DNA of 64,000 nt from positions 48,235 to 112,234 of the forward strand of contig NZ_SZVP01000012.1 in NCBI RefSeq assembly GCF_005885605.1, written 5' to 3'. The position numbers and the translations under genes are program-made. Below, one piece after another: positions 1-64,000 of this stretch. The first letter of the stretch is position 1. Each line of letters begins with the position of its first letter. The notes below the pieces were generated by a model. That model was not told where the DNA came from, searched no databases, and worked only from the letters and a program-made list of their open reading frames with translations. The stretch is from Colwellia ponticola. GTDB taxonomy: Bacteria; Pseudomonadota; Gammaproteobacteria; Enterobacterales; Alteromonadaceae.

Positions 1-197
1 TTTAATTGCGTTGCAACATAGTTAATCATGGCATTACTTTGCAATGGTACGCCTGCTTCTGTTGATATGGTGTTAATTTTTTCAGTAGGTGCGTTTGCCA
101 TAGCAGACAACTCTAACGCTCTGCTAGGCAATGAACTTAGGCTTGCGATACTCATTAAGGTAACAGAAGCAGAAAGGTAGATAATTGATAACTTCAC
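1..197 (-). CDS. N-terminus of an exported protein of unknown function (partial)
   Basis: The gene runs off the left edge; only about 65 residues are visible. The start is GTG at 197, preceded on the minus strand by AGGAAG at a normal distance. The N-terminus has a Lys followed by a hydrophobic run (LSIIYLSASVTLMSIASLSS), which looks like a signal peptide, so the product is probably periplasmic or outer-membrane. After it comes a polar segment with AMANAPTEKI. I do not recognise a family from this fragment. Confidence 0.55.
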   Translation of the reverse strand, partial: MKLSIIYLSASVTLMSIASLSSLPSRALELSAMANAPTEKINTISTEAGVPLQSNAMINYVATQL

Positions 198-853
198 GGT
201 GGACTTCCTATTAACAATAGTGTCGATAAATGTTTAATAAATAAGGTCTCAGTAATAAAAAAGCCTTTCTCAAAGAGAAAGGCTTGAATTGCTCGCATTA
301 TGGTCTTGTTACCAAGCTTCTTATTATTGATTTTTTAGCTACTAATTTATTATTATTTTTAGTTTTTAGCTATTTTATTTGGGTTTTCTTTATTGTTTTT
401 ATTATTGTTTTTCTTTAGCGCAGGCAATTTATACCAAAGCCTTTTTGGCATCGCAACAACTTTAGTAGAGCATAAACTCCACTATTGCCTGTCTATAATA
501 CTGGTCTGACAAGCTATTGCAGCTAAGTTATTGATTCGAAATTCATTGGTAAAAATCAAGGTAAATATGCCCATTTAAAAAAATTTTAAATAAAAGTAAA
601 AAAAAGTGAACTTTTTTGTTTAGGTATTATTTTGTCTGTGGTCAAGGGCGTTTATTTTTTTAGGGCTTTGATTTAGCGCATAGATCAAAAGGCTGGTCGG
701 TGCTAAACTGCGCACCATAAAATACATCGGCGATATGCGTTACTACATAATAGCGGTCGCTAAATCATTAAAGTAAATGAGTCATCATGGCATTATTGTT
801 AGTCAGTAATGCACTTTAAAATGACTTAAAGCAAAAGATAAGAGGAACTCTTG
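198..853. other. Gene-free stretch upstream of hemE, with signs of a short minus-strand transcript
   Basis: No plus-strand gene is visible before hemE. A strong minus-strand terminator lies at 257-285. A possible minus-strand promoter (-10 TATTAT read from 500-495, weak -35 CTGCAA from 522-517, 16-base spacer) would start a transcript near 488 that ends at this terminator. That transcript would contain a 30-codon ORF (451 to 359, starting MPKRLWYKLP, Lys/Asn-rich) without a clear ribosome binding site. A small inverted repeat TTTGAT (667-672) / ATCAAA (684-689) lies upstream of hemE. The function of these elements is unknown. Confidence 0.35.
257..285 (-). terminator. Rho-independent terminator without an obvious gene
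   Basis: Perfect 11-bp stem AAGCCTTTCTC (261-271) / GAGAAAGGCTT (275-285) with a 3-base loop. Read on the minus strand the stem is followed by six T (complement of 257-262), a standard terminator. On the plus strand no T run follows. No recognised gene on the minus strand ends here, so it may belong to a short RNA or peptide gene in 290-490. Confidence 0.75.
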
Positions 854-1921
854 GTGACCGAACTAAAAAATGATACCTATTTACGTGCGCTATTAAAGCA
901 ACCGGTAGACTACACACCCGTATGGATGATGCGCCAAGCCGGTCGTTATTTGCCAGAGTATCGTGAAGTACGTAAAGATGCAGGTGACTTTATGTCAGTA
1001 TGTAGAGATGCAGACTTGGCTTGTGAAGTGACTATTCAACCATTACGTCGTTTTCCATTAGATGCTGCCATTTTGTTTAGTGATATTTTAACTATTCCGG
1101 ATGCAATGGGCTTAGGATTATATTTTGAAACAGGTGAGGGACCCAAGTTTGAACGTCCTATTACGTGTAAAGCCGATATAGATAAAATTGGCGTACCTGA
1201 TCCAGAAGATGAATTAGGTTATGTAATGAATGCGGTGCGCACTATCCGTAAAGAGTTAAAAGGTGAAGTACCACTCATTGGTTTTTCAGGTAGCCCTTGG
1301 ACTTTAGCAACCTATATGATTGAAGGTGGTAGTTCTAAAGCGTTCACAAAAATCAAAAAAATGATGTTTTCTGAGCCACAAACCTTACACTTATTACTTG
1401 ATAAACTAGCAGACTCTGTGACTAGTTACTTAAATGCACAAATTGCTGCTGGCGCGCAATCAGTGATGGTATTTGATACTTGGGGTGGTGTATTGTCACC
1501 GCGTGATTACAACGAGTTTTCATTACGCTATATGGCTAAAATCGTTGACGGCTTAACGCGTCACAATGAAGGTCGTAAAGTACCAGTAACGTTATTCACT
1601 AAAAATGGCGGCATGTGGTTAGAGTCTATTGCTGCGACCGGGTGTGATGCTGTTGCCTTAGATTGGACTATTGATATTGAAAACGCTAAAGCACGTATTG
1701 GAGACAAAGTTGCGCTACAAGGCAATATGGACCCATCAATGTTGTATGCACCATTACCACGCATTGAACAAGAAGTGTCAAAAATACTAGCAGGCTTCGG
1801 TGAAGGCGGTACAGGGCACGTATTTAACTTAGGGCACGGTATTCACCCTGATGTGAACCCTGAACATGCAGGTCATTTTATTGAGTCAGTACATCGTTTA
1901 AGTAAGCCTTACCATAAGTAA
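854..1921 (+). CDS. hemE: Uroporphyrinogen decarboxylase
   Basis: Cytoplasmic haem-pathway enzyme that decarboxylates the four acetate side chains of uroporphyrinogen III to give coproporphyrinogen III. The 355-residue product matches the family length. The N-terminal family signature [14 protein letters not shown] (residues 24-37) supplies the substrate-binding arginines, and the catalytic Asp is in [10 protein letters not shown] (Asp77). [18 protein letters not shown] and the C-terminal [15 protein letters not shown] are also typical. I chose GTG at 854, giving [10 protein letters not shown] as in other gammaproteobacteria, over the TTG one codon upstream; AGAGGA at 841-846 is well placed for it. 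It is a single gene, closed by a strong terminator. Confidence 0.97.
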
Positions 1922-1950
1922 ACGTTAACTGAGTTTGAAGTAAACATACA

Positions 1951-2008
1951 AAAACCGCGCTTAATTTATCTTAATGTTATTTTAAAATAAGTTAAGCGCG
2001 GTTTTTTA
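1951..2008 (+). terminator. Terminator of hemE
   Basis: Perfect 14-bp inverted repeat AAAACCGCGCTTAA (1951-1964) / TTAAGCGCGGTTTT (1992-2005) followed by T. The loop is long (27 bases). The A-rich 5' arm means it could also act on the minus strand. Confidence 0.85.
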
Positions 2009-2070
2009 TTGACTTAATTTCAAGCTATTTAAGTAGCTAAACAGTTTCTAAAAGTTAGCAACAGATGATA

Positions 2071-2095
2071 AAAAAGGCACTGTGTGAGTGCCTTT
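2071..2095 (-). terminator. Terminator of metJ
   Basis: Stem AAAGGCACT (2073-2081) / AGTGCCTTT (2087-2095) with loop GTGTG. On the minus strand it is followed by a run of T, about 55 bases after the metJ stop codon. Confidence 0.85.
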
Positions 2096-2107
2096 ATGTT
2101 AGTTTTT

Positions 2108-2131
2108 ACTAAAACTAAAACTAAAACTAAA
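2108..2131. repeat. Hexanucleotide tandem repeat, ACTAAA x4
   Basis: Four exact copies of ACTAAA between the metJ stop codon and its terminator, so the repeat would sit in the metJ 3' untranslated region. Confidence 0.9.
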
Positions 2132-2150
2132 GCTCGCGTACAACTCAATA

Positions 2151-2480
2151 TTAATCATCTTCAACTTCATAAGCGCTAAAGTCGGTAATACCTTTAGCTT
2201 CAAGTAAGCGTCTAACACTCGCGGGTAGCTTTTCATTATTATCTTTAGCTAAATCTTCATCGTCCGGTAGCGGTTGGCCAGTAAAGGCATGTAAAAACGC
2301 TTCGCACAACAATTCACTGTTAGTGGCGTGTCGAAGGTTATTTACTTGTCGTCTGGTGCGTTCATCCGTTAACACTTTCAAAACGCGCAAAGGAATAGAA
2401 ACGGTAATTTTCTTTACTTGCTCGCTCTTTTTACCGTGTTCGGCATAGGGATTTATATACTCATCATTCCACTGAGCCAT
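2151..2480 (-). CDS. metJ: Methionine regulon repressor MetJ
   Basis: Ribbon-helix-helix repressor that binds S-adenosylmethionine as corepressor and represses methionine genes at tandem 8-bp met boxes. The product is 109 residues (E. coli MetJ is 105). The N-terminal half carries the DNA-binding strand [20 protein letters not shown], and [26 protein letters not shown] follows as the helical core that forms the SAM pocket. ATG at 2480 is preceded by GAGGA. It is transcribed away from metB-metL, as in E. coli, and its likely operators lie at 2837-2916, close to metB. The C-terminus ([12 protein letters not shown]) is slightly longer than the enteric protein. Confidence 0.97.
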
Positions 2481-3036
2481 GGCTATTCCTCTATTTTGTT
2501 ATAATACCAATACTATTAACTTTATTAGCAACTCATTAGCGCGATTAGCGAGTTTAGAACCGGTAAAATTAAGTAAACATAGCTCTGACTATATTTTATT
2601 AGTTTTAAGTAGTTATTAACTTGCCAATAAGCTCCCAAAGGGCGAATACCTAGTAAAAGTAAGGACGTATATGCTGCATTATTGTTCTAGATAAGGGAAT
2701 TCCCCTCTTCTACAATTAATGTCTTGCTGCGATGCCTTTTAATTTCGCTTAGTTGTCAACAACTTAATGGGCTTGGTATAAGATATTCAATATTGTAATA
2801 ATATAGATTTTACCTGTTGCAAAAAACCAGTCAAGTAGAAGTTTAGAAGTCTAAAATAACTTGACCCTATTAGTGAAAGTCTTTAGAGTTATAGACGTCC
2901 AAACATCTAAACGTGAATGTTATTATTACCGAGCAACAGGTATTGATATTTATCTTGATATATAAGTGCTACTACCGATATATCGAAAAATAAAACTGCG
3001 TTAGACTACTTAGTTTATTTAATGGAGAGAACAAAA
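2481..3036. other. metJ-metB divergent intergenic region
   Basis: About 550 bases without a gene. The metB-proximal third holds the MetJ operators and a candidate promoter (listed separately). The metJ-proximal part shows no convincing met box; it contains an imperfect palindrome around 2529-2553 (AACTC..GAGTT). I see nothing else that I can assign. Confidence 0.6.
2837..2916 (+). promoter_or_regulatory. MetJ operator (met boxes) and metB promoter
   Basis: Two adjacent 8-bp boxes AGAAGTTT (2837-2844) and AGAAGTCT (2845-2852), then three adjacent boxes AGACGTCC (2893-2900), AAACATCT (2901-2908) and AAACGTGA (2909-2916). They resemble the consensus AGACGTCT. The two groups are exactly 40 bases (five box lengths) apart, so they keep the same 8-bp register. 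Between them lies TTGACC (2861-2866), a 17-base spacer and TAGAGT (2884-2889), a plausible sigma-70 promoter. MetJ bound to the boxes would flank and block this promoter. Confidence 0.8.
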
Positions 3037-4203
3037 ATGTCGACTACTGACAAAAGTAATATTACCACTTCGGCAGTGAGAGCAGGCATTAATACCGATC
3101 AGCATCATGGTGCTGTGGTAGCTCCTATCCATTTATCGAGCACGTATTCATTGAAAGGCTTTAATGAAAAACGTCAATTTGATTATTCTCGTACGGGTAA
3201 TCCAACGCGATCAACTTTTGCTGAAACGATTGCAAAATTAGAACAAGGTAGTGTTGGTATTGTTACCAGTACCGGTATGGCGGCAGTACATTTACTTTGC
3301 CAGTTATTATCAGTGGGCGATACCGTTGTTATTCCACATGATTGTTACGGTGGTAGTTTTAGATTATTTACCCATTTAGCGAAGCGTGGCCAATTTACCT
3401 TGATTGTTGTTGATCAAAATGATCAGCAAGCCTTAGCGGATGCTTTAGCACATAAACCTAAGTTAGTGCTATTAGAGAGTCCGAGCAATCCATTATTACG
3501 TTTAGTTGATATTGAAGCAACAACCAAAGCCTGCCAAGCGGTTGGCGCATTAGTTGCGGTAGATAACACCTTTTTATCACCAGCACTGCAACAACCTTTA
3601 ACGTTAGGTGCCGATATTGTTTTCCACTCGACCACTAAATACATTAACGGTCATAGCGACGTAGTTGGCGGTGTTTTAGTAACCAAATCAGCAGAGCTGG
3701 GTGAAAAACTTGCTTGGTGGGCGAACTGTATTGGTATAACCGGTAGCGCTTTTGATAGTTTCTTGGCGTTACGTGGATTAAAAACATTACCTGTACGCAT
3801 GAAGCAACACCAAGAAAATGCTCTACAAGTGGCTAATTTTCTAAAAAATCATCAGGCGATTGAAGCAGTTTATTTCCCCGGGTTTCCTGACCACCCAGGT
3901 CATGACATTGCTAAAAAACAACAGTTTGGTTATGGTGCTATGTTAAGTGTAGAGGTTAAAGGTGGTGTTGAAGCCGTTAAAAAGCTATTCGCTAACCTTG
4001 AATTATTTACCTTAGCGCAATCATTGGGCGGTGTTGAAAGCCTTATTAGCCACCCTTCTACTATGACCCACGCGGGTATGGAGATAGCTGATCAACTACA
4101 AGCGGGTATTACTCAGTCGTTAGTACGGATATCGGTAGGTATTGAAGATATTGACGATATTTTAGCTGATTTAACTTATGGTTTGGCGCAAAGCCAACAG
4201 TAA
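3037..4203 (+). CDS. metB: Cystathionine gamma-synthase
   Basis: PLP enzyme that joins an activated homoserine ester with cysteine to form cystathionine in methionine synthesis. The 388-residue product has the Cys/Met-metabolism fold: N-terminal SAVRAGINTDQHHGAVVAPI, the DYSRTGNPTR loop, cofactor region SSTGMAAVH-like, and the PLP lysine in HSTTKYINGHSDVVGG near residue 200. I use ATG at 3037 because GGAGAGA (3024-3030) fits it; the upstream in-frame ATG at 3022 overlaps that ribosome site. It lies downstream of met boxes and 80 bases before metL, as in the enteric metBL operon. A MetC or MetZ activity cannot be excluded from sequence alone, but the operon context favours MetB. Confidence 0.93.
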   Translation: MSTTDKSNITTSAVRAGINTDQHHGAVVAPIHLSSTYSLKGFNEKRQFDYSRTGNPTRSTFAETIAKLEQGSVGIVTSTGMAAVHLLCQLLSVGDTVVIPHDCYGGSFRLFTHLAKRGQFTLIVVDQNDQQALADALAHKPKLVLLESPSNPLLRLVDIEATTKACQAVGALVAVDNTFLSPALQQPLTLGADIVFHSTTKYINGHSDVVGGVLVTKSAELGEKLAWWANCIGITGSAFDSFLALRGLKTLPVRMKQHQENALQVANFLKNHQAIEAVYFPGFPDHPGHDIAKKQQFGYGAMLSVEVKGGVEAVKKLFANLELFTLAQSLGGVESLISHPSTMTHAGMEIADQLQAGITQSLVRISVGIEDIDDILADLTYGLAQSQQ

Positions 4204-4283
4204 AAGTATTCATTCGGTTACTAAGACGACAAACAAATCAAAGTGTAAAAATAATCTAGCAGTACAGACGGACAGGCACAAAG

Positions 4284-6851
4284 ATGAAACAAGAAAGTAG
4301 CACGCTAAGTAAAGTTAACAACGATAGTAGCATAGTCAACAATGAGTTTATTGAACATGATTTTGTTGCTCAAGGCACGGCAGAAAATAAACTGGCTAAA
4401 CATGCTATTCAAGTACACAAATTTGGTGGGAGTTCATTAGCAACATCCGAGTGTATCAAACGTGTACTTGAAATTATTCGTGCAAACTGTCAACTCAATG
4501 ACATTGTCGTGGTCTCTGCCAATGGTAAAACTACCGATAGTTTATTTGCTATTTATTCTTTGGTTGAGCGTACTATTGCCGAGCAAGAAAAACAATTAAG
4601 CGATGAAATAACAGCAGCAATTTCAGTCTTAGCACAAAGCCAAGCACAACTTATTACCGAGCTATTAAATGCTAATAATAGCAAACAATTATTGTGTCAA
4701 TTAGATAAAGACATTAGTCAGTTAACTACGTGGTTAGCGGCTGATATTGCTCAACATAAAAATGATATTTTAGCCTTTGGTGAAGTGTGGTCTGCACGGT
4801 TGTTTTCAGCGCTACTTAATGAACAAGTTTGTCCAAGTAATTTCATTGATGCCCGAGACTTTCTTGTTATTGATAATGAACAAAGTGGTTTGGTTGACAA
4901 TGCAACAAGCGCGGCACAGTTAAGGCAAAGACGCCAGTTTGGTAAGTTAGCCGTGATTACCGGTTATATCAGCCAAGATTCGCGTGGTACAAGTTGCACC
5001 TTAGGTCGCAATGGTAGTGACTACTCAGCCACTATTATTGCTGCTTTAGTAGCTGCGAGTAATGTGACCTTGTGGACTGATGTTGATGGTATTTATAGTG
5101 CTGATCCACGTGTAGTGCCAAGTGCCCGTAAGTTACATCGTTTACCTAACGGTGTTGCTAAAGAATTAGGACGATTGGGTAACCCTGTTTTGCACGCCAA
5201 AACATTATTACCACTGATTAACCCATTAAGTGAGCATCATACCCACTTACATGTTGCTAGCAGTTTTGACGCACAAGTTATTGGCACTGAAATTGGTAAA
5301 TTTGGTCAAATTGCCAAACAAGAGTTATCAGTGACTTACCTTAATGATTTATTATTAGCGCAATCAGTGAGCTTTACTGGTGATTGTGCTGCTAAAGCGC
5401 GAGCAGAGTTTGCCCCTATTTGTATGGATGACCAGCAAGGCTTTATGGTTATCACCCAAGCACAACAAAAATCACTAAGTCATTGGTTAGCCAGTCACGA
5501 TGTCGAAATTACCTTTAAGCCAGTAGCGATTATTGCTACGGTTGGTCATCGCGTAGCCGAGCGAGGCGATATTAAAGCACGCTTTAAACGCTCATTAAAA
5601 ACAGCGAAACCTTTGCAGTTAGTGGGCGGTGATAATAGCCATAGTGTTATCGCTATTTTGCCAGAGCCATGTTCGATTGAACTACTCAATAAAGTGCATC
5701 ATGAAATGACCAAAGATGCCCGGCATATTGGTTTAGTCGTTGCCGGTATGGGTAATATAGGTGAGCGCTTTTTAAGCCTATTACCAGCACAGCTTAATAA
5801 TGTATACGCCTTAGAAAACTTGCATTTAGTTGGCTTGTTGTCATCAAAAAAAGCGTTAATTAATAATGATGGTATTGATGTAAACCAGGCGACATCGTTA
5901 TTTGCTCAACAAGCGATAGCTTATGATAATGACCAACTTATTTCATGGTTAACCCAGCATCCCTACGATGAATTAATTGTGGTTGATATCACGCCAAGTG
6001 AAGACTTTAGCTTACTGTACGAACGCATTTTTGCCTTAGGTATTCATATTATAGGTGCTAATAAATGGGCTGCATCAAGTAGTACACAAGCGTATAACAA
6101 GTTAGTAAATACTGCTGATAGCCATAACAGCTTATGGTTAGGTAACACTACAGTAGGTGCAGGCTTGCCAATTAATTATGCCATTGATGACTTACGTCAA
6201 AGCGGTGATAGTATTAGTGAATTATCAGGTATATTTTCTGGTACACTTTCTTGGCTCTTTGAAACGTACGATGGCAGTGTTAAGTTTTCAACCTTGTTAT
6301 TAAATGCCTTAGCACAAGGGATTACCGAGCCCGATCCTCGGGAAGACTTATCGGGTCGAGATGTCCAACGTAAGCTGTTAATTTTAGCACGCAAGGCCGG
6401 TTTTGAATTAGCACTTGAAGATATAGACTGTCAAAACTTAGTGCCTGAGGCATTACAACGATTATCCCTTGAAGATTTTCTAAGCAGAGCTAATGAGTTA
6501 GATGATTATTTTGCTAGCGCCCTATCTGAAGCGACAAGTAAAGCGGCATGTATCCGTTATGTTGCTCGTTTTCAATATAATGCTAATGCCATTACGGGGA
6601 ATAATCCAGCAGGTATCAGCGCCAAAGTCAGTTTAGAAGTGCTGCCAAAAAATGATCCATTTGCCAATTTAATACCTGGTGATAACATCTTTAAAATTAA
6701 CAGTCGTTGGTATCAGGACAACCCCTTAATTATTCAAGGACCTGGTGCCGGACGAGATGTTACTGCTGGCGGATTACATTCAGATCTTGTGAAAATTTGC
6801 CAGCAATTGGCCCATAAACAAAACCAAGTAAAAATTAAGGGTATGAGTTAA
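4284..6851 (+). CDS. metL: Bifunctional aspartokinase II / homoserine dehydrogenase II
   Basis: Catalyses the first step (aspartate phosphorylation) and third step (aspartate semialdehyde to homoserine) of the threonine/methionine branch. The 855 residues divide into an aspartokinase domain beginning VHKFGGSSLAT (about residues 45-330), a middle regulatory segment, and homoserine dehydrogenase from about residue 480, with the Rossmann motif VAGMGNIGERF and GANKWAAS. The domain order is that of MetL/ThrA; linkage to metJ and metB identifies it as MetL. It is about 45 residues longer than E. coli MetL, all in a poorly conserved N-terminal extension before VHKFGGSS. The ribosome binding site before 4284 is weak. 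It is probably cotranscribed with metB and MetJ-controlled. Confidence 0.94.
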   Translation: MKQESSTLSKVNNDSSIVNNEFIEHDFVAQGTAENKLAKHAIQVHKFGGSSLATSECIKRVLEIIRANCQLNDIVVVSANGKTTDSLFAIYSLVERTIAEQEKQLSDEITAAISVLAQSQAQLITELLNANNSKQLLCQLDKDISQLTTWLAADIAQHKNDILAFGEVWSARLFSALLNEQVCPSNFIDARDFLVIDNEQSGLVDNATSAAQLRQRRQFGKLAVITGYISQDSRGTSCTLGRNGSDYSATIIAALVAASNVTLWTDVDGIYSADPRVVPSARKLHRLPNGVAKELGRLGNPVLHAKTLLPLINPLSEHHTHLHVASSFDAQVIGTEIGKFGQIAKQELSVTYLNDLLLAQSVSFTGDCAAKARAEFAPICMDDQQGFMVITQAQQKSLSHWLASHDVEITFKPVAIIATVGHRVAERGDIKARFKRSLKTAKPLQLVGGDNSHSVIAILPEPCSIELLNKVHHEMTKDARHIGLVVAGMGNIGERFLSLLPAQLNNVYALENLHLVGLLSSKKALINNDGIDVNQATSLFAQQAIAYDNDQLISWLTQHPYDELIVVDITPSEDFSLLYERIFALGIHIIGANKWAASSSTQAYNKLVNTADSHNSLWLGNTTVGAGLPINYAIDDLRQSGDSISELSGIFSGTLSWLFETYDGSVKFSTLLLNALAQGITEPDPREDLSGRDVQRKLLILARKAGFELALEDIDCQNLVPEALQRLSLEDFLSRANELDDYFASALSEATSKAACIRYVARFQYNANAITGNNPAGISAKVSLEVLPKNDPFANLIPGDNIFKINSRWYQDNPLIIQGPGAGRDVTAGGLHSDLVKICQQLAHKQNQVKIKGMS

Positions 6852-6905
6852 TCAGCAGTAAGTAAGCAGTGTAATGCGTTGTATTTTTACTGCGTTATTT
6901 ACCAA

Positions 6906-6943
6906 GGTACTTGCTTGGCTACGTGCTTAGCCAAGCAAGTACC
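6906..6943. other. Perfect 15-bp hairpin after metL
   Basis: GGTACTTGCTTGGCT (6906-6920) and its exact reverse complement (6929-6943) with an 8-base loop. There is no T tract on either side, so it is not a standard rho-independent terminator. It may stabilise the metBL 3' end or be a binding site. A partial copy (AAGCAAGTACC) recurs at about 8543. Confidence 0.7.
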
Positions 6944-7050
6944 AATCGGGTTCATTTATTAATCTGTTAATGGCTAGACCACTCGCTAACTATTGCTTTT
7001 AACTATAATTACTAGCATGATAGCTATTATTTATTTACTTTATCGGTACA

Positions 7051-8430
7051 ATGGCTAAAGATTCACCTCATCAAACATTTTACACTCGACAAATTCAACG
7101 TCTGCTAGTAAAAGTCTACGGACAGAGCCCCGTTAAAGACTCATTATTAGATCATGCTATTAGCTATTTTGAACAAGAGCAGTTCCATCCTTCAAACGAA
7201 CATAAGTCCCTTAATGCTACTCAACTTGAGCAACTACAGCGTGATGAACATCATGCTTGTTTACACGCTATCGCCTTAATTATTCTTGAGCTTGCCGAGG
7301 GTGAAAGTTATGCGGAAACTAATCGTAAATCAGCTCAATTCCTTGGTACGGTACAATTACTAAGCCCTACCGAAGGTAGACGGGTTGCTAAGAGTAATGA
7401 GCAGAGTAAATCCATTTATAAAGCAGTACTGTGTTTGCGTTTACTTGACCGTTTGATTATTGATGGCCAGGTTGTTGAACCCTATATCAATAAATTTTTA
7501 ACTAATGTTAGTTCGGAGCAATATATCAATTTTGCTCGCTATGACCGTGAGGGTTATAACCGCTTTGTTGCGCAAGTAAAAATTCCATTGATTATGGCAG
7601 CATTATTGCAAGATATTGGTAATTATCATCCTAGCGCTCAAGTGATACTTTTTGGTGAAGAGGGCGAGTTAGATCCTTTTCGTACCCTTGATCTTGAGCA
7701 ACGTAAAGCCTTGTTGAAAATAAATTACCGTGAAACCATTAAATATTTAAACGAGGGCATTGGTATACCTTCTTTTATTGGCGATACTAAAGAAGAGCGA
7801 GATCAGTTCCTTGCTGATGAACAAGGTAAAATGCACTTTATTAAGCTGCTATTAAAGACCAGTGTTAATCCGAAAAACACTATCGGCAATGTGCTTAAAG
7901 TACCACAAATTTATACCTCAATCATTTTGTCAACTAAGGCAAGCTATAACTATAAATTACTACCACAAGTTTTTCAGGTGTTAAATAAAAATGCTGAGCT
8001 TGGTGCTTGTGCACAAATTGCTGTCGATGCTTTATACACCATTACCGGCATGTTCCCGCAAGGGTTCGGTATTGTTTATATGCCATTAGGTGAATTTGGC
8101 GAGAAAGGTGATTGTTATGAATATGCTATTGTAAATAACTTATACCCAAGACAACCAGATCAACCCTATTGTCGGATAACAACACGAAAATTAACCTTTA
8201 TTAGTTACGGGCAAAACGTCATTATTCCTACCAATAGTAATCTCTATTTTACCCAAACGGCGAAAAAATTAGCTTCATTAAGTAAAGAGCGCTTAAATGA
8301 AATACTGGAACTCTTAAGCTCTAATTATCAGGAACGCAAAAAATCTGATTTATTGCCTCGCTGCTGGTATGGCAATGAATTCTTTTCAATAAAAGCTAAT
8401 CAAAACTTGTGGAATAAGGGGGATACATAA
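7051..8430 (+). CDS. Uncharacterised protein with degenerate HD-GYP-like features
   Basis: 459 residues, no signal peptide or membrane segment, so probably cytoplasmic. The segment MAALLQDIGNYHPSAQ (about 182-197) resembles the LAALLHDIGK motif of HD/HD-GYP phosphohydrolases, but the metal-binding His is Gln187 (QD instead of HD). The C-terminal part TGMFPQGFGIVYMPLGEFG (about 333-351) followed by YPRQPDQPYCRI resembles the small beta domain that closes HD-GYP proteins. I infer an HD-GYP relative that has lost metal chemistry, perhaps a sensor or scaffold. It stands alone between metL and argE, with no strong ribosome binding site before 7051. The family name is not certain. Confidence 0.6.
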   Translation: MAKDSPHQTFYTRQIQRLLVKVYGQSPVKDSLLDHAISYFEQEQFHPSNEHKSLNATQLEQLQRDEHHACLHAIALIILELAEGESYAETNRKSAQFLGTVQLLSPTEGRRVAKSNEQSKSIYKAVLCLRLLDRLIIDGQVVEPYINKFLTNVSSEQYINFARYDREGYNRFVAQVKIPLIMAALLQDIGNYHPSAQVILFGEEGELDPFRTLDLEQRKALLKINYRETIKYLNEGIGIPSFIGDTKEERDQFLADEQGKMHFIKLLLKTSVNPKNTIGNVLKVPQIYTSIILSTKASYNYKLLPQVFQVLNKNAELGACAQIAVDALYTITGMFPQGFGIVYMPLGEFGEKGDCYEYAIVNNLYPRQPDQPYCRITTRKLTFISYGQNVIIPTNSNLYFTQTAKKLASLSKERLNEILELLSSNYQERKKSDLLPRCWYGNEFFSIKANQNLWNKGDT

Positions 8431-8586
8431 TTACAGAACATCGCCATGGCTTGGCTGCTTTTGTCGCTATGTATTATTTTAATGATTACGGCAACATGTT
8501 TTTATTAAAGAAAAAAGCAGCTGGCAGGAATGGTTACACGTAAGCAAGTACCGACCTTCATCTTATTTTTATTACTGCTATAGGTA

Positions 8587-9735
8587 CTATAAACAGTAAT
8601 GTTGGATCATTTTTGTCAGTAGCTTATTGGTTTTATCAATTTCGCTATGCGCTAAAAATTCATTAGGCTGGTGAGCTTGGTCAATAGAGCCAGGGCCGAG
8701 CACTATCGTTTGGCAACCAAGCTGCTGAATATAAGGCGCTTCTGTTGCGTAATTAACCGCGCAACAGCTATGACCACTTATCTCTTCGGCAATATCAATC
8801 AGTGTACTGGGTTTTTGTTGCTCAAAGCTCGGTGAGCTAGGGTGCATCTCAGCAAAACTGATGCGACCAGGGTAACGTTCAGCTAAAGGTTTTAACGCAT
8901 CACTTAACCAGTGAATTAATTCATCATCACTCATCCCCGGTAAAGCACGTAAATCAATATCTAAATGGCAATAACCACAAATTCTATTGGCGTTATCGCC
9001 TCCTGAAATAGCGCCTAAGTTTAAAGTAGGTGCTGGTACATCGAAGGCTTGGTTTTGGTAAGTAAGTTGAAATTTTTCTTTTAAGGTGATTAATTGGCCA
9101 ATCACTTTGTGCATTATTTCTATGGCATTAACACCTAGACTGGGTTGGCTTGAATGGCCCGATTTTCCCTTAACAGTAATACGATGTGACATATGCCCTT
9201 TATGCATAACAACAGGCACTAAATTAGTGGGCTCACCGATAATGGCAACATCAGGCTTTATTAACTGACTTTTAGCAAAAAAACGTGCGCCAGCCATGGT
9301 AGTTTCTTCATCGGCAGTGGCAAGAATATATAACGGTTTTTTTAATTGTTCAGCGGTTAAGTTTTTACATGCTTGTAAAATAAAAGCAAAAAAACCTTTC
9401 ATGTCACAGGTACCTAAACCAAAAAATTTATCGTCTTGATCAAGAACTTTATGAGGATCTGATTGCCAACTGTTTTCATCAAAAGGTACAGTGTCACTGT
9501 GGCCTGCCAATAATAATCCGCCTTCACCGCTGCCTAACTTAGCCAGTAGATTAAATTTATTATTCGTATCAGGTACCGCTTGTATTTCAATGCTAAAGTT
9601 TAGCTGTTCAAACCAAGCCGCTAATAGCTGGATCACTGCTTTATTTCCTTGATCCCAACTCGGGTGGGTTGAGCTAATAGAAGAGCACGCAATTAGCTGA
9701 TTTAAGCTTTGACTAAAACTAGGCAGTTGTCGCAT
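8587..9735 (-). CDS. argE: Acetylornithine deacetylase
   Basis: Zinc-dependent M20 peptidase-family enzyme that hydrolyses N2-acetylornithine to ornithine and acetate. Metal-site motifs are visible: LLLAGHSDTVPFD, FGLGTCDMKGFFAF, TADEETTMAGA (catalytic and bridging Glu) and GEPTNLVPVVMHKGH. I choose ATG at 9735 (MRQLPSFSQSLNQ, 382 residues) because it matches the E. coli length of 383; a reading frame open to 9801 would add 22 residues that run into the divergent promoter. It is transcribed away from argCBFGH, the classical bipolar arrangement. ArgE consumes acetate units, so the pathway needs continuous N-acetylglutamate synthesis, which fits the argA-type genes downstream. Confidence 0.95.
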   Translation of the reverse strand: MRQLPSFSQSLNQLIACSSISSTHPSWDQGNKAVIQLLAAWFEQLNFSIEIQAVPDTNNKFNLLAKLGSGEGGLLLAGHSDTVPFDENSWQSDPHKVLDQDDKFFGLGTCDMKGFFAFILQACKNLTAEQLKKPLYILATADEETTMAGARFFAKSQLIKPDVAIIGEPTNLVPVVMHKGHMSHRITVKGKSGHSSQPSLGVNAIEIMHKVIGQLITLKEKFQLTYQNQAFDVPAPTLNLGAISGGDNANRICGYCHLDIDLRALPGMSDDELIHWLSDALKPLAERYPGRISFAEMHPSSPSFEQQKPSTLIDIAEEISGHSCCAVNYATEAPYIQQLGCQTIVLGPGSIDQAHQPNEFLAHSEIDKTNKLLTKMIQHYCL

Positions 9736-9752
9736 AAATGACCTATAATTAT

Positions 9753-9795
9753 TTGAATAAATACTTAAATAGTTATGCTGATTAGTTGCATAACT
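9753..9795. promoter_or_regulatory. Candidate arginine operator in the argE-argC divergent promoter
   Basis: TTGAATAAATACTTAA (9753-9768) resembles an ARG box (consensus core TGAATAATTATTCA) with a degraded right half. Next to it is an inverted repeat AGTTATG (9771-9777) / CATAACT (9789-9795). Both lie between the argE and argC starts, where ArgR sites occur in related bacteria. The assignment to ArgR is an inference. Confidence 0.5.
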
Positions 9796-9859
9796 ACCCA
9801 CTCGGTGTTACCTTATACTTATAGTGTAAATAACATGCTTTAATAAGGCTACTTCAAAA

Positions 9860-10918
9860 ATGACAAAGGCTATATCCGATTCGAATAACAGTATACAAAA
9901 AGTGGCAATTATTGGTGCCAGTGGCTACGCAGGCGCAGAACTTGTCGGGTTATTAAGTAACCATAGCCAAGCACATATTTGTCACCTAGTTGTCTCTGAA
10001 AATAGTAGCTCTGAAGGGAAACTGTTTAGTGATTTACATGGTCGGTTTAAAAGTATTTGTGATTTACCCTTAGTAGCTTTTTCATCTGCATGGTTTGATG
10101 AATATGCCGCCGATCTAGATGCGGTATTTTTTGCTACTCCACATGATTTTAGTGCTGATTGGGCACAAGCGTTTTTAGACGCGGGCGTAAAAGTATTTGA
10201 TTTATCTGGTGGCTTTAGGCTTAAAGATGCCAGCGACTATCCTAAATACTACGGCTTTGAACATGCTGATAAGAATGCTTTAGCCAAAGCAATATACGGC
10301 TTAGCTGAATGGCAACACGATGATATTGCTAATGCTAACTTAGTTGCCGTGCCAGGTTGCTATCCAACGGCAAGTTTACTGTCGTTAAAACCACTGACGG
10401 TGAATAATTTAGTGGTCGAAAATTCATTAGTGGTGGTTAATGGTATTAGCGGTGTTACAGGTGCAGGTAGAAATGCCTCACTAGCGACTAACTTTAATGA
10501 AGTGAGTTTGAAGGCTTATAATGTGTTACAACATAGACATCAGCCTGAAATTTCACAAGAAGCGGACATAGCGGTAATATTTAACCCGCATATAGCGCCT
10601 TATAAAAGAGGTCTGTTAGCTACGGTTACTTTACAACTTAACGCTGGGGTAACCAGTGCGCAAGTCGATGATGCTTTTATTAGCGCCTATAGCGATAAAC
10701 CTTTAGTGAGACTAGTGAGTAGTTGGCCAGAAATTGGTAATGTCGCCAACACACCTTTTGCCGATATCCATTGGAAGTTTGATGAGGATAAGCAAGTGGT
10801 TGTGGTCAGTTGTGCAATTGATAATGTGCTTAAAGGCGCTTCTTCACAAGCGATACAGTGTTTTAATATTGCCTCGGGTTTACCAAGCGAATATTCATTA
10901 CTTAATAAAGCGGTTTAA
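9860..10918 (+). CDS. argC: N-acetyl-gamma-glutamyl-phosphate reductase
   Basis: NADPH-dependent reductase that converts N-acetylglutamyl phosphate to the semialdehyde, third step of arginine synthesis. The 352-residue product has the N-terminal Rossmann motif VAIIGASGYAGAELV (about residues 15-29) and the catalytic cysteine in VAVPGCYPTASLLS near residue 158. The C-terminal IAPYKRGLLATVTL is also typical. First gene of the arg cluster, divergent from argE, followed after 68 bases by argB. About 18 extra polar residues precede the Rossmann strand; no alternative internal ATG fits. Confidence 0.97.
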   Translation: MTKAISDSNNSIQKVAIIGASGYAGAELVGLLSNHSQAHICHLVVSENSSSEGKLFSDLHGRFKSICDLPLVAFSSAWFDEYAADLDAVFFATPHDFSADWAQAFLDAGVKVFDLSGGFRLKDASDYPKYYGFEHADKNALAKAIYGLAEWQHDDIANANLVAVPGCYPTASLLSLKPLTVNNLVVENSLVVVNGISGVTGAGRNASLATNFNEVSLKAYNVLQHRHQPEISQEADIAVIFNPHIAPYKRGLLATVTLQLNAGVTSAQVDDAFISAYSDKPLVRLVSSWPEIGNVANTPFADIHWKFDEDKQVVVVSCAIDNVLKGASSQAIQCFNIASGLPSEYSLLNKAV

Positions 10919-10986
10919 CAAAACTGTGAAATAAGCATTCTTAAATAAAAACGTTATAAATATATTAAGGCACAACAAGGTATCTA

Positions 10987-11793
10987 ATGAACAATTCATG
11001 CTCTACCTCACAAGCAACTCCAATAGTGAAACCTTTAGTAATTAAAATTGGTGGCGCTATTCTTGAAAAAGAATCTGCTCTTGGCGCTTTACTTGCGGTT
11101 ATTGCCACTTTAAAAAATAAGCAAGTGGTATTAGTGCACGGTGGCGGTTGTGTTGTTGATGAAATGTTGGCACAAGCCGGTTTTACCACGGAGAAAAAAC
11201 ATGGCTTACGTGTTACGCCAAAAGCACAAATACCGTTAATTAGCGGTGCTCTAGCTGGAACCGTTAACAAAGCTATTGTTGCTACAGCCAATAGTATGGA
11301 TTTAGCCGCTGTCGGGTTATCATTAAATGACGGCGATATGACCAGTTGTACGCTATCGCCCCAAGACTTAGGTCAAGTGGGTATACCAAAAACTAATAAC
11401 AGTAAATTATTAGACAGTTTATTAAAGAATAACTTTCTACCGGTAATCTCTTCTATTGGTGCGTTAGCGAATGGCGATTTAGTGAATGTAAATGCTGATG
11501 ATGCTGCCGTTGCTATTTGTCAGTTATTAAATGCCGAGCTTTTATTGTTAACAGATGTTAATGGCGTTAAGGGTGCAGAAGGTGAGTATTTATCTTCACT
11601 TGACGCAGAACAAGCGCAAAGTCTTATAGAACAAGGTGTCATTGCCGGCGGTATGACGGCAAAAGTTAAGGCAGCATTGCAAGCAGCAAAACAGTTACGA
11701 CGAAGCATCGCGGTTGCCAGTTGGCAGTCGCCAGAGCAAATTACTCAGTTACTTGATGGTCAAGGTGTTGGCACACAAATTCAGCCCAACTAA
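10987..11793 (+). CDS. argB: Acetylglutamate kinase
   Basis: Amino-acid kinase fold enzyme that phosphorylates N-acetylglutamate, second step of arginine synthesis. 268 residues, against about 258 in E. coli; the extra residues are at the N-terminus. Motifs: VIKIGGAILEKE, LVHGGGCVVDEML (phosphate/acylglutamate binding), NVNADDAAVAICQLL and LTDVNGVKGAEGEY, then GGMTAKVKAALQAA. It lacks the N-terminal kinked helix of arginine-inhibited hexameric NAG kinases, so it is probably not feedback-inhibited, which would put control on the synthase. A 164-base gap precedes argF. Confidence 0.96.
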   Translation: MNNSCSTSQATPIVKPLVIKIGGAILEKESALGALLAVIATLKNKQVVLVHGGGCVVDEMLAQAGFTTEKKHGLRVTPKAQIPLISGALAGTVNKAIVATANSMDLAAVGLSLNDGDMTSCTLSPQDLGQVGIPKTNNSKLLDSLLKNNFLPVISSIGALANGDLVNVNADDAAVAICQLLNAELLLLTDVNGVKGAEGEYLSSLDAEQAQSLIEQGVIAGGMTAKVKAALQAAKQLRRSIAVASWQSPEQITQLLDGQGVGTQIQPN

Positions 11794-11957
11794 CTTTAAC
11801 AAAACTAATGTCAGTAAAGCGAGTTTCAGCAAAACGAAGATAACGCACCTGTAAATAAGCAGAAATTATTGCCGTTACCTATTTTTGCTAAGTTAAACAT
11901 CAGCATTAATGATATAACTATCAAGTTATCTAAATGGAATAGTGAGAGAAAATTCTT

Positions 11958-12899
11958 ATGTCGTTAAATAAAGCATTACAAAAAATGAATAACTTTTTAG
12001 CTGATGATCAGCTAAAAAAAAATGAACTATTAGCCTTAATCGATTTAGCGATTAATATTAAGCAAAACCCTGAAGAGTATAGTCAAGCACTAGCGGGTAA
12101 GTCAGTTGCGATGATTTTTGAAAAACCATCGTTAAGAACGCATGTTAGCTTTGATATGGGTATTAATAAGCTAGGCGGTCATGCCTTATACTTAGGCCAA
12201 CAAAATGGCAAATTAGGTGAACGTGAGCGCGTTAGTGATTACGCTAAAAACTTGTCTTGCTTTGCTGATGCCATTGTAGCGCGAGTATTTAGTCATGATT
12301 CTATTCAAGGCTTGGCAGAGCATGCTAGCGTACCTGTTATTAATGCCTTGTGCGATCTTTACCACCCGTGTCAGGCACTTGCTGATTTTGTTACCTTGTC
12401 AGAAACTTACCCAGATTTAAGCCAAGTAAAGCTAGCTTATGTAGGTGACGGTAATAATGTCTCTAACTCGTTAATGATTATGGCAGCTACCTTAGGTGTA
12501 GATTTTACTTTAGTATCGCCAAAAGGCCATGAAGCAGCAGCTGATATAGTGGCAAAAACAAAACGACTAGCTCAAGCTTCAGGTAGCAAGTTGATACTGA
12601 CGACGGATATTGATGCCATCGGCAAACAAGATGTTATTTATACCGATACTTGGGTTTCTATGGGCGATGAAGATGCCAGTAAAAAAGCGGAAATTTTAGC
12701 GAAATTTGCTCCTTATCAAGTCAATCATGCGTTAATGGAAAAAGCGCAGGCAAATATGGTATTACACTGTCAACCAGCCCACTTAGAAGAAGAAATAACC
12801 ACTGAATTATTTGATAGTGAATTATCAAAAGTATTTCAACAAGCTGAAAACAGAATGTGGGCACAAAATGCCGTACTTGTTGCATTATTTAGCCATTAA
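11958..12899 (+). CDS. argF: Ornithine carbamoyltransferase
   Basis: Transfers the carbamoyl group from carbamoyl phosphate to ornithine to make citrulline. 313 residues. The carbamoyl-phosphate loop reads FEKPSLRTHVSF, with Leu where most ornithine transcarbamylases have Thr (STRT). HPCQALADF is the HPxQ motif, and DTWVSMGDE contains the SMG ornithine-binding loop, which separates this enzyme from aspartate and N-acetylornithine transcarbamylases. The C-terminal cysteine motif is HCQPAH instead of the common HCLP. The operon position between argB and argG agrees with ArgF. The SD is AGTGAGAG-like, just upstream of 11958. Confidence 0.93.
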   Translation: MSLNKALQKMNNFLADDQLKKNELLALIDLAINIKQNPEEYSQALAGKSVAMIFEKPSLRTHVSFDMGINKLGGHALYLGQQNGKLGERERVSDYAKNLSCFADAIVARVFSHDSIQGLAEHASVPVINALCDLYHPCQALADFVTLSETYPDLSQVKLAYVGDGNNVSNSLMIMAATLGVDFTLVSPKGHEAAADIVAKTKRLAQASGSKLILTTDIDAIGKQDVIYTDTWVSMGDEDASKKAEILAKFAPYQVNHALMEKAQANMVLHCQPAHLEEEITTELFDSELSKVFQQAENRMWAQNAVLVALFSH

Positions 12900-12996
12900 C
12901 TATTATGCTAGTGGTCGCGATTAGACAAGTACGTTAATTAACAAAAAAGTTTCATAATACAGTTCAATAATACAGTGAACAAATAGTTTGAGCTCA

Positions 12997-13014
12997 GTGG
13001 GTGATAACACCCAC
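12997..13014. other. Hairpin in the argF-argG spacer
   Basis: Perfect 7-bp GC-rich stem GTGGGTG (12997-13003) / CACCCAC (13008-13014) with a four-base loop. No T run follows. It sits about 30 bases before argG and may be an mRNA processing or stability element within the operon. Confidence 0.55.
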
Positions 13015-13046
13015 GGGTTATACATATAAATTTAAGAGAGATGAAC

Positions 13047-14309
13047 ATGGCTTTAGCAGAAAAGAAAAAGATAAAAAAAGTAGTATTAGCATACTCAGGT
13101 GGTTTAGATACTTCGGCTATCATTCCATGGTTAAAAGAAAATTACGATAACTGTGAAGTTGTTGCTTTTTGTGCTGATGTTGGTCAGGGCGAAGAAGAAT
13201 TAGTGGGTATTAAAGAAAAAGCTATCGCTTCAGGTGCCTCTGAATGTTACGTTGCCGATCTTAAGGAAGAATATGTTAAAGATTATATTTACCCAATTCT
13301 TAAAACAGGTGCGGTATACGAAGGTCAATACTTATTAGGTACGTCAATGGCTCGTCCTATTATTGCTAAAGCGCACATTGAAATTGCGTTAAAAGTAGGT
13401 GCTGATGCGGTATGTCATGGTTGTACTGGTAAAGGTAATGACCAAGTACGTTTTGAAGCTTGTTTTGCTGCCCTTGCACCAGAGCTAACAGTTATTGCGC
13501 CATGGCGTGAGTGGGACATGGTTTCTCGAGAAGATTTATTAGATTACTTAGCAGAGCGTAACATTCCTTGTTCAGCCTCATTAACTAAGATTTATAGCCG
13601 TGACGCTAACGCATGGCATATTTCTCACGAAGGCGGTGAGTTAGAAGATCCGTGGTGTGAACCTTCTAAAGAAGTGTGGACTATGACGGTTGATCCTATG
13701 GATGCACCAGACGTACCTGACAGAGTAGAGCTAAGCTTCGTTGAAGGTGAATTAGTTGCCGTTGACGGTAAAGACTTCTCACCAACAGGCGCAGGCGCTT
13801 ATGAAGCACTAGTATATCTTAATGCAAAAGCGGCAGCACACGGTGTGGGTAGAATCGATATTGTTGAAAACCGCTTAGTGGGCATGAAGTCTCGTGGCTG
13901 TTATGAAACACCAGGCGGCACAGTGCTAATGGCTGCATACAAAGGCTTAGAATCACTTATTTTAGATAAAGAATCGTTAAAATACCGTGAATCTGTTGGT
14001 CATGAATTCTCCCATGTTATTTATGACGGCCGTTGGTTTACGCCATTAGCTAAAGCGCAACTTGCTTCTGCAGCCTCTTTTGCTGAAAAATTAACGGGCG
14101 ATGTTGTGGTTAAGTTATACAAAGGCATGGCGCAAGTAACGCAACGTCGTTCACCAAACAGTTTATACTCTGAAGAATTTGCTACCTTTGGTGCTGATGA
14201 TGTTTATGACCAAAAACATGCCGAAGGTTTTATTCGTTTATTTAGCTTATCTAGTCGTATTACTGCGCTTTCTCAAAAAGCTGCTGCTAACGCTAAAAAG
14301 GGAAGCTAG
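13047..14309 (+). CDS. argG: Argininosuccinate synthase
   Basis: Joins citrulline and aspartate with ATP to form argininosuccinate. 420 residues with the PP-loop ATP motif [17 protein letters not shown] near the N-terminus, [13 protein letters not shown] (citrulline/aspartate binding, about 118-130), and [20 protein letters not shown] choose ATG at 13047 (MALAEKKK): the GAGAG at 13036-13040 touches the earlier in-frame ATG at 13041 and is at the right distance from 13047. Two bases separate its stop codon from argH, so translation is probably coupled. Confidence 0.97.
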
Positions 14310-14311
14310 TC

Positions 14312-16255
14312 ATGGCATTATGGGGCGGCCGTTTTAAAGGCGAAGCAAGCGTACAATTTAAAAGATTCAATGACTCATTGCCTGTCGATTATCGTATGGC
14401 AGTACAAGATATTGTCGGTTCAATTGCTTGGGCCGGCGCTATTCATAGTGTTGGCATCATTAACGATGGTGAACTGGCACGTTTAGTGGCAGCACTTAAT
14501 GAGTTGAAAGCTTCTGTTGAAGCAGATCCTGAACAAATATTATCATCAGATGCAGAAGATATTCATAGCTGGGTTGAGATTCAATTAATTGAAAAAACTG
14601 GCGATTTAGGTAAAAAGCTACACACAGGTCGTTCTCGTAACGATCAAGTAGCTACCGACTTAAAACTTTGGTGTAAAGAAACTGGTGGCGACTTATTGTT
14701 TGCCTTAGTTAATTTACAACAAGCAATGATGAACTTAGCTGAACGTGAAAAAGATACGGTATTACCGGGTTACACGCATCTACAACGTGCACAACCAGTG
14801 ACCTTTGGTCATTGGTGTTTAGCTTATGTTGAAATGTTTAACCGTGATATCGGTCGTTTAAAAGATGCACTTTATCGTTTAGATGTTTCGCCACTAGGTT
14901 CAGGCGCTTTAGCCGGTACGGCGTATCCAATTGATCGTAATGCGCTTGCTAGTAGTTTAGGTTTTAGAAGAGCAACGATGAATAGCCTTGATGCTGTTTC
15001 TGATAGAGATCACGTGATTGAACTATTGGCAGCAGCTAGTATTTCAATGATGCATTTATCACGTTTTGCTGAAGACCTTATTTTCTACAACTCAGGTGAA
15101 GCCGGTTTTGTAGAAATGAGTGATTTAGTAAGCTCTGGTTCATCATTGATGCCACAGAAGAAAAACCCTGATGCTTGTGAGCTAATTCGCGGTAAAGCAG
15201 GACGTGTTTTTGGTTCGTTAACCGGTATGTTAACAACCATGAAAGCCTTAGCCCTTGCTTATAATAAAGATATGCAAGAAGATAAAGAAGGCTTATTTGA
15301 CGCGCTTGATACGTGGCAAGAATGTATGGAAATGGCCGTGTTAGTTGCCGATGGTTTGAAAGTAAACCGTTCACGTACACTTGCTGCAGCGCAACAAGGT
15401 TATGCTAACGCTACTGAGCTTGCTGATTACTTAGTGGGTAAAGATATTCCGTTTCGTGAAGCACACCATATTGTGGGTGAAGTAGTCTTAGCGGCTATTG
15501 ATAAAGGCGTACCTTTAGAAGATTTAACTATTACGCAACTGCAAGAGTTTAGCGATAAGATTGAGCAAGATGTTTACCAACATTTATCAATTGAATCAAC
15601 GCTGAACAAGCGTGAAGCGCTAGGTGGTACTTCACGCTCGCAAGTGCAAAAAGCCCTTGCAACGATACAATCGGGTAACGAAGCTATTTTAAATGAGCAA
15701 GTCGTTGGCGCACCAGGTAAACAAAGAATTGAAGTGGCACTTAAGCAAGTAAAACAACGCTTAAATGCGCAGCGCGCTGCTGCTATGTCTGTTCGTCGTG
15801 CCAGAATGTCGGATGTTGATAGTATTCATCAATTAACGAATTACTGGGCCGATAAAGGTGATATTTTAGCGCGTACGCGTGACAATATCATTCACGATAT
15901 TCAAAACTTTGTTGTTGCTGAACTAGACGGTGTGGTTGTAGGTACGGCGTCGCTTTACATATATCAAACCGGTTTAGCTGAAATTCGCTCTGTTGTTGTG
16001 CAAGATACTGCGCAAAAACAAGGGCAAGGCGAAGCGCTTGTTCAATACTTATTAGAGTTCGCTCATCAAATGGAATTAGAGCAGATTATTGTGCTTACTT
16101 ATATTCCACAGTATTTTGAACAACTTGGTTTTAATATTATTGATAAAGGCTCATTAGCTGAAAATATTATTGAAGACAGTGAACCAAGCCCGCATAAAGA
16201 TCCTGCTGATGAAGTAGCGATGGAATATATACTTAGTCAACCTGAAAAGGTATAA
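14312..16255 (+). CDS. argH: Argininosuccinate lyase fused to an N-acetylglutamate synthase-type acetyltransferase, ArgH(A)
   Basis: 647 residues, about 190 more than a normal argininosuccinate lyase. Residues 1 to about 465 are the lyase (fumarase/aspartase superfamily), with [14 protein letters not shown] and the signature [19 protein letters not shown]. From about residue 490 a GNAT domain begins ([20 protein letters not shown]), with the acyl-CoA loop around [20 protein letters not shown] and the [12 protein letters not shown] core near the end. Such ArgH(A) fusions are known from Moritella, Vibrio and relatives, where the C-terminal part supplies N-acetylglutamate synthase activity. So the protein probably acts at both the first and last step of arginine synthesis. 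It follows argG by two bases and ends at a terminator. Confidence 0.95.
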
Positions 16256-16284
16256 ACGCTGAGGCTGTAGCTTGTCTGTCAATC

Positions 16285-16327
16285 AATAACGTCACTCACT
16301 ATTACTATTGAGTGACGTTATTTTTTT
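16285..16327 (+). terminator. Terminator of the argCBFGH operon
   Basis: 14-bp stem from AATAACGTCACTCA (16285-16298) to its complement (16309-16322) with a 10-base loop, followed by T to 16327. It separates the operon from argA. Confidence 0.93.
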
Positions 16328-16422
16328 AGTGTAATATGCGTCTAGTTAAGTAAGTCAAAAAACTAAGTAAGTAAAAAATAATTCAATTAAGTTACTCTAA
16401 ACAGGTAGTCATCATTTAAAGC

Positions 16423-17742
16423 ATGGAAAACATCAATAATAGCGAGCAAAATTACGTTAAGTGGTTTAGAAATGCAGCACCTTATATTAATGCTCATCGT
16501 GGAAAAACCGTGGTACTTATGTTTGGCGGTGAAGCGGTTACGCATCCTAACTTTGCCAATATCATTCATGATATTTCTTTATTACGTAGCTTAGGTGTCA
16601 AATTAGTGGTGGTGCATGGCGCTCGACCACAAATTGAAGATCGCATGCAGCAACGCGGCATTGCTGGTAACGTTGTTAATAATATCCGTGTGACTGATGG
16701 GCAGACCTTAGTAGCGGTTAAAGATGCTATTGGTTCATTACGCCTGCATATTGAAGCTTTGCTTTCTACTGGTTTAGTTAACTCGCCTATGCACGGCTCA
16801 CAAATTAGAGTTAGTACGGGCAATTTTGTTATCGCTAAACCCATGGGCGTTCGTAATGGCCTTGACTATAAATACACGGGTAGCGTTAGAAGAATAGATT
16901 CTGCGGGCATTAATATGCAGCTTGATTATGGCTCTATTGTGCTACTCTCGCCAATCGGTTACTCGCCAACAGGAGAAGTTTTTAACCTTGCTTTAGAAGA
17001 TGTTGCAACGCAAGCAGCGATTTCGTTAAAAGCAGACAAGCTTATTGCCTTTACCGAAGACGAAGGGCTTATTGACGAATCAGGTAAATTAATTCGCAGT
17101 TGTAGCGTTCGCACGGTAAAAACCTTACTTGACAAAAATGATTGCCATGTCAGGCAATTATTACTTCGCTCTATCATTCAAAGTGGTGAAAATGGCGTTG
17201 AACGCTGTCATTGCGTCAGCTATCAAAGTGATACGGCGCTGTTACAAGAGTTGTTTACCCGTGATGGTGCAGGGACCTTAATTGCTAAAGATCATAAAGA
17301 ATTAATTGCTACCGCGACTATCGATGATGTTGCTGGTATTTTAGAATTGATCCAACCACTTGAAGAAGAGGGGGTATTAGTCAAGCGTTCTCGAGAGTTA
17401 CTCGAGATGGAAATAGACTTTTTTACCGTACTCAAAAAAGAAGATGTTATCATCGCCTGTGCTGCTTTATACCCATACCCAGAAGCCAAGTCAGGAGAGG
17501 TCGCTTGCGTGGTCATTGATCCTGATTATCGTAAAGGTAATCGCGGTGAGCGAATTATCAATGCCATAGAGCTAAATGCTAAAGAAATGGGCTTAACCTC
17601 TTTATTTTTGTTAACGACGGTCAGCGGGCATTGGTTTAGAGAGCAAGGTTTTATTGAATCTTCACTCGATAGGCTACCTGAAGGCAAAAAGCAAATGTAT
17701 AACTTTCAGCGTAACTCGCAAGTGTTTATCAAAGAGATATAG
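16423..17742 (+). CDS. argA: N-acetylglutamate synthase
   Basis: Acetylates glutamate with acetyl-CoA, the committed step of arginine synthesis. 439 residues, as in E. coli ArgA (443). Residues 1 to about 290 form an amino-acid-kinase domain (VVLMFGGEAVTHPNF, VVVHGARPQIEDRM), which in this family binds arginine as feedback inhibitor. Residues from about 295 form the GNAT catalytic domain (IATATIDDVAGILELIQPLEEEG, then VVIDPDYRKGNRGERIINAI, the acetyl-CoA loop). It has its own transcription unit, between two terminators. The genome therefore has two candidate acetylglutamate synthases, this one and the tail of ArgH(A). Confidence 0.96.
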   Translation: MENINNSEQNYVKWFRNAAPYINAHRGKTVVLMFGGEAVTHPNFANIIHDISLLRSLGVKLVVVHGARPQIEDRMQQRGIAGNVVNNIRVTDGQTLVAVKDAIGSLRLHIEALLSTGLVNSPMHGSQIRVSTGNFVIAKPMGVRNGLDYKYTGSVRRIDSAGINMQLDYGSIVLLSPIGYSPTGEVFNLALEDVATQAAISLKADKLIAFTEDEGLIDESGKLIRSCSVRTVKTLLDKNDCHVRQLLLRSIIQSGENGVERCHCVSYQSDTALLQELFTRDGAGTLIAKDHKELIATATIDDVAGILELIQPLEEEGVLVKRSRELLEMEIDFFTVLKKEDVIIACAALYPYPEAKSGEVACVVIDPDYRKGNRGERIINAIELNAKEMGLTSLFLLTTVSGHWFREQGFIESSLDRLPEGKKQMYNFQRNSQVFIKEI

Positions 17743-17761
17743 TGTTCTTAGCATAAAAATA

Positions 17762-17796
17762 AAAAAAGCAGTTAGTGTTAACTTAACTGCTTTTTT
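17762..17796. terminator. Bidirectional terminator between argA and mrcA
   Basis: AAAAAAGCAGTTA (17762-17774) pairs with TAACTGCTTTTTT (17784-17796). T runs are present on both strands, so it can end argA (plus) and mrcA (minus), which converge here. Confidence 0.92.
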
Positions 17797-17856
17797 ATTG
17801 TCTAGGGATTACTGTGCATCACTGACTTAATACCCAGTAGTAATGAAAAAGAGCAA

Positions 17857-20538
17857 TTAAAATAACTCTTCTACCTTGGGTTGTTCCTCACCGGATAATA
17901 TGTCACTACTGTTATCTTCAATAATATAGTCTGTCGGTACATTCTCTAAACGAAAGTACTCGAACTGACTGGTTTTATCGGTTTTAGTGGTTAGCTTACC
18001 GGTTGCTTTGTCTATGCGTACTGACACTATACCAACAGGAGGCTGAAACGCTTCAACCTCAATATCCGCTAATGCCACCTCCATAAAATCAATCCAGGCA
18101 GGTTGTGCCGATTTAGCACCATACTCTTTACCCGTAGTTTGATTTTTTCCTAAATTATTATTGTAAACCGATTGACCCAATATATGACTCGGATCATCAA
18201 AACCTATCCAAGAGGTAGTGACTAAACGTCGACTAAAGCCTGAAAACCAAGCGTCTTTAGCTTCGTTGGTTGTGCCGGTTTTACCCGCAATATCACGACG
18301 TTTTAGTGTTCTAGCTCGCCAGCCAGTGCCTTGCCAACCATGCTTTGTAGACCAATCGGCGCCCCAAATAGCACTGTTGAGTGCTTGGGTTATTAAAAAG
18401 GCATTTTGGGCACTGATAATACGTGGTGCCGAATTAATTACTGCTAATGGGCTTGCTACGGTATTGTCTGCTAGTGAATTGTTAATTAACGCACTATCCG
18501 TTATCGCTTCAACAGATTGTGCTGATGCATTATTGGTGTCACCTAATTGTTGATTATCTGTTGACCATTTATCATTGTTAATCATGGGGTCAGTATTAGC
18601 CGATGTGACTTCTTGCGGAGTATTTTGCAGCTCAGTACAAGGGTCGCAAGCTAAAGCTGGATTGGCTTGATAAAGAATCTCACCATAACTATTTTCAATG
18701 CGCTCAATTAAATAAGGCTTAACTAAAAAGCCACCATTAGCAAAAGTAGCAAAACCTGTTGCCACTTCTAATGGTGTTAATGATGCAGACCCTAGTGCTA
18801 AGGTTTCATTATGAGGTAAGTCATTTTTATTAAAACCGAATGAACTTAAATGGTCGACGGTTTCGTTAACGCCAATACTTTGTAATAAGCGCACTGCGAT
18901 AACGTTTTTTGATTGGGCAAGAGCTAATCGAACACGTAATAGACCGACATAAGTTTCAGGGGAATTTCTAGGACGCCATACCACACCTGAGCTTTGATCC
19001 CATTGGTTTATCGGTGCATCATTAACCAAAGAAGCGAGAGTGAAACCATGTTCAAGGGCAGCAGAATAAATAAACGGTTTTATGTTAGAGCCAACTTGAC
19101 GCTTTGCTTGTGTGACTCGATTAAATTGACTTTGCTCGAAACTAAAGCCGCCTACGGCAGCTTTAATCGCACCATCATCAGGTGATAACGACACGATTGC
19201 GGCACTGGCAGTTGGTAGTTGCCCTAAACGATAACTGTTGTCAGCCATTTTGTTTACTAAAATAACATCACCATAATTCAGTATATCAGCGGCCACTTGG
19301 GGAGGGGGACCTTGTCTTTGATCATTAATGTAAGCGCGAGCCCAGCCAAGCCCTTGCCAAGTAATGACCGCTGACTGTTCATTTTGTAACTGTACCGTTA
19401 CCGACTTCTCCTCAACACTAGTGACCACAGCTGGTACTAGCATTTGATAACTTTTTTCGTTGTCCAGCGCTTCAATGATTTCTGCTTGTGTTAGCGGTGA
19501 AGTATTTTTGACAGGACTATCGGTATTACGACTATTAGTATCACTATTGTTGGTTGTTAAGCTAGGTTTAAGCGAACGATGCGGACCTCGATAACCATGA
19601 CGTTGATCGTAATTTAATAAGTTATTTACCAGTGCTTGTTCGGCAGCTGTTTGTAGTTTTTCAGTCACGGTAGTAAATACTTTGTAGCCTTCGCTATAAG
19701 CTTTATCTTTTCCATAACGTTCAAGTATTTCGTTATGAGCCATTTCAGCAACATAGGGGGCACTTAATTCAATTTCAGCGCCATGCTTTTTACCTGTGAT
19801 AGGTGCTGCTAGCGCTACTTGATATGCTTGCTCTGTAATATAACCACTAACGAGCATGCGTTGTAATACAACAGAGCGACGTGCTTGTGCACGCTCAGGT
19901 GATCGAATTGGGTTTAACGTAGAAGGCGCTTTAGGTAATCCTGCTAATACGGCGATTTGTGCTAGGGTAAGGTCGTTAATGTCTTTACCATAATAAACTT
20001 GCGCGGCGGCACCAAAGCCAAATGCTCTGTGGCCTAATTCAATTTTATTAATGTAGAGCATTAAAATCTCATCTTTACTGAGTAAGCTTTCAATATGAAA
20101 TGATAAAAATATTTCTCTAATTTTACGTGTGTAAGTGACTTCACGAGTAAGAAAAAAGTTACGTGCAACCTGCATGGTTATCGTACTCGCGCCACCTTTA
20201 TCTTGCCCCATGAGTTTCCCGAGTATGGCACGCCCCATACCTATAGGATCAACACCAAAGTGCATATAAAAACGATCATCTTCGGTGGCTAATAAGGCAT
20301 CAATCAATTGTTGAGGCACCTGATCTAAGGTCAGTGGTATACGTTTTTTTTCACCAAACTGTGAAATAAGTAACCCCTCTTGACTATACACTTGTAGTGG
20401 TGTTTGCCAGTGCACATCTTTTAATGATTCCACACTAGGTAACTCTGAACGCATCGAGATATATAAACTATAAACAGCAATTGTGGCTAAAACTAAGAGA
20501 ATCAGACTGACTTTTAATAAAGATTTAATTGAGAACAA
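17857..20538 (-). CDS. mrcA: Penicillin-binding protein 1A (bifunctional peptidoglycan synthase)
   Basis: Inner-membrane class A PBP that polymerises glycan strands and cross-links peptides in the periplasm. 893 residues: N-terminal membrane anchor (about 8-28), glycosyltransferase domain with ATEDDRFYMHFGVDPIG and GGASTITMQVARNFF, an OB-like insert, then the transpeptidase domain with SNIK (in QVGSNIKPFIY), SKN (in AQSKNVIAVRLL) and KTG (in IAGKTGTTNEAKDAW). A low-complexity Asn/Ser/Thr stretch of about 70 residues lies between the SKN and KTG motifs. The start seems to be TTG at 20538, the only initiation codon before the anchor. It is divergent from pilMNOPQ, a common arrangement in gammaproteobacteria. 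Confidence 0.95.
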   Translation of the reverse strand: MFSIKSLLKVSLILLVLATIAVYSLYISMRSELPSVESLKDVHWQTPLQVYSQEGLLISQFGEKKRIPLTLDQVPQQLIDALLATEDDRFYMHFGVDPIGMGRAILGKLMGQDKGGASTITMQVARNFFLTREVTYTRKIREIFLSFHIESLLSKDEILMLYINKIELGHRAFGFGAAAQVYYGKDINDLTLAQIAVLAGLPKAPSTLNPIRSPERAQARRSVVLQRMLVSGYITEQAYQVALAAPITGKKHGAEIELSAPYVAEMAHNEILERYGKDKAYSEGYKVFTTVTEKLQTAAEQALVNNLLNYDQRHGYRGPHRSLKPSLTTNNSDTNSRNTDSPVKNTSPLTQAEIIEALDNEKSYQMLVPAVVTSVEEKSVTVQLQNEQSAVITWQGLGWARAYINDQRQGPPPQVAADILNYGDVILVNKMADNSYRLGQLPTASAAIVSLSPDDGAIKAAVGGFSFEQSQFNRVTQAKRQVGSNIKPFIYSAALEHGFTLASLVNDAPINQWDQSSGVVWRPRNSPETYVGLLRVRLALAQSKNVIAVRLLQSIGVNETVDHLSSFGFNKNDLPHNETLALGSASLTPLEVATGFATFANGGFLVKPYLIERIENSYGEILYQANPALACDPCTELQNTPQEVTSANTDPMINNDKWSTDNQQLGDTNNASAQSVEAITDSALINNSLADNTVASPLAVINSAPRIISAQNAFLITQALNSAIWGADWSTKHGWQGTGWRARTLKRRDIAGKTGTTNEAKDAWFSGFSRRLVTTSWIGFDDPSHILGQSVYNNNLGKNQTTGKEYGAKSAQPAWIDFMEVALADIEVEAFQPPVGIVSVRIDKATGKLTTKTDKTSQFEYFRLENVPTDYIIEDNSSDILSGEEQPKVEELF

Positions 20539-20662
20539 AGTAAAAGGCCAATAAGTAGATTAAAATGTAGGATAATAGTATATCGTGTAAAAGCATGTGA
20601 TAAATGTATTTATGCGTATTTTGCGTCTAAAATAATTATAAAAATAAAAACAGTAGGTCTTT

Positions 20663-21754
20663 ATGCTAGAGAAGATGCTAAGCAAACTATGTAAAAAGAA
20701 AAACTCAATGATGGTAGGCATCGATATTGGTTCTCACTCAGTTAAAGCCGTACTACTAAGTCAGGGAGCTGATGGATACATAATAGAAAACTTTGCGATG
20801 GAGCCAATGCCAAGAGGTTCCATGGTAGACCGTGAAATACAAGATATTGAAGCCGTTGGTACTGTTATTGCCAAAATAAGAAAAAAAATCTCTCCTAAAG
20901 CTACTGACGCCGTTGCGGCAGTATCAGGGCAAACCGTTATCACTAAAGTGATTTATATGGATGTTGCCTTAACAGAAGAAGAATTGGCTAGTCAAATAGA
21001 CATTGAAGCCGATAGCCTCATTCCTTTTCCGCTTGATGAAGTCAGTTTAGATTTTGAAACTTTGGATGTTAATGAATCTGACCCCAGTAAAGTGAATGTC
21101 TTACTCAGCGCTGCTCGTACTGAATCTATTGAAGCTAGGGTTGCTGCATTAGATGCGGGTGCGTTTCAAGCTAAAATTATTGATGTAGAATCCTACGCAG
21201 TGGGTCGCGCTTATGATCTTTGCCTAACGCAACTACCTGATGATGCTAAAGATAAGGTAGTCGCTATTGTAGATATTGGTGCAACAGTGACGTTATTTTC
21301 TGTGACTGATGCCAGTACACATATTTATAGTCGAGATCAACTTTTTGGTGGAGAGCAATATACACGTTCAATTGCTGCTTATTACAATCAATCCTTTGAG
21401 CAAGCTGAAGAAGCAAAAATTACGCATACTTTATCCGCTAATTATACGTTTGAGGTGCTTACGCCTTTTCATACCATATTGATGCAGCAAATACGCCGTG
21501 CTATTCAAATGTTTTTGACCACCAGTGGCAAAGAAAAAGTTGATTATTTATTAATTTCTGGTGGTACAGCTTTATTGGAAGGTCTTGAAAGCTTACTTAG
21601 TGAGGAGTTAGGTATACATACCGTTATTGCAAACCCCTTTAAGGGGATGTCTTATGGTGATGGAATTGCACCAGACGAATTAGTCAAGGTTGCTCCTCAG
21701 CTCATGGTCGCGACAGGTTTAGCACTAAGGAGCTTTACGCCATGGCACATATAA
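20663..21754 (+). CDS. pilM: Type IV pilus assembly protein PilM
   Basis: Actin-like cytoplasmic ATPase-fold protein that docks to the PilN N-terminus and links the pilus machine to the inner-membrane alignment complex. 363 residues, close to Pseudomonas PilM. Nucleotide-binding fold motifs are VGIDIGSHSVKAVLLS near the start, VVAIVDIGATVTLFSV (about residues 200-215) and LLISGGTALLEGLESLL. First gene of pilMNOPQ; its end overlaps the start of pilN by 13 bases, which suggests coupled translation. Confidence 0.96.
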   Translation: MLEKMLSKLCKKKNSMMVGIDIGSHSVKAVLLSQGADGYIIENFAMEPMPRGSMVDREIQDIEAVGTVIAKIRKKISPKATDAVAAVSGQTVITKVIYMDVALTEEELASQIDIEADSLIPFPLDEVSLDFETLDVNESDPSKVNVLLSAARTESIEARVAALDAGAFQAKIIDVESYAVGRAYDLCLTQLPDDAKDKVVAIVDIGATVTLFSVTDASTHIYSRDQLFGGEQYTRSIAAYYNQSFEQAEEAKITHTLSANYTFEVLTPFHTILMQQIRRAIQMFLTTSGKEKVDYLLISGGTALLEGLESLLSEELGIHTVIANPFKGMSYGDGIAPDELVKVAPQLMVATGLALRSFTPWHI

Positions 21755-22314
21755 ATTTACTACCGTGGCGTGAAGCAGCATTAAAGGCAAGACAAAAAGA
21801 ATATTTTACTCTGTTAGTCGCCGTTGCTTTAGTGACTTTTGCCTTAGTTTTAGCGATTAACTTTTATTTTCAAACACGCATTGATGGTCAAAACAGTAAA
21901 AACCAGTACCTTAAAAATGAAATTGCACAATTGGATGTGCAAATTGCGGAAATAGAAACGTTAAATGAGAAAAAAGCAGCTTTGCAAAAGCGAATTGGTG
22001 TTGTCGACCAATTACAACGTAGCCGAAATGTTGGTACGCAAGTACTTGATGAAATAGCTAAAATAATTCCTAACGGTATTTATATTATTGAACTAGAGAA
22101 ACAGGGAAATACCTTATTATTAACGGGTAAAAGTGAATCGAACAACCACTTAGCAAATATGATTCGAGCCGTGGAATTATCTGATTTATTCGTTGATGCC
22201 ACACCAGAATCGATTACCGCCGATGATGGTTCTGCTAAATTACTCAGTAGCTTTAAGATGAAAGTTAAAATTAAAGGTTTAGTTGATAATGTCAGTGAAG
22301 GAGGCAAGTTATGA
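21742..22314 (+). CDS. pilN: Type IV pilus assembly protein PilN
   Basis: Bitopic inner-membrane protein of the pilus alignment complex. 190 residues. The conserved cytoplasmic peptide HINLLPWREAALKARQKEY at residues 3-21 is the PilM-binding motif. A single membrane segment (about 24-44) is followed by a coiled-coil region (KNEIAQLDVQIAEIETLNEKK starts near 54) and a periplasmic ferredoxin-like domain. It pairs with PilO. Its stop codon overlaps the pilO start (ATGA). Confidence 0.95.
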   Translation: MAHINLLPWREAALKARQKEYFTLLVAVALVTFALVLAINFYFQTRIDGQNSKNQYLKNEIAQLDVQIAEIETLNEKKAALQKRIGVVDQLQRSRNVGTQVLDEIAKIIPNGIYIIELEKQGNTLLLTGKSESNNHLANMIRAVELSDLFVDATPESITADDGSAKLLSSFKMKVKIKGLVDNVSEGGKL

Positions 22315-22907
22315 AGTTTGATGCAGCCCAATTTGATAACCTTGAACTTGATAATATAGGGCAGTGGCCTTCGGCGGCAAAGTTACTTTTAGCAGCGTTT
22401 CTTGCGGTCATGGTAACCTTTTTAGGTTATGTCTTACTGATTAGCGATAAAATGACACAACTTGAACGTATATCATCTGAAGAAAAAACATTAAAAGATG
22501 CCTACCGTACTAAATATCATGTAGCGGCTAATTTAACCTTATTTCGAGCGCAAATGGTCGAAGCAGAAGCAACTTTTGCTAACCAATTACGCAGCTTACC
22601 AAACAGCCATGAAATACCAGGTTTACTCGATGATATTACTTTTGTCGGTACAACCAGTGGTCTTGATTTTGTAAAGCTAGAGTGGCAACCAGAAATTAGT
22701 AAGGAAATTTATATTGAATTACCTATTGATATTGAAGTAATAGGCTCGTACCACTCCTTTGGTCAGTTTGTGAGTAAAATCGCAGGTTTACCTAGAATTG
22801 TGACTTTGCACGACTTTAAAATAAGCACAGGACAAGGAGACAGCGATAGCTTAAATTTAACCTTACAAGCGAAGACTTATCGTTATCAAGGAGATGTAAT
22901 CCAATGA
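22311..22907 (+). CDS. pilO: Type IV pilus assembly protein PilO
   Basis: Inner-membrane partner of PilN; the PilN/PilO heterodimer spans the periplasm and contacts PilP. 198 residues: short cytoplasmic N-terminus, one membrane helix (about 26-46, LLLAAFLAVMVTFLGYVLLI), then a coiled-coil and a globular periplasmic domain with LPNSHEIPGLLDDITFVG and a C-terminal strand region. It overlaps pilN and pilP by four bases each. Confidence 0.95.
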   Translation: MKFDAAQFDNLELDNIGQWPSAAKLLLAAFLAVMVTFLGYVLLISDKMTQLERISSEEKTLKDAYRTKYHVAANLTLFRAQMVEAEATFANQLRSLPNSHEIPGLLDDITFVGTTSGLDFVKLEWQPEISKEIYIELPIDIEVIGSYHSFGQFVSKIAGLPRIVTLHDFKISTGQGDSDSLNLTLQAKTYRYQGDVIQ

Positions 22908-23473
22908 TAATCAATAGGTTAATATTGAACGTACTACCAACAAAATTAAGTATATTAAGTGTAGTTACCCTCGTTTTCTTATCAGGTTGCTTTGATGATA
23001 CTACTGAAATCAAAGCTTATATAGCGCAGGTAAAAGCCACCACCACCAATTACATTGAGCCAATGCCAGAGGTTAATCCGTTTAATCATATTGACTATTC
23101 AGCAGGCGATTTACGCAGTCCATTTGTACTACCTAGACCCGAAGCTATTCAGCGAAAAATGCAACAAATGGCCGGGTGTTTAAGTCCTGATACTAATCGT
23201 CGTAAGCAACCCTTAGAGAAATATGCGTTAAGTGATTTAACGATGCGCGGCACTTTAGGTGATGAAAATATGCTGTGGGCGCTATTAGAAGCCTCGGATT
23301 CAAGTCTGCACCGGGTTAGTAAAGGAAACTATCTTGGTTTATATAATGGTCGTATAACACAGGTGAGTGTCAAAGCAGTGACCATAATTGAATTAGCTCC
23401 AGATGGCGCAGGGTGTTGGGTAGAGCGTCAAGCTACGCTCAATATAGCGCAATCTACAGAGTCAAATAAGTAA
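22904..23473 (+). CDS. pilP: Type IV pilus lipoprotein PilP
   Basis: Inner-membrane lipoprotein that connects PilN/PilO to the secretin PilQ. 189 residues. The signal peptide ends in the lipobox LSGC (about residues 25-28). The mature part has a flexible proline-rich stretch (residues 48-80, including DLRSPFVLPRP) and the C-terminal beta domain beginning LEKYALSDLTMRGTL, which binds the PilQ N0 domain. The last gene, pilQ, starts ten bases downstream. Confidence 0.94.
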   Translation: MIINRLILNVLPTKLSILSVVTLVFLSGCFDDTTEIKAYIAQVKATTTNYIEPMPEVNPFNHIDYSAGDLRSPFVLPRPEAIQRKMQQMAGCLSPDTNRRKQPLEKYALSDLTMRGTLGDENMLWALLEASDSSLHRVSKGNYLGLYNGRITQVSVKAVTIIELAPDGAGCWVERQATLNIAQSTESNK

Positions 23474-23483
23474 AGGAATTAGC

Positions 23484-25622
23484 ATGCTAATTAATCAAAC
23501 AAAAAACTATAAAAGCGTTACTGACATTAAAAAGCACGGGCTAATCTCTTTACTTTTACTGTTAACTATCTTGTCGTTACTGTCATTATCACCGTCAGTT
23601 AACGCCGCGAATGAAGAGGCTTCTGCTAAGACTAATGCGTTGATTGGTATCTCATATAACACCATGCAAAGCGATCAAATAGTCCTTATTTTTAGCTTTG
23701 CAGAAGAGCTTGCTAGCATGCCAATGGTCAACACATCAATGACACCGGCGTTTGTTGAAGTCACCTTTGAAGCCAATGCCTTTGTTAAAGAGCAAAAGCA
23801 GACTTTAGTTAATCATGCGGGCGTTAAAGACATTAATATCGATGCCAGCACAGGTAATGTTGTCGCTTTAATTAGTTTAGAGAAACTTGGTGTTTTTGAT
23901 GTGGCTTTACATAGTGCGAAAGAGTTCTCGATTACTTTTAACTATGGTAAATCTGCGGAGATAGTTGAAACGTTAGCACCTGCAGGCAATGACTTCATTA
24001 ACTATATAGAATCAATAGATTTTAGGTTAAATGCTGATAACGAAGCACAAGTATTGGTGTATTTAACCGATAATATGCTTGCTGCGGATGTGAATGATAA
24101 ATTAGGTAAATTAACGGTTGAATTTCATAATACTGAAATTATTGAAGATTTACTTTACAAGTTAGATGTTACTGATTTTGGCACCTTAGTGACCACCATT
24201 GAAACTTTTAAAGAAGGCAGGAATGCTCGTTTAGTCATTGACACAGAAGGTGATTTTATTTTTAACCAAGCACAAGAAGAAAATTTATTTATCCTAACCG
24301 TCAAGAAAAAACCTAAAAAAGTACCTAGTTATATAGGTGATTCGGATGATTTTACGGGGCGCAGTATTTCATTAAGTTTTCAAGATATTCCAGTGCGCAC
24401 CGTGTTACAGATAATTGCTGATTATAATGAATTTAACCTCATTATTAGTGATACCGTCACCGGCAATATTACCCTACGCCTAGATGGGGTGCCTTGGGAT
24501 CAAGCATTAAGTATTATCTTAAAAGTTAAAGGCTTAGATAAACGTATGCAAGGTAATATTTTGATGGTAGCTCCGGCGGATGAATTAGCAGCGCGTGAAG
24601 CACAAACCTTACAAGCTAGACAGCAAGTTGAAGAGTTAGCCCCTTTATATTCTGAATACGTACAAATTAACTATGCAAAAGCCGCTGAATTTTCAGAATT
24701 GATTAAGAACGAAGACACCAGTATTTTATCAGCGCGTGGCAGCGTGTCAGTAGATGAACGTACTAATACCTTGTTAATACGTGATACCGCAAAAAGTATT
24801 GAAGATATTAAACGTATGGTGAGCATTCTTGATATTGCGGTTCGCCAAGTTGTGATTGAAGCCAGGATGGTAACCGTTAAAGATAATATGAATGAAGAGC
24901 TTGGTATTCGTTGGGGAGTCACTAATACTAATGGAGAATTTGCCACTTCAGGTAGTATCGAGGGAGCCGGTAGCGCAACGGGATCAAGACCTTATAATGA
25001 GTCTGATGCAGGGGTTGGGGTAGTACCTACTGTTGGTGATGGGCTTAATGTAAACTTACCGGTAACAGGAGCAGCAGGCACCATTGCTTTTCAAATCGCT
25101 AGGTTAGCTAACGGTACTATTTTAGATCTTGAATTATCAGCACTTGAGAAAGAAAATAAAGGTGAGATTATTGCTAGCCCACGTATAACTACAGCAAATC
25201 AAAAAGAAGCCTATATAGAACAAGGTGTTGAAATACCGTATCAAGAAGCAGCCTCAAGCGGTGCAACCGCCACTCAATTTAAAAAAGCGGTGTTAAGTTT
25301 AACGGTAACGCCGCATATTACGCCAGATAATAAAATTATTTTAGATTTGGTGGTAACCCAAGATACTATTTCTGATATTAGCAGTGGCTTAGCGCCAGCC
25401 ATAGATACGCAGCGAATTGGAACTCAAGTACTTGTTAATAATGGCGAAACTATCGTGTTAGGTGGTATTTATCAACAAGCGATTATTAGTACAGTATCTA
25501 AAGTTCCAATCTTAGGTGATATTCCATATTTTGGCTGGTTGTTTAGGAATTCAAGTCAGCTAAATGAGAAAAAAGAGCTATTAATCTTTGTTACACCCAG
25601 AATTGTCACTGAGCACTTTTAA
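23484..25622 (+). CDS. pilQ: Type IV pilus secretin PilQ
   Basis: Outer-membrane channel through which the pilus fibre passes. 712 residues. An N-terminal signal sequence ends around residue 41 (SVNAANEEA). AMIN-type beta domains that bind peptidoglycan follow (about 50-270), then the secretin N0 domain (ISLSFQDIPVRTVLQIIADY, near 293), N1 (TYAKAAEFSELI-like, near 395) and the C-terminal secretin domain with VPILGDIPYFGWLFRNSSQ. An AT-rich hairpin downstream may end the operon. Confidence 0.96.
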   Translation: MLINQTKNYKSVTDIKKHGLISLLLLLTILSLLSLSPSVNAANEEASAKTNALIGISYNTMQSDQIVLIFSFAEELASMPMVNTSMTPAFVEVTFEANAFVKEQKQTLVNHAGVKDINIDASTGNVVALISLEKLGVFDVALHSAKEFSITFNYGKSAEIVETLAPAGNDFINYIESIDFRLNADNEAQVLVYLTDNMLAADVNDKLGKLTVEFHNTEIIEDLLYKLDVTDFGTLVTTIETFKEGRNARLVIDTEGDFIFNQAQEENLFILTVKKKPKKVPSYIGDSDDFTGRSISLSFQDIPVRTVLQIIADYNEFNLIISDTVTGNITLRLDGVPWDQALSIILKVKGLDKRMQGNILMVAPADELAAREAQTLQARQQVEELAPLYSEYVQINYAKAAEFSELIKNEDTSILSARGSVSVDERTNTLLIRDTAKSIEDIKRMVSILDIAVRQVVIEARMVTVKDNMNEELGIRWGVTNTNGEFATSGSIEGAGSATGSRPYNESDAGVGVVPTVGDGLNVNLPVTGAAGTIAFQIARLANGTILDLELSALEKENKGEIIASPRITTANQKEAYIEQGVEIPYQEAASSGATATQFKKAVLSLTVTPHITPDNKIILDLVVTQDTISDISSGLAPAIDTQRIGTQVLVNNGETIVLGGIYQQAIISTVSKVPILGDIPYFGWLFRNSSQLNEKKELLIFVTPRIVTEHF

Positions 25623-25642
25623 AAAGTTTTATTAAGTAAATT

Positions 25643-25682
25643 CATTAAATACTATATTTTTTCGCTATTTAATGGCTTTTTT
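25643..25682 (+). terminator. Possible weak terminator of pilMNOPQ
   Basis: CATTAAATA (25643-25651) pairs with TATTTAATG (25666-25674), then GC and six T. The stem is AT-rich, so termination may be partial. Confidence 0.5.
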
Positions 25683-25725
25683 ATTTCATTAAGTGAATTT
25701 TTAACAAAGATAATACTTTTGATGC

Positions 25726-25852
25726 TTGCTATTTGTGCTCAAGACTTGCGATAATTACGCCCTTGAAATTTCCGAGGGAGACCTCTTTTGCGTCAAAAGT
25801 AATATTAGATTATTTGAAGATAATTTAAAAAAGAATATTAATACTTTTGACG
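25726..25852 (+). promoter_or_regulatory. aroK promoter and leader with inverted repeat
   Basis: TTGCTA (25726-25731), 18-base spacer and GATAAT (25750-25755) form a plausible sigma-70 promoter with a GC-rich stretch after it. The leader then contains an 11-bp inverted repeat CGTCAAAAGTA (25791-25801) / TACTTTTGACG (25842-25852) separated by 40 A+T-rich bases. A third partial copy (AATACTTTTGATG) lies at about 25712, upstream of the promoter. The repeat may form an RNA structure before aroK or bind a regulator. Confidence 0.45.
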
Positions 25853-25886
25853 GTTCCGCTAACACAACGAGTATTAAGTAGATCTA

Positions 25887-26405
25887 ATGGCAGAAAAACG
25901 TAATATATTCCTTATAGGCCCTATGGGTGCTGGTAAAAGCACTATCGGTAGAGAAATAGCAGACCGATTACATCTTGAGTTTTTTGACTCTGACCAAGAA
26001 ATAGAGCGTCGTACAGGAGCAGACATTGCTTGGGTTTTTGATCTTGAAGGTGAAGAAGGTTTCCGCAGAAGAGAAGAAACAGTCATTGAAGACCTGAGTG
26101 AGAAACATGGTATTGTGCTAGCAACCGGCGGTGGTTCGGTAATTAGTACCAATGTTCGTAATCACCTATCGGCTCGCGGTATTGTTGTTTACCTTGAAAC
26201 CACTATCGATAAACAAGTTGCTCGTACGCAACGTGACCGTCGTCGTCCGCTGTTACAAACGTCAGAAGAACCGCGTACAGTATTAGAAAATTTAGCGGTA
26301 GAACGTAATCCGTTCTATGAAGAGATCGCTGATATTATCGTACAGACAGACGATCAAAGTGCTAAAGTTGTTGCTCATAAAATTATAGAGCGCCTCGACT
26401 TTTAA
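25887..26405 (+). CDS. aroK: Shikimate kinase I
   Basis: Phosphorylates shikimate at O3 with ATP in the pathway to aromatic amino acids. 172 residues, the usual size. The P-loop is [13 protein letters not shown] (residues 10-22). [20 protein letters not shown] holds the shikimate-binding Asp/Arg, LATGGGSVI the GGG substrate motif, and DRRRPLL the lid arginines. First gene of aroK-aroB-damX-dam, a conserved order downstream of pilQ. The ribosome binding site is weak. Confidence 0.97.
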
Positions 26406-26440
26406 TTTAACCCCGCGTTGGAATCTAATAGTATCCCTAT

Positions 26441-27505
26441 ATGGCAATTCTTAATCTTGATTTAGGCACGCGTAGTTACCCTATCTATATTGATTCAGGT
26501 CTGATAAGTCAAACAGACCTGCTTTCATCACACATACGCGCAAAACGGGTATGTATTGTAACAAATGATATTGTAGCTCCTTTATACCTTAACTCATTAA
26601 AAGAAAAGTTAACCGACTTTACTGTAGATGAAGTAATACTCCCTGACGGTGAAGCTGAAAAAAACTTAGCTAACTTTGAAGTGATTATGTCTCACCTGCT
26701 TAACCATGAGCATGGTAGAGATACTACTCTTATTGCTTTAGGTGGTGGCGTTATTGGTGATATTACCGGTTTTGCTGCAGCCTGTTATCAACGCGGTATT
26801 GATTTTATTCAAATACCAACCACCTTGCTTTCACAAGTTGATTCATCAGTGGGAGGAAAAACTGCGGTAAACCATCCTTTAGGTAAAAACATGGTCGGTG
26901 CTTTTTATCAACCTAAAGCAGTTTTCATTGATATTGATAGCCTGACTACTTTACCTGTGCGCGAGTTTAATGCGGGCATGGCGGAAGTTATTAAATATGG
27001 CATTCTAGGTGACAAAGACTTTTTTAGTTGGCTAGAAGATAATACTCCAGCAATAAAAGCCGGTAACAAAGCAGTTTTAGCACACATGATTGAGCGCTGT
27101 TGTCAGTGTAAAGCGGATATTGTTGCCAGTGATGAAACTGAAGCCGGTGTTAGAGCATTATTAAACCTTGGACACACCTTTGGTCATGCTATTGAAGCTG
27201 AGCAAGGTTACGGTAAATGGTTACATGGTGAAGCCGTTGCTACTGGCATGGTACTTGCTGGTAAATTAGCAGTAGTAATGAATTTACTTGAAGTGTCAGA
27301 ACTTCGCCGTATGGAAAAATTGATTGCAGCGTTTGATTTACCTGTAACAGCTCCTCAAAATATGGGTTTCGCTGAATTTATTCGTCATATGCGTCGAGAT
27401 AAAAAAAATATAGCCGGTAAGTTAAGGTTTATAATACCAACAGCTATTGGTCAATCTGAAATTCGTGACGATGTCACTCAGGATGCGCTTCAAGAAATTC
27501 TATAA
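26441..27505 (+). CDS. aroB: 3-Dehydroquinate synthase
   Basis: NAD- and metal-dependent enzyme that cyclises DAHP to 3-dehydroquinate, second step of the shikimate pathway. 354 residues. The NAD-binding [19 protein letters not shown] (about residues 99-117), metal ligands in AEVIKYG (Glu), [13 protein letters not shown] and [10 protein letters not shown] (His) are all present. 35 bases after aroK; a hairpin separates it from the damX-like gene. Confidence 0.97.
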
Positions 27506-27509
27506 TTAT

Positions 27510-27537
27510 TTTCTCGTGGTCTTTATACCACGAGAAA
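27510..27537 (+). other. Hairpin between aroB and the damX-like gene
   Basis: Perfect 11-bp stem TTTCTCGTGGT (27510-27520) / ACCACGAGAAA (27527-27537), six-base loop, followed by GTTTAAGC. The T run is poor, so it may act as a partial terminator or mRNA stabiliser inside the operon. Confidence 0.6.
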
Positions 27538-27561
27538 GTTTAAGCATAGAAAGGATTAAGC

Positions 27562-29010
27562 ATGTCTGCAGCCGTAAACTCTTCTTTAGCATACCAAAGC
27601 ACAGCAACACTAGGAGAGAGTGAATCAATGTTAGCTACTGGAGATGTTGGTATTAGCGTTACCTCACGCATTGACTATAACTTACGCTTTACCAAACAAG
27701 CGGTATTAGTGGTCGGTAATAATACTGAACAATACTCACAGTTGGCTAGTCAATTTTTGGTCAACCTTTCAACGGTAAAGCCTACGGCTAATCATCTTGA
27801 TAGCCAAAATAATCAAATCAATGTTGCCTTCATTTCAGCTTCGAGTAAATTAAACGATATTCAAATACGGTGTCGACTAATAGAGCAGTTATTTGTTAAG
27901 GCTTTATTTGATCCTGAAGAGTCGTTAGCTATTAGTATTTTTCGATTCGCTAAACAGCACAGTGAAGCTATTTCCATTGTTGTAGACCACGCCCATGCGC
28001 TGTCATTGCAAATTAATTATGAATTGTGTCAGCTGGTGGCTTTAGCCAAAAAGCACCAATTAAGCATTAATGTGGTACTTTTTGGTTTAACAGAAGCGGC
28101 ACAACAACTGACGATTAATAAAAGTTTGTTTAAAAATAAACTGGTGGTTATTGAGGCAGAAACGGGTCAAGTTATTAGTTTAGATGATAAGCGTATCTCG
28201 CTTAATAAAGAGACTAGTCCTTTATCTGTTTGGCAAAAAATGAGTTTATTTGGCGCAATGCTACTACTTGCAGCGGTGCTCGTTTGGGTTTATTCGTTAA
28301 TTGCCGAGGAAGTAAGTGAACAAACATTTACTGGTGAGCCTGAAAGGCTAGTCAATAGTTTAACTAACACAGTACCTAGCGTCTCAGAAAATGCCTTAAC
28401 CGTTCCAGTAAATAATCCAGAAAATTTAGCATTAATAGCAGAGCAGAAGAAAAACAACAGTGACTTGCTAGCAACGGCCTCTGAAGAAGGTAATACATCC
28501 TTGTATATCGAGACAAGACAAGCAACCAGTGAAGAAATTAATCAAGTTTTATTGGCGAGTAGTGGTGTTAACTCTGTTAATAGCGTTGCCGCTGACGCTG
28601 GGGATGTGCTAGAAGCATTAGTGAGGGCTGATACCACGGTCAATACTAATAATGAAGAGAAGACTAGTAGTCGAGCAGTAAAACCTACAATACAAAAGAG
28701 CATAACGAGTAATCTTTATTATCAAACGCAAGCAAAGCAATATAAGAATGGTTATGTTGTGCAAATAACGGGCTTTTCTGATGATAAATTATTGAAAGTG
28801 TTTTTATCAGATTATGCCAAAGAAGGATTTTACAGCTATGAAAGACAGCTTAATAATCAAAAGTTTACTGTTATTACCACTCAGGTCTTTGCCGATAAGG
28901 TAGCGGCTAAAGCGGCTATTGAATTGTTACCGGTAGAGCTACTTGACCGTAAACCTTGGCTTAAGTCTATTTCGTCGGTTATCAAGGAAATAAATACCTT
29001 TACGCGATAA
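27562..29010 (+). CDS. damX: DamX-like SPOR-domain cell division protein
   Basis: 482 residues. Residues 1-220 resemble an AAA-type region as in related DamX proteins but are poorly conserved and show no clear Walker A motif. A single membrane helix follows (about 230-250, LFGAMLLLAAVLVWVYSLIA), then a long Ser/Asn/Glu-rich periplasmic linker. The C-terminal SPOR domain (about 395-475, from YYQTQAKQYKNGYVVQITGF) binds denuded septal peptidoglycan. The position between aroB and dam is that of damX in E. coli. AAAGGA is well placed before 27562. Confidence 0.85.
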   Translation: MSAAVNSSLAYQSTATLGESESMLATGDVGISVTSRIDYNLRFTKQAVLVVGNNTEQYSQLASQFLVNLSTVKPTANHLDSQNNQINVAFISASSKLNDIQIRCRLIEQLFVKALFDPEESLAISIFRFAKQHSEAISIVVDHAHALSLQINYELCQLVALAKKHQLSINVVLFGLTEAAQQLTINKSLFKNKLVVIEAETGQVISLDDKRISLNKETSPLSVWQKMSLFGAMLLLAAVLVWVYSLIAEEVSEQTFTGEPERLVNSLTNTVPSVSENALTVPVNNPENLALIAEQKKNNSDLLATASEEGNTSLYIETRQATSEEINQVLLASSGVNSVNSVAADAGDVLEALVRADTTVNTNNEEKTSSRAVKPTIQKSITSNLYYQTQAKQYKNGYVVQITGFSDDKLLKVFLSDYAKEGFYSYERQLNNQKFTVITTQVFADKVAAKAAIELLPVELLDRKPWLKSISSVIKEINTFTR

Positions 29011-29214
29011 TTCAAGCTACAATTCGTGGCTGAAATCGCAGTAAACATAAGAACGTGTAAGCATAGTCGATAGCAATAACTACTTAGTCTTATCTCTATG
29101 AGAGTAGACTTATATAAATTATTCCTGCTAAGATCTATACGACATACCATCGCTGTTATTATGCTTCGAAAAACAACACCAAAATAAATTGCAGCATTGG
29201 CAATAAGGTCTAGA

Positions 29215-30051
29215 GTGAGTAAAGATACATTGCAAACCAATATGCGTTCTGCCTTAAAATGGGCGGGCGGGAAAAAACGAGTCGTTGGTGAAATACTAAA
29301 AGTTTTACCGGTAAAAGGTAAAAAAAGATTAGTTGAACCCTTTGTTGGTGGTGGCTCTGTTTTTTTGAATATAGATTTTGATGAATATTTGTTAATCGAT
29401 ATGAACCAAGATCTTATCTCCTTGTTTAATGTCATCAAAGAGCAGTCTTCTAGCTTTATAAAAGATGCCGCTTTTTATTTTAACGGCGACTATAACAACG
29501 CTGAAAAATATTATGATCTACGTAAGCAGTTTAATGAGTCTAATGATTCATACGAACGCTCACTACTTTTTTTGTATTTGAATAGACATGGTTATAATGG
29601 CTTATGTCGTTATAATAAAAGTGGCGGTTATAATGTCCCTTTTGGCAGATACAAACACCCTTACTTTCCACAAGCTGAAATAGAGTTTTTCTCAAAAAAA
29701 GCGCAGCGAGCAACCTTTATTCAAGGGGATTTTGAAACAGCATTTTCCCAAATAAGAAGTGATGATGTTATTTATTGTGATCCTCCTTATTCACCTATAA
29801 ATAGAACGGCTAACTTCACCGCTTATGCAGGTAACTCTTTTACTGACGAAGATCAAATTCGTTTAGTGAGCTGCGCTGAAAAAGCCAAACTGCAAGGTGT
29901 GCCGACGATAATTTCTAATCATCATGTGGATTTTACTCGTGAACTTTATAAGAACGCCGATAAAAGAGAGTTCTTTCAAGTACAGCGCTCAATCAGTCCT
30001 AAAGCCAATGGAAGGGTAAAAGTTAAAGAAGTCTTAGCACTGTATAAATAG
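29215..30051 (+). CDS. dam: DNA adenine methyltransferase Dam (GATC)
   Basis: Methylates adenine in GATC for mismatch repair and replication timing. 278 residues, the same as E. coli Dam. Order of motifs: SAM-binding ALKWAGGKKR near the N-terminus, PFVGGGSVFLN (motif I), and catalytic DPPYSPI (motif IV, in VIYCDPPYSP). The order and the ISNHHVDFTRELY segment are those of alpha-class Dam enzymes. I choose GTG at 29215 (MSKDTLQTNMRSALKW), with AAGG at 29204-29207; a TTG six codons upstream is in frame but less likely. Linkage to aroK-aroB-damX supports a housekeeping rather than phage Dam. Confidence 0.95.
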   Translation: MSKDTLQTNMRSALKWAGGKKRVVGEILKVLPVKGKKRLVEPFVGGGSVFLNIDFDEYLLIDMNQDLISLFNVIKEQSSSFIKDAAFYFNGDYNNAEKYYDLRKQFNESNDSYERSLLFLYLNRHGYNGLCRYNKSGGYNVPFGRYKHPYFPQAEIEFFSKKAQRATFIQGDFETAFSQIRSDDVIYCDPPYSPINRTANFTAYAGNSFTDEDQIRLVSCAEKAKLQGVPTIISNHHVDFTRELYKNADKREFFQVQRSISPKANGRVKVKEVLALYK

Positions 30052-30074
30052 TTACATTATTGTCAATTAAGGTG

Positions 30075-30344
30075 TCAGGTTGGTACGATTAAGTTAACAA
30101 TCATGATTAAGACCGCAATAAAAATTAGCACGGCTATAATACCCGCCATAATAAAATGAGTAGCCTTACCTTGAGCAAAGTCACGCTTACGGTTACTATT
30201 TTTTTGTACGCCAAAAAAAGCGGCAGCGACACTCTTAAAAGTATTCTTGATACTACTTTGGCTAATAAAGACTAAAGTAAAGACAAAAGCTAAGGTTGAT
30301 TTACTCTTTCTTGCGCAACACAATATCGAGTTATGGCTTGACAT
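30075..30344 (-). CDS. DUF2970 small membrane protein
   Basis: 89 residues. The conserved part KSVAAAFFGVQKNSNRKRDF (about 37-56) followed by one membrane helix near the C-terminus (IMAGIIAVLIFIAVLIMIVNL) is the pattern of the DUF2970 family, whose function is unknown. The first 30 residues do not look like the family and no good ribosome binding site precedes 30344, so the real start may lie further in. It lies between dam and an outer-membrane protein, on the opposite strand to dam. Confidence 0.7.
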   Translation of the reverse strand: MSSHNSILCCARKSKSTLAFVFTLVFISQSSIKNTFKSVAAAFFGVQKNSNRKRDFAQGKATHFIMAGIIAVLIFIAVLIMIVNLIVPT

Positions 30345-30441
30345 GTTTTTTCACTGTTTACTAGAAGAGGTGAACAAGTATAACGCAAGTTCACCTTTAT
30401 GTGTCTGGCTATTCAGTAAATGGACTAACTAGCGCATGGTT

Positions 30442-31128
30442 TTATAAATCGATGTCTATTGAGTAGGCAACCGTAAATTTCATATCATGGTTATCCATAT
30501 CAGTATCAGATAAAGCAAACGTGAAGCCACCTTTACTCAAGCTTATACCATAATCAGTGTAATCGTTGCTGTCGTAATCGTTATCAAAAGAGTAATCACC
30601 TACATGCAGGCCTAAAGTTAAGCCATCAGCAACTTCAAATTCAGCATCAGCAGATATATATAATGCACCATCATACAACTTTGCACCATCATCAGTATTA
30701 ACACCGTAATTGGCTGAAACTGAAAAGTATGAGTAGCTTAATGAACCATATATTTCACCAAAATCATATTCGTTACTACTATCAGTTTGAGCCGAGTCAG
30801 GGTAGGCATAGTAAATATAGCCAACATCATAACCAAAACCTTGACCGAGATCGCCACCAAAACCTAAATACATATCTAATTCAGCACTGGTATCGTCACC
30901 AAAATCTACATTAGACGCCCAAGTGCCAACATAAAACCCTGAATTATGTGCATAGTCTATACCACCAGAAATAGCAGCGGCATCATCGGTTTGTGTTACG
31001 CCACGCCATAAATAGTTTGAACTCATCGCTACATTGGCTGATAACCCTTCAGTAGCAAATGCTTGGAAAGAAAGAGTTGAAGCCGCTAGTAATGATGTTA
31101 TCGCAATAGTTGTTAGTGATTGTTTCAT
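30442..31128 (-). CDS. Outer-membrane protein of the TIGR02001 family
   Basis: 228 residues with a clear signal peptide (residues 1-25, cleavage near AFA-TEG). The mature protein starts LSANVAMSSNYLWRGVTQT, the hallmark of TIGR02001, and continues with alternating amphipathic strands rich in Asp, Tyr and Gly, ending in an aromatic/hydrophobic strand, so it is probably a small outer-membrane beta-barrel. The physiological role of the family is not known. It is very acidic, as often in marine bacteria. Confidence 0.85.
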   Translation of the reverse strand: MKQSLTTIAITSLLAASTLSFQAFATEGLSANVAMSSNYLWRGVTQTDDAAAISGGIDYAHNSGFYVGTWASNVDFGDDTSAELDMYLGFGGDLGQGFGYDVGYIYYAYPDSAQTDSSNEYDFGEIYGSLSYSYFSVSANYGVNTDDGAKLYDGALYISADAEFEVADGLTLGLHVGDYSFDNDYDSNDYTDYGISLSKGGFTFALSDTDMDNHDMKFTVAYSIDIDL

Positions 31129-31447
31129 AAAAGTTCCCGTTATTAGTTATAAAAATAATTGTTTGAGAGAAAGTCGTTTCTACAAACACTATATAGCAAA
31201 CAATGTGCCTAGATGCTCATTTAGTTAAAATATCACTTGGTTTGTTAATAATCAATTACTTAGCAGGCATGTTTTTTCGGTGTTATAGATGAGTAAGTTA
31301 ACGAGTCAAGAGTCTGCGCAATTATGGTGCTATTTTTTAATACATGCTCATTATAAGTGCATTAATTTGTCAGATCATAATCGCTGTAACTCGCATTTTA
31401 GAGCAGCATGGGTATAATACACGCATCTTTTTTTAGGAAGTTCTCCC
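31129..31447. other. Divergent intergenic region between the TIGR02001 gene and rpe
   Basis: 319 bases without a gene. TATAAT at 31413-31418 is a probable -10 for rpe with no good -35. GGAAG just upstream of 31448 is the rpe ribosome site. I see no other structure. Confidence 0.5.
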
Positions 31448-32122
31448 ATGTCACCATTTTTAATTGCTCCTTCTATTTTATCTGCCGACTTTGCTCGCTT
31501 AGGCGATGATGTTGCTAACGTATTAGCCGCGGGAGCCGATGTTGTTCACTTTGATGTGATGGATAATCATTTTGTGCCCAACCTAACTTTTGGTCCAATG
31601 ATATGTAAATCATTACGAGATTACGGTATTACTGCGCCAATTGATGTGCATTTAATGGTTGAAAATGTTGATACGTTGATCCCCGATTTTGCTAAAGCGG
31701 GTGCTGATATTATTACCTTTCACCCTGAAGCCAGTAATCATATTGATAGAAGCTTACAATTAATTAAAGACAGTGGCTGTAAAGCTGGCTTAGTACTTAA
31801 TCCAGCTACGCCATTACATTGCTTAGATTTTGTTATGGATAAACTTGATGTTATTTTATTAATGTCAGTGAACCCTGGTTTTGGGGGCCAATCTTTTATT
31901 CCAACAACGTTAGATAAATTGCGTTTAGTAAAAGAAAAAATTAAACAAAGTGGTTTTGACATTCGCTTACAAGTTGATGGTGGCGTTAAAGCAAATAATA
32001 TTGCTGAAATTGCCGAGGCGGGCGCTGATATGTTTGTTGCGGGCTCAGCAATATTTTCTCAAAGTGATTATAAAGTGGCCATTGATGAAATGCGTAGTGA
32101 GTTAGCTAAAGTTTCTCTATAA
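31448..32122 (+). CDS. rpe: Ribulose-phosphate 3-epimerase
   Basis: Interconverts ribulose 5-phosphate and xylulose 5-phosphate in the pentose phosphate pathway. 224-residue TIM barrel with [17 protein letters not shown] at the start, [17 protein letters not shown] and [10 protein letters not shown] (metal and catalytic residues), [13 protein letters not shown] and [10 protein letters not shown] (phosphate binding). It is followed after 67 bases by trpS; in E. coli gph lies between them, and here it does not. Confidence 0.97.
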
Positions 32123-32189
32123 GCTACTATCAGCTCATATATAAGACTCATACAAGTAAAGTATACATAAAGAATTTTAAGGGTAAAAA

Positions 32190-33197
32190 ATGACAAGTAA
32201 ACCTATTGTATTAAGTGGCTGTCAGCCGTCAGGTGATTTAACTATTGGTAATTATTTAGGCGCAGTACAGCAATGGGTCAATATGCAAGATGATCACCAG
32301 TGTTATTATATGCTTGCTGATCAACATGCCATTACAGTGCGACCTGATGCGCAAGCATTACGAAATGCCACACTTGACGGTTTAGCACTTTACTTAGCGT
32401 GTGGTGTTGATCCCGAAAAAAGTACTATTTTTATCCAATCACATGTACCTGAACATGCGCAATTAAGTTGGGTATTAAATTGTTACACCCAAATGGGTGA
32501 ATTAAATCGTATGACGCAATATAAAGATAAATCACAAAAATCTGAAGCGAACATGAATGCTGGATTATTTACATATCCGGTATTGATGGCGGCAGATATT
32601 TTACTTTATGGTGCTGAGCGTGTACCGGTAGGTGATGATCAAAAACAACATTTAGAGTTAGCTAGAGATATTGCCACGCGCTTTAATAACCTTTATGGTG
32701 ATATTTTTAGCGTGCCAGATCCGTTTATTCCTGAACATGGCGCTCGTGTTATGAGCTTACTTGAACCCACTAAAAAAATGTCTAAATCTGATGATAACCC
32801 AGGTAACTTTATTGGTTTATTAGAAGATCCTAAAAAGATTATTAAAAAAATTAAACGTGCCGTTACTGATTCAGATGAGCAAGCACGAATTTATTATGAT
32901 TTAGCAGAAAAGCCAGGTGTGTCAAACTTGTTATCATTGTTATCGTGCGCCACAGGTAAAACCGTTGCAGACTTAGTGCCCGCTTATGAAGACAAAATGT
33001 ATGGTCATTTAAAAGGTGATGTTGCAGAGGCAGTAGTAGCGTTATTAGCGCCTATTCAAACTAAATTTCACCAATACCGCGCAGACCAAGCCTTTTTAGA
33101 GCAAGTAATGCGTAATGGCGCAGAAAAAGCATCAACCCGTGCTAGTAAAATACTCACCTCAGTATACGATGCGATAGGTTTTATTCCTCGTCCGTAA
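32190..33197 (+). CDS. trpS: Tryptophanyl-tRNA synthetase
   Basis: Class I synthetase that charges tRNA-Trp. 335 residues, the bacterial length. The HIGH-like motif is TIGN in [17 protein letters not shown], and the KMSKS loop is complete in [14 protein letters not shown] (about residue 197). [18 protein letters not shown] is the usual anticodon-side signature. Probably cotranscribed with rpe and ended by the terminator that follows. Confidence 0.97.
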
Positions 33198-33263
33198 ACA
33201 GTTCATTGATAAGTCATACCAAACGGCTTAATACAGTAGACTGATTGATATTCTATTTAAAAG

Positions 33264-33294
33264 GGCTTGTTTCGAAAGAAAACAAGCCTTTTTT
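33264..33294. terminator. Terminator between trpS and the FHA gene
   Basis: GGCTTGTTT (33264-33272) pairs with AAACAAGCC (33280-33288), followed by six T. The preceding A-rich bases make it potentially bidirectional, serving trpS and the convergent gene at 33311. Confidence 0.88.
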
Positions 33295-33310
33295 GCATTT
33301 TCACTACCTT

Positions 33311-34387
33311 TTAATGCCTTTGTGCTGCTTTATTCGCTTGCTCAAATAAGGCATTACTTTGCGTTAAAAAGTTTTCTACCGTGTTTGTTGGGGCAAGTAA
33401 ATAGTGCGGCGCCATGAGCACTGTGTTGTATTGCGGGTGTGGATTAAACTCAGGCTTTTTACTGTACTCAAGTAAATAAGTGCCACCAAACAGTAGTATC
33501 GTAATACTTAAGGCCACCAAGACTCTGCGTTTAGCACCAACATGAAAACCAATATAACTGTTTAGCCAAAGTAGACTAAAAGTAAGTGCGATAGGTACTA
33601 GCGCAATAAGATAACCGAGTATTGAATGACTCGCTGAATTAAAAGCTATAATTTCTTCTGTGAAGTCGGTAAGCCACATCAAAATAAAAAAATTAAAACT
33701 AATGCCAAGCTGAGCTAGTATTCTCGGATCATGCTTAGTGATATGAGACATTAATGCCACACCTATCGGCCATAAAGCAAAAAGTAGGCTCATACTAAAA
33801 GCGCCAACAAACAGCTGACTTATATTAGTTTCTGTTGGTTGATTTAAATAAGAGATATTACCGGCTATAAGCATGAATAACGCTATGCTAATAAATACGG
33901 CAACGGGGTGGCGAATAAAGTCGATTAACGACTCAAAAGGGCTAAAGGCAACAGTACTAGCTACCTGATGATCAGTAAATAATAGCCTTAATTGGCTTTT
34001 ACCCAAAATAAGCACATCGCCATCATTAACTATTTGCTGGTCAGCCTTTTGTTTTTTACCTCGGCTTTTCTCTAGTACAGTACCATTAATAGAGTTTTTA
34101 TCATGAATACGCCAAGTGTTGTCTGCATAGCTTAATGATAAATGCTCTGGGCAAACGTGCGGGTCAGCTAAAATAATATCGTTTTGATAACCCCTACCGA
34201 TGCAAATATTGTCTTGTGTTAGCTTATGGCGATGTAATAACTTATGGTTACGGGTAATTTCCTCAATAATTATCTCAGCTTGCGCTATTGGCAAATTGTC
34301 ATTACTGCTTATTTCAGCGGTGGTTTTGGTGGCATAACTTGGCGAGCTTTCACTTATATTATCGTTTGTAGTGGCGCTTATTTCCAT
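33311..34387 (-). CDS. FHA-domain membrane protein
   Basis: 358 residues. A forkhead-associated domain occupies about 48-140: ICIGRGYQNDIILAD (GR at 64-65), CPEHLSL (the usual SRxH position, here CPEH) and SINGTVLEK (NG loop), which in the family binds phosphothreonine. Five or so membrane helices follow (about 160-320), then a short tail. GGAGG precedes ATG at 34387, and the gene begins inside the last ten bases of the protease gene, so the two are translationally coupled. The pair is probably a membrane sensor or assembly protein plus a secreted protease; no kinase gene is nearby. Confidence 0.8.
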   Translation of the reverse strand: MEISATTNDNISESSPSYATKTTAEISSNDNLPIAQAEIIIEEITRNHKLLHRHKLTQDNICIGRGYQNDIILADPHVCPEHLSLSYADNTWRIHDKNSINGTVLEKSRGKKQKADQQIVNDGDVLILGKSQLRLLFTDHQVASTVAFSPFESLIDFIRHPVAVFISIALFMLIAGNISYLNQPTETNISQLFVGAFSMSLLFALWPIGVALMSHITKHDPRILAQLGISFNFFILMWLTDFTEEIIAFNSASHSILGYLIALVPIALTFSLLWLNSYIGFHVGAKRRVLVALSITILLFGGTYLLEYSKKPEFNPHPQYNTVLMAPHYLLAPTNTVENFLTQSNALFEQANKAAQRH

Positions 34388-35673
34388 GAGACGGCCTCCA
34401 TAAATTTACCGGTAAATTTCATGGCATTTTCTTGGCTGACGCCAGCTAAAGTAAAATGACTTACTAACGCCTGCTGATTTTTATCAATACTGGCACCTAA
34501 ATACAATACATCAAATAAACCTGGAAAATCTTGATAAGCTCGTGTACAAAAAACGCTTTTATTAGTAATAGTCTGCGCAGTATTAGCGGTAGAAGAGGGA
34601 GTAACTACATCATGGTGGCATTGATATTCACTGACATCGTTTTTACCTGCTCTATTACCACTACTGGCTCTGGCTATATGTTTTTGGTATAGGTGGTAAA
34701 ACTTATTATTACTTAAACTTTTGGCCTGCATATAACTAAATTCAATTTCAATACTGCCGGTAAAAAAGTGTGATGAGAGGTAGGTATTTTCATCCAAAGA
34801 GCACCTTGCAATAGCCGATAAAATAAGGGCATCGGTTTTATCGGCATTAGAATCCCCCCAACAGCGAATAAAAGGTACTTCAATAATAGGTATCATAGCC
34901 TTATTAGCAAGAGCTTTACTTGGCCAAGGACTATTGAGTAGGGTAGTCATAAGTTTATTTTGGTTAGTAAATAACTGCGTTGTCATTTGTTGTTTAATGT
35001 TGGCAGGTAAATTGTGTGTATTTCTATTTTGAACGCTGCTCTTATAGTCAGTAAACAGAGTTACTAATTTATCGTGTGGCACTAAAAAACCAATTTGATT
35101 CCCTGAGGTAGCAACATTAATGCCGACAACTTGTTCATCTTTATTAACCACAGGACCACCACTCATACCTGAGTTAATAGCGCCGGTAAAATGAATGCGT
35201 TCATTAAATGATTCTTTTTTTAAACCGTTATAAGTGCCAGGTACCACAATCATACCTAAATCATGGGGGTTACCTAAAGCAAAGAGTTTTTCACCTTTAA
35301 TGGGCGGGCTCTTCGCTAATCTGAAATAGGGCATGTCGGCGTTAACGACACGTTTAACTAAGGCTAAATCGTTAATAACATCGACACTCATTAATGTTAC
35401 TTGAGCGGTGTTACCTTGATAGTCTAAATATTCAATGCGATATTTCTCAGGGTTGCGAGCATAACTTGATATGACATGGTAGTTAGTGGCAATAATGCCG
35501 TCTTTACTGATTTGAAAAGCCGAGCCTATTGATGATTTTTCGCCACTGGCTTTATCAATCAGTTTTATTTGGTAAAGCGCTGGGGTAAGTTGAGCAAATA
35601 TTGTTTGAGCTTGCTCTGTGGCAAAAACAGTAGAACTAAATACGATAAACACCAAGGTAAAAAAAACTTTCAT
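34378..35673 (-). CDS. Secreted trypsin-like serine protease (S1C type)
   Basis: 431 residues with a signal peptide (1-18, ending VFA). Trypsin/HtrA-like domain at about 25-210 with the triad His66 (IATNYHVIS), Asp102 (NDLALVK) and Ser171 (NSGMSGGPVV). There is no PDZ domain; the C-terminal 220 residues are a separate region with several cysteines (WGDSN, CSLDENT, CHHDVV, CTRAY), which suggests disulphides in the periplasm. The substrate is unknown. It is the first gene of a two-gene unit with the FHA protein. Confidence 0.82.
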   Translation of the reverse strand: MKVFFTLVFIVFSSTVFATEQAQTIFAQLTPALYQIKLIDKASGEKSSIGSAFQISKDGIIATNYHVISSYARNPEKYRIEYLDYQGNTAQVTLMSVDVINDLALVKRVVNADMPYFRLAKSPPIKGEKLFALGNPHDLGMIVVPGTYNGLKKESFNERIHFTGAINSGMSGGPVVNKDEQVVGINVATSGNQIGFLVPHDKLVTLFTDYKSSVQNRNTHNLPANIKQQMTTQLFTNQNKLMTTLLNSPWPSKALANKAMIPIIEVPFIRCWGDSNADKTDALILSAIARCSLDENTYLSSHFFTGSIEIEFSYMQAKSLSNNKFYHLYQKHIARASSGNRAGKNDVSEYQCHHDVVTPSSTANTAQTITNKSVFCTRAYQDFPGLFDVLYLGASIDKNQQALVSHFTLAGVSQENAMKFTGKFMEAVSWK

Positions 35674-35938
35674 GCATTTTCCTGTTTACTAAGTGATTGG
35701 ATCATTGTGACAGTAAATCTTCGTTTGTCACCTTATACTGCTTTATCTTATGATAATTCTATAAATTTTTCGCTATGAGTAATAACATTATAAAGCGGGT
35801 GTTATTGTGTATCTTACTGAAGCAGCCTATTATTTTATTATCCCTAGCAACTATTTGGCTGTTACCTAGTGATGGTCTAACTATTACTCAAATATGACTT
35901 AAATTATAAAAGTTAAGTTATATAAGATAGAGGTTTAT

Positions 35939-36898
35939 GTGAAAAAAATTATTGTAACTATGATTGCTATGAGTAGTGCGTTAGCTGTGAGTAGCTTTAC
36001 TCAACAAGCACGTGCCAGTAATGATCTTTGCCTTGCTAGTACTAATGATTGTACATTTGTGTTGCTAAGCACCAAAGTGAGTAAGCAAACCAGTGAATTG
36101 GTCAGTGAAATAGCTATTGAAGCCGTCGCGACAGCAAGTAATACGAACTATAGTACTCAAAAGAATAGTAACGAGATCGCTATAGAAAACGCTCAGCTTA
36201 GACAAAGTGCCTCATTAACAGAGAAAAGTGAAATGTTGCTGGTAGTTAATGAGGCAAGAGCTAAGCAACGTTTATCGCCTTTTTCTACTTTTAAAATTGC
36301 GAATAGCTTAATCGCTTTAGAGAGTCAGCAAGTAACCACAGCTGAACAAGTCTTAACTTTTGATAAAGAAAAATATCCAGTACAAGGGTGGTGGCCATCG
36401 GTGTGGAAGCTGCCAGAATATAACCTTGCCAGCGCATTTAAATTTTCTATGGTGGCTATTTTTAGACAAATGGCTAGTGATATTGGTCAAGAGACCATGG
36501 ACGCTTATCTAACCAGTTTTGATTACGGTAATAGTGATACTTCTTCAGGCCTAGATGACTTTTGGTTAAATGGCAGTTTACAAATATCAGCATTAGAGCA
36601 AGTACGCTTTTTACAAAAAATGCATCAAGGGCAGTTACCCTTAAGTAAGCACAGTATTGATACCTTAGAAGAGGTGATGTTAGTTGAAACCACAGACAGT
36701 TACTCACTCTATGCCAAAACGGGAGCGGGCAAAGCCAATAGCCAGGATCAAAAGTTAGGCTGGTATGTGGGGTTTGTTGAAAATATTGACGGTATACACT
36801 ACTTTGCTTTTAATGTTACGCGTGACAGTTACGCGCAAATAAAAGCGGTGCAGGTTGAAATCGCTAGAAATCATTTAAAAAAGGCGGGTATTATTTAA
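35939..36898 (+). CDS. Class D (OXA-type) beta-lactamase-like protein
   Basis: 319 residues with a signal peptide (about 1-26, QARAS). All class D motifs are present: Ser116-Thr-Phe-Lys119, SMV (170-172), YGN (196-198), Trp209 in the FWL segment and KTG (260-262), so the fold and active site look complete. Compared with usual OXA enzymes (about 265 residues) there is an insertion of about 50 polar residues (45-98) between the first beta strand (CTFVLLSTK) and the NEARAKQRLSPFSTFK segment. The start is GTG at 35939 with AGAGG upstream. A chromosomal class D enzyme of environmental type is likely; whether it hydrolyses penicillins cannot be told from sequence. Confidence 0.88.
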   Translation: MKKIIVTMIAMSSALAVSSFTQQARASNDLCLASTNDCTFVLLSTKVSKQTSELVSEIAIEAVATASNTNYSTQKNSNEIAIENAQLRQSASLTEKSEMLLVVNEARAKQRLSPFSTFKIANSLIALESQQVTTAEQVLTFDKEKYPVQGWWPSVWKLPEYNLASAFKFSMVAIFRQMASDIGQETMDAYLTSFDYGNSDTSSGLDDFWLNGSLQISALEQVRFLQKMHQGQLPLSKHSIDTLEEVMLVETTDSYSLYAKTGAGKANSQDQKLGWYVGFVENIDGIHYFAFNVTRDSYAQIKAVQVEIARNHLKKAGII

Positions 36899-37272
36899 TG
36901 TTTGTAGCGGCTCGCGCTAGCCTTATTCACCTAGCATAAATAAGCCTTAAGCTGAGCCAGTTTCTTTAGCAAAAAAGTTCTCGTGGCTTAACGTAAAGTG
37001 TGACGTCGCAGCAGCAGTGATGCTACGTGATATACTTTCGTCAGTTATCCCTGCTTATCATATGAATAAACGATTATGAAATACCGTGATTTTTGATGGC
37101 TTTATTCTTCAAGATGAAATTAAAGGAATGATCGTTAATTCTTTTACGTTAGTGGTGAATAACATGACCAAGCAAGAGCTGCGCTCAATGCTGTTAAGTG
37201 TATAACAGGCATAGCAATCACTTGCTAACATAGGGTAAGGTAACTATTTTAGTTACTTATTTAAGCTATGAT
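36899..37272. other. Gene-free stretch after the beta-lactamase gene
   Basis: 374 bases. No terminator or known gene is visible. A short open frame runs from GTG at 37086 to TAA at 37205 (39 residues, IFDGFILQDEIKG...NNMTKQELRSMLLSV) and has protein-like composition; it could be the remnant of a decayed gene or a chance frame. Confidence 0.35.
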
Positions 37273-38145
37273 TTATTCCTCAATTAGCGCAGCTAAACGT
37301 TTATTCTTTGCTTCAACCTTGGCAAGCCAAATTAGCGGCATAATAATAAATGCGGTGCCAATAATCATACTTAAATCTGGCATTTCATCAAACCATAATA
37401 TACCTACGGTAACGGCACCTAATAAGCCACTGTATTCAGCACTAGCCACTTTACTTGCGTCGACCGCGCGATAAACAAATACGCATATACCTGCGTAAAT
37501 TAAAATAAAGGTTGTTGAGCCTGTTGCTGTTAGCATGGGAGTCCAGTCCCATGGCTTATTTTCCCATAATGCTAAACTAAGCGCTACAGGAATACCAACA
37601 AGGTTAGTGAGTAATAATACGTGAAAAACATTCTGATATTTTGGCAGTTTACGTATTAACACATTATTAGCCGCTAAGGTTATCGCAACAATTAATGCTG
37701 CAATGGCTGCCCAGTTTATGTGTGTAGGCTTTACCACAATGAGTACGCCGATAAAGCCGAGAATAGCTACCCAAATAGATTGTTTGGTGAGAGTTTCTTG
37801 AAATAATAGCATGGCTAGTGGCAGCATAATTAAAGGCGCAGCATAGAAAATAGCATTAGCAGTCGCTAGCGGCATAGCGTTAAGCGCAATCACCATAAGA
37901 ATAGCCCCCAATAACCAAATATGACCGCGTAGCACGTGCCATTGTAGACCAGCAAAAAGATCTTTTTTATTCGTGAATAAGCAAAAGGGTAGCAATATCA
38001 ATACGGCGGTTAGTTGTCGAAATAAAACAAATTGATATACGGGACCATCTGCAGATAGCGTTTTGATCAAGGCATCAGAAAAGACAGCAATTATGTTACC
38101 AATAACCAGTAAGGTCATGGCCAGTCCAACAGATATTTTCGGCAT
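37273..38145 (-). CDS. EamA/DMT-family transporter
   Basis: 290 residues with about ten hydrophobic segments in two halves, the pattern of two EamA repeats in the drug/metabolite transporter superfamily. FVLFRQLTAVLILLPFC in the first half and AEYSGLLGAVTVGILWFDEMP in the second are typical. Inner membrane; the substrate is unknown, often an amino acid or metabolite exporter. It is divergent from a LysR gene 149 bases away, which is probably its regulator. Confidence 0.85.
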   Translation of the reverse strand: MPKISVGLAMTLLVIGNIIAVFSDALIKTLSADGPVYQFVLFRQLTAVLILLPFCLFTNKKDLFAGLQWHVLRGHIWLLGAILMVIALNAMPLATANAIFYAAPLIMLPLAMLLFQETLTKQSIWVAILGFIGVLIVVKPTHINWAAIAALIVAITLAANNVLIRKLPKYQNVFHVLLLTNLVGIPVALSLALWENKPWDWTPMLTATGSTTFILIYAGICVFVYRAVDASKVASAEYSGLLGAVTVGILWFDEMPDLSMIIGTAFIIMPLIWLAKVEAKNKRLAALIEE

Positions 38146-38294
38146 TATTAGTATCCTATTTTCATCAGCGATGAGCTTTAAAAATGATGGTGAAGTAGTA
38201 CAACAATCTCTTGAAGATATTGTTGTCTATGATATTGCAACACTTACAATGATGTATAATGATTAAAAAACTTTTAGTATGAGATTAACTAATA

Positions 38295-39191
38295 ATGAAA
38301 TTACCTCCTTTACGTGCACTGCAATATTTTGAAGCGGTTGCTCGACTTAATAGTTTTTCTAAGGCGGCTGAATCACTTAATGTGACGCAAAGCGCTGTTA
38401 GTCATCAGGTTAAATTGTTAGAAGAATATTTGGGTGAAAGTCTGTTTAGTCGTCAAGGGCGGGCATTTTCTTTAACTGAGATTGGTGAGCGTTACTTTGA
38501 CGAAGTGAGTAACTCATTGGGTAATTTATCTAATGCCAGTCAGTTTATCCGTCATGGTAAGTCAGGCAATATTCGTTTGGCGCTATATAGCTCGTTGGCA
38601 GTGAAGTGGTTAATCCCCAGGCTAGAAGACTTTCGTAAACAATACCCAGAAATAGAATTAACATTACATATGGTGGCTGACGATCCCGATTGTAATCAGC
38701 AGGTTGCTGATTGTTTTATTACTGTCAAGCCACCTAAGCGGAATTTTGTTAGTGAGTTTTTGTATGCGGAAAAGCTTTATCCGGTGTGCGGACAAAAGCT
38801 GTGGCAGCAGATCAAAGATAAGCCTCTACCGGAGGCGTTGTGGTCGCACTCGCTATTGTCGGTACAGCATTCAAATTCGAGTGATTACTTAGGCGAAGAC
38901 TGGCACCGTTGGTGTCAGTATGGCGGATTTGAATTGCCTAAAGACGTTAAAATAAGTCATGTTAGCCATGTATTGTTGGCTGCTGAAGCTGCGCGCTATG
39001 ATTTAGGTATCGCGCTTATTGATTATTACATCATGACAGATCAAGAGCGTCAGCATAATTTTGTTCATATTCCTATGCATGAGTTTGTTACTGGCGATAA
39101 GTTTTATTTTGTTTATAAGCAAACACGAGCTAAACAAACTGATATTGTGAAACTGGGACGATGGTTAAAACAGCAGTGCATTGAGCAATAG
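38295..39191 (+). CDS. LysR-family regulator, GcvA-like
   Basis: 298 residues. N-terminal winged helix-turn-helix LPPLRALQYFEAVARLNSFS and KAAESLNVTQSAVSHQVKLLE, then a substrate-binding domain. The start and the HTH resemble the GcvA/AmpR subgroup (LRALRAFEAAAR type). It is divergent from the EamA transporter gene, the classical LysR position, so it probably controls that gene with an unknown inducer. It lies only 1.4 kb from the class D beta-lactamase gene, but the geometry favours the transporter as target. Confidence 0.9.
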   Translation: MKLPPLRALQYFEAVARLNSFSKAAESLNVTQSAVSHQVKLLEEYLGESLFSRQGRAFSLTEIGERYFDEVSNSLGNLSNASQFIRHGKSGNIRLALYSSLAVKWLIPRLEDFRKQYPEIELTLHMVADDPDCNQQVADCFITVKPPKRNFVSEFLYAEKLYPVCGQKLWQQIKDKPLPEALWSHSLLSVQHSNSSDYLGEDWHRWCQYGGFELPKDVKISHVSHVLLAAEAARYDLGIALIDYYIMTDQERQHNFVHIPMHEFVTGDKFYFVYKQTRAKQTDIVKLGRWLKQQCIEQ

Positions 39192-39263
39192 TTACCCTAG
39201 CGCTTTGTTGTTTAACAGGCTAACGGTTATTTAAACCAAGTGTTTTTGTGACATGCTTTATTA

Positions 39264-39313
39264 GTTAAATAGGGTCAAAACTTAGTCGCTAAGCTTGTTT
39301 AACCCTATTTAAC
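39264..39313. repeat. Nested inverted repeat after the LysR gene
   Basis: Perfect 12-bp arms GTTAAATAGGGT (39264-39275) / ACCCTATTTAAC (39302-39313). Inside the loop is a second hairpin CTTAG (39281-39285) / CTAAG (39289-39293). It lies between two convergent genes and might end transcription in both directions, though no T run follows. Confidence 0.6.
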
Positions 39314-39362
39314 TCTATCTTACTTAATAATTAGCAGTAATCACTATCGTTAACCGCAGGTG

Positions 39363-39611
39363 TTAACGATAAAATGCTTTAACCGTACCTTTTATGGTCA
39401 TTAGTAATGGTTGGCCACGACGGTCTAAGGCTTTTTTCGAGGGTACTTTTACCCAGCCTTCACTGATGCAATATTCTTCAACGTCGAAACGTTCTTTGTC
39501 ATTGAGTAAAATACCAATGTCGTGTTCAAAAACTTCTGCTACATGGTGTGGGCTACGAGAGTTAACCGAAAGGCGATCCGGTAAATCGGGTAGCGATTTT
39601 GTGTCGTTCAT
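39363..39611 (-). CDS. DUF3297 small protein
   Basis: 82 residues: LPDLPDRLSVNSRSPHHVAE, FEHDIGILLNDKERFDVEEYC and EGWVKVPSKKALDRRGQP match the DUF3297 family, small conserved cytoplasmic proteins of unknown function in gammaproteobacteria. No signal peptide. Single gene on the minus strand. Confidence 0.85.
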   Translation of the reverse strand: MNDTKSLPDLPDRLSVNSRSPHHVAEVFEHDIGILLNDKERFDVEEYCISEGWVKVPSKKALDRRGQPLLMTIKGTVKAFYR

Positions 39612-39781
39612 GTTGATAACCAGTTTGAAATAAAAAGTGCGTTATTGTAGGCAATATAAACCTTGTGCTCAATAGTTGTCATGATAAATATTAGTGTGCT
39701 GGTACTTTGCAGTAGTGTGTTATGGATATGGAAAAATGAAGAGTATTATCCACCTATATTACATAAGCAAGGCTACTTGCT

Positions 39782-39994
39782 ATGAATGGTGTTTATTTTA
39801 ACAATACCGACCTTAACAAGATAAGCAATCTGATCTTAAGTGATGACTTCCACGTAGTGCAATACTATATGCTTGATAAGATTTGTTACCCACCTAATAA
39901 TAAGTCTAATAAGAAATTTTATTCTCTACTGTGCATAGACAACTTATTATCATCCAATAGTGGAGTGTTATATTTATGGCCAACAACATATTAA
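39782..39994 (+). CDS. Possible small protein, unrecognised
   Basis: 70 codons from ATG at 39782, overlapping the start of the next gene by 19 bases. Upstream is AAGG within a small hairpin AGCAAG/CTTGCT (39766-39781). The sequence (NGVYFNNTDLNKISNLILSD...) has no recognised domain. It may be a real coupled gene or a chance frame in the leader of the DUF3081 gene. Confidence 0.3.
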   Translation: MNGVYFNNTDLNKISNLILSDDFHVVQYYMLDKICYPPNNKSNKKFYSLLCIDNLLSSNSGVLYLWPTTY

Positions 39995-40236
39995 AATATA
40001 GAGATTTTTTACGACTTTTTGATTTTATCTCGAGTAAGGGAGTTAAATCAGGTAGTGAATATGAACTTTCAGGTATTCGAGCGCAACATGACTTTGATGG
40101 CTATACCTGTTGGTTAGCCTATAAAGATTTAACAATTACCTTGTTATTTCACGGTAAATTTGATGTTGAATTTGATAATAAAGATACTTTTGATGAGTTT
40201 TACAAAAAAGCTAACTCACTGAACGCACTTAATTGA
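39976..40236 (+). CDS. DUF3081-like small protein
   Basis: 86 residues. The pattern LRLFDFISSKGVKSGSEYEL, GIRAQHDFDGYTCWL and LLFHGKFDVEFDN resembles the DUF3081 family of small uncharacterised proteins in gammaproteobacteria; this assignment is from memory and should be treated as probable. GGAG is found about ten bases before the start. No signal peptide or membrane helix. It is followed after 61 bases by a HAD phosphatase gene. Confidence 0.65.
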   Translation: MANNILKYRDFLRLFDFISSKGVKSGSEYELSGIRAQHDFDGYTCWLAYKDLTITLLFHGKFDVEFDNKDTFDEFYKKANSLNALN

Positions 40237-40297
40237 TATGTGTCAGTGACTACATTAAATAGAACTTAACTCTAGTTAAGTTAGTAGGAGAAAAGGA

Positions 40298-40900
40298 TTG
40301 TTAATCAATAAACTACAGGGCGTTATCTTTGATTTAGATAATACACTCGTGTCCTCATCGCTAAACTTTGATGAAATCAGAGTCGCTTTAGGTTGCCCAT
40401 TAGGTAGCGATTTATTAGATTTTGTTGCGGCATTGCCACCACAAGAACAAGTTGAAGCCACGCGAGTATTAATTGAGTTTGAAACCATTGATGCAACCAA
40501 TGCAACTAACTTAGCGGGTACGCTTGAGTTGTTAGCTTTAATCGCTGAATTAGAGTTACCTTGTGCCATTGTTACCCGTAATTGTCGAGAAGCCGCGGTA
40601 GTAAAGCTGAACAATAATAACATTGATATACCTATACTTTTAACAAGAGAAGATCACAAAGCAAAACCAGCACCTGATGCTTTATTACATTTAGCAGAGT
40701 GTTGGCAGACACCACCTGAAAACTTATTGTACGTTGGCGATTATTTGTATGACTTACAAGCAGCCGAAAATGCTAACACTATGTCTTGTTTAGTGACCAA
40801 TGGTACGCCAGCGAGTTATGAAGATTTAGCGAGTGTTGTGGTTAATGATTTAACTGAATTAACTGACATGATAAAAAAATTATTTTCAACCCAATGTTAA
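40298..40900 (+). CDS. HAD-family hydrolase
   Basis: 200 residues, cytoplasmic. Motif I is GVIFDLDNTLV (DxD nucleophile and acid), motif II lies in AIVTRNC, motif III Lys in HKAKPAPDAL, and motif IV is VGDYLYDLQAA. A small cap with EQVEATRVLIE sits between motifs I and II. This fits a small phosphatase of the Gph/YjjG type; the substrate is unknown. It starts with TTG at 40298, preceded by AGGAG at 40286-40290, a strong ribosome site at the right spacing. Confidence 0.87.
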   Translation: MLINKLQGVIFDLDNTLVSSSLNFDEIRVALGCPLGSDLLDFVAALPPQEQVEATRVLIEFETIDATNATNLAGTLELLALIAELELPCAIVTRNCREAAVVKLNNNNIDIPILLTREDHKAKPAPDALLHLAECWQTPPENLLYVGDYLYDLQAAENANTMSCLVTNGTPASYEDLASVVVNDLTELTDMIKKLFSTQC

Positions 40901-40983
40901 GCTGGGCGTACTCAAGTTTATGCTTGGTAAATAACGGATGAATACTTAACCTAAAAATAATGACAAGCCGATAGGGTATTACT

Positions 40984-41616
40984 ATGGAGTTTATGACTTT
41001 TGGTTTGTTATTATTTATGTTCAGCTCTTCACTGTGTGGCGCTAATACTGAACAATTGGTGATGCTAAAAAATAAATATATTCTCGCAACAATTCCTGTA
41101 ATTATTCCCACAATACCGGCAACTAATGAGTTATCAAATATGAACAATTTTGTTGAACAACACAGTGCTTATCTCTGGCATATAACCAATGATGGCGTTA
41201 TGGGGGGCAAGTCACAAGGGCGCTTTTTAGTCGAGCAGGGTAAAGCTACTTTTACAGGTAATATTTCACTCGACAACAATGGTGGTTTTAGCTCAGCTTT
41301 TCGAACCATTGAAACTCAAGCTAAGGGACTTGAAACGGTGACTATTGATATGCAAGGAGATGGATTAACTTACCAACTTCGCCTAGCCGTAAATCTTGAT
41401 GGTTATCGCTTGTCTTATAAGCATGAATTTAAAACTGTTGCGGGACAAAGAGATACCCTTACTTTTACTTTGGCTGATTTTCAAGCATCATTTCGCGGTC
41501 GCCATATTGATAATGCACCAACACTTAAATCAGAAAATATTCGTGAAGTAGGTTTTTTAGTCACTAATAAGGTAGCAGGAGAGTTTTCTTTATCGATATT
41601 TAGCCTGCACTTTTAG
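40984..41616 (+). CDS. CIA30-family protein
   Basis: 210 residues with a hydrophobic N-terminus that may be a signal peptide (about 1-20). The domain from about residue 63, LWHITNDGVMGGKSQGRFLV, continuing FTGNISLDNNGGFSSAFRTI, is the CIA30 / NADH:ubiquinone oxidoreductase intermediate-associated protein signature (a galactose-binding-like fold). Bacterial members are uncharacterised. Its neighbours belong to a set of small families often found together near photolyase genes in marine bacteria. Confidence 0.82.
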   Translation: MEFMTFGLLLFMFSSSLCGANTEQLVMLKNKYILATIPVIIPTIPATNELSNMNNFVEQHSAYLWHITNDGVMGGKSQGRFLVEQGKATFTGNISLDNNGGFSSAFRTIETQAKGLETVTIDMQGDGLTYQLRLAVNLDGYRLSYKHEFKTVAGQRDTLTFTLADFQASFRGRHIDNAPTLKSENIREVGFLVTNKVAGEFSLSIFSLHF

Positions 41617-41715
41617 GCAACACTCGATACGGTTAACAGCCTATAGATACTTATCCTAGCTTATTAATAACGTATAAAAGCGAAGTAATATAAGTCAAGC
41701 AAGTAAGGTAATACG

Positions 41716-41943
41716 ATGAACAAAAATGGTAATAAAATAAGCCCTAAAGCGCTTCTTCATAGTAAGTGGAGCAAAGTGGCGGTAACAAATAAAGAGAAGC
41801 ACTTTATCATCACCGTAGTTACTTTTGATGAACAGCAAAAGGTCATTGAATGTGTCATTCAAGCGGTGATGACAAAAAATGAATATACTATTGATTGGCG
41901 TGAATTAAAAGACAGTGATAAATGGAAAATAGGCTGGCAGTAG
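41716..41943 (+). CDS. TIGR02450 family small protein
   Basis: 75 residues. ISPKALLHSKWSKVAVTNKEKHF and IDWRELKDSDKWKIGW are the Trp-rich signature of TIGR02450. It is a small cytoplasmic protein of unknown function, often found with photolyase or cryptochrome genes. It is followed by a short hairpin. Confidence 0.85.
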   Translation: MNKNGNKISPKALLHSKWSKVAVTNKEKHFIITVVTFDEQQKVIECVIQAVMTKNEYTIDWRELKDSDKWKIGWQ

Positions 41944-41945
41944 TG

Positions 41946-41971
41946 AGGTGTTAACATATCAGATAACACCT
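41946..41971 (+). terminator. Possible terminator of the TIGR02450 gene
   Basis: AGGTGTTA (41946-41953) pairs with TAACACCT (41964-41971), then TAGTTATTGTT. The T tract is interrupted, so the call is weak. Confidence 0.5.
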
Positions 41972-42034
41972 TAGTTATTGTTAATTATATTAATTCTGTT
42001 ATTAGTCTGGAGCAGCTCTGATAGTAAGCCGATA

Positions 42035-42463
42035 TTAGTTAAACCATAAAAAGTAGGCTGTTATATGCAGTAATACCACAAGTTGAGTTAACCAAAAGCG
42101 CATGTTCATATAACTACTCGGTGTCTTGTCTTGCTTACCTATTGAGTTCTCATAAATAAATAGCAATATAAAACTTAGTAGTAATACTATTAAGGCGACT
42201 TTATAAGTTAATAATAAAGCTACAAAAGCGATTAAACTAAGAATATTACTAATAATATAGCGTTTGTGATGGTAAGTTTCGGCATCTCTACGCCATATTG
42301 TACCGGCGACGAAACTTAATATAATGGCACTATAGGCGATAAAAGCCTGTTTGGTATCGATACCCCAAATGACGGTTTCACTGCTTAAATATAAAAAAAT
42401 GATAAAGGGAAGCAGACCAAGGTAGCCTAATATTTTCCAGGTTTTCATCGTCAATGTTTTCAT
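42035..42463 (-). CDS. DUF3429 membrane protein
   Basis: 142 residues with about five membrane helices. ILGYLGLLPFIIFLYLS at the N-terminus and AFIAYSAIILSFVAGTIW match DUF3429, inner-membrane proteins of unknown function. AGGAGG lies at an ideal distance before ATG at 42463. Confidence 0.82.
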   Translation of the reverse strand: MKTLTMKTWKILGYLGLLPFIIFLYLSSETVIWGIDTKQAFIAYSAIILSFVAGTIWRRDAETYHHKRYIISNILSLIAFVALLLTYKVALIVLLLSFILLFIYENSIGKQDKTPSSYMNMRFWLTQLVVLLHITAYFLWFN

Positions 42464-42538
42464 TTAAGCCTCCTTAGTCTTTAGTAATACCCGTTAGTAA
42501 CAGTAACTATTAACAGAGTAGTTACCATCTACATTAGT

Positions 42539-43192
42539 TTATTGTGTATGACCGTCAAGTGAAAGCGCTTGTGGTTTACTGTTTGGTTTGGCATAGCTCA
42601 AACGAGATAATCGATTACTGCTATGGTAGCTATCTAACCCTGAGACCATCACTGTATTTAATGACTCAATATCAATATAGCCGTCACTCTTGATTGCCTC
42701 TTTATCACAAATAATATCGGTTATTTCGCCTATAACGAATAAGGTACCGTTCAAGTCAATAGGGACTATTTCTTTTAATGTTACCGCGTACTTAAGTCGG
42801 CTTTCTTTGACAAATGGCGCTGTTACCCCGTCAATGTACTCAGCAGTTAACCCTGTTTCTGTAAACTCACACTCATCGGCTTGGTAGCGAGCTGAGGTTT
42901 GATGTGCTTGCTGCCAAAAGCTTTCATTGACTTGGTTAATCGTATATTGCTTGGTTTGTTTAATGTTTTCTAAGGTGTGTCGCTCGACACTATCTGGCCG
43001 AGTAACAAAGCCAACTAACGCCGGTGATGCGCCAAGGTGAACAACAGAGCTAAAAATAGCTAGATTGTTTATATTGTTACTATTACAAGTACCGATAACG
43101 TTAGCGCTTTTAAAGCCTGATAAACTATTTACCACCAAAGCTCTGTAACGTGATTCCATGTTAACAAGTTGATCTTTATTGATATGTTGCAT
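42539..43192 (-). CDS. Flavin reductase family protein
   Basis: 217 residues. The FMN-binding split-barrel pattern is visible: FKSANVIGTCNSNNINNLAI, SSVVHLGASPALVGFVTRPD and HTLENIKQTKQYTINQVNE. These proteins bind FMN and often reduce it with NAD(P)H. It lies on the minus strand with the lipoprotein, SDR and DCC genes, possibly one unit. The substrate or partner oxygenase is unknown. Confidence 0.82.
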   Translation of the reverse strand: MQHINKDQLVNMESRYRALVVNSLSGFKSANVIGTCNSNNINNLAIFSSVVHLGASPALVGFVTRPDSVERHTLENIKQTKQYTINQVNESFWQQAHQTSARYQADECEFTETGLTAEYIDGVTAPFVKESRLKYAVTLKEIVPIDLNGTLFVIGEITDIICDKEAIKSDGYIDIESLNTVMVSGLDSYHSSNRLSRLSYAKPNSKPQALSLDGHTQ

Positions 43193-43319
43193 TGTAGTGT
43201 TGTTCTCTTATATTTTCTAAGTGAGTAATCTCTAAACGAGTAATATCTTCTAAGCGAATTAGTTTTCACTGATACGTAATAACTAACACAAGCGATCACC
43301 TCATTGTGTTTTTATAGAC

Positions 43320-43856
43320 TTAATGAGAAATGGCTTTATCGACTAAATGACTTCTTAAGTTATTAAGAGCATCGACAGAAAAACCGCCGTCATAGAAATA
43401 TAATATATCGCCTTTATTATCGAGTAAGATGACTCGAGCGCTATTAGGACGTTCATTACCGGTAAGTGCTTGCACAGTTTCGCCATCTTCATAAACGGTA
43501 ATGACACCTTTCCATAGTGGCTTAGGAATACCAGCGCGCATACCGTTGTTAATTACCGTACTGAACATTTTAGGGAACATACCTTGAATCGTAGGCAGCT
43601 CATAAGCGGCTACGTTAGTGTTAGTCATATCTAAGCCAATTAACCATCGGTCGATATCAAATTGGGCATTTTGAGCATAACCAACAAGTAGTAGAGTAAC
43701 ATCGTCGTTAAAATCTTCAGGGATATTAACGGTGTTTTTTTCAAGTGTTTGACCACTAATTGATGGAAAATTCTGTCCTGTAATATCTTGATTAGGATAA
43801 TTGGTGCTACAAGCCGACACTAGGCTAATGAAAAATAATAAAATAATTAAACGCAT
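43320..43856 (-). CDS. Lipoprotein with thioredoxin-like/ATP10-like fold
   Basis: 178 residues. The signal peptide ends in a lipobox LVSAC (Cys16), so it should be membrane-anchored in the periplasm. The body (FNDDVTLLLVGYAQNAQFDIDRW, and LLDNKGDILYFYDGGFS at the C-terminus) looks like a thioredoxin-like fold related to the ATP10 group, but no CxxC motif is present, so it is unlikely to be a disulphide reductase. The role is unknown. Confidence 0.65.
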   Translation of the reverse strand: MRLIILLFFISLVSACSTNYPNQDITGQNFPSISGQTLEKNTVNIPEDFNDDVTLLLVGYAQNAQFDIDRWLIGLDMTNTNVAAYELPTIQGMFPKMFSTVINNGMRAGIPKPLWKGVITVYEDGETVQALTGNERPNSARVILLDNKGDILYFYDGGFSVDALNNLRSHLVDKAISH

Positions 43857-43942
43857 GTTAAGTTACTCGCTTATGTTAATGCACTTGTTGCTAATAGGTG
43901 ATTTTTTAATATAGTGACAGTTGAAATTGGCATTAATTGATA

Positions 43943-44701
43943 TTACCAGTTAATTGACTCTCCCTGCCAATCTAAGAAGCTAGCGCTTTGATCTAATTCG
44001 CACTCATCGACAATAGATAACAGCTGCTTAGCGACAAATTCACAGGTAAATAGTTTATTAGCTGGTACGTTGTTTTGAAAGGGTTTAGATAGCGGCGTAT
44101 CGGTAGTACCAGGGTGAAAAGCAATGAGTTTTATATTTTTATTGCGACGAGCTAGTTCAATAGCGGCGGTTTTTATCATCATGTTTAATGCTGCTTTAGA
44201 GGCTCTATAACTATACCAGCCGCCTAAGCGGTTCTCACTAATACTACCTACTCGAGCACTAAATACGATAATCTTACAAGGGGATTTAGTCGATAACGTA
44301 GGCACCAATTTTTTAATCCATAACATTGGCGTTAAGGCATTTGATGCCATTACTTGTGTAAATGACTCAGCATCGAAATCTTCTAGGCGTTTTTCAGGTT
44401 TAATATCATCACTGTGCAATATACCATTACAGATAAAAATTCGAGTAATGGGCGCCTGTGTATAAGCAGCGATTTGTTCAACCGCCTGTTCGATAGAGCT
44501 TGATTGATAATCTTTAACCGTTATTGTGTTTATCTGGCCCGCTATATTTTGATTGTTAGGTTTATGGTCAATATCAGTGGCTAAGGACTGCTCACGGTTA
44601 ATAAGCAGTAAACCAGTGTCTTTATGCTCTTGTACTTGTAAAGCAATGGCTTTTGCAATACCACTATTTGCGCCTATTATCAGTGTTAGTTGATTTATCA
44701 T
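43943..44701 (-). CDS. Short-chain dehydrogenase/reductase
   Basis: 252 residues. NAD(P)-binding TLIIGANSGIAKAIA at the N-terminus, CNGILH in place of the usual NNAG, and catalytic YSYRASKAALNMM (Tyr/Lys). ATG at 44701 has AGGA at a good distance; a longer open frame upstream lies in the DCC gene. The first 38 bases overlap the DCC gene, so the two are coupled. SDR proteins of this type often occur with DCC and photolyase genes; the substrate is unknown. Confidence 0.87.
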   Translation of the reverse strand: MINQLTLIIGANSGIAKAIALQVQEHKDTGLLLINREQSLATDIDHKPNNQNIAGQINTITVKDYQSSSIEQAVEQIAAYTQAPITRIFICNGILHSDDIKPEKRLEDFDAESFTQVMASNALTPMLWIKKLVPTLSTKSPCKIIVFSARVGSISENRLGGWYSYRASKAALNMMIKTAAIELARRNKNIKLIAFHPGTTDTPLSKPFQNNVPANKLFTCEFVAKQLLSIVDECELDQSASFLDWQGESINW

Positions 44702-45104
44702 AACAAGTTCCTGAAATACATTTTCCTGAAATAAATTGGGTTGTTGGTAAGCCAAATATTTTGGCAAAGAAGGCTGAAATTTGATGGCGGTATTTAGCCA
44801 TAACTAAATATACCCAGTGGCTTAGCGTTTTAACCACTGGCCAGTTTAGCGGCGCAACCCAAAAACCTTTACCCACCAAAGTCCATGCTCGGTGAGTAAC
44901 CTCAAGCCCTAATAGCAATTGATCATTATAAAGACCATGTAATATTTTCATGGCGTCATCAACATTAATCGTTGGATATAAGGTAGTAAAATTTTGTTGA
45001 TGAATATCTACGAGGTTTATTAAAAAAGCTTTATCATGTTTTTTGAGGTGGTTCATCTCCGCTAAGCACAGTGGACAATTACCATCATAAAATATTGTTA
45101 GCAT
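44664..45104 (-). CDS. DCC family thiol-disulfide oxidoreductase (DUF393)
   Basis: 146 residues. The N-terminus TIFYDGNCPLCLAEMNHLKK carries the YDGxCPLC motif that names the DCC family, with a redox-active CxxC. ILHGLYNDQLLLGLEVTHRAW is also typical. No signal peptide, so it acts in the cytoplasm. AGGTGA precedes ATG at 45104. It is the first gene of the unit with the SDR gene. Confidence 0.88.
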   Translation of the reverse strand: MLTIFYDGNCPLCLAEMNHLKKHDKAFLINLVDIHQQNFTTLYPTINVDDAMKILHGLYNDQLLLGLEVTHRAWTLVGKGFWVAPLNWPVVKTLSHWVYLVMAKYRHQISAFFAKIFGLPTTQFISGKCISGTCYDKSTNTDNRRK

Positions 45105-45212
45105 TAGCTATCACCTAGCTTTTAAAACATACAATGATGTACGTTAATTTTATCATAGTAAGTTATACGTAAAGTGTGGCGTTAGCGATCACCTCAAAAA
45201 AGTAAGAAGTAT

Positions 45213-46085
45213 TTAAGCAATAAAATCAATAATGAGTGATTTAATATATTGGATACGATTACTTTCAAAGGCAAGTCGGTTTTGGCAGAGGTATAAGGTT
45301 TCATTTACCGTGTTTTTTAAATGGTGTACCTTAATGGCTTCTACATTATGAAAAGCATTTACTGCGTGTAAAGGTAATACGGTAAAACCTAAACCTCGGC
45401 TTACAGGCTCTAATATAAGGCTAATTTGATTAGAAAACCCTGTCGCTTTAAACTGGCTGATGTGTTCAAACTGAGGGTAGTTGTTACTTAATAATTGTTG
45501 ACAATGATACTCACCATCGGGATGACCAATAAAGCCAATATCCACCAGGGTTTGCCAATTAATATTATTTATTTTGCTTGAGGTGATTAATACCAAAGGT
45601 TCTACGGCTATTGGCGTACTGACTAAATTGGCGCTTTTTGTCTGCTCAGTGAGTAAACCAATATCGACTTGTCTATCAAGTAACTGATGCTCTATGCTTG
45701 CATTTGGAGCAAATCGATAATCAATAATTAAACTTGGCTGGCGTTGTTGTACCGTTAACAATTGCGGGTATAACTTTAGGCCAACACTACCTGGTGTGGT
45801 TATTTTTACTGTACCGACTAAAGGATCGTCGTGTTTAATCGAGGTTGTTATCTCTTCTGCTGTTTTGAGTAACTGTTTACCTTGCTGGTAAAGTTTAAGA
45901 CCGGCATCCGTTAATGAAAAAGACTTACCTGCTCTTACTAATAGTAAGGTGCCTACCTGTTGCTCTAATTTTTTTATATGCTGACTGACACCAGACTGTG
46001 TCATAAATAACTTATCAGCTGTTTTTGTAAAGTGTCCAATATCTACAAGGTAGCAGAAGGTTTTTAACCAAGTGAGATTAATCAT
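45213..46085 (-). CDS. LysR-family transcriptional regulator
   Basis: 290 residues. Winged HTH at the N-terminus: WLKTFCYLVDIGHFTKTADK and LFMTQSGVSQHIKKLEQQV, followed by a substrate-binding domain of the CysB/LTTR type. It is divergent from a VOC gene 122 bases away, its likely target; the DCC-SDR unit downstream could also be regulated. The effector is unknown. Confidence 0.9.
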   Translation of the reverse strand: MINLTWLKTFCYLVDIGHFTKTADKLFMTQSGVSQHIKKLEQQVGTLLLVRAGKSFSLTDAGLKLYQQGKQLLKTAEEITTSIKHDDPLVGTVKITTPGSVGLKLYPQLLTVQQRQPSLIIDYRFAPNASIEHQLLDRQVDIGLLTEQTKSANLVSTPIAVEPLVLITSSKINNINWQTLVDIGFIGHPDGEYHCQQLLSNNYPQFEHISQFKATGFSNQISLILEPVSRGLGFTVLPLHAVNAFHNVEAIKVHHLKNTVNETLYLCQNRLAFESNRIQYIKSLIIDFIA

Positions 46086-46207
46086 TACAAAGTGTACTCA
46101 TAGTTATTATTTATGATAATTTTACGTAATCAATCTGTCGGCGTAAACTATATTTAGTTAAACAATAATCCACTTACCTAGATAAACTAAGACAGAGAGG
46201 AAACGTA

Positions 46208-46708
46208 ATGAGTAAAACATATCCAAGATCATTTTCACATATTGGTATTTCAGTACCTAATGTTGAAGCCGCTGTTAAATTTTATACCGAAGTATTAGGC
46301 TGGTATGAAATTATGAAACCTACCGAAATTATTGAAGACGATAGCGCTATTGGTGCAATGTGCACTGATGTATTTGGAGCTAAGTGGGGTAAATTTAAAA
46401 TAGCCCATATGTCTACAGGAGATAGAATTGGTGTTGAAGTTTTTGAGTTTGCTAATCAAGAGGATCCTGAAGATAATTTTGAATATTGGAAAACGGGCGT
46501 ATTTCATTTTTGCGTACAAGATCCTAACCTTGAAGAATTGGTTGAAAAAATAGTTGCTGCAGGAGGTAAAAAACGTATGGCAGAGCCACGCTATTATTAT
46601 CCTGGCGAAAAGCCCTACCGTATGATTTACATGGAAGACCCTTTTGGCAACATTTTAGAAATATACAGCCATAGCTATGAACTAACTTATGCAGCAGGCG
46701 CTTATTAA
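46208..46708 (+). CDS. VOC (glyoxalase-like) family protein
   Basis: 166 residues. FSHIGISVPNVEAAVKFYTEV at the N-terminus and MEDPFGNILEIYSHSYE at the C-terminus bracket two beta-alpha-beta-beta-beta modules with metal ligands His (SHIG), Glu (IGVEVFEF), His (VFHFCVQD) and Glu (NILEIY). It could be a lyase, dioxygenase or isomerase; not a classical glyoxalase I. GAGAGGA lies before the start. A terminator follows. Confidence 0.88.
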   Translation: MSKTYPRSFSHIGISVPNVEAAVKFYTEVLGWYEIMKPTEIIEDDSAIGAMCTDVFGAKWGKFKIAHMSTGDRIGVEVFEFANQEDPEDNFEYWKTGVFHFCVQDPNLEELVEKIVAAGGKKRMAEPRYYYPGEKPYRMIYMEDPFGNILEIYSHSYELTYAAGAY

Positions 46709-46760
46709 CTACATAGTCATATGTATAAATACGTAAATAGTAAAGGTAAATTACAAGCTA

Positions 46761-46800
46761 AAAAAAGACCACCGACTCGTCACTAAGTAGGTGGTTTTTT
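46761..46800 (+). terminator. Terminator of the VOC gene
   Basis: ACCACC (46768-46773) pairs with GGTGGT (46790-46795), flanked by six A and six T. It can also act on the convergent pseudouridine synthase gene. Confidence 0.82.
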
Positions 46801-46875
46801 ATTTTACTCGAATAAGTTAATTCTGTTCTTTTAGCTAACACTTAACTGAGTAACTATTTTTAAATGGCAGTTCAG

Positions 46876-48615
46876 TTAAAAATTTTCAGCTACTTCAAAA
46901 GTTAATCGTTCTTTGGTTATCGGGTGAATAAAGCTTAATCGCTGTGCGTGCAAATGAAGTCTATTTGCGCTAATGCCATAAAGACCATCACCGACAATAG
47001 GCATATCCAACCCATCAGGGTGAGCGCAATGCATACGTAATTGATGTGTTCTACCGGTAATAGGATATAAAAATAACTTAGTGGTAATGCCTTCTTTATT
47101 GCCTTTGCTGTCTTTATTATCTAACTCTTCAATACGCTGCCAATGGGTTTCAGCATATTTACCATGCTCATAGCATACCATTTGTTTGGGCCTATCCTCT
47201 AAATCAACGCGTAGCGGTAAGCATATTTTCCCTTCGTCTTTTGTTAACTTACCGCTAATCGTTGCCACGTAGCGTTTACTTACTGTTTTATCAATAAATT
47301 GTTGTTGTAAGTGTTTATGAGTACGCTCATTGAGTGCCAGCATTAATAAACCCGAAGTAGCCATATCTAATCTATGGATAATTAAACCACCAGTCGCCTG
47401 AGGAAATTTTTCTTTAATGCGGCTATAAACCGAATCTTTAATCGACTTACCTGGAACAGACAGTAAACCGGCCGGTTTATTGACTACCACAACATGCTCA
47501 TCTTGAAAAACGATCTCTAGCGGGATCCCTTCGGCGGGGTTATCTAGCAAAGGATTATTATCGACCGGCATACCCTGAAGCATATGGGTTAAAATAGGTT
47601 GACATTTACCTTGGCAGGCAGGGTAAAAATGTTGGTGTTTTCTTATTGCTGATTTAGGTTGTTTTCCCCACCAAAACTCAGCCATACATAACGGTGTTAA
47701 TTTATGTTCAAAGGCATATTGTAGTAATTTTGGTGCTGCGCAATCCCCAGACCCTGCGGGCGGTTTTTGTACTATAGTGTCGGAAAATATTTCAATTAAG
47801 TCTTTGCGCTCACCTTGATTATTTAGCATCTGGTATTGTTTAAAAAAATGTTTTTGCAGTTTTACTGATAGTTTTTTTCTGTGTTTTTTGAGTGAATCGA
47901 TTTCATCAGTAAGATCTTTTAGTTCATCACTGGTTTCATCAATACTGGTTTGATGTTGTAACTTTAGTGCTTGTAGCGCTTTTTTATCGGTCACGCTGGC
48001 GCGAGACAAGGCAATGCTGATGTTTCGATGTTCGTTATCAGGTAATTGTGCCGTACTTAGCCAAGAGCGCTTTTCTTTACGTGCTTTCTTATTTTCTCGC
48101 ATTTGTTGCTGTAGGCATTGTATTGCTTTAGCTGACGTTAATTGTTTAGCGTCTAACAAAATCCTGAGTTTATTGAAATTAGGGTTAGCGATAAGCTGAG
48201 TAATGTTTTCATTAATGGTATTAATTTGAACTTGTTGCTGTTGTTCAAATTCACTTTGAGCATAAGCTTGATGTATGGTCGGCGCAAAGTTAATTGGCGC
48301 GGTGCTATCGACAGAATTATTAATGTTGCCGGTTTCAGTAATGTTAACAGCCTCACTAGCATTACCAGACAGTGCAGCTAAGTAGCCAAGCTCGCCTCTT
48401 GTATCTTTAACAATTAATACGCCATACATTCTTCCTTGCTGCTCACTATTAACAGGATGGAAAGTTGTTAAGTATTGCTGTAATTCATGACTAGCTGCTA
48501 AGGCTAACGGATGAGGAGTATAATGAAATGGATAGGTAAACTTATCAGGTAAGGTAAAAGCTGAAATATCACTGGTAAAAGTACAAAGGTAATTTTTTAT
48601 TAAAGTAGTAGACAT
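46876..48615 (-). CDS. RluA-family pseudouridine synthase with long N-terminal extension
   Basis: About 579 residues. The C-terminal 230 residues are the catalytic domain: EIVFQDEHVVVVNKPAGLLSV, the catalytic Asp in GLIIHRLDMATSGLLML, and GRTHQLRMHCAHPDGL. The N-terminal part (about 1-330) has a GKMYG-like segment (QGRMYGVLIVKDTRGELGYL) and a charged coiled coil (ELKDLTDEIDSLKKHRKKLS). A CxxxC-type pair (YPACQGKCQP) precedes the catalytic domain. I choose ATG at 48615 over the upstream GTG at 48639; neither has a good ribosome site. The target uridine in rRNA or tRNA is unknown. Confidence 0.85.
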   Translation of the reverse strand: MSTTLIKNYLCTFTSDISAFTLPDKFTYPFHYTPHPLALAASHELQQYLTTFHPVNSEQQGRMYGVLIVKDTRGELGYLAALSGNASEAVNITETGNINNSVDSTAPINFAPTIHQAYAQSEFEQQQQVQINTINENITQLIANPNFNKLRILLDAKQLTSAKAIQCLQQQMRENKKARKEKRSWLSTAQLPDNEHRNISIALSRASVTDKKALQALKLQHQTSIDETSDELKDLTDEIDSLKKHRKKLSVKLQKHFFKQYQMLNNQGERKDLIEIFSDTIVQKPPAGSGDCAAPKLLQYAFEHKLTPLCMAEFWWGKQPKSAIRKHQHFYPACQGKCQPILTHMLQGMPVDNNPLLDNPAEGIPLEIVFQDEHVVVVNKPAGLLSVPGKSIKDSVYSRIKEKFPQATGGLIIHRLDMATSGLLMLALNERTHKHLQQQFIDKTVSKRYVATISGKLTKDEGKICLPLRVDLEDRPKQMVCYEHGKYAETHWQRIEELDNKDSKGNKEGITTKLFLYPITGRTHQLRMHCAHPDGLDMPIVGDGLYGISANRLHLHAQRLSFIHPITKERLTFEVAENF

Positions 48616-48806
48616 AGATAATACGGTACAGCACGGCACTCTTAACGTTAATCCTGGTTTTAACCATGATTATTTTATTGGTAATGGAGACTATTCTACT
48701 GACTATTACTATAAGACACACTGTAAAACTTTATTCTTTTGAGTGTGTGATACCATTTTGGATAAAAAAGTACTCACTCTTTATACGCAATAATATTCCC
48801 TTAAAT

Positions 48807-48833
48807 AAAAAAGTAGCTTTGCAGCTACTTTTT
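48807..48833. terminator. Terminator of the PEP-CTERM gene
   Basis: AAAAAAGTAGCT (48807-48818) pairs with AGCTACTTTTT (48823-48833) around a four-base loop. T runs are present in both directions. The stem core AAAGTAGCT recurs in the leader hairpin of the same gene at 49689-49723. Confidence 0.88.
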
Positions 48834-48880
48834 ATTTACAACCTTTTACTTATTATTGTTTTTTGATAAGTACAATATTA

Positions 48881-49663
48881 TTAAACACGTTTACTACGTA
48901 CACTCATTACGATACCAAACATGGCTAAGCTTAATAGTAAAATAGTAGACGGCTCAGGCACTGCTGTTATTCTCATATCTACAGCAAAAGTGTTCGATGC
49001 ATTTTCTACCGTGGTAAAACCTAAACAACCCTCTGCTGCACCAGCAGCGGTACAAGCTGTATTTGACAGCACTTCCAAACCAGATATTAATAGCTCTACG
49101 TTATACATATTACCGTCGTACATAAATGGTTGGCTAAAGTCACTACCATCTATCACGAAGATATCGTTACAAGGTATAGGAGAGACTACTTCACACGATC
49201 CATCGTTATTTGTTTCTAAAAATGAAATATCATAAGTCAGGGCAGGAGGTGTTATATCGAAAGGTAATACACCAGGGTTAGGATCAAGTAATAGACGAGT
49301 ACTTAAGGTTGCAGACGTTAGCGAAGCACCGTTAATAACAAAGTTATTATGGGTTAGGGAGGTAGTTTGTGTTAAGGCGCCATTAGCTAGATTGGTACCT
49401 GAGGTATTACCATTTACGCCGCCTAATGCTAGAGAGCTGGCATTACTCCCCCATATAAGCGTAGTAGGGGCGCTCCAATAGGTATTATCGTTTATACCAA
49501 GAACACCAAGAGCAGGGTTGGCATTGGTAGGGGGGGCAAAGGCAGTGAACGCGTTATCAACCACCCAATCCCAAGCTGTCACTATAGGACCAGCACTGGC
49601 CGTAAAAGTAAGGCCTAGTGTAGACAATGTTAATACAGTTATTGCTTTTTTGAATATTTTCAT
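48881..49663 (-). CDS. PEP-CTERM sorted exported protein, THxN type
   Basis: 260 residues. Signal peptide at 1-24 (ending ASA-GPI). The C-terminus has the sorting signal VPEPSTILLLSLAMFGIVMS followed by basic RSKR, the PEP-CTERM tail recognised by exosortase. The middle is rich in Asn, Thr, Gly and has LTHNNFVI, the THxN motif of a known PEP-CTERM subfamily, and three Cys pairs. It is probably released to the cell surface or matrix after cleavage by an exosortase encoded elsewhere. AAGGAG precedes ATG at 49663. Confidence 0.87.
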   Translation of the reverse strand: MKIFKKAITVLTLSTLGLTFTASAGPIVTAWDWVVDNAFTAFAPPTNANPALGVLGINDNTYWSAPTTLIWGSNASSLALGGVNGNTSGTNLANGALTQTTSLTHNNFVINGASLTSATLSTRLLLDPNPGVLPFDITPPALTYDISFLETNNDGSCEVVSPIPCNDIFVIDGSDFSQPFMYDGNMYNVELLISGLEVLSNTACTAAGAAEGCLGFTTVENASNTFAVDMRITAVPEPSTILLLSLAMFGIVMSVRSKRV

Positions 49664-49688
49664 TTTGTTACTCCTTAATTAATATAAA

Positions 49689-49723
49689 TTTAAAGTAGCT
49701 AATACAGAGAAAGCTACTTTAAA
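49689..49723 (-). promoter_or_regulatory. Leader hairpin of the PEP-CTERM gene
   Basis: Perfect 11-bp arms TTTAAAGTAGC (49689-49699) / GCTACTTTAAA (49713-49723), 13-base loop, in the 5' untranslated region about 20 bases ahead of the ribosome site. The stem shares AAAGTAGC with the terminator of the gene. Confidence 0.6.
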
Positions 49724-49842
49724 GAGAGTAATAAGTGACAAATGCAACTTAGGCCGTTAAGTAAATCACCAATTTATACAGTCCATGTAATGCTTGCTCA
49801 AGGGATACTGCATAGAGCGCGCCATAGTTGCTATGTGATTAT

Positions 49843-49897
49843 ATTATAAACTTTTTTGTATTTTACAGTATCGTGTTGTTAGCTATACTGTAAAATA
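49843..49897 (-). promoter_or_regulatory. Candidate promoter and operator for the PEP-CTERM gene
   Basis: On the minus strand TATAAT (from 49848 to 49843) is a -10 candidate. A perfect 13-bp inverted repeat TATTTTACAGTAT (49859-49871) / its complement (49885-49897), with a 13-base spacer, lies directly upstream and its near arm covers the -35 position. That is the geometry of a regulator site. It does not match the LexA or sigma-54 consensus. Confidence 0.5.
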
Positions 49898-49958
49898 ACC
49901 TGACAGTATTTGTGGGTATTTGTGGGTATTCCGTGGTGGTGGTTAATGTTGTGTAGTA

Positions 49959-50924
49959 TTAATATCCACTGGTAATTGTTTGAGTAGTAATGCCGCTGGT
50001 AGCTAATGCAAGGTTACTGGGGAGGTTTTCATTACCTGCTAATAAGTAAATTACCTGTTGTCCTTGTTGAGCCAGCTCTAGCGCATGCTGATAATTAAGA
50101 ATAATGGTGGAACTAATGCTTTGCGGGTACTTTTCTGCGTCACGTCGAACATACTCAATAAGTTCTATATTAACCGATTTATCATAAAAAACGGCATCAG
50201 CAAATTGTAGCGCCCGATGCGCCTTCAAGGTTAAATTATCGGGATTACCATCAAGAGTTTGAATAAAAATAATAGCGCCTTTGGGTGGTGCTATCTCTTC
50301 TTTTAAGCTAACAATTAACTGTTGCTCTGCCGCTTGTTGATTACCATCAAGTAATGCTTGACCTATTGAACCTCGCAAAGTAGTCTCCCAAAAAGTACGT
50401 CGATTACGTATGCCTTTAATACGTGCTTTGACGTGTTCTCGAAACTTTAATGAAAAATCAGCCAAACGGCCGTAACCTTGCGGTAATGTCTTTTCTATTT
50501 GTTCGCGTAACATACGTATAAGAATTGGCGCACTGCCTGAACTTGATAAAGCAATAATCATAGGTTCACGGTCAATAATAGCGGGCGTAATATAAGTACA
50601 CAGAGCAGGTTGGTCAACCACATTAGCAAGAATATTCAGCGGTAGTGCTTCATGGTAAACCTGTTCATTTACCTCGGTATCGTCTGTTGCAGCAATCACT
50701 AGGGTAATGTTGATTAATAAGCCGGCTTTATAGTTATGAGGTAACCAAGTTAGGCTATTGTCGTTAATTAAACGGGCAACACCTTCAGTAACACTTGCTG
50801 CCATAACGGTAATGTTTGTAGTGGTTTTTAATAGTAATTCTATTTTGCGGGCAGCAACATCACCGCCGCCAACTACCATGGCATTAATTTTACTACCATC
50901 TAGAAAAATGGGAAAATATCTCAT
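49959..50924 (-). CDS. Siroheme synthase with CysG-type dehydrogenase/ferrochelatase domain and a truncated methyltransferase remnant
   Basis: 321 residues. Residues 1 to about 205 are the CysG N-terminal half: NAD-binding MVVGGGDVAARKIELLL and ALSSSGSAPILIRMLREQIE, giving precorrin-2 dehydrogenase and sirohydrochlorin ferrochelatase. From about 212 a segment (GAIIFIQTLDGNPDNLTLKAHRALQFADAVFYD) aligns with the start of the CysG uroporphyrinogen-III methyltransferase domain, but the GAGPGD motif is gone and only about 110 of 250 residues remain, ending near the position of the RLKGGDPF motif (here YLLAGNENLP). Methylation must come from another enzyme (CobA/SUMT type). The remnant is in frame and without stops, so it is probably retained rather than a recent frameshift. 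Confidence 0.85.
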   Translation of the reverse strand: MRYFPIFLDGSKINAMVVGGGDVAARKIELLLKTTTNITVMAASVTEGVARLINDNSLTWLPHNYKAGLLINITLVIAATDDTEVNEQVYHEALPLNILANVVDQPALCTYITPAIIDREPMIIALSSSGSAPILIRMLREQIEKTLPQGYGRLADFSLKFREHVKARIKGIRNRRTFWETTLRGSIGQALLDGNQQAAEQQLIVSLKEEIAPPKGAIIFIQTLDGNPDNLTLKAHRALQFADAVFYDKSVNIELIEYVRRDAEKYPQSISSTIILNYQHALELAQQGQQVIYLLAGNENLPSNLALATSGITTQTITSGY

Positions 50925-51073
50925 TGATAAGTCAACTCTTTTAATTATTTTTAGTAGTTATACTAATCTCATTCATTATCTGTTCATTTCTACGGGTTAA
51001 AATAATTAACTACTGCGTCATTTATTTAATAATTAGCACAACTAGTTATAAAAATAAAAACCTTAATTTACAG

Positions 51074-51565
51074 CTAAGCACTAGTAATACTTAATTTGGA
51101 TTTACTTACAGCTAAGCCATTTGAATCGCCATAAATAGTCCAGCCAGGAATAAATTCAATACCAGCAAATTTCACCGTAACATTAATATCGCCTATATCT
51201 AATTTTTCAGTTTTTATAGGGTTACAACCTATTGCTTTCACGGCAATGTCCATTGTAGCAATGGTACCTGCATCACGAATACAACCATTAATAACAACGG
51301 CATTCCAATTGTTTTTCATAGCACTCTCAGCAACCATATCGCCTAATAACGCACGGTTCATACTGCCTTTGCCATCGACTACTAATACTTTACCTGTACC
51401 ATCAGTCGCTAATAATTGTTTTACTTTTGAGTTATCTTCAAAACAAGAAACAGTGACTATTTCACCCGAGAAAACTGTTTTTTTACCGTAATCTATAAAA
51501 GGTCGGTCAGCGAGATGAAGTTGCTCTGGGGATTGATCAAAAAGGTCGGGTAGTAAATCTAGCAT
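51074..51565 (-). CDS. rraA: Regulator of RNase E activity RraA
   Basis: 163 residues, as in E. coli RraA (161). The protein binds RNase E and reduces mRNA decay. LATDGTGKVLVVDGKGSMNRALLGD, NWNAVVINGCIRDAGTI and the C-terminal IYGDSNGLAVS are family signatures; it has the menG/RraA fold without methyltransferase activity. Single gene on the minus strand between the siroheme gene and prmA. A hydroxymethylglutarate aldolase-like relative is less likely because of the length and C-terminus. Confidence 0.92.
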   Translation of the reverse strand: MLDLLPDLFDQSPEQLHLADRPFIDYGKKTVFSGEIVTVSCFEDNSKVKQLLATDGTGKVLVVDGKGSMNRALLGDMVAESAMKNNWNAVVINGCIRDAGTIATMDIAVKAIGCNPIKTEKLDIGDINVTVKFAGIEFIPGWTIYGDSNGLAVSKSKLSITSA

Positions 51566-51895
51566 GTTATATTCCTTGTTAGGGCTGTGCCCTCTATTAA
51601 GCGTTATTAAGTTAAACTAATAGCATTATTAATCATTTGAGATTGCTTAAAATACGCCAAAGTTGAGTAGTACTCAATGCTAATGAGGAAGTTATTTTAA
51701 ATATAGCGACTAAGTTTGAAGTATTACGCTAGCTGATACTAAAACATGACAATCAAATAATAATGACAGTGTTATTATTTATACCTAGTTAGAAATAAAT
51801 GATAAACTAGCGTTATTATTATTTAGTTGTTAGTTACATCGGTTTTTCCTTTGAGTAACGCGCAGTAAACACAAAACATCAGTAGAGAACAGTAA
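51566..51895. other. rraA-prmA divergent intergenic region
   Basis: 330 A+T-rich bases. No gene, strong hairpin or convincing promoter is visible to me; it must contain the promoters of rraA and prmA. Confidence 0.5.
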
Positions 51896-52783
51896 ATGCC
51901 TTGGATACAACTTAGATTAAGTGCTAATGAAGATAACGCGGAAAAATACAGTGACTGGCTCTCAGCTTGCGGTTCACAAGCGGTTACCTTTGTTGATGCA
52001 CAAGATACACCTATATATGAACCACTACCAGGTGATGATGTTATTTACTGGTCTAGCACTGTGGTTATGGGCTTATTTGAAGCCAACCATGATATGGATA
52101 AAGTGATTAGTTATTTGCAAAGCATTCATCCTGATAAAGAAAACATGCTTTATAAGCTAGAGCAACTAGAAGATAAAGACTGGGAACGTGAATGGATGGA
52201 TAACTTTCATCCGATGAAGTTCGGTGAACGCCTATGGATTTGTCCTAGCTGGCGCGATGTGCCAGAGCCTGATGCGGTAAATGTTATGTTAGATCCAGGT
52301 CTAGCGTTTGGTACAGGTACTCACCCAACTACAGCACTATGTTTAACGTGGTTAGACGGTTTAGATTTACAAGATAAAACCGTAGTCGATTTTGGTTGTG
52401 GCTCCGGTATTTTATCACTTGCCGCGCTTAAGCTCGGTGCTAAGAAAGTCATTGGTATTGATATTGACCCACAAGCACTACAAGCAAGTCTTGCGAATGC
52501 TGAGCGAAACAATGTCGCTGATAGGCTTGAGTTATACTTACCTAAAGATCAACCAGCATTTAAAGCTGACGTTGTTGTAGCAAATATTCTTGCAGGTCCA
52601 TTACGTGAGTTAGCACCAACTATTATGGAGTTTGTTGGTGATAAAGGCTTAATAGCATTATCTGGTGTATTAGAAGAGCAGGCTGAAACGTTACAAACAA
52701 TGTACGGGCAATGGTGTGATATGGAGCCAGTAAGTGTACAAGAAGAATGGGTTCGTTTAAACGGTCAACGTAAGTCAACTTAG
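51896..52783 (+). CDS. prmA: Ribosomal protein L11 methyltransferase
   Basis: Trimethylates lysines and the N-terminus of ribosomal protein L11. 295 residues. N-terminal substrate domain ([20 protein letters not shown]), then SAM-binding domain with [15 protein letters not shown] and [20 protein letters not shown], and [10 protein letters not shown] (NxLxxP-like). In E. coli it is followed by dusB-fis; here 4.5 kb of other genes separate them. A G+C-rich hairpin follows. Confidence 0.97.
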
Positions 52784-52865
52784 CTAACTACATGTCGTCT
52801 AGTCGTCTTGTCGCTATTTCAACTATTTTAATGCTATTTTGCGACATTAACCCCCTAGGTATCAT

Positions 52866-52886
52866 CCCCGAAGTGTCTATTCGGGG
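52866..52886. other. Hairpin downstream of prmA
   Basis: CCCCGAA (52866-52872) / TTCGGGG (52880-52886) with a seven-base loop. No T run follows. It may be a terminator-like or stabilising element between prmA and the convergent diguanylate cyclase gene. Confidence 0.5.
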
Positions 52887-52984
52887 AGCCAGTTTCAGTG
52901 AATAGACCTATTTAATAAAAGCTATTTTCACCTTAAATTTTCAGCACAGTTAATGGTTGTAATACCATTAACTATCTAAGCTTT

Positions 52985-54808
52985 TTAATTTTTTGATTCG
53001 TTGATTTGAGATACATCAAAGGTAGTTACTCTATTACGTCCTGAGTTTTTTGAGACATAAGCTGCACTGTCAGCATCTGCTAATAGTTTTTCTAAATTAT
53101 AGCCAGAACGCACTACATCGGTTACACCAAAGCTGGCCGTTATCGAAAACTCATACCCTGATTCTGCTGTAGTTATTGCTTCAATTGCTGCACGGCAAGC
53201 TTCAGCGCGTAGTATGGCTACATCAATATTACAACTTGGCAATAGTAAGCAAAACTCTTCGCCTCCTAAGCGGGCAAAAATATCATTTTTACGGCTAATA
53301 TGCTTACAAGCATTAATCGTGGCTTTTAATGCCCAATCGCCACAAGCATGACCAAAAGTATCGTTAACTTTTTTAAAGTGATCTAAATCAAACATAATTA
53401 AACTTAAGGGTTGAATAGTGCTTTTACAATGTTCTAAGGCGCTTTGTGCCACGTGAGTAAAATGACCTCTATTATAAATACCCGTTAATGCATCATACTC
53501 CGCTAGCTCTTTTATGCGTTTATGTGCCTTTAACAATCGACCAAACCATAATATGAATAAGACCAATATCACTGCTAATATGGCCATCATTAACTGAACA
53601 TTGGTCACTTTCGCTTTTGCTAAGGCTTGTTCACTGATCAGGAGAGCATTTTCCTTATTAAGTAGCTCAATCTTGGCTTTTTGTTCAAAAGATTTGTGCT
53701 CGGCAAGTTGAAAAGCAAGGTGTTTAGCTTTTTCTCCTTCAAGGTGGGCTTTTTCTATTTTGGCATATTTTTCAAAATAGCGTAAAGCGAGTGGGAAGTC
53801 CTGTTGTTTTTTAGCAACCTGATAAAGCAAAAAATAAGTGTCAACCCCTTGCAAAAGGTTAGTCATATTTTTGTTTACTGCTAAAGCTTCAGTCGTATAA
53901 ACTTTCGTATTATCTACATCACCAAGTTGCCAATAAGCTTTCGCAATAACGTTAACAGTTTCGGCAATTAACATAGGGTATTGTGTTAAACGTATTTGCT
54001 CTAGATAACTCAAAATAAAGCTTAAAGCTTTATTAGGCATATCTTCTTGCAAAAATAGCTTAGTTTTATATATACGTACTATATTGGCATTAATCTTATT
54101 ATTGGCACTGGTACATTTTTGGATTGTATCTTCTAACTCAGCAGCGTTTGACGTTAATTTATGGAGGTTAAACTTTGCTTCTAAGGTGAGTTGCCTTAAC
54201 CAGCAATCATTTTTATCTGAGAGATTTCGCTTAGCAAGTAGATCGATATAGTTTAGTGCTAATGAATATTGTCCCATTTGATTATAAAAAATAATAGTGA
54301 TGAGTAAGCCATTTTGATAGTGCTCATTATTATGAATGGTTGGTAAGGCATTAATGTTTTTAGTGACTTGTTCTAGCCCTTTTTGCCAATTTTTTGCCGG
54401 CATATAAATATTAATAAGTGCGTAATTAGCTCTAAACTTAAGTAAACTGCTAGCGTTTGAATGTAAGACTGCCTTGAGTTTATCTTCAGCTACATCATAC
54501 TCACCAACAAATGTCAGATGATACGCATATAAAAGGTTTAAATATTGCTGTAGTTCAGTTGGTAGGTTTTTTTGTTGTGCTATTTCAAAAATTATTTCTT
54601 TAAATAGTGTTGGGTTACTGCGTCTATATTTATCTGCAAGAGTTAATTTTTTTGATATTTCCTCTATAGAGAGTGTACCTTTAGTAACGTTTTGTTGTTG
54701 TATTTGAAATGCTTGTGCTGTTTTAAACGTAAGAGAGATAGGAATTAATAACAGCACAATAAGGCTATATTGAGTAAAATAGTCGAATATTGTGCTATTT
54801 TTTTTCAT
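52985..54808 (-). CDS. TPR-GGDEF diguanylate cyclase, membrane-bound
   Basis: 607 residues. Signal/anchor segment at 1-33, then a periplasmic region of TPR-like helical repeats (about 50-390), a membrane helix (about 403-423, VQLMMAILAVILVLFILWFG) and a cytoplasmic GGDEF domain. The active site is FARLGGEEF (GGEEF variant, active in known enzymes), and the allosteric I-site is RKND five residues before it. DLDHFKKVNDTFGHACGD is the usual N-terminal motif. So it should make cyclic di-GMP in response to a periplasmic signal. The start lies 20 bases after the stop of the candidate borosin precursor gene, so it is probably in the same operon. Confidence 0.9.
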   Translation of the reverse strand: MKKNSTIFDYFTQYSLIVLLLIPISLTFKTAQAFQIQQQNVTKGTLSIEEISKKLTLADKYRRSNPTLFKEIIFEIAQQKNLPTELQQYLNLLYAYHLTFVGEYDVAEDKLKAVLHSNASSLLKFRANYALINIYMPAKNWQKGLEQVTKNINALPTIHNNEHYQNGLLITIIFYNQMGQYSLALNYIDLLAKRNLSDKNDCWLRQLTLEAKFNLHKLTSNAAELEDTIQKCTSANNKINANIVRIYKTKLFLQEDMPNKALSFILSYLEQIRLTQYPMLIAETVNVIAKAYWQLGDVDNTKVYTTEALAVNKNMTNLLQGVDTYFLLYQVAKKQQDFPLALRYFEKYAKIEKAHLEGEKAKHLAFQLAEHKSFEQKAKIELLNKENALLISEQALAKAKVTNVQLMMAILAVILVLFILWFGRLLKAHKRIKELAEYDALTGIYNRGHFTHVAQSALEHCKSTIQPLSLIMFDLDHFKKVNDTFGHACGDWALKATINACKHISRKNDIFARLGGEEFCLLLPSCNIDVAILRAEACRAAIEAITTAESGYEFSITASFGVTDVVRSGYNLEKLLADADSAAYVSKNSGRNRVTTFDVSQINESKN

Positions 54809-54822
54809 TAAAGTAATTCTTT

Positions 54823-54850
54823 TAGAAGCTAGAAGCTAGAAGCTAGAAGC
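54823..54850. repeat. Heptanucleotide tandem repeat TAGAAGC x4 at the precursor gene 3' end
   Basis: Four exact copies of TAGAAGC. On the minus strand they encode the last six residues LLASSF and the stop codon of the precursor gene. Seven bases is not a multiple of three, so a change of copy number can change the reading frame. With three or four copies a stop still falls at the same codon; with two copies the frame would run into the ATG of the diguanylate cyclase gene in register. Confidence 0.92.
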
Positions 54851-55107
54851 TTATTAATTGACTCATTATCACTTTCTTGATTATCGTCCTCTTGTTGATC
54901 ATCTTCTGTGGGGAGTACTTGAGAGTAAGATATGATTTTAGGTAAATCAGCAATCGTTTCAGCTAACTTATCAGCATTTTTTTCTGTAATAGCTTGCTGT
55001 TGTTCGGTAGTTATTTCAGCAGTCGTTAAAAAAGTAGTCATATTTTCTTTGTTAACTAAATAAGCATCAGTAGCCATCGTCTCTAATACTTGAATTACTT
55101 TATTCAT
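54829..55107 (-). CDS. Candidate split-borosin precursor peptide
   Basis: 92 residues, small and acidic. Residues 1-54 are predicted helical (IQVLETMATDAYLVNKENM and TTEQQQAITEKNADKLAETI) and resemble the N-terminal binding domain of borosin precursors such as SonA. A hydrophobic segment LPKIISYSQVLP (55-66) follows, a candidate core for backbone N-methylation, then an acidic stretch (EDDQQEDDNQESDN) and a tail KLLASSF. It is directly downstream, on the same strand, of a borosin-type methyltransferase gene (55205-56023) and 20 bases upstream of the GGDEF gene. GGAG is nine bases before ATG at 55107. The assignment rests on context and pattern, not on a database match; the modified residues are unknown. 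Confidence 0.75.
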   Translation of the reverse strand: MNKVIQVLETMATDAYLVNKENMTTFLTTAEITTEQQQAITEKNADKLAETIADLPKIISYSQVLPTEDDQQEDDNQESDNESINKLLASSF

Positions 55108-55200
55108 CGCTTTGTACTCCGTTATTATTATTAATTAAATTTTTTGGGGGAGGGTTCTATATTTTCTTTATTGGGACAACCTCTTAGATAGTTATAAAAC

Positions 55201-55220
55201 TAAACTAAACTAAACTAAAC
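55201..55220. repeat. Pentanucleotide tandem repeat TAAAC x4
   Basis: Four exact copies of TAAAC (further partial copy AAAAC before). On the minus strand the repeat encodes the last residues of the methyltransferase (KFSLV) and its stop codon, so slippage could change the C-terminus. Confidence 0.92.
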
Positions 55221-56023
55221 TTGGGTCTATTATTCTGTTTAACTTCACGTTTGTCTATGTCGGCTAATAGTGCTAATACTTTATCATTAGGTTGCATTTT
55301 TTCACTGGGCGGTATCACCAAGGTCGTATGCATAAATAATTCAGCATCGATTAGCTCAGATAAGTGAATTTTATCAGCACGCATGGTATCGATGGCAATC
55401 CCTTTAGCTTGATACAATATCACTTGATGATCGCTAGGATAGTGTTCTAATAATAAATCAACCAACACTTGGCGATAAGCACGTCCGGTTGAAAACTTAG
55501 CGAATGACTGATCACCGGCTAACGCCACTTGCCACAATATTAAAAAGGCAGAATTATCAATATTACGCTTATAAAACATAAACTGGCTAGTTTCAAAGTG
55601 GCTACAGCCTGTTCTACCAGGATCTATTCCTAAGTCAGCATATAAACAATCTTCAGCAGATATGCCGGGTTCCATAGTAGCAGGTAGCTCTTCAATTTTT
55701 GCTTTTTTTATGGCTCGATGACTAATACAAGCAAATACACCTGGGTGACCATAAAAAGCAGCAACCACTTTTTTACCTGCGCGTACTTCAGTTAGTATGG
55801 CTTCAACCATTTCGTTGTAAGTAATATTACGATTTTTACCTTCTTGGTAAAAAGGTTGTAAACTACGTACATCATTACTCATTGCTTCTAACCACTTTTC
55901 TGCAAAGCCGTTTGCCATTAGTGAAAAAACCACTTCAGCTTGTTCAATATGACTTCTTGCAATGGGACTAATATGCGCTCCTAAGGTCACACCAGTACCT
56001 ACACACACTAAGCTACCTGACAT
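55205..56023 (-). CDS. Borosin-type peptide backbone alpha-N-methyltransferase
   Basis: 272 residues of the tetrapyrrole-methylase fold (GTGVTLGAHISPIARSHIEQ at the start; FYGHPGVFACISHRAI and GISAEDCLYADLGIDPG in the middle). The active-site residues Tyr59, Arg65, Tyr69 and Tyr91 have exactly the spacing of the catalytic residues of fungal OphMA (Tyr66, Arg72, Tyr76, Tyr98), and the sequence resembles SonM, the split borosin enzyme of Shewanella. These enzymes transfer methyl groups from SAM to backbone amides of a precursor peptide. Unlike OphMA there is no fused precursor; a separate small protein encoded 97 bases downstream fits that role. It is not part of siroheme or cobalamin synthesis. 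The start is ATG at 56023; the upstream ribosome site is weak. Confidence 0.88.
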   Translation of the reverse strand: MSGSLVCVGTGVTLGAHISPIARSHIEQAEVVFSLMANGFAEKWLEAMSNDVRSLQPFYQEGKNRNITYNEMVEAILTEVRAGKKVVAAFYGHPGVFACISHRAIKKAKIEELPATMEPGISAEDCLYADLGIDPGRTGCSHFETSQFMFYKRNIDNSAFLILWQVALAGDQSFAKFSTGRAYRQVLVDLLLEHYPSDHQVILYQAKGIAIDTMRADKIHLSELIDAELFMHTTLVIPPSEKMQPNDKVLALLADIDKREVKQNNRPKFSLV

Positions 56024-56185
56024 TTTCTATTACTCTACTATTTTATAGGTTAAATACGCTGCCATATCTGAGTTTTAATGTCAAAAGATCAGGCTTTATC
56101 TTGCTAGCTAACATGCCAGAAAAGTGTTATCGGTTACAGTTGATAATTTAACTGTACGTTTTATGAATAAGCTCATGTTATCTCA

Positions 56186-56776
56186 TTAGTAAACGTGGCA
56201 AATAAATTTTTTTTGCCACAAGCATTTAACGGCATACTGGTAACAATTCTCGGGGTTATCATCTTGTAATGTGCGGTTATAAATAAACCCTAGCTTTTTA
56301 ACAAAACGTTTTGTAGCTAAGTTTTTACTAGCATAAAAGGCATTAATTTTATCAAAGTAAAGATAAGTAAAACCGTATTCCATTAACGCACCCATCGCTT
56401 CTTCGGGGAATAATTTACCGTTGGCTTTGGGACAGAGCACTATGCCTATCTCAGCTTGTTTCGTTTCATTCATCGCTGTTTGGTTCATGATTTTGGCATT
56501 GTGTGGTCTCATCAAAAATGAAAAGGTTTGAGTGCCGATAATCGAGTTACTGCTTTTACACACTATGGCCCAAGTGATAACTGATTTTTTGCCAGCACTG
56601 ATTGCGCGTTGATTTGCTTTGAGCGAATGAAAAAAGGCTTTATTCGCTTCTATTGGAGTTAATGCTCCGCCATTATGACGCATGACTTTTGCATTACTGT
56701 ATTGTCGAGAAAAAAAGTGCTCATCTTCTTTCGCCAAGGGTCTTATTAATAATCGCTGTGTAGTAAAACTATGCAC
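56186..56776 (-). CDS. GNAT acetyltransferase, RimJ/RimL-like
   Basis: 196 residues. N-terminal strand FTTQRLLIRPLAKEDEHFF and the acyl-CoA region FPEEAMGALMEYGFTYLYFD, with ASKNLATKRFVKKLGF near the C-terminus, are typical of the GNAT RimJ/RimL group that acetylates protein N-termini or other amines. It starts 162 bases upstream of the borosin methyltransferase gene on the same strand, so cotranscription is possible. A long perfect palindrome lies 16 bases before its start codon. Confidence 0.82.
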   Translation of the reverse strand: MHSFTTQRLLIRPLAKEDEHFFSRQYSNAKVMRHNGGALTPIEANKAFFHSLKANQRAISAGKKSVITWAIVCKSSNSIIGTQTFSFLMRPHNAKIMNQTAMNETKQAEIGIVLCPKANGKLFPEEAMGALMEYGFTYLYFDKINAFYASKNLATKRFVKKLGFIYNRTLQDDNPENCYQYAVKCLWQKKFICHVY

Positions 56777-57275
56777 CCGTATTGCTCCTTTTATACCTAT
56801 ATCATTAATTAATGATATAGGTATTAATAAATTTAACAGTATTGAGTTTTAGTGCTTTTATATAGTTGTCATCAGTATTAATTTTGATAAGGAGACTATA
56901 GCGAGGTTACTTAGCCATACTAAGCAAATATTTTTTCAACCAATAATAAAGTCTCCCCTACAATATTTCTTAAACACAGCTGCTAAGTGTCACCCCTCAA
57001 AGTGTCTAACTGGTGAATCTGCTTTTTTTACTTTACCGTAGTTATAGGCATTATTTACACTAAGTTTTGCTGTTTTTGCTATCGTCTTTTTTATCGTGTT
57101 TGTCAACTAATTTATCAAGCATTTGTACGTTTTGTACGCACATTTATACTTTAATAAATGTCAATATCAAAAAGGTGAAAAAAACTAAATATTGTTCAAA
57201 TTATATGCTTTCCAATTGAAAAAAAAACGCGTAAACTTAGCGCCCTTTTGAAAGGTAGCTCAAAAAAACAGCAGT
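56777..57275. other. Divergent intergenic region before dusB-fis
   Basis: 499 bases. It has the palindrome at 56793-56824 near the GNAT gene. Near dusB, TTGAAA (57216-57221) and TAAACTTAGCGCCC (57232-57245) look like parts of a promoter with a GC-rich discriminator, as expected for the growth-rate-controlled dusB-fis promoter, but the -10/-35 spacing is not ideal. Nothing else is visible. Confidence 0.45.
56793..56824. promoter_or_regulatory. 32-bp perfect palindrome upstream of the GNAT gene
   Basis: Two 16-bp halves without spacer: ATACCTATATCATTAA (56793-56808) and its exact reverse complement (56809-56824). It ends 16 bases from the start codon of the acetyltransferase gene, so it covers the 5' leader or promoter and may be an operator or an mRNA hairpin. 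Confidence 0.75.
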
Positions 57276-58298
57276 ATGAAAATAGGTACATATCAACTTA
57301 ACTCTCAGGTCATACTTGCTCCCATGGCAGGCATAACAGATCAACCTTTTCGGCAACTATGCTGTCAATTAGGTGCGGGTTTGGCAGTATCTGAAATGCT
57401 TTCGTCAAATCCGAAAGTATGGAACACCGAAAAGTCTAAACTGAGAATGTTACATGGCGATTCAGTAGATATTCGTAGTGTACAAATTGCTGGCAGTTGT
57501 CCTGATGAGTTAGCGTTTGCTGCCAAAGTAAATGCTGATAACGGTGCACAAATTATTGATATCAATATGGGCTGCCCAGCAAAAAAAGTAAATAAAAAAT
57601 TAGCGGGTTCTGCTTTATTAAAAGAACCAGCATTGGTTGAGCGTATCGTTCAGTCGGTGGTAAAAGCGGTAAATATTCCGGTTACGCTAAAAATTCGCAC
57701 AGGATGGTGTGAAGATACTCGTAATGGTATTGAAATAGCGAAAATAGCTCAAGATAGTGGTATAGCATCACTCGCAGTGCATGGTCGTACTCGTAATGAC
57801 TTTTATAAAGGCAATGCAGAATACGACACCATTAAGGCAATAAAATCAGCTATTTCAATTCCTGTAGTGGCAAACGGTGATATTACTTCACCTGAAAAAG
57901 CATTACAGGTGTTAACCCATACGGGGGCAGACGCTATCATGATTGGTCGTGGCGCACAGGGTCGTCCGTGGATTTTTAGAGAAATTAATCATTTCTTGGC
58001 AACGGGCAACAAAATGCTCGCACCGACATTAAACGAAGTTCGTTTAATTATACTCAATCATGTTATGGCGTTACATCAGTTTTATGGGGACTTCAAAGGA
58101 GTGATGATTGCCCGTAAACACGTGTCTTGGTACGTACAAAACTTGGTTGAAACTGGTGATGGTTTCAGTGCTGAGTTTGCGCTTGAACAAGGCAAAGCGT
58201 TTAGAGCTATTTTTAATGCTTTAACGTCTACCAATGAACAATTGATGATGTTAGAGAAATTTTTTGATGACTTTGCCGCTGGTTCTTTTAAGGGCTAA
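57276..58298 (+). CDS. dusB: tRNA-dihydrouridine synthase B
   Basis: FMN-dependent enzyme that reduces uridine to dihydrouridine in tRNA. 340 residues (321 in E. coli). FMN-barrel start [16 protein letters not shown], catalytic cysteine in [14 protein letters not shown] (about residue 99), [14 protein letters not shown] and [12 protein letters not shown] are all present. It precedes fis by 58 bases, the conserved dusB-fis operon. Confidence 0.96.
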
Positions 58299-58356
58299 GC
58301 ATAAGTTATTGTAGTTTTATTTTTATTTTAATTAACAAAAGAAAGAGTTATATCAT

Positions 58357-58644
58357 ATGTTCGAACAAAATGTTTCTTCTCCATTTATTACTGGCGATAT
58401 TCAAACACAAACTAAAACATCTCCGTTACGTACTCAAGCTAAAATTGCAATCAGCAACTATTTATCACAGTTAAATGGTAACGATGTTGATGATATGTAT
58501 GACCTGGTATTGAGCGAAATTGAAGCGCCAATGTTAGAAGAAGTTATGATGTATACTCGCGGTAACCAAACACGCGCAGCCAACTTGTTAGGCATTAATC
58601 GCGGTACGTTACGCAAAAAACTTAAAAAATACGGTATGAACTAA
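58357..58644 (+). CDS. fis: DNA-binding nucleoid protein Fis
   Basis: Small nucleoid protein that bends DNA and activates rRNA promoters during fast growth. 95 residues, slightly shorter than E. coli Fis (98). The N-terminal beta hairpin region is followed by a helical core and the C-terminal [23 protein letters not shown], which is nearly invariant in the family. Second gene of dusB-fis, ended by a classical terminator. The nearby rRNA promoters are plausible targets. Confidence 0.97.
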
Positions 58645-58659
58645 GCCAGTATTTATAGT

Positions 58660-58683
58660 AAAAAGCACCTTCGGGTGCTTTTT
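58660..58683 (+). terminator. Terminator of dusB-fis
   Basis: AAAAAGCACC (58660-58669), tetraloop TTCG, GGTGCTTTTT (58674-58683). A classical strong terminator. Confidence 0.96.
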
Positions 58684-58839
58684 ATGTTTATACCATGTGA
58701 AAAATATTTAGCCTAAGCAATATTTTCTAATAGGTAATGGTATTATACTATCCTCAATTTTCATGTAACCAGGCAAGTTAGCACTATCAATTAATGGAAT
58801 AGTCTAGCAGTAAGTTATAACTACAAGGTAAATATATAA

Positions 58840-60441
58840 ATGGATACTCCACGTCCAATTAAACGTGCACTATTAAGTGTTTCTGATAAAGCAGGTATTG
58901 TTGAGTTTGCTCGTCGCCTAAGCGAGAAAGGCGTTGATCTTCTTTCTACTGGCGGTACTGCAAAATTATTAACAGAAAATGGTATTAAAGTAACTGAGGT
59001 ATCTGATTACACAGGTCACCCAGAAATTATGGATGGTCGTGTTAAAACATTACACCCTAAAGTACATGGCGGAATTTTAGCGCGTCGTGGTATTGATGAG
59101 ACAGTAATGGCAGAAAACGACATCAGCGCAATTGATATGGTCGTGGTTAATTTGTACCCGTTTGCCAATGCAGTAAGTGATGAAAATTGTTCATTAGAAA
59201 ATGCTATTGAGAATATTGATATTGGCGGTCCAACGATGGTTCGTGCTGCCGCTAAGAACCACAAAGACGTTACTATTGTCGTTAATGCTAGTGATTACGA
59301 TCGTGTATTAACTGAATTAGACAATAATAATGATTCATTAACGTATAAAACCCGTTTTGATTTAGCTATTGCTGCTTATGAGCATACTGCTAGTTATGAC
59401 GGCATGATTGCTAACTACTTTGGTAAAATGTTACCGGCGTATGGTGATACTGAATCTGAAGCCTCTTTTGACAACAAAGTTAAATTCCCACGTACTTTTA
59501 ATAGCCAGTTCATTAAAACACAAGATTTACGTTACGGTGAAAACTCTCACCAAGACGCTGCTTTTTACAAAGAAGCAAATCCTGAAGAAGCTTCTGTTTC
59601 TACTGCAACACAATTACAAGGTAAAGCATTATCTTATAACAACATCGCTGATACTGATGCCGCATTAGAGTGTGTTAAAGAATTTGATGAACCTGCTTGT
59701 GTTATTGTGAAGCATGCTAATCCTTGTGGCGTGGCTATCGGTGATAATATTTTAGTAGCTTATGAAGGTGCTTATAAAACAGATCCTACCTCTGCTTTTG
59801 GTGGCATTATCGCGTTTAACCGTGAGTTAGATGCACAAACCGCAGAAGCTATTACTTCTCGTCAATTTGTTGAAGTCATTATTGCACCAAGCGTTTCAGA
59901 TGCTGCTGCGCAAATTATTGCTGCTAAACCAAACCTACGTCTATTAGCATGTGGTCAATGGGACAATAAAACCACAGGTTTTGATTTTAAACGTGTTAAT
60001 GGCGGTTTATTAGTTCAAGATACTGACCAAGGCAGCGTATCGAAAGATGACCTTAAAGTAGTGACTAAACGTCAACCTACCACAGAGGAGATGCGCGATT
60101 TACAATTCTGTTGGAAAGTAGCAAAATTTGTTAAATCTAACGCAATTGTTTACGTTAAAAACAGTGCCACTATTGGTGTTGGTGCTGGTCAAATGAGCCG
60201 TGTATATTCAGCGAAAGTTGCTGGTATTAAAGCGGCTGATGAAAACTTAGAAGTTAAAGGTTCTGTTATGGCTTCTGATGCTTTCTTCCCATTTCGCGAT
60301 GGTTTAGATGCTGCCGCCGAAGCAGGTATTACTGCCGTAATTCAACCTGGTGGCTCAATGCGTGATGACGAAGTTATTGCCGCAGCAGATGAGCATAACA
60401 TTGCTATGGTATTCACAGGTATGCGCCACTTTCGCCATTAA
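58840..60441 (+). CDS. purH: Bifunctional AICAR formyltransferase/IMP cyclohydrolase
   Basis: Catalyses the last two steps of purine synthesis to IMP. 533 residues (529 in E. coli). N-terminal MGS-like domain [20 protein letters not shown] and STGGTAKLL for cyclohydrolase; C-terminal transformylase with [12 protein letters not shown] and [16 protein letters not shown], and the end FTGMRHFRH is invariant in the family. In E. coli purH is followed by purD; here another gene lies between them, 1.3 kb away. No purine operator of the E. coli PurR type is evident upstream. Confidence 0.97.
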
Positions 60442-60691
60442 CAAAAAAACTTGTCGCTAGAGAACACAAACTCTTCACGATAAGTACTCACGTATAGTTA
60501 TACGCTGCGTGCTTATCATTTGACTTTGAACCCTCTAGCTTAAGGTTATCTGTTAATAGATTTATGAAGTCTTCGTTTTGCTATATTTAAAGGTATTAAG
60601 TACTCACTGAAACTCTTCAGCAGCATGACTTTTTCCTTAAAGTGAACAATTCAGTTTAAGAAAGCTTTATATGGGATGACGAAAATTATAA

Positions 60692-60752
60692 AAGCAGTGT
60701 TGATTTATTTACTTACAATGAAAATAAGTATGGTAATAAATCAACGCTGCTT
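60692..60752 (+). terminator. Possible terminator of purH
   Basis: 18-bp arms (60692-60709 and 60735-60752) that pair throughout with one G-U, 25-base loop, followed by GTTTGTTTT. It is about 250 bases after purH, so termination of purH is an inference. Confidence 0.55.
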
Positions 60753-60790
60753 GTTTGTTTTAAATCTGTTATAAATATCAGCGCCTATTA

Positions 60791-60835
60791 ATACCATGCC
60801 GTTCTAAGTGGTCACTTCTTTATACGGAATGGTAT
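60791..60835. repeat. Compound palindrome before the secreted methyltransferase gene
   Basis: Outer arms ATACCATGCCGT (60791-60802) and ACGGAATGGTAT (60824-60835) match at 11 of 12 positions. Inside is AAGTG..CACTT. The form resembles a REP- or MITE-like intergenic palindrome; copies elsewhere in the genome cannot be checked here. Confidence 0.5.
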
Positions 60836-60875
60836 AACACCTTAATTACTAATAATGCTTACAAGGAAAATAGTT

Positions 60876-61736
60876 ATGACCATTAAAAAAAATGCACTGA
60901 CCGCAATTGCTATCGCAGTAACGTTAAGTGGCAGTATATTAAGCTCATCTGCTATTGCGCATGAATCGCATATTCATGAAGCTAATGCCAACAAAAGCGC
61001 TTCAGTCAAGGCACTTGAAAATGCAGTATCAGGTGATCACCGCAGCGCTAAAAATAAGGCGCGCGATCAATACCGTCATCCCATTGAAACATTAACTTTT
61101 TTTGGCTTTCATTCCAATATGACCGTGGTTGAAATTACCCCAGGAGGTGGCTGGTACACAGAAATACTAGCAGCAGCATTAAAAGGGGAAGGTAAATTAT
61201 ACGGTGCTCATTATCCTGATACAGGCGAAGATAATTATTACAGTAATTCTCGAAAAGAATTAGAGAATAAACTTGCTTCAGATGCTGTCTTTAGTGAAGT
61301 TATGCTAACGAACTTTACGCCACGCGAAGAAAGCGAGCTAGCACCACAAGGCTCAGCCGATCTTGTGTTAACCTTTAGAAACTTACATAACTGGAAAGAC
61401 GCTGGTGTAGAGCAAGTGTTTAAAGACGCTTTTAAGGCACTTAAGCCAGGTGGTGTTTTGGGGGTTGTTGAACACAGATTACCCGTTGGCATAAGTCCAG
61501 AAGAAGCAAGAGGCTATGTCTCTGAAGTGAAAACAATTAAACAAGTAAAAGCCGCAGGTTTTAGGTTTGAAGACTCAAGTGAAATTAATGCTAATAGCAA
61601 AGATTTAGCTATTTATCCTAAAGGAGTGTGGACATTACCACCGAGTTTAGCGCTTAAAGATAAAGACCGTGCAAAATATTTAGCGATCGGCGAAAGCGAT
61701 CGTATGACCTTAAAATTTGTTAAACCAGGCAAATAA
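60876..61736 (+). CDS. Exported SAM-methyltransferase-like protein
   Basis: 286 residues with a signal peptide (about 1-29, ending AIA-HES). The mature domain is a class I SAM-dependent methyltransferase fold: VVEITPGGGWYTEILAAAL (motif I), a segment ADLVLTFRNLHNW (motif IV region) and FKALKPGGVLGVVEH. Export of such a fold to the periplasm is unusual, since SAM is cytoplasmic. The start is ATG at 60876 with AAGGA upstream; a more distant ATG at 60855 has no site. It lies between purH and purD, 40 bases before purD, so it may share a transcript with purD. The substrate is unknown. Confidence 0.78.
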   Translation: MTIKKNALTAIAIAVTLSGSILSSSAIAHESHIHEANANKSASVKALENAVSGDHRSAKNKARDQYRHPIETLTFFGFHSNMTVVEITPGGGWYTEILAAALKGEGKLYGAHYPDTGEDNYYSNSRKELENKLASDAVFSEVMLTNFTPREESELAPQGSADLVLTFRNLHNWKDAGVEQVFKDAFKALKPGGVLGVVEHRLPVGISPEEARGYVSEVKTIKQVKAAGFRFEDSSEINANSKDLAIYPKGVWTLPPSLALKDKDRAKYLAIGESDRMTLKFVKPGK

Positions 61737-61776
61737 GCACTGATTTAATGTAAAAAATATACATAGGAAAAAACAT

Positions 61777-63072
61777 ATGAAAATTTTAGTTATTGGCGGC
61801 GGCGGTCGTGAACATGCATTAGCATGGAAAGCGGCTCAATCAAGCCAGGTTACTAAAGTGTTTGTTGCCCCAGGTAATGCGGGTACAGCAACAGAAGAAA
61901 AATTAGAAAATGTTGCTATTGATATTACTGATAATGCAGCCTTAGTTGCTTTTGCTCAAAAGGAAAATGTCGCCTTAACTATTGTTGGTCCAGAACAACC
62001 GCTTGTTGATGGTGTTGTTGATGCTTTTCAAGCACAAGGTTTAGCTATTTTTGGTCCAAGTGCTAAAGCGGCTCAACTTGAAGGTTCAAAATCTTTTACT
62101 AAAGACTTTTTAGCGCGTAATAAAATCCCTTCTGGCAGTTATGAAAAGTTCACCGAAGTTGAACCGGCATTAGCTTATGTACGTCAGCAGGGCGCACCTA
62201 TTGTTGTTAAAGCCGATGGCTTAGCGGCAGGTAAAGGCGTTATTGTGGCATTAACACTAACAGAAGCTGAAGACGCTATTACAGATATGTTAGCGGGTAA
62301 CGCTTTTGGTGATGCAGGACACCGTGTCGTCATTGAAGAGTTTCTTGAAGGTGAAGAAGCGAGCTTTATTGTTATGGTTGATGGTAAAAACGTTTTACCT
62401 ATGGCAACCAGCCAAGATCATAAACGGGCACTAAATGGTGATTTAGGTCCTAACACTGGCGGCATGGGAGCTTATTCTCCTGCAGCAGTGGTTACCTCTG
62501 AAATTCATGACCGTATAATGGCCGAAGTGATTATGCCGACAGTACAAGGCATGGCTAACGAAGATGCGCCTTACAGTGGTTTTCTATACGCAGGTTTAAT
62601 GATTGCAAGTGATGGTACGCCAAACGTTATTGAATATAATTGTCGTTTTGGTGATCCTGAAACACAGCCTATTATGATGCGCTTAAAGTCAGACTTAGTT
62701 GACTTGTGTTTAGCTGCTACGCGCGGTGAATTAGATAAAGTAACTATCGAGTTTGATAGTCGCGCAGCAGTAGGTGTGGTATTAGCAGCACAATCTTACC
62801 CTGCAGATTATCCTAAAGGAGATGTTATCTCTGGTTTAGATACTAACACCAATGTATCAGCCAAAATATTTCACGCAGGTACTACATTAAATGAGCAGGG
62901 TAATGTGATCACTAATGGTGGACGTGTACTCTGTGCTACGGCATTGGGTAATACAGTTACCACAGCTCAGCAGGCTGCTTATGAACTTTTACATCAAATT
63001 CATTGGAAAGGTGTAGAATTTAGAACGGATATCGCCTATCGCGCTATTAAACGCGAACAAGAAAATGCTTAA
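61777..63072 (+). CDS. purD: Phosphoribosylamine-glycine ligase
   Basis: ATP-grasp enzyme that forms glycinamide ribonucleotide in purine synthesis. 431 residues (429 in E. coli). N-terminal VIGGGGREHALAWK, ATP-grasp core VVKADGLAAGKGVIVA and DGKNVLPMATSQDHKRALNGD, and YNCRFGDPETQPIMMRL are conserved. ATAGGAAAAAAC precedes the start at good distance. It ends at a strong terminator before the rRNA operon. Confidence 0.97.
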   Translation: MKILVIGGGGREHALAWKAAQSSQVTKVFVAPGNAGTATEEKLENVAIDITDNAALVAFAQKENVALTIVGPEQPLVDGVVDAFQAQGLAIFGPSAKAAQLEGSKSFTKDFLARNKIPSGSYEKFTEVEPALAYVRQQGAPIVVKADGLAAGKGVIVALTLTEAEDAITDMLAGNAFGDAGHRVVIEEFLEGEEASFIVMVDGKNVLPMATSQDHKRALNGDLGPNTGGMGAYSPAAVVTSEIHDRIMAEVIMPTVQGMANEDAPYSGFLYAGLMIASDGTPNVIEYNCRFGDPETQPIMMRLKSDLVDLCLAATRGELDKVTIEFDSRAAVGVVLAAQSYPADYPKGDVISGLDTNTNVSAKIFHAGTTLNEQGNVITNGGRVLCATALGNTVTTAQQAAYELLHQIHWKGVEFRTDIAYRAIKREQENA

Positions 63073-63118
63073 ATGATCAGTTTATAAGTTATTGAACGTT
63101 TGTTGAGAATTTAAAATG

Positions 63119-63146
63119 AAAAAACCGACCTTAGCGTCGGTTTTTT
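63119..63146 (+). terminator. Terminator of purD
   Basis: AAAAAACCGAC (63119-63129), loop CTTAGC, GTCGGTTTTTT (63136-63146). Strong; works in both directions. Confidence 0.95.
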
Positions 63147-63388
63147 ATATTTGAATACAAATAAGCTAACAAACCTTATTTAATAGCCATGGCAATTAGT
63201 CGTATAGCTATGCCCAGAGGTAGTTTATTAGCCCTTAAGTGCAAGTGAAACACAACGTATTGGCATCAGTTACGCTCGATAATTTAGTAATGATCATTGA
63301 AGATCGTTTGTTTTTCTCTGTATATAGCCCAATAAGAAAGCGATATGTTCAATAAATACCCGAACAAACAAAAAGATTAAAATAGTAC
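63147..63388. other. Region upstream of the rRNA promoters
   Basis: About 240 A+T-rich bases between the purD terminator and rrn P1. No gene is visible. Its position is where Fis sites and UP elements of rRNA promoters are usually found, but I cannot assign individual sites. Confidence 0.5.
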
Positions 63389-63416
63389 TTGATCGTTAAA
63401 CAAAGATCTCTATAAT
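63389..63416 (+). promoter_or_regulatory. rrn promoter P1
   Basis: TTGATC (63389-63394), 16-base spacer and TATAAT (63411-63416), followed by GCGCTCC. The perfect -10, short spacer and GC-rich discriminator are typical of stringently controlled rRNA P1 promoters. Confidence 0.85.
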
Positions 63417-63561
63417 GCGCTCCAGTTCCAAGGGGTTCACGCAAGATGAATCATCAACGAACTGTTTTACTAAGTTATCTACACGGTTTACCGTTTATTA
63501 GCTTAAGTTAACATCAAGTTTTAACGCTTTTAAAAACTTTTAAAAGAAACGAAATAAAGTG

Positions 63562-63589
63562 TTGACATTAAAACTCGGAAGCGTATGAT
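63562..63589 (+). promoter_or_regulatory. rrn promoter P2
   Basis: TTGACA (63562-63567), 16-base spacer and TATGAT (63584-63589). It lies about 170 bases after P1, with an A+T-rich block (AAAACTTTTAAAAG) just before it that may be an UP element. Confidence 0.85.
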
Positions 63590-63702
63590 ACGCATCCTGC
63601 TTCGGGGCAACAGCAACGAGCGACGCTAGTTTAACTAGCTAAGATGATGAGCGAATGCGACTCGCATCTGATTTAAAGTTTACCTTAGGTAAAGCTTTAA
63701 AT

Positions 63703-63748
63703 GTCTTCTTTAACAATTAGTTATCATGCAATTTGTGTGAGCACTCAC
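63703..63748 (+). promoter_or_regulatory. rrn leader antitermination region (boxA and hairpin)
   Basis: CTTTAACAAT (63708-63717) is the boxA core of rRNA leaders. About 20 bases later GTGAG/CTCAC (63737-63741, 63744-63748) forms the small hairpin found in rRNA leaders after boxA. Together they support loading of Nus factors. Confidence 0.8.
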
Positions 63749-63962
63749 ATTACGCTGTTTTATAAGCTTCACTTTACTTTTACTAGTAAGGCAAGCAAAA
63801 ACGCTTAATGAATGATGTTCATGCAAATAAATACACGTTATTTATCTTTAGTTAGGTAGGTAACGACTATGTAATGCGTTATCAAGTTTTCTTCGGAAAG
63901 TTTGGTATCACGACAGAATTCATTGAGCAGATGTTATCTTCGGATACATCACAAACGATTTT

Positions 63963-64000
63963 TAATTGAAGAGTTTGATCATGGCTCAGATTGAACGCTG
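63963..64000 (+). rRNA. 16S ribosomal RNA, 5' end (partial)
   Basis: AATTGAAGAGTTTGATCATG (63964-63983) and the following GGCTCAGATTGAACGCTG are the conserved 5' end of bacterial 16S rRNA. The gene continues past the right edge. The mature 5' end is estimated from E. coli and may differ by a few bases. Confidence 0.97.

Follow-up and report, generated by a model that had tools for sequence, protein, structure and literature searches.

A split borosin locus of Colwellia ponticola and its TPR-GGDEF protein, a candidate receptor for the borosin peptide

The chemistry of bacterial borosins is known, but the portions of the literature examined establish no role for them. A locus of Colwellia ponticola poses the question in a specific form: does the peptide made there act on the protein encoded beside it? 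We analyzed a stretch of 64,000 nucleotides (here called the window) in which the original prediction had placed a split borosin system, with a GGDEF gene as a mere neighbor. The best explanation of our results is that the methylated borosin peptide is the ligand of the neighboring TPR-GGDEF diguanylate cyclase, to which we assign a probability of about 0.6.

Organization of the locus

Four genes lie on the minus strand in the order of transcription: a GNAT acetyltransferase (56186..56776; PF13302, E = 4.4e-20), a 272-aa enzyme (55205..56023), a 92-aa protein (54829..55107), and a 607-aa TPR-GGDEF protein (52985..54808), with gaps of 162, 97, and 20 bp, respectively. Both the enzyme and the small protein were found exactly where they had been predicted. 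The block is flanked by what we take, from their sequences, to be homologues of prmA (51896-52783) and dusB (57276-58298). Of 19 Colwellia-type loci (L031-L047, L052, L062), 17 have the prmA flank, 14 have the dusB flank, and 12 have the two together; several of these loci stop short of the flank. No Rfam family reached its gathering score in the window, which therefore offers no support for a c-di-GMP riboswitch. Promoter-like and terminator-like sites were fewer in the window than in shuffled sequence, and the sole terminator-like site falls within the enzyme gene.

Two perfect tandem repeats were noted, TAGAAGC (4.1 copies, 54823-54851), where the precursor gene ends at its 3' side, and AAACT (5 copies, 55197-55221) across the enzyme stop codon; these are possible slippage sites between the co-oriented genes. 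Elsewhere in the window (49959-50924), a 321-aa open reading frame (ORF) resembling siroheme synthase was matched by the TP_methylase model only at positions 9 to 88, and it is possibly truncated or devoid of the usual methylase half.

A SonM-type enzyme with a separate precursor

All 25 PDB sequences that matched the 272-aa enzyme at E values of up to 1e-3 are borosin methyltransferases, among them SonM (E = 1.5e-79), dbOphM (1.3e-43), OphMA (1.1e-40), and MroMA (2.7e-34). The predicted catalytic residues, Tyr59, Arg65, Tyr69, and Tyr91, are in place and align with Y58, R67, Y71, and Y93, which are named as the catalytic residues of SonM, where R67A leaves trace activity only (PMC8429565). 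Their spacing (+6, +4, +22) is, as had been claimed, that of the OphA mutants Y66F, R72A, Y76F, and Y98A listed in PDB titles, and none of the four varies in any of the 123 homologues that were aligned. In a 91-row tree, the enzyme falls within a 50-row clade (100/100); nearby, a separate 12-row clade (100/99) comprises the SonM-type enzymes of family f6, including that of locus L143, which adjoins a near-identical SonA. The tetrapyrrole methylase of the same genome (L195), the one tetrapyrrole row in this tree, is a very long outgroup. The enzyme is remote from it, and the grouping with tetrapyrrole methylases that had been named as grounds for rejection was not observed. The broad Pfam superfamily model TP_methylase does match the enzyme (E = 1.8e-20). 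NCBIfam tetrapyrrole methylase models scored far under their cutoffs and no equivalog reached its own, leaving neither a family model nor a tree position to mark a tetrapyrrole methylase. By its relatives and its Tyr, Arg, Tyr, Tyr set, which are those of a split-borosin enzyme of the SonM/OphMA type, the 272-aa protein is a SonM-type backbone N-methyltransferase.

The 92-aa protein alone gave no significant match in the PDB or Pfam. An NCBIfam match, PRK13689 (E = 7e-4), fell far short of its cutoff and was set aside. Of the 52 precursors known at that point, 41, among them the one from the window, were combined in a profile, and it matched the SonA leader (E = 3.8e-4 to 7.2e-4). In an AlphaFold2 model, the first 52 residues form five helices (block-mean pLDDT, 87 to 93), and only borosin proteins were among the 50 matches listed when this model was compared with known structures by Foldseek. 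From the model and the Foldseek and VIA-align comparisons, residues 1 to 53 (54949..55107, minus strand) are assigned as the leader, a borosin-binding domain. Residues 55 to 66 (LPKIISYSQVLP; 54910..54945, minus strand) are the likely core, judging from the alignment of the 41 precursors and the position of the SonA core. They are followed by an acidic tail apparent in the precursor alignment (residues 67 to 85; 54853..54909, minus strand), typical of the subgroup of the window's precursor and lacking in SonA-like precursors. Pfam LigA was considered for the precursors and rejected, with 5 of 41 matched and a best E value of only 0.13. Thus, the small protein has the helical N-terminal half expected of it and is acidic, toward its C terminus; the proposal that it is a discrete precursor is backed by SonA homology and fold. 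Because the enzyme is of the SonM type and the neighboring, separately encoded protein with its borosin-binding domain is a precursor by homology, we conclude with confidence, within what a sequence can reveal, that the locus is a split borosin, and homology, fold, and tree all uphold this part of the original prediction.

Conserved linkage of the TPR-GGDEF gene to the borosin genes

The 607-aa protein contains a GGDEF domain (PF00990, E = 2.8e-39), a predicted signal peptide, and a membrane helix (residues 404 to 422; 53543..53599, minus strand; hydropathy, 2.83). It is predicted to join a periplasmic TPR sensor to a cytoplasmic diguanylate cyclase. The TPR solenoid spans residues 48 to 334 (53807..54667, minus strand), in which C202 and C232 do not vary across an alignment of 30 sequences; its model resembles the Rap/NprR peptide-pheromone receptors, though the scores of other TPR proteins come close to theirs. 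The active-site motif, GGEEF (residues 515 to 519; 53252..53266, minus strand), is an intact GG(D/E)EF, as in diguanylate cyclases, and is found in at least 121 of 140 GGDEF sensors. We read R506/D509, just upstream, as the I-site.

To map linkage, loci were scanned with profiles for the enzyme (M), the precursor (a), the TPR sensor (S; its first 430 residues, GGDEF excluded), and the GNAT (N), and with a single sequence for a pepsin-like protease (P). The 126 distinct enzyme genes were drawn from 32 named loci, 26 short loci, the window itself, and a selection of 100 regions among the known places, eight of which (L169-L175, L178) were centered on sensors. Within 6 kb of the enzyme gene, there was a precursor in 117 cases, a TPR sensor in 124, and both in 116, the sensor count not being independent, since the sensor profile was itself built from neighbors of enzyme genes. 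The pairing of enzyme and precursor thus exceeds chance, and the sensor gene is not incidental; the view of the GGDEF gene as a mere neighbor has to be given up. A GNAT was found within 4 kb of 73 of the genes and a pepsin-like protease within 15 kb of 43. The usual order is M-a-S; in a minority (L114, L134, L146, L148, L156, L158), the sensor is beside the enzyme and the precursor lies beyond. Locus L105 is an exception to the linkage, with an enzyme, a GNAT, a pepsin-like gene, and two near-identical precursors and no TPR sensor within 6 kb.

An independent whole-genome search of 99 genomes with the window's sensor, again without GGDEF, found both enzyme and sensor in 38, the enzyme only in 6, the sensor only in 3, and neither in 52 (Fisher P = 1.6e-17, uncorrected for relatedness); the corresponding counts within the genus were 24, 0, 3, and 12. 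Three genomes (G045, G059, G090) whose only hits were weaker than an E value of 1e-5 were not scored as sensor present. Of 72 sensor places, namely, those of 82 listed down to an E value of 6e-9 (10 weaker ones omitted), 61 lay 10 kb or less from an enzyme gene. As for the sensors without an enzyme gene, the contig of G001 breaks off next to its precursor and sensor, only a sensor fragment remains in G002, and G023 has a lone sensor. SonA-type loci also have a TPR-GGDEF neighbor (L093, L095, L106, L132, L136, L143, L176), and in one more, L090, the TPR sensor has its GGDEF part in a separate ORF. This lasting linkage across many relatives makes it likely that the modified peptide is the signal to which the neighboring sensor responds.

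Exchangeable outputs, duplicated cassettes, and core-sensor covariation

Adjacency and co-occurrence alone would fit equally well with a borosin that is an ordinary secreted natural product, the cyclase only controlling its production or release on another cue; secondary metabolism is, in general, known to come under the control of c-di-GMP. We consider this explanation unlikely, since three kinds of evidence speak against it: histidine kinase versions in the place of the cyclase, repeated cassettes in which each precursor has a sensor of its own, and covariation of the core that involves the sensor domain and not the GGDEF domain. First, among ten scanned sensors with no GGDEF match, eight carry HATPase_c, seven of these eight HisKA as well, and three also receivers; by these domain matches, a TPR histidine kinase occupies the sensor place in some relatives. 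The other two (L119, L160) have TPRs only, and in these loci the TPR protein beside the precursor ends soon after a hydrophobic stretch with no recognized output domain. Second, precursor and sensor duplicate together as cassettes. In locus L034, a single enzyme gene is preceded by three precursor-cyclase cassettes and followed by another cyclase, and L036 and L041 each have three such cassettes around one enzyme gene. In L165 (7836-10016), five tandem precursors with different cores precede one cyclase. Second loci in genomes G036, G033, and G024 (L169-L171) comprise a GNAT, a precursor, and two TPR-GGDEF cyclases with no methyltransferase; these genomes have an enzyme gene elsewhere, whose product could serve the second locus only in trans.

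Third, we compared distances in 82 adjacent pairs of an acidic-tail precursor and a GGDEF sensor, a set that excludes pairs with fewer than seven acidic residues after the leader and sensors at least 95% identical. Core distance correlated with sensor distance (r = 0.57; partial Mantel, 0.46 given GGDEF and leader), with relatedness uncorrected. When the sensor was controlled, the correlation of the core was -0.06 with the leader and 0.03 with the GGDEF domain. The core-sensor partial correlation was 0.49 within the genus (n = 34) and 0.36 outside it (n = 48), and core-GGDEF within the genus was 0.18 (P = 0.048, n = 34). Over all 82 pairs, the strongest 52-residue sensor segments start at residues 113 to 191; within the genus, one starting at residue 35 was equal. 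In the 55 pairs with an enzyme gene just upstream, controlling for the enzyme as well gave 0.38 for core-sensor and -0.15 for core-enzyme; in this set, core-leader was 0.18 (P = 0.024), leader-sensor 0.34, leader-enzyme 0.46, and enzyme-GGDEF 0.64. Leader-enzyme contact is established by crystal structures, and the method recovers it. Since high values also arise where shared history is the likely cause, we take the covariation as suggestive that core divergence tracks the sensor domain and not the enzyme.

The leader-sensor partial correlation, about as high as that of the core, would suit a different arrangement, in which the sensor recognizes the whole precursor or the enzyme-precursor complex as a regulatory partner, not a processed peptide. 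This seems improbable to us, as the TPR domain is predicted to be periplasmic and, by inspection, neither enzyme nor precursor has an export signal. The genomic context of proteases bears on it from both sides. Genes for pepsin-like proteins (PF00026) were present in 22 of the 99 genomes, 21 of which also have an enzyme gene, and in 19 of the 22 they lie within 10 kb of it, which suggests processing; the exceptions are G065 and G089, at more than 200 kb, and G001, on a contig with no enzyme gene. A search for a pepsin-like protease in the window and its genome found no match, a result that favors recognition of the intact precursor. A 60-aa ORF in L033 (6810-6992), from a relative with one of the precursors nearest to that of the window, matches the start of the pepsin-like protease only and is apparently a remnant of it. 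A borosin precursor is reportedly a substrate of shewasin A.

That the enzyme is instead a tetrapyrrole-type methylase and the small protein unrelated is very improbable, the superfamily match and weak NCBIfam matches that include precorrin methyltransferases being set against PDB matches to borosin enzymes throughout, family models far under their cutoffs, invariant borosin residues, and the remote position of the genome's own tetrapyrrole methylase (one row).

A proposed peptide signal for a diguanylate cyclase

If the methylated peptide is the ligand of the neighboring cyclase, the five-helix leader would dock onto the enzyme dimer, and the enzyme would N-methylate hydrophobic residues of the core, proceeding from the N toward the C terminus. 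A protease would then cut off the leader and perhaps also the acidic tail; in many relatives this could be the pepsin-like shewasin, and here, with no such protease found in the genome, it would be another one. The GNAT gene, which the original prediction did not mention, also belongs to the conserved set in many loci. It adjoins 59 of the 69 enzyme genes that have an acidic-tail precursor and 9 of the 36 that have a SonA-like one (21 further enzyme genes had no downstream precursor call), and its product might acetylate the processed peptide, possibly at the new N terminus. The lipophilic peptide would reach the periplasm, a route we infer because backbone N-methylation can favor membrane passage (PMC8429565). 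There, on the producing cell or on one nearby, it would bind the TPR solenoid and alter c-di-GMP synthesis.

A broader model, to which we give about even odds, holds that the split borosins of these bacteria are N-methylated signal peptides, each with its own periplasmic Rap-like TPR receptor and an exchangeable output (GGDEF or histidine kinase), and that precursor-receptor pairs duplicate and diversify around one shared methyltransferase, feeding c-di-GMP. The precursor-plus-sensor unit makes the role of a borosin directly testable, by asking whether the methylated peptide switches the neighboring cyclase. If it does, backbone-methylated peptides would join bacterial signaling, c-di-GMP control would gain a new kind of input, and many natural peptide-receptor pairs would become available for engineering.

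Comparison with known systems

A search for literature linking borosins with tetratricopeptide proteins, whose coverage did not extend to two central borosin papers, found none. A published figure of borosin types has already been drawn with a GGDEF label (PMC11395268, legend to Figure 1), and we therefore do not claim the GGDEF link as such to be new; the available portion of that paper does not specify the type that bears the label, proposes no receptor, and does not contain the TPR sensor, kinase variants, or paired cassettes of these loci. Shewasins are bacterial pepsin homologues, shewasin D being mainly cytoplasmic (PMC4814920); the PF00026 genes of many relatives lie in the borosin cluster, unlike in the window's genome, where our search found no homologue. 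The modeled TPR fold of the sensor is nearly as similar to other TPR proteins as to the Rap/NprR (RRNPP) receptors, and linkage and covariation are what connect the sensor to the peptide encoded beside it.

Among the closest known systems is the type IV split borosin SonM-SonA of Shewanella oneidensis (PMC8429565). The window's locus, where methylation is a prediction from sequence, differs in its core, the acidic tail after the core, the upstream GNAT, and the separate clade of its enzyme. The two share a homologous enzyme with the same catalytic residues and a separate precursor with a five-helix leader, and the near-identical SonA of L143 is likewise followed by a TPR-GGDEF gene, as at the window's locus.
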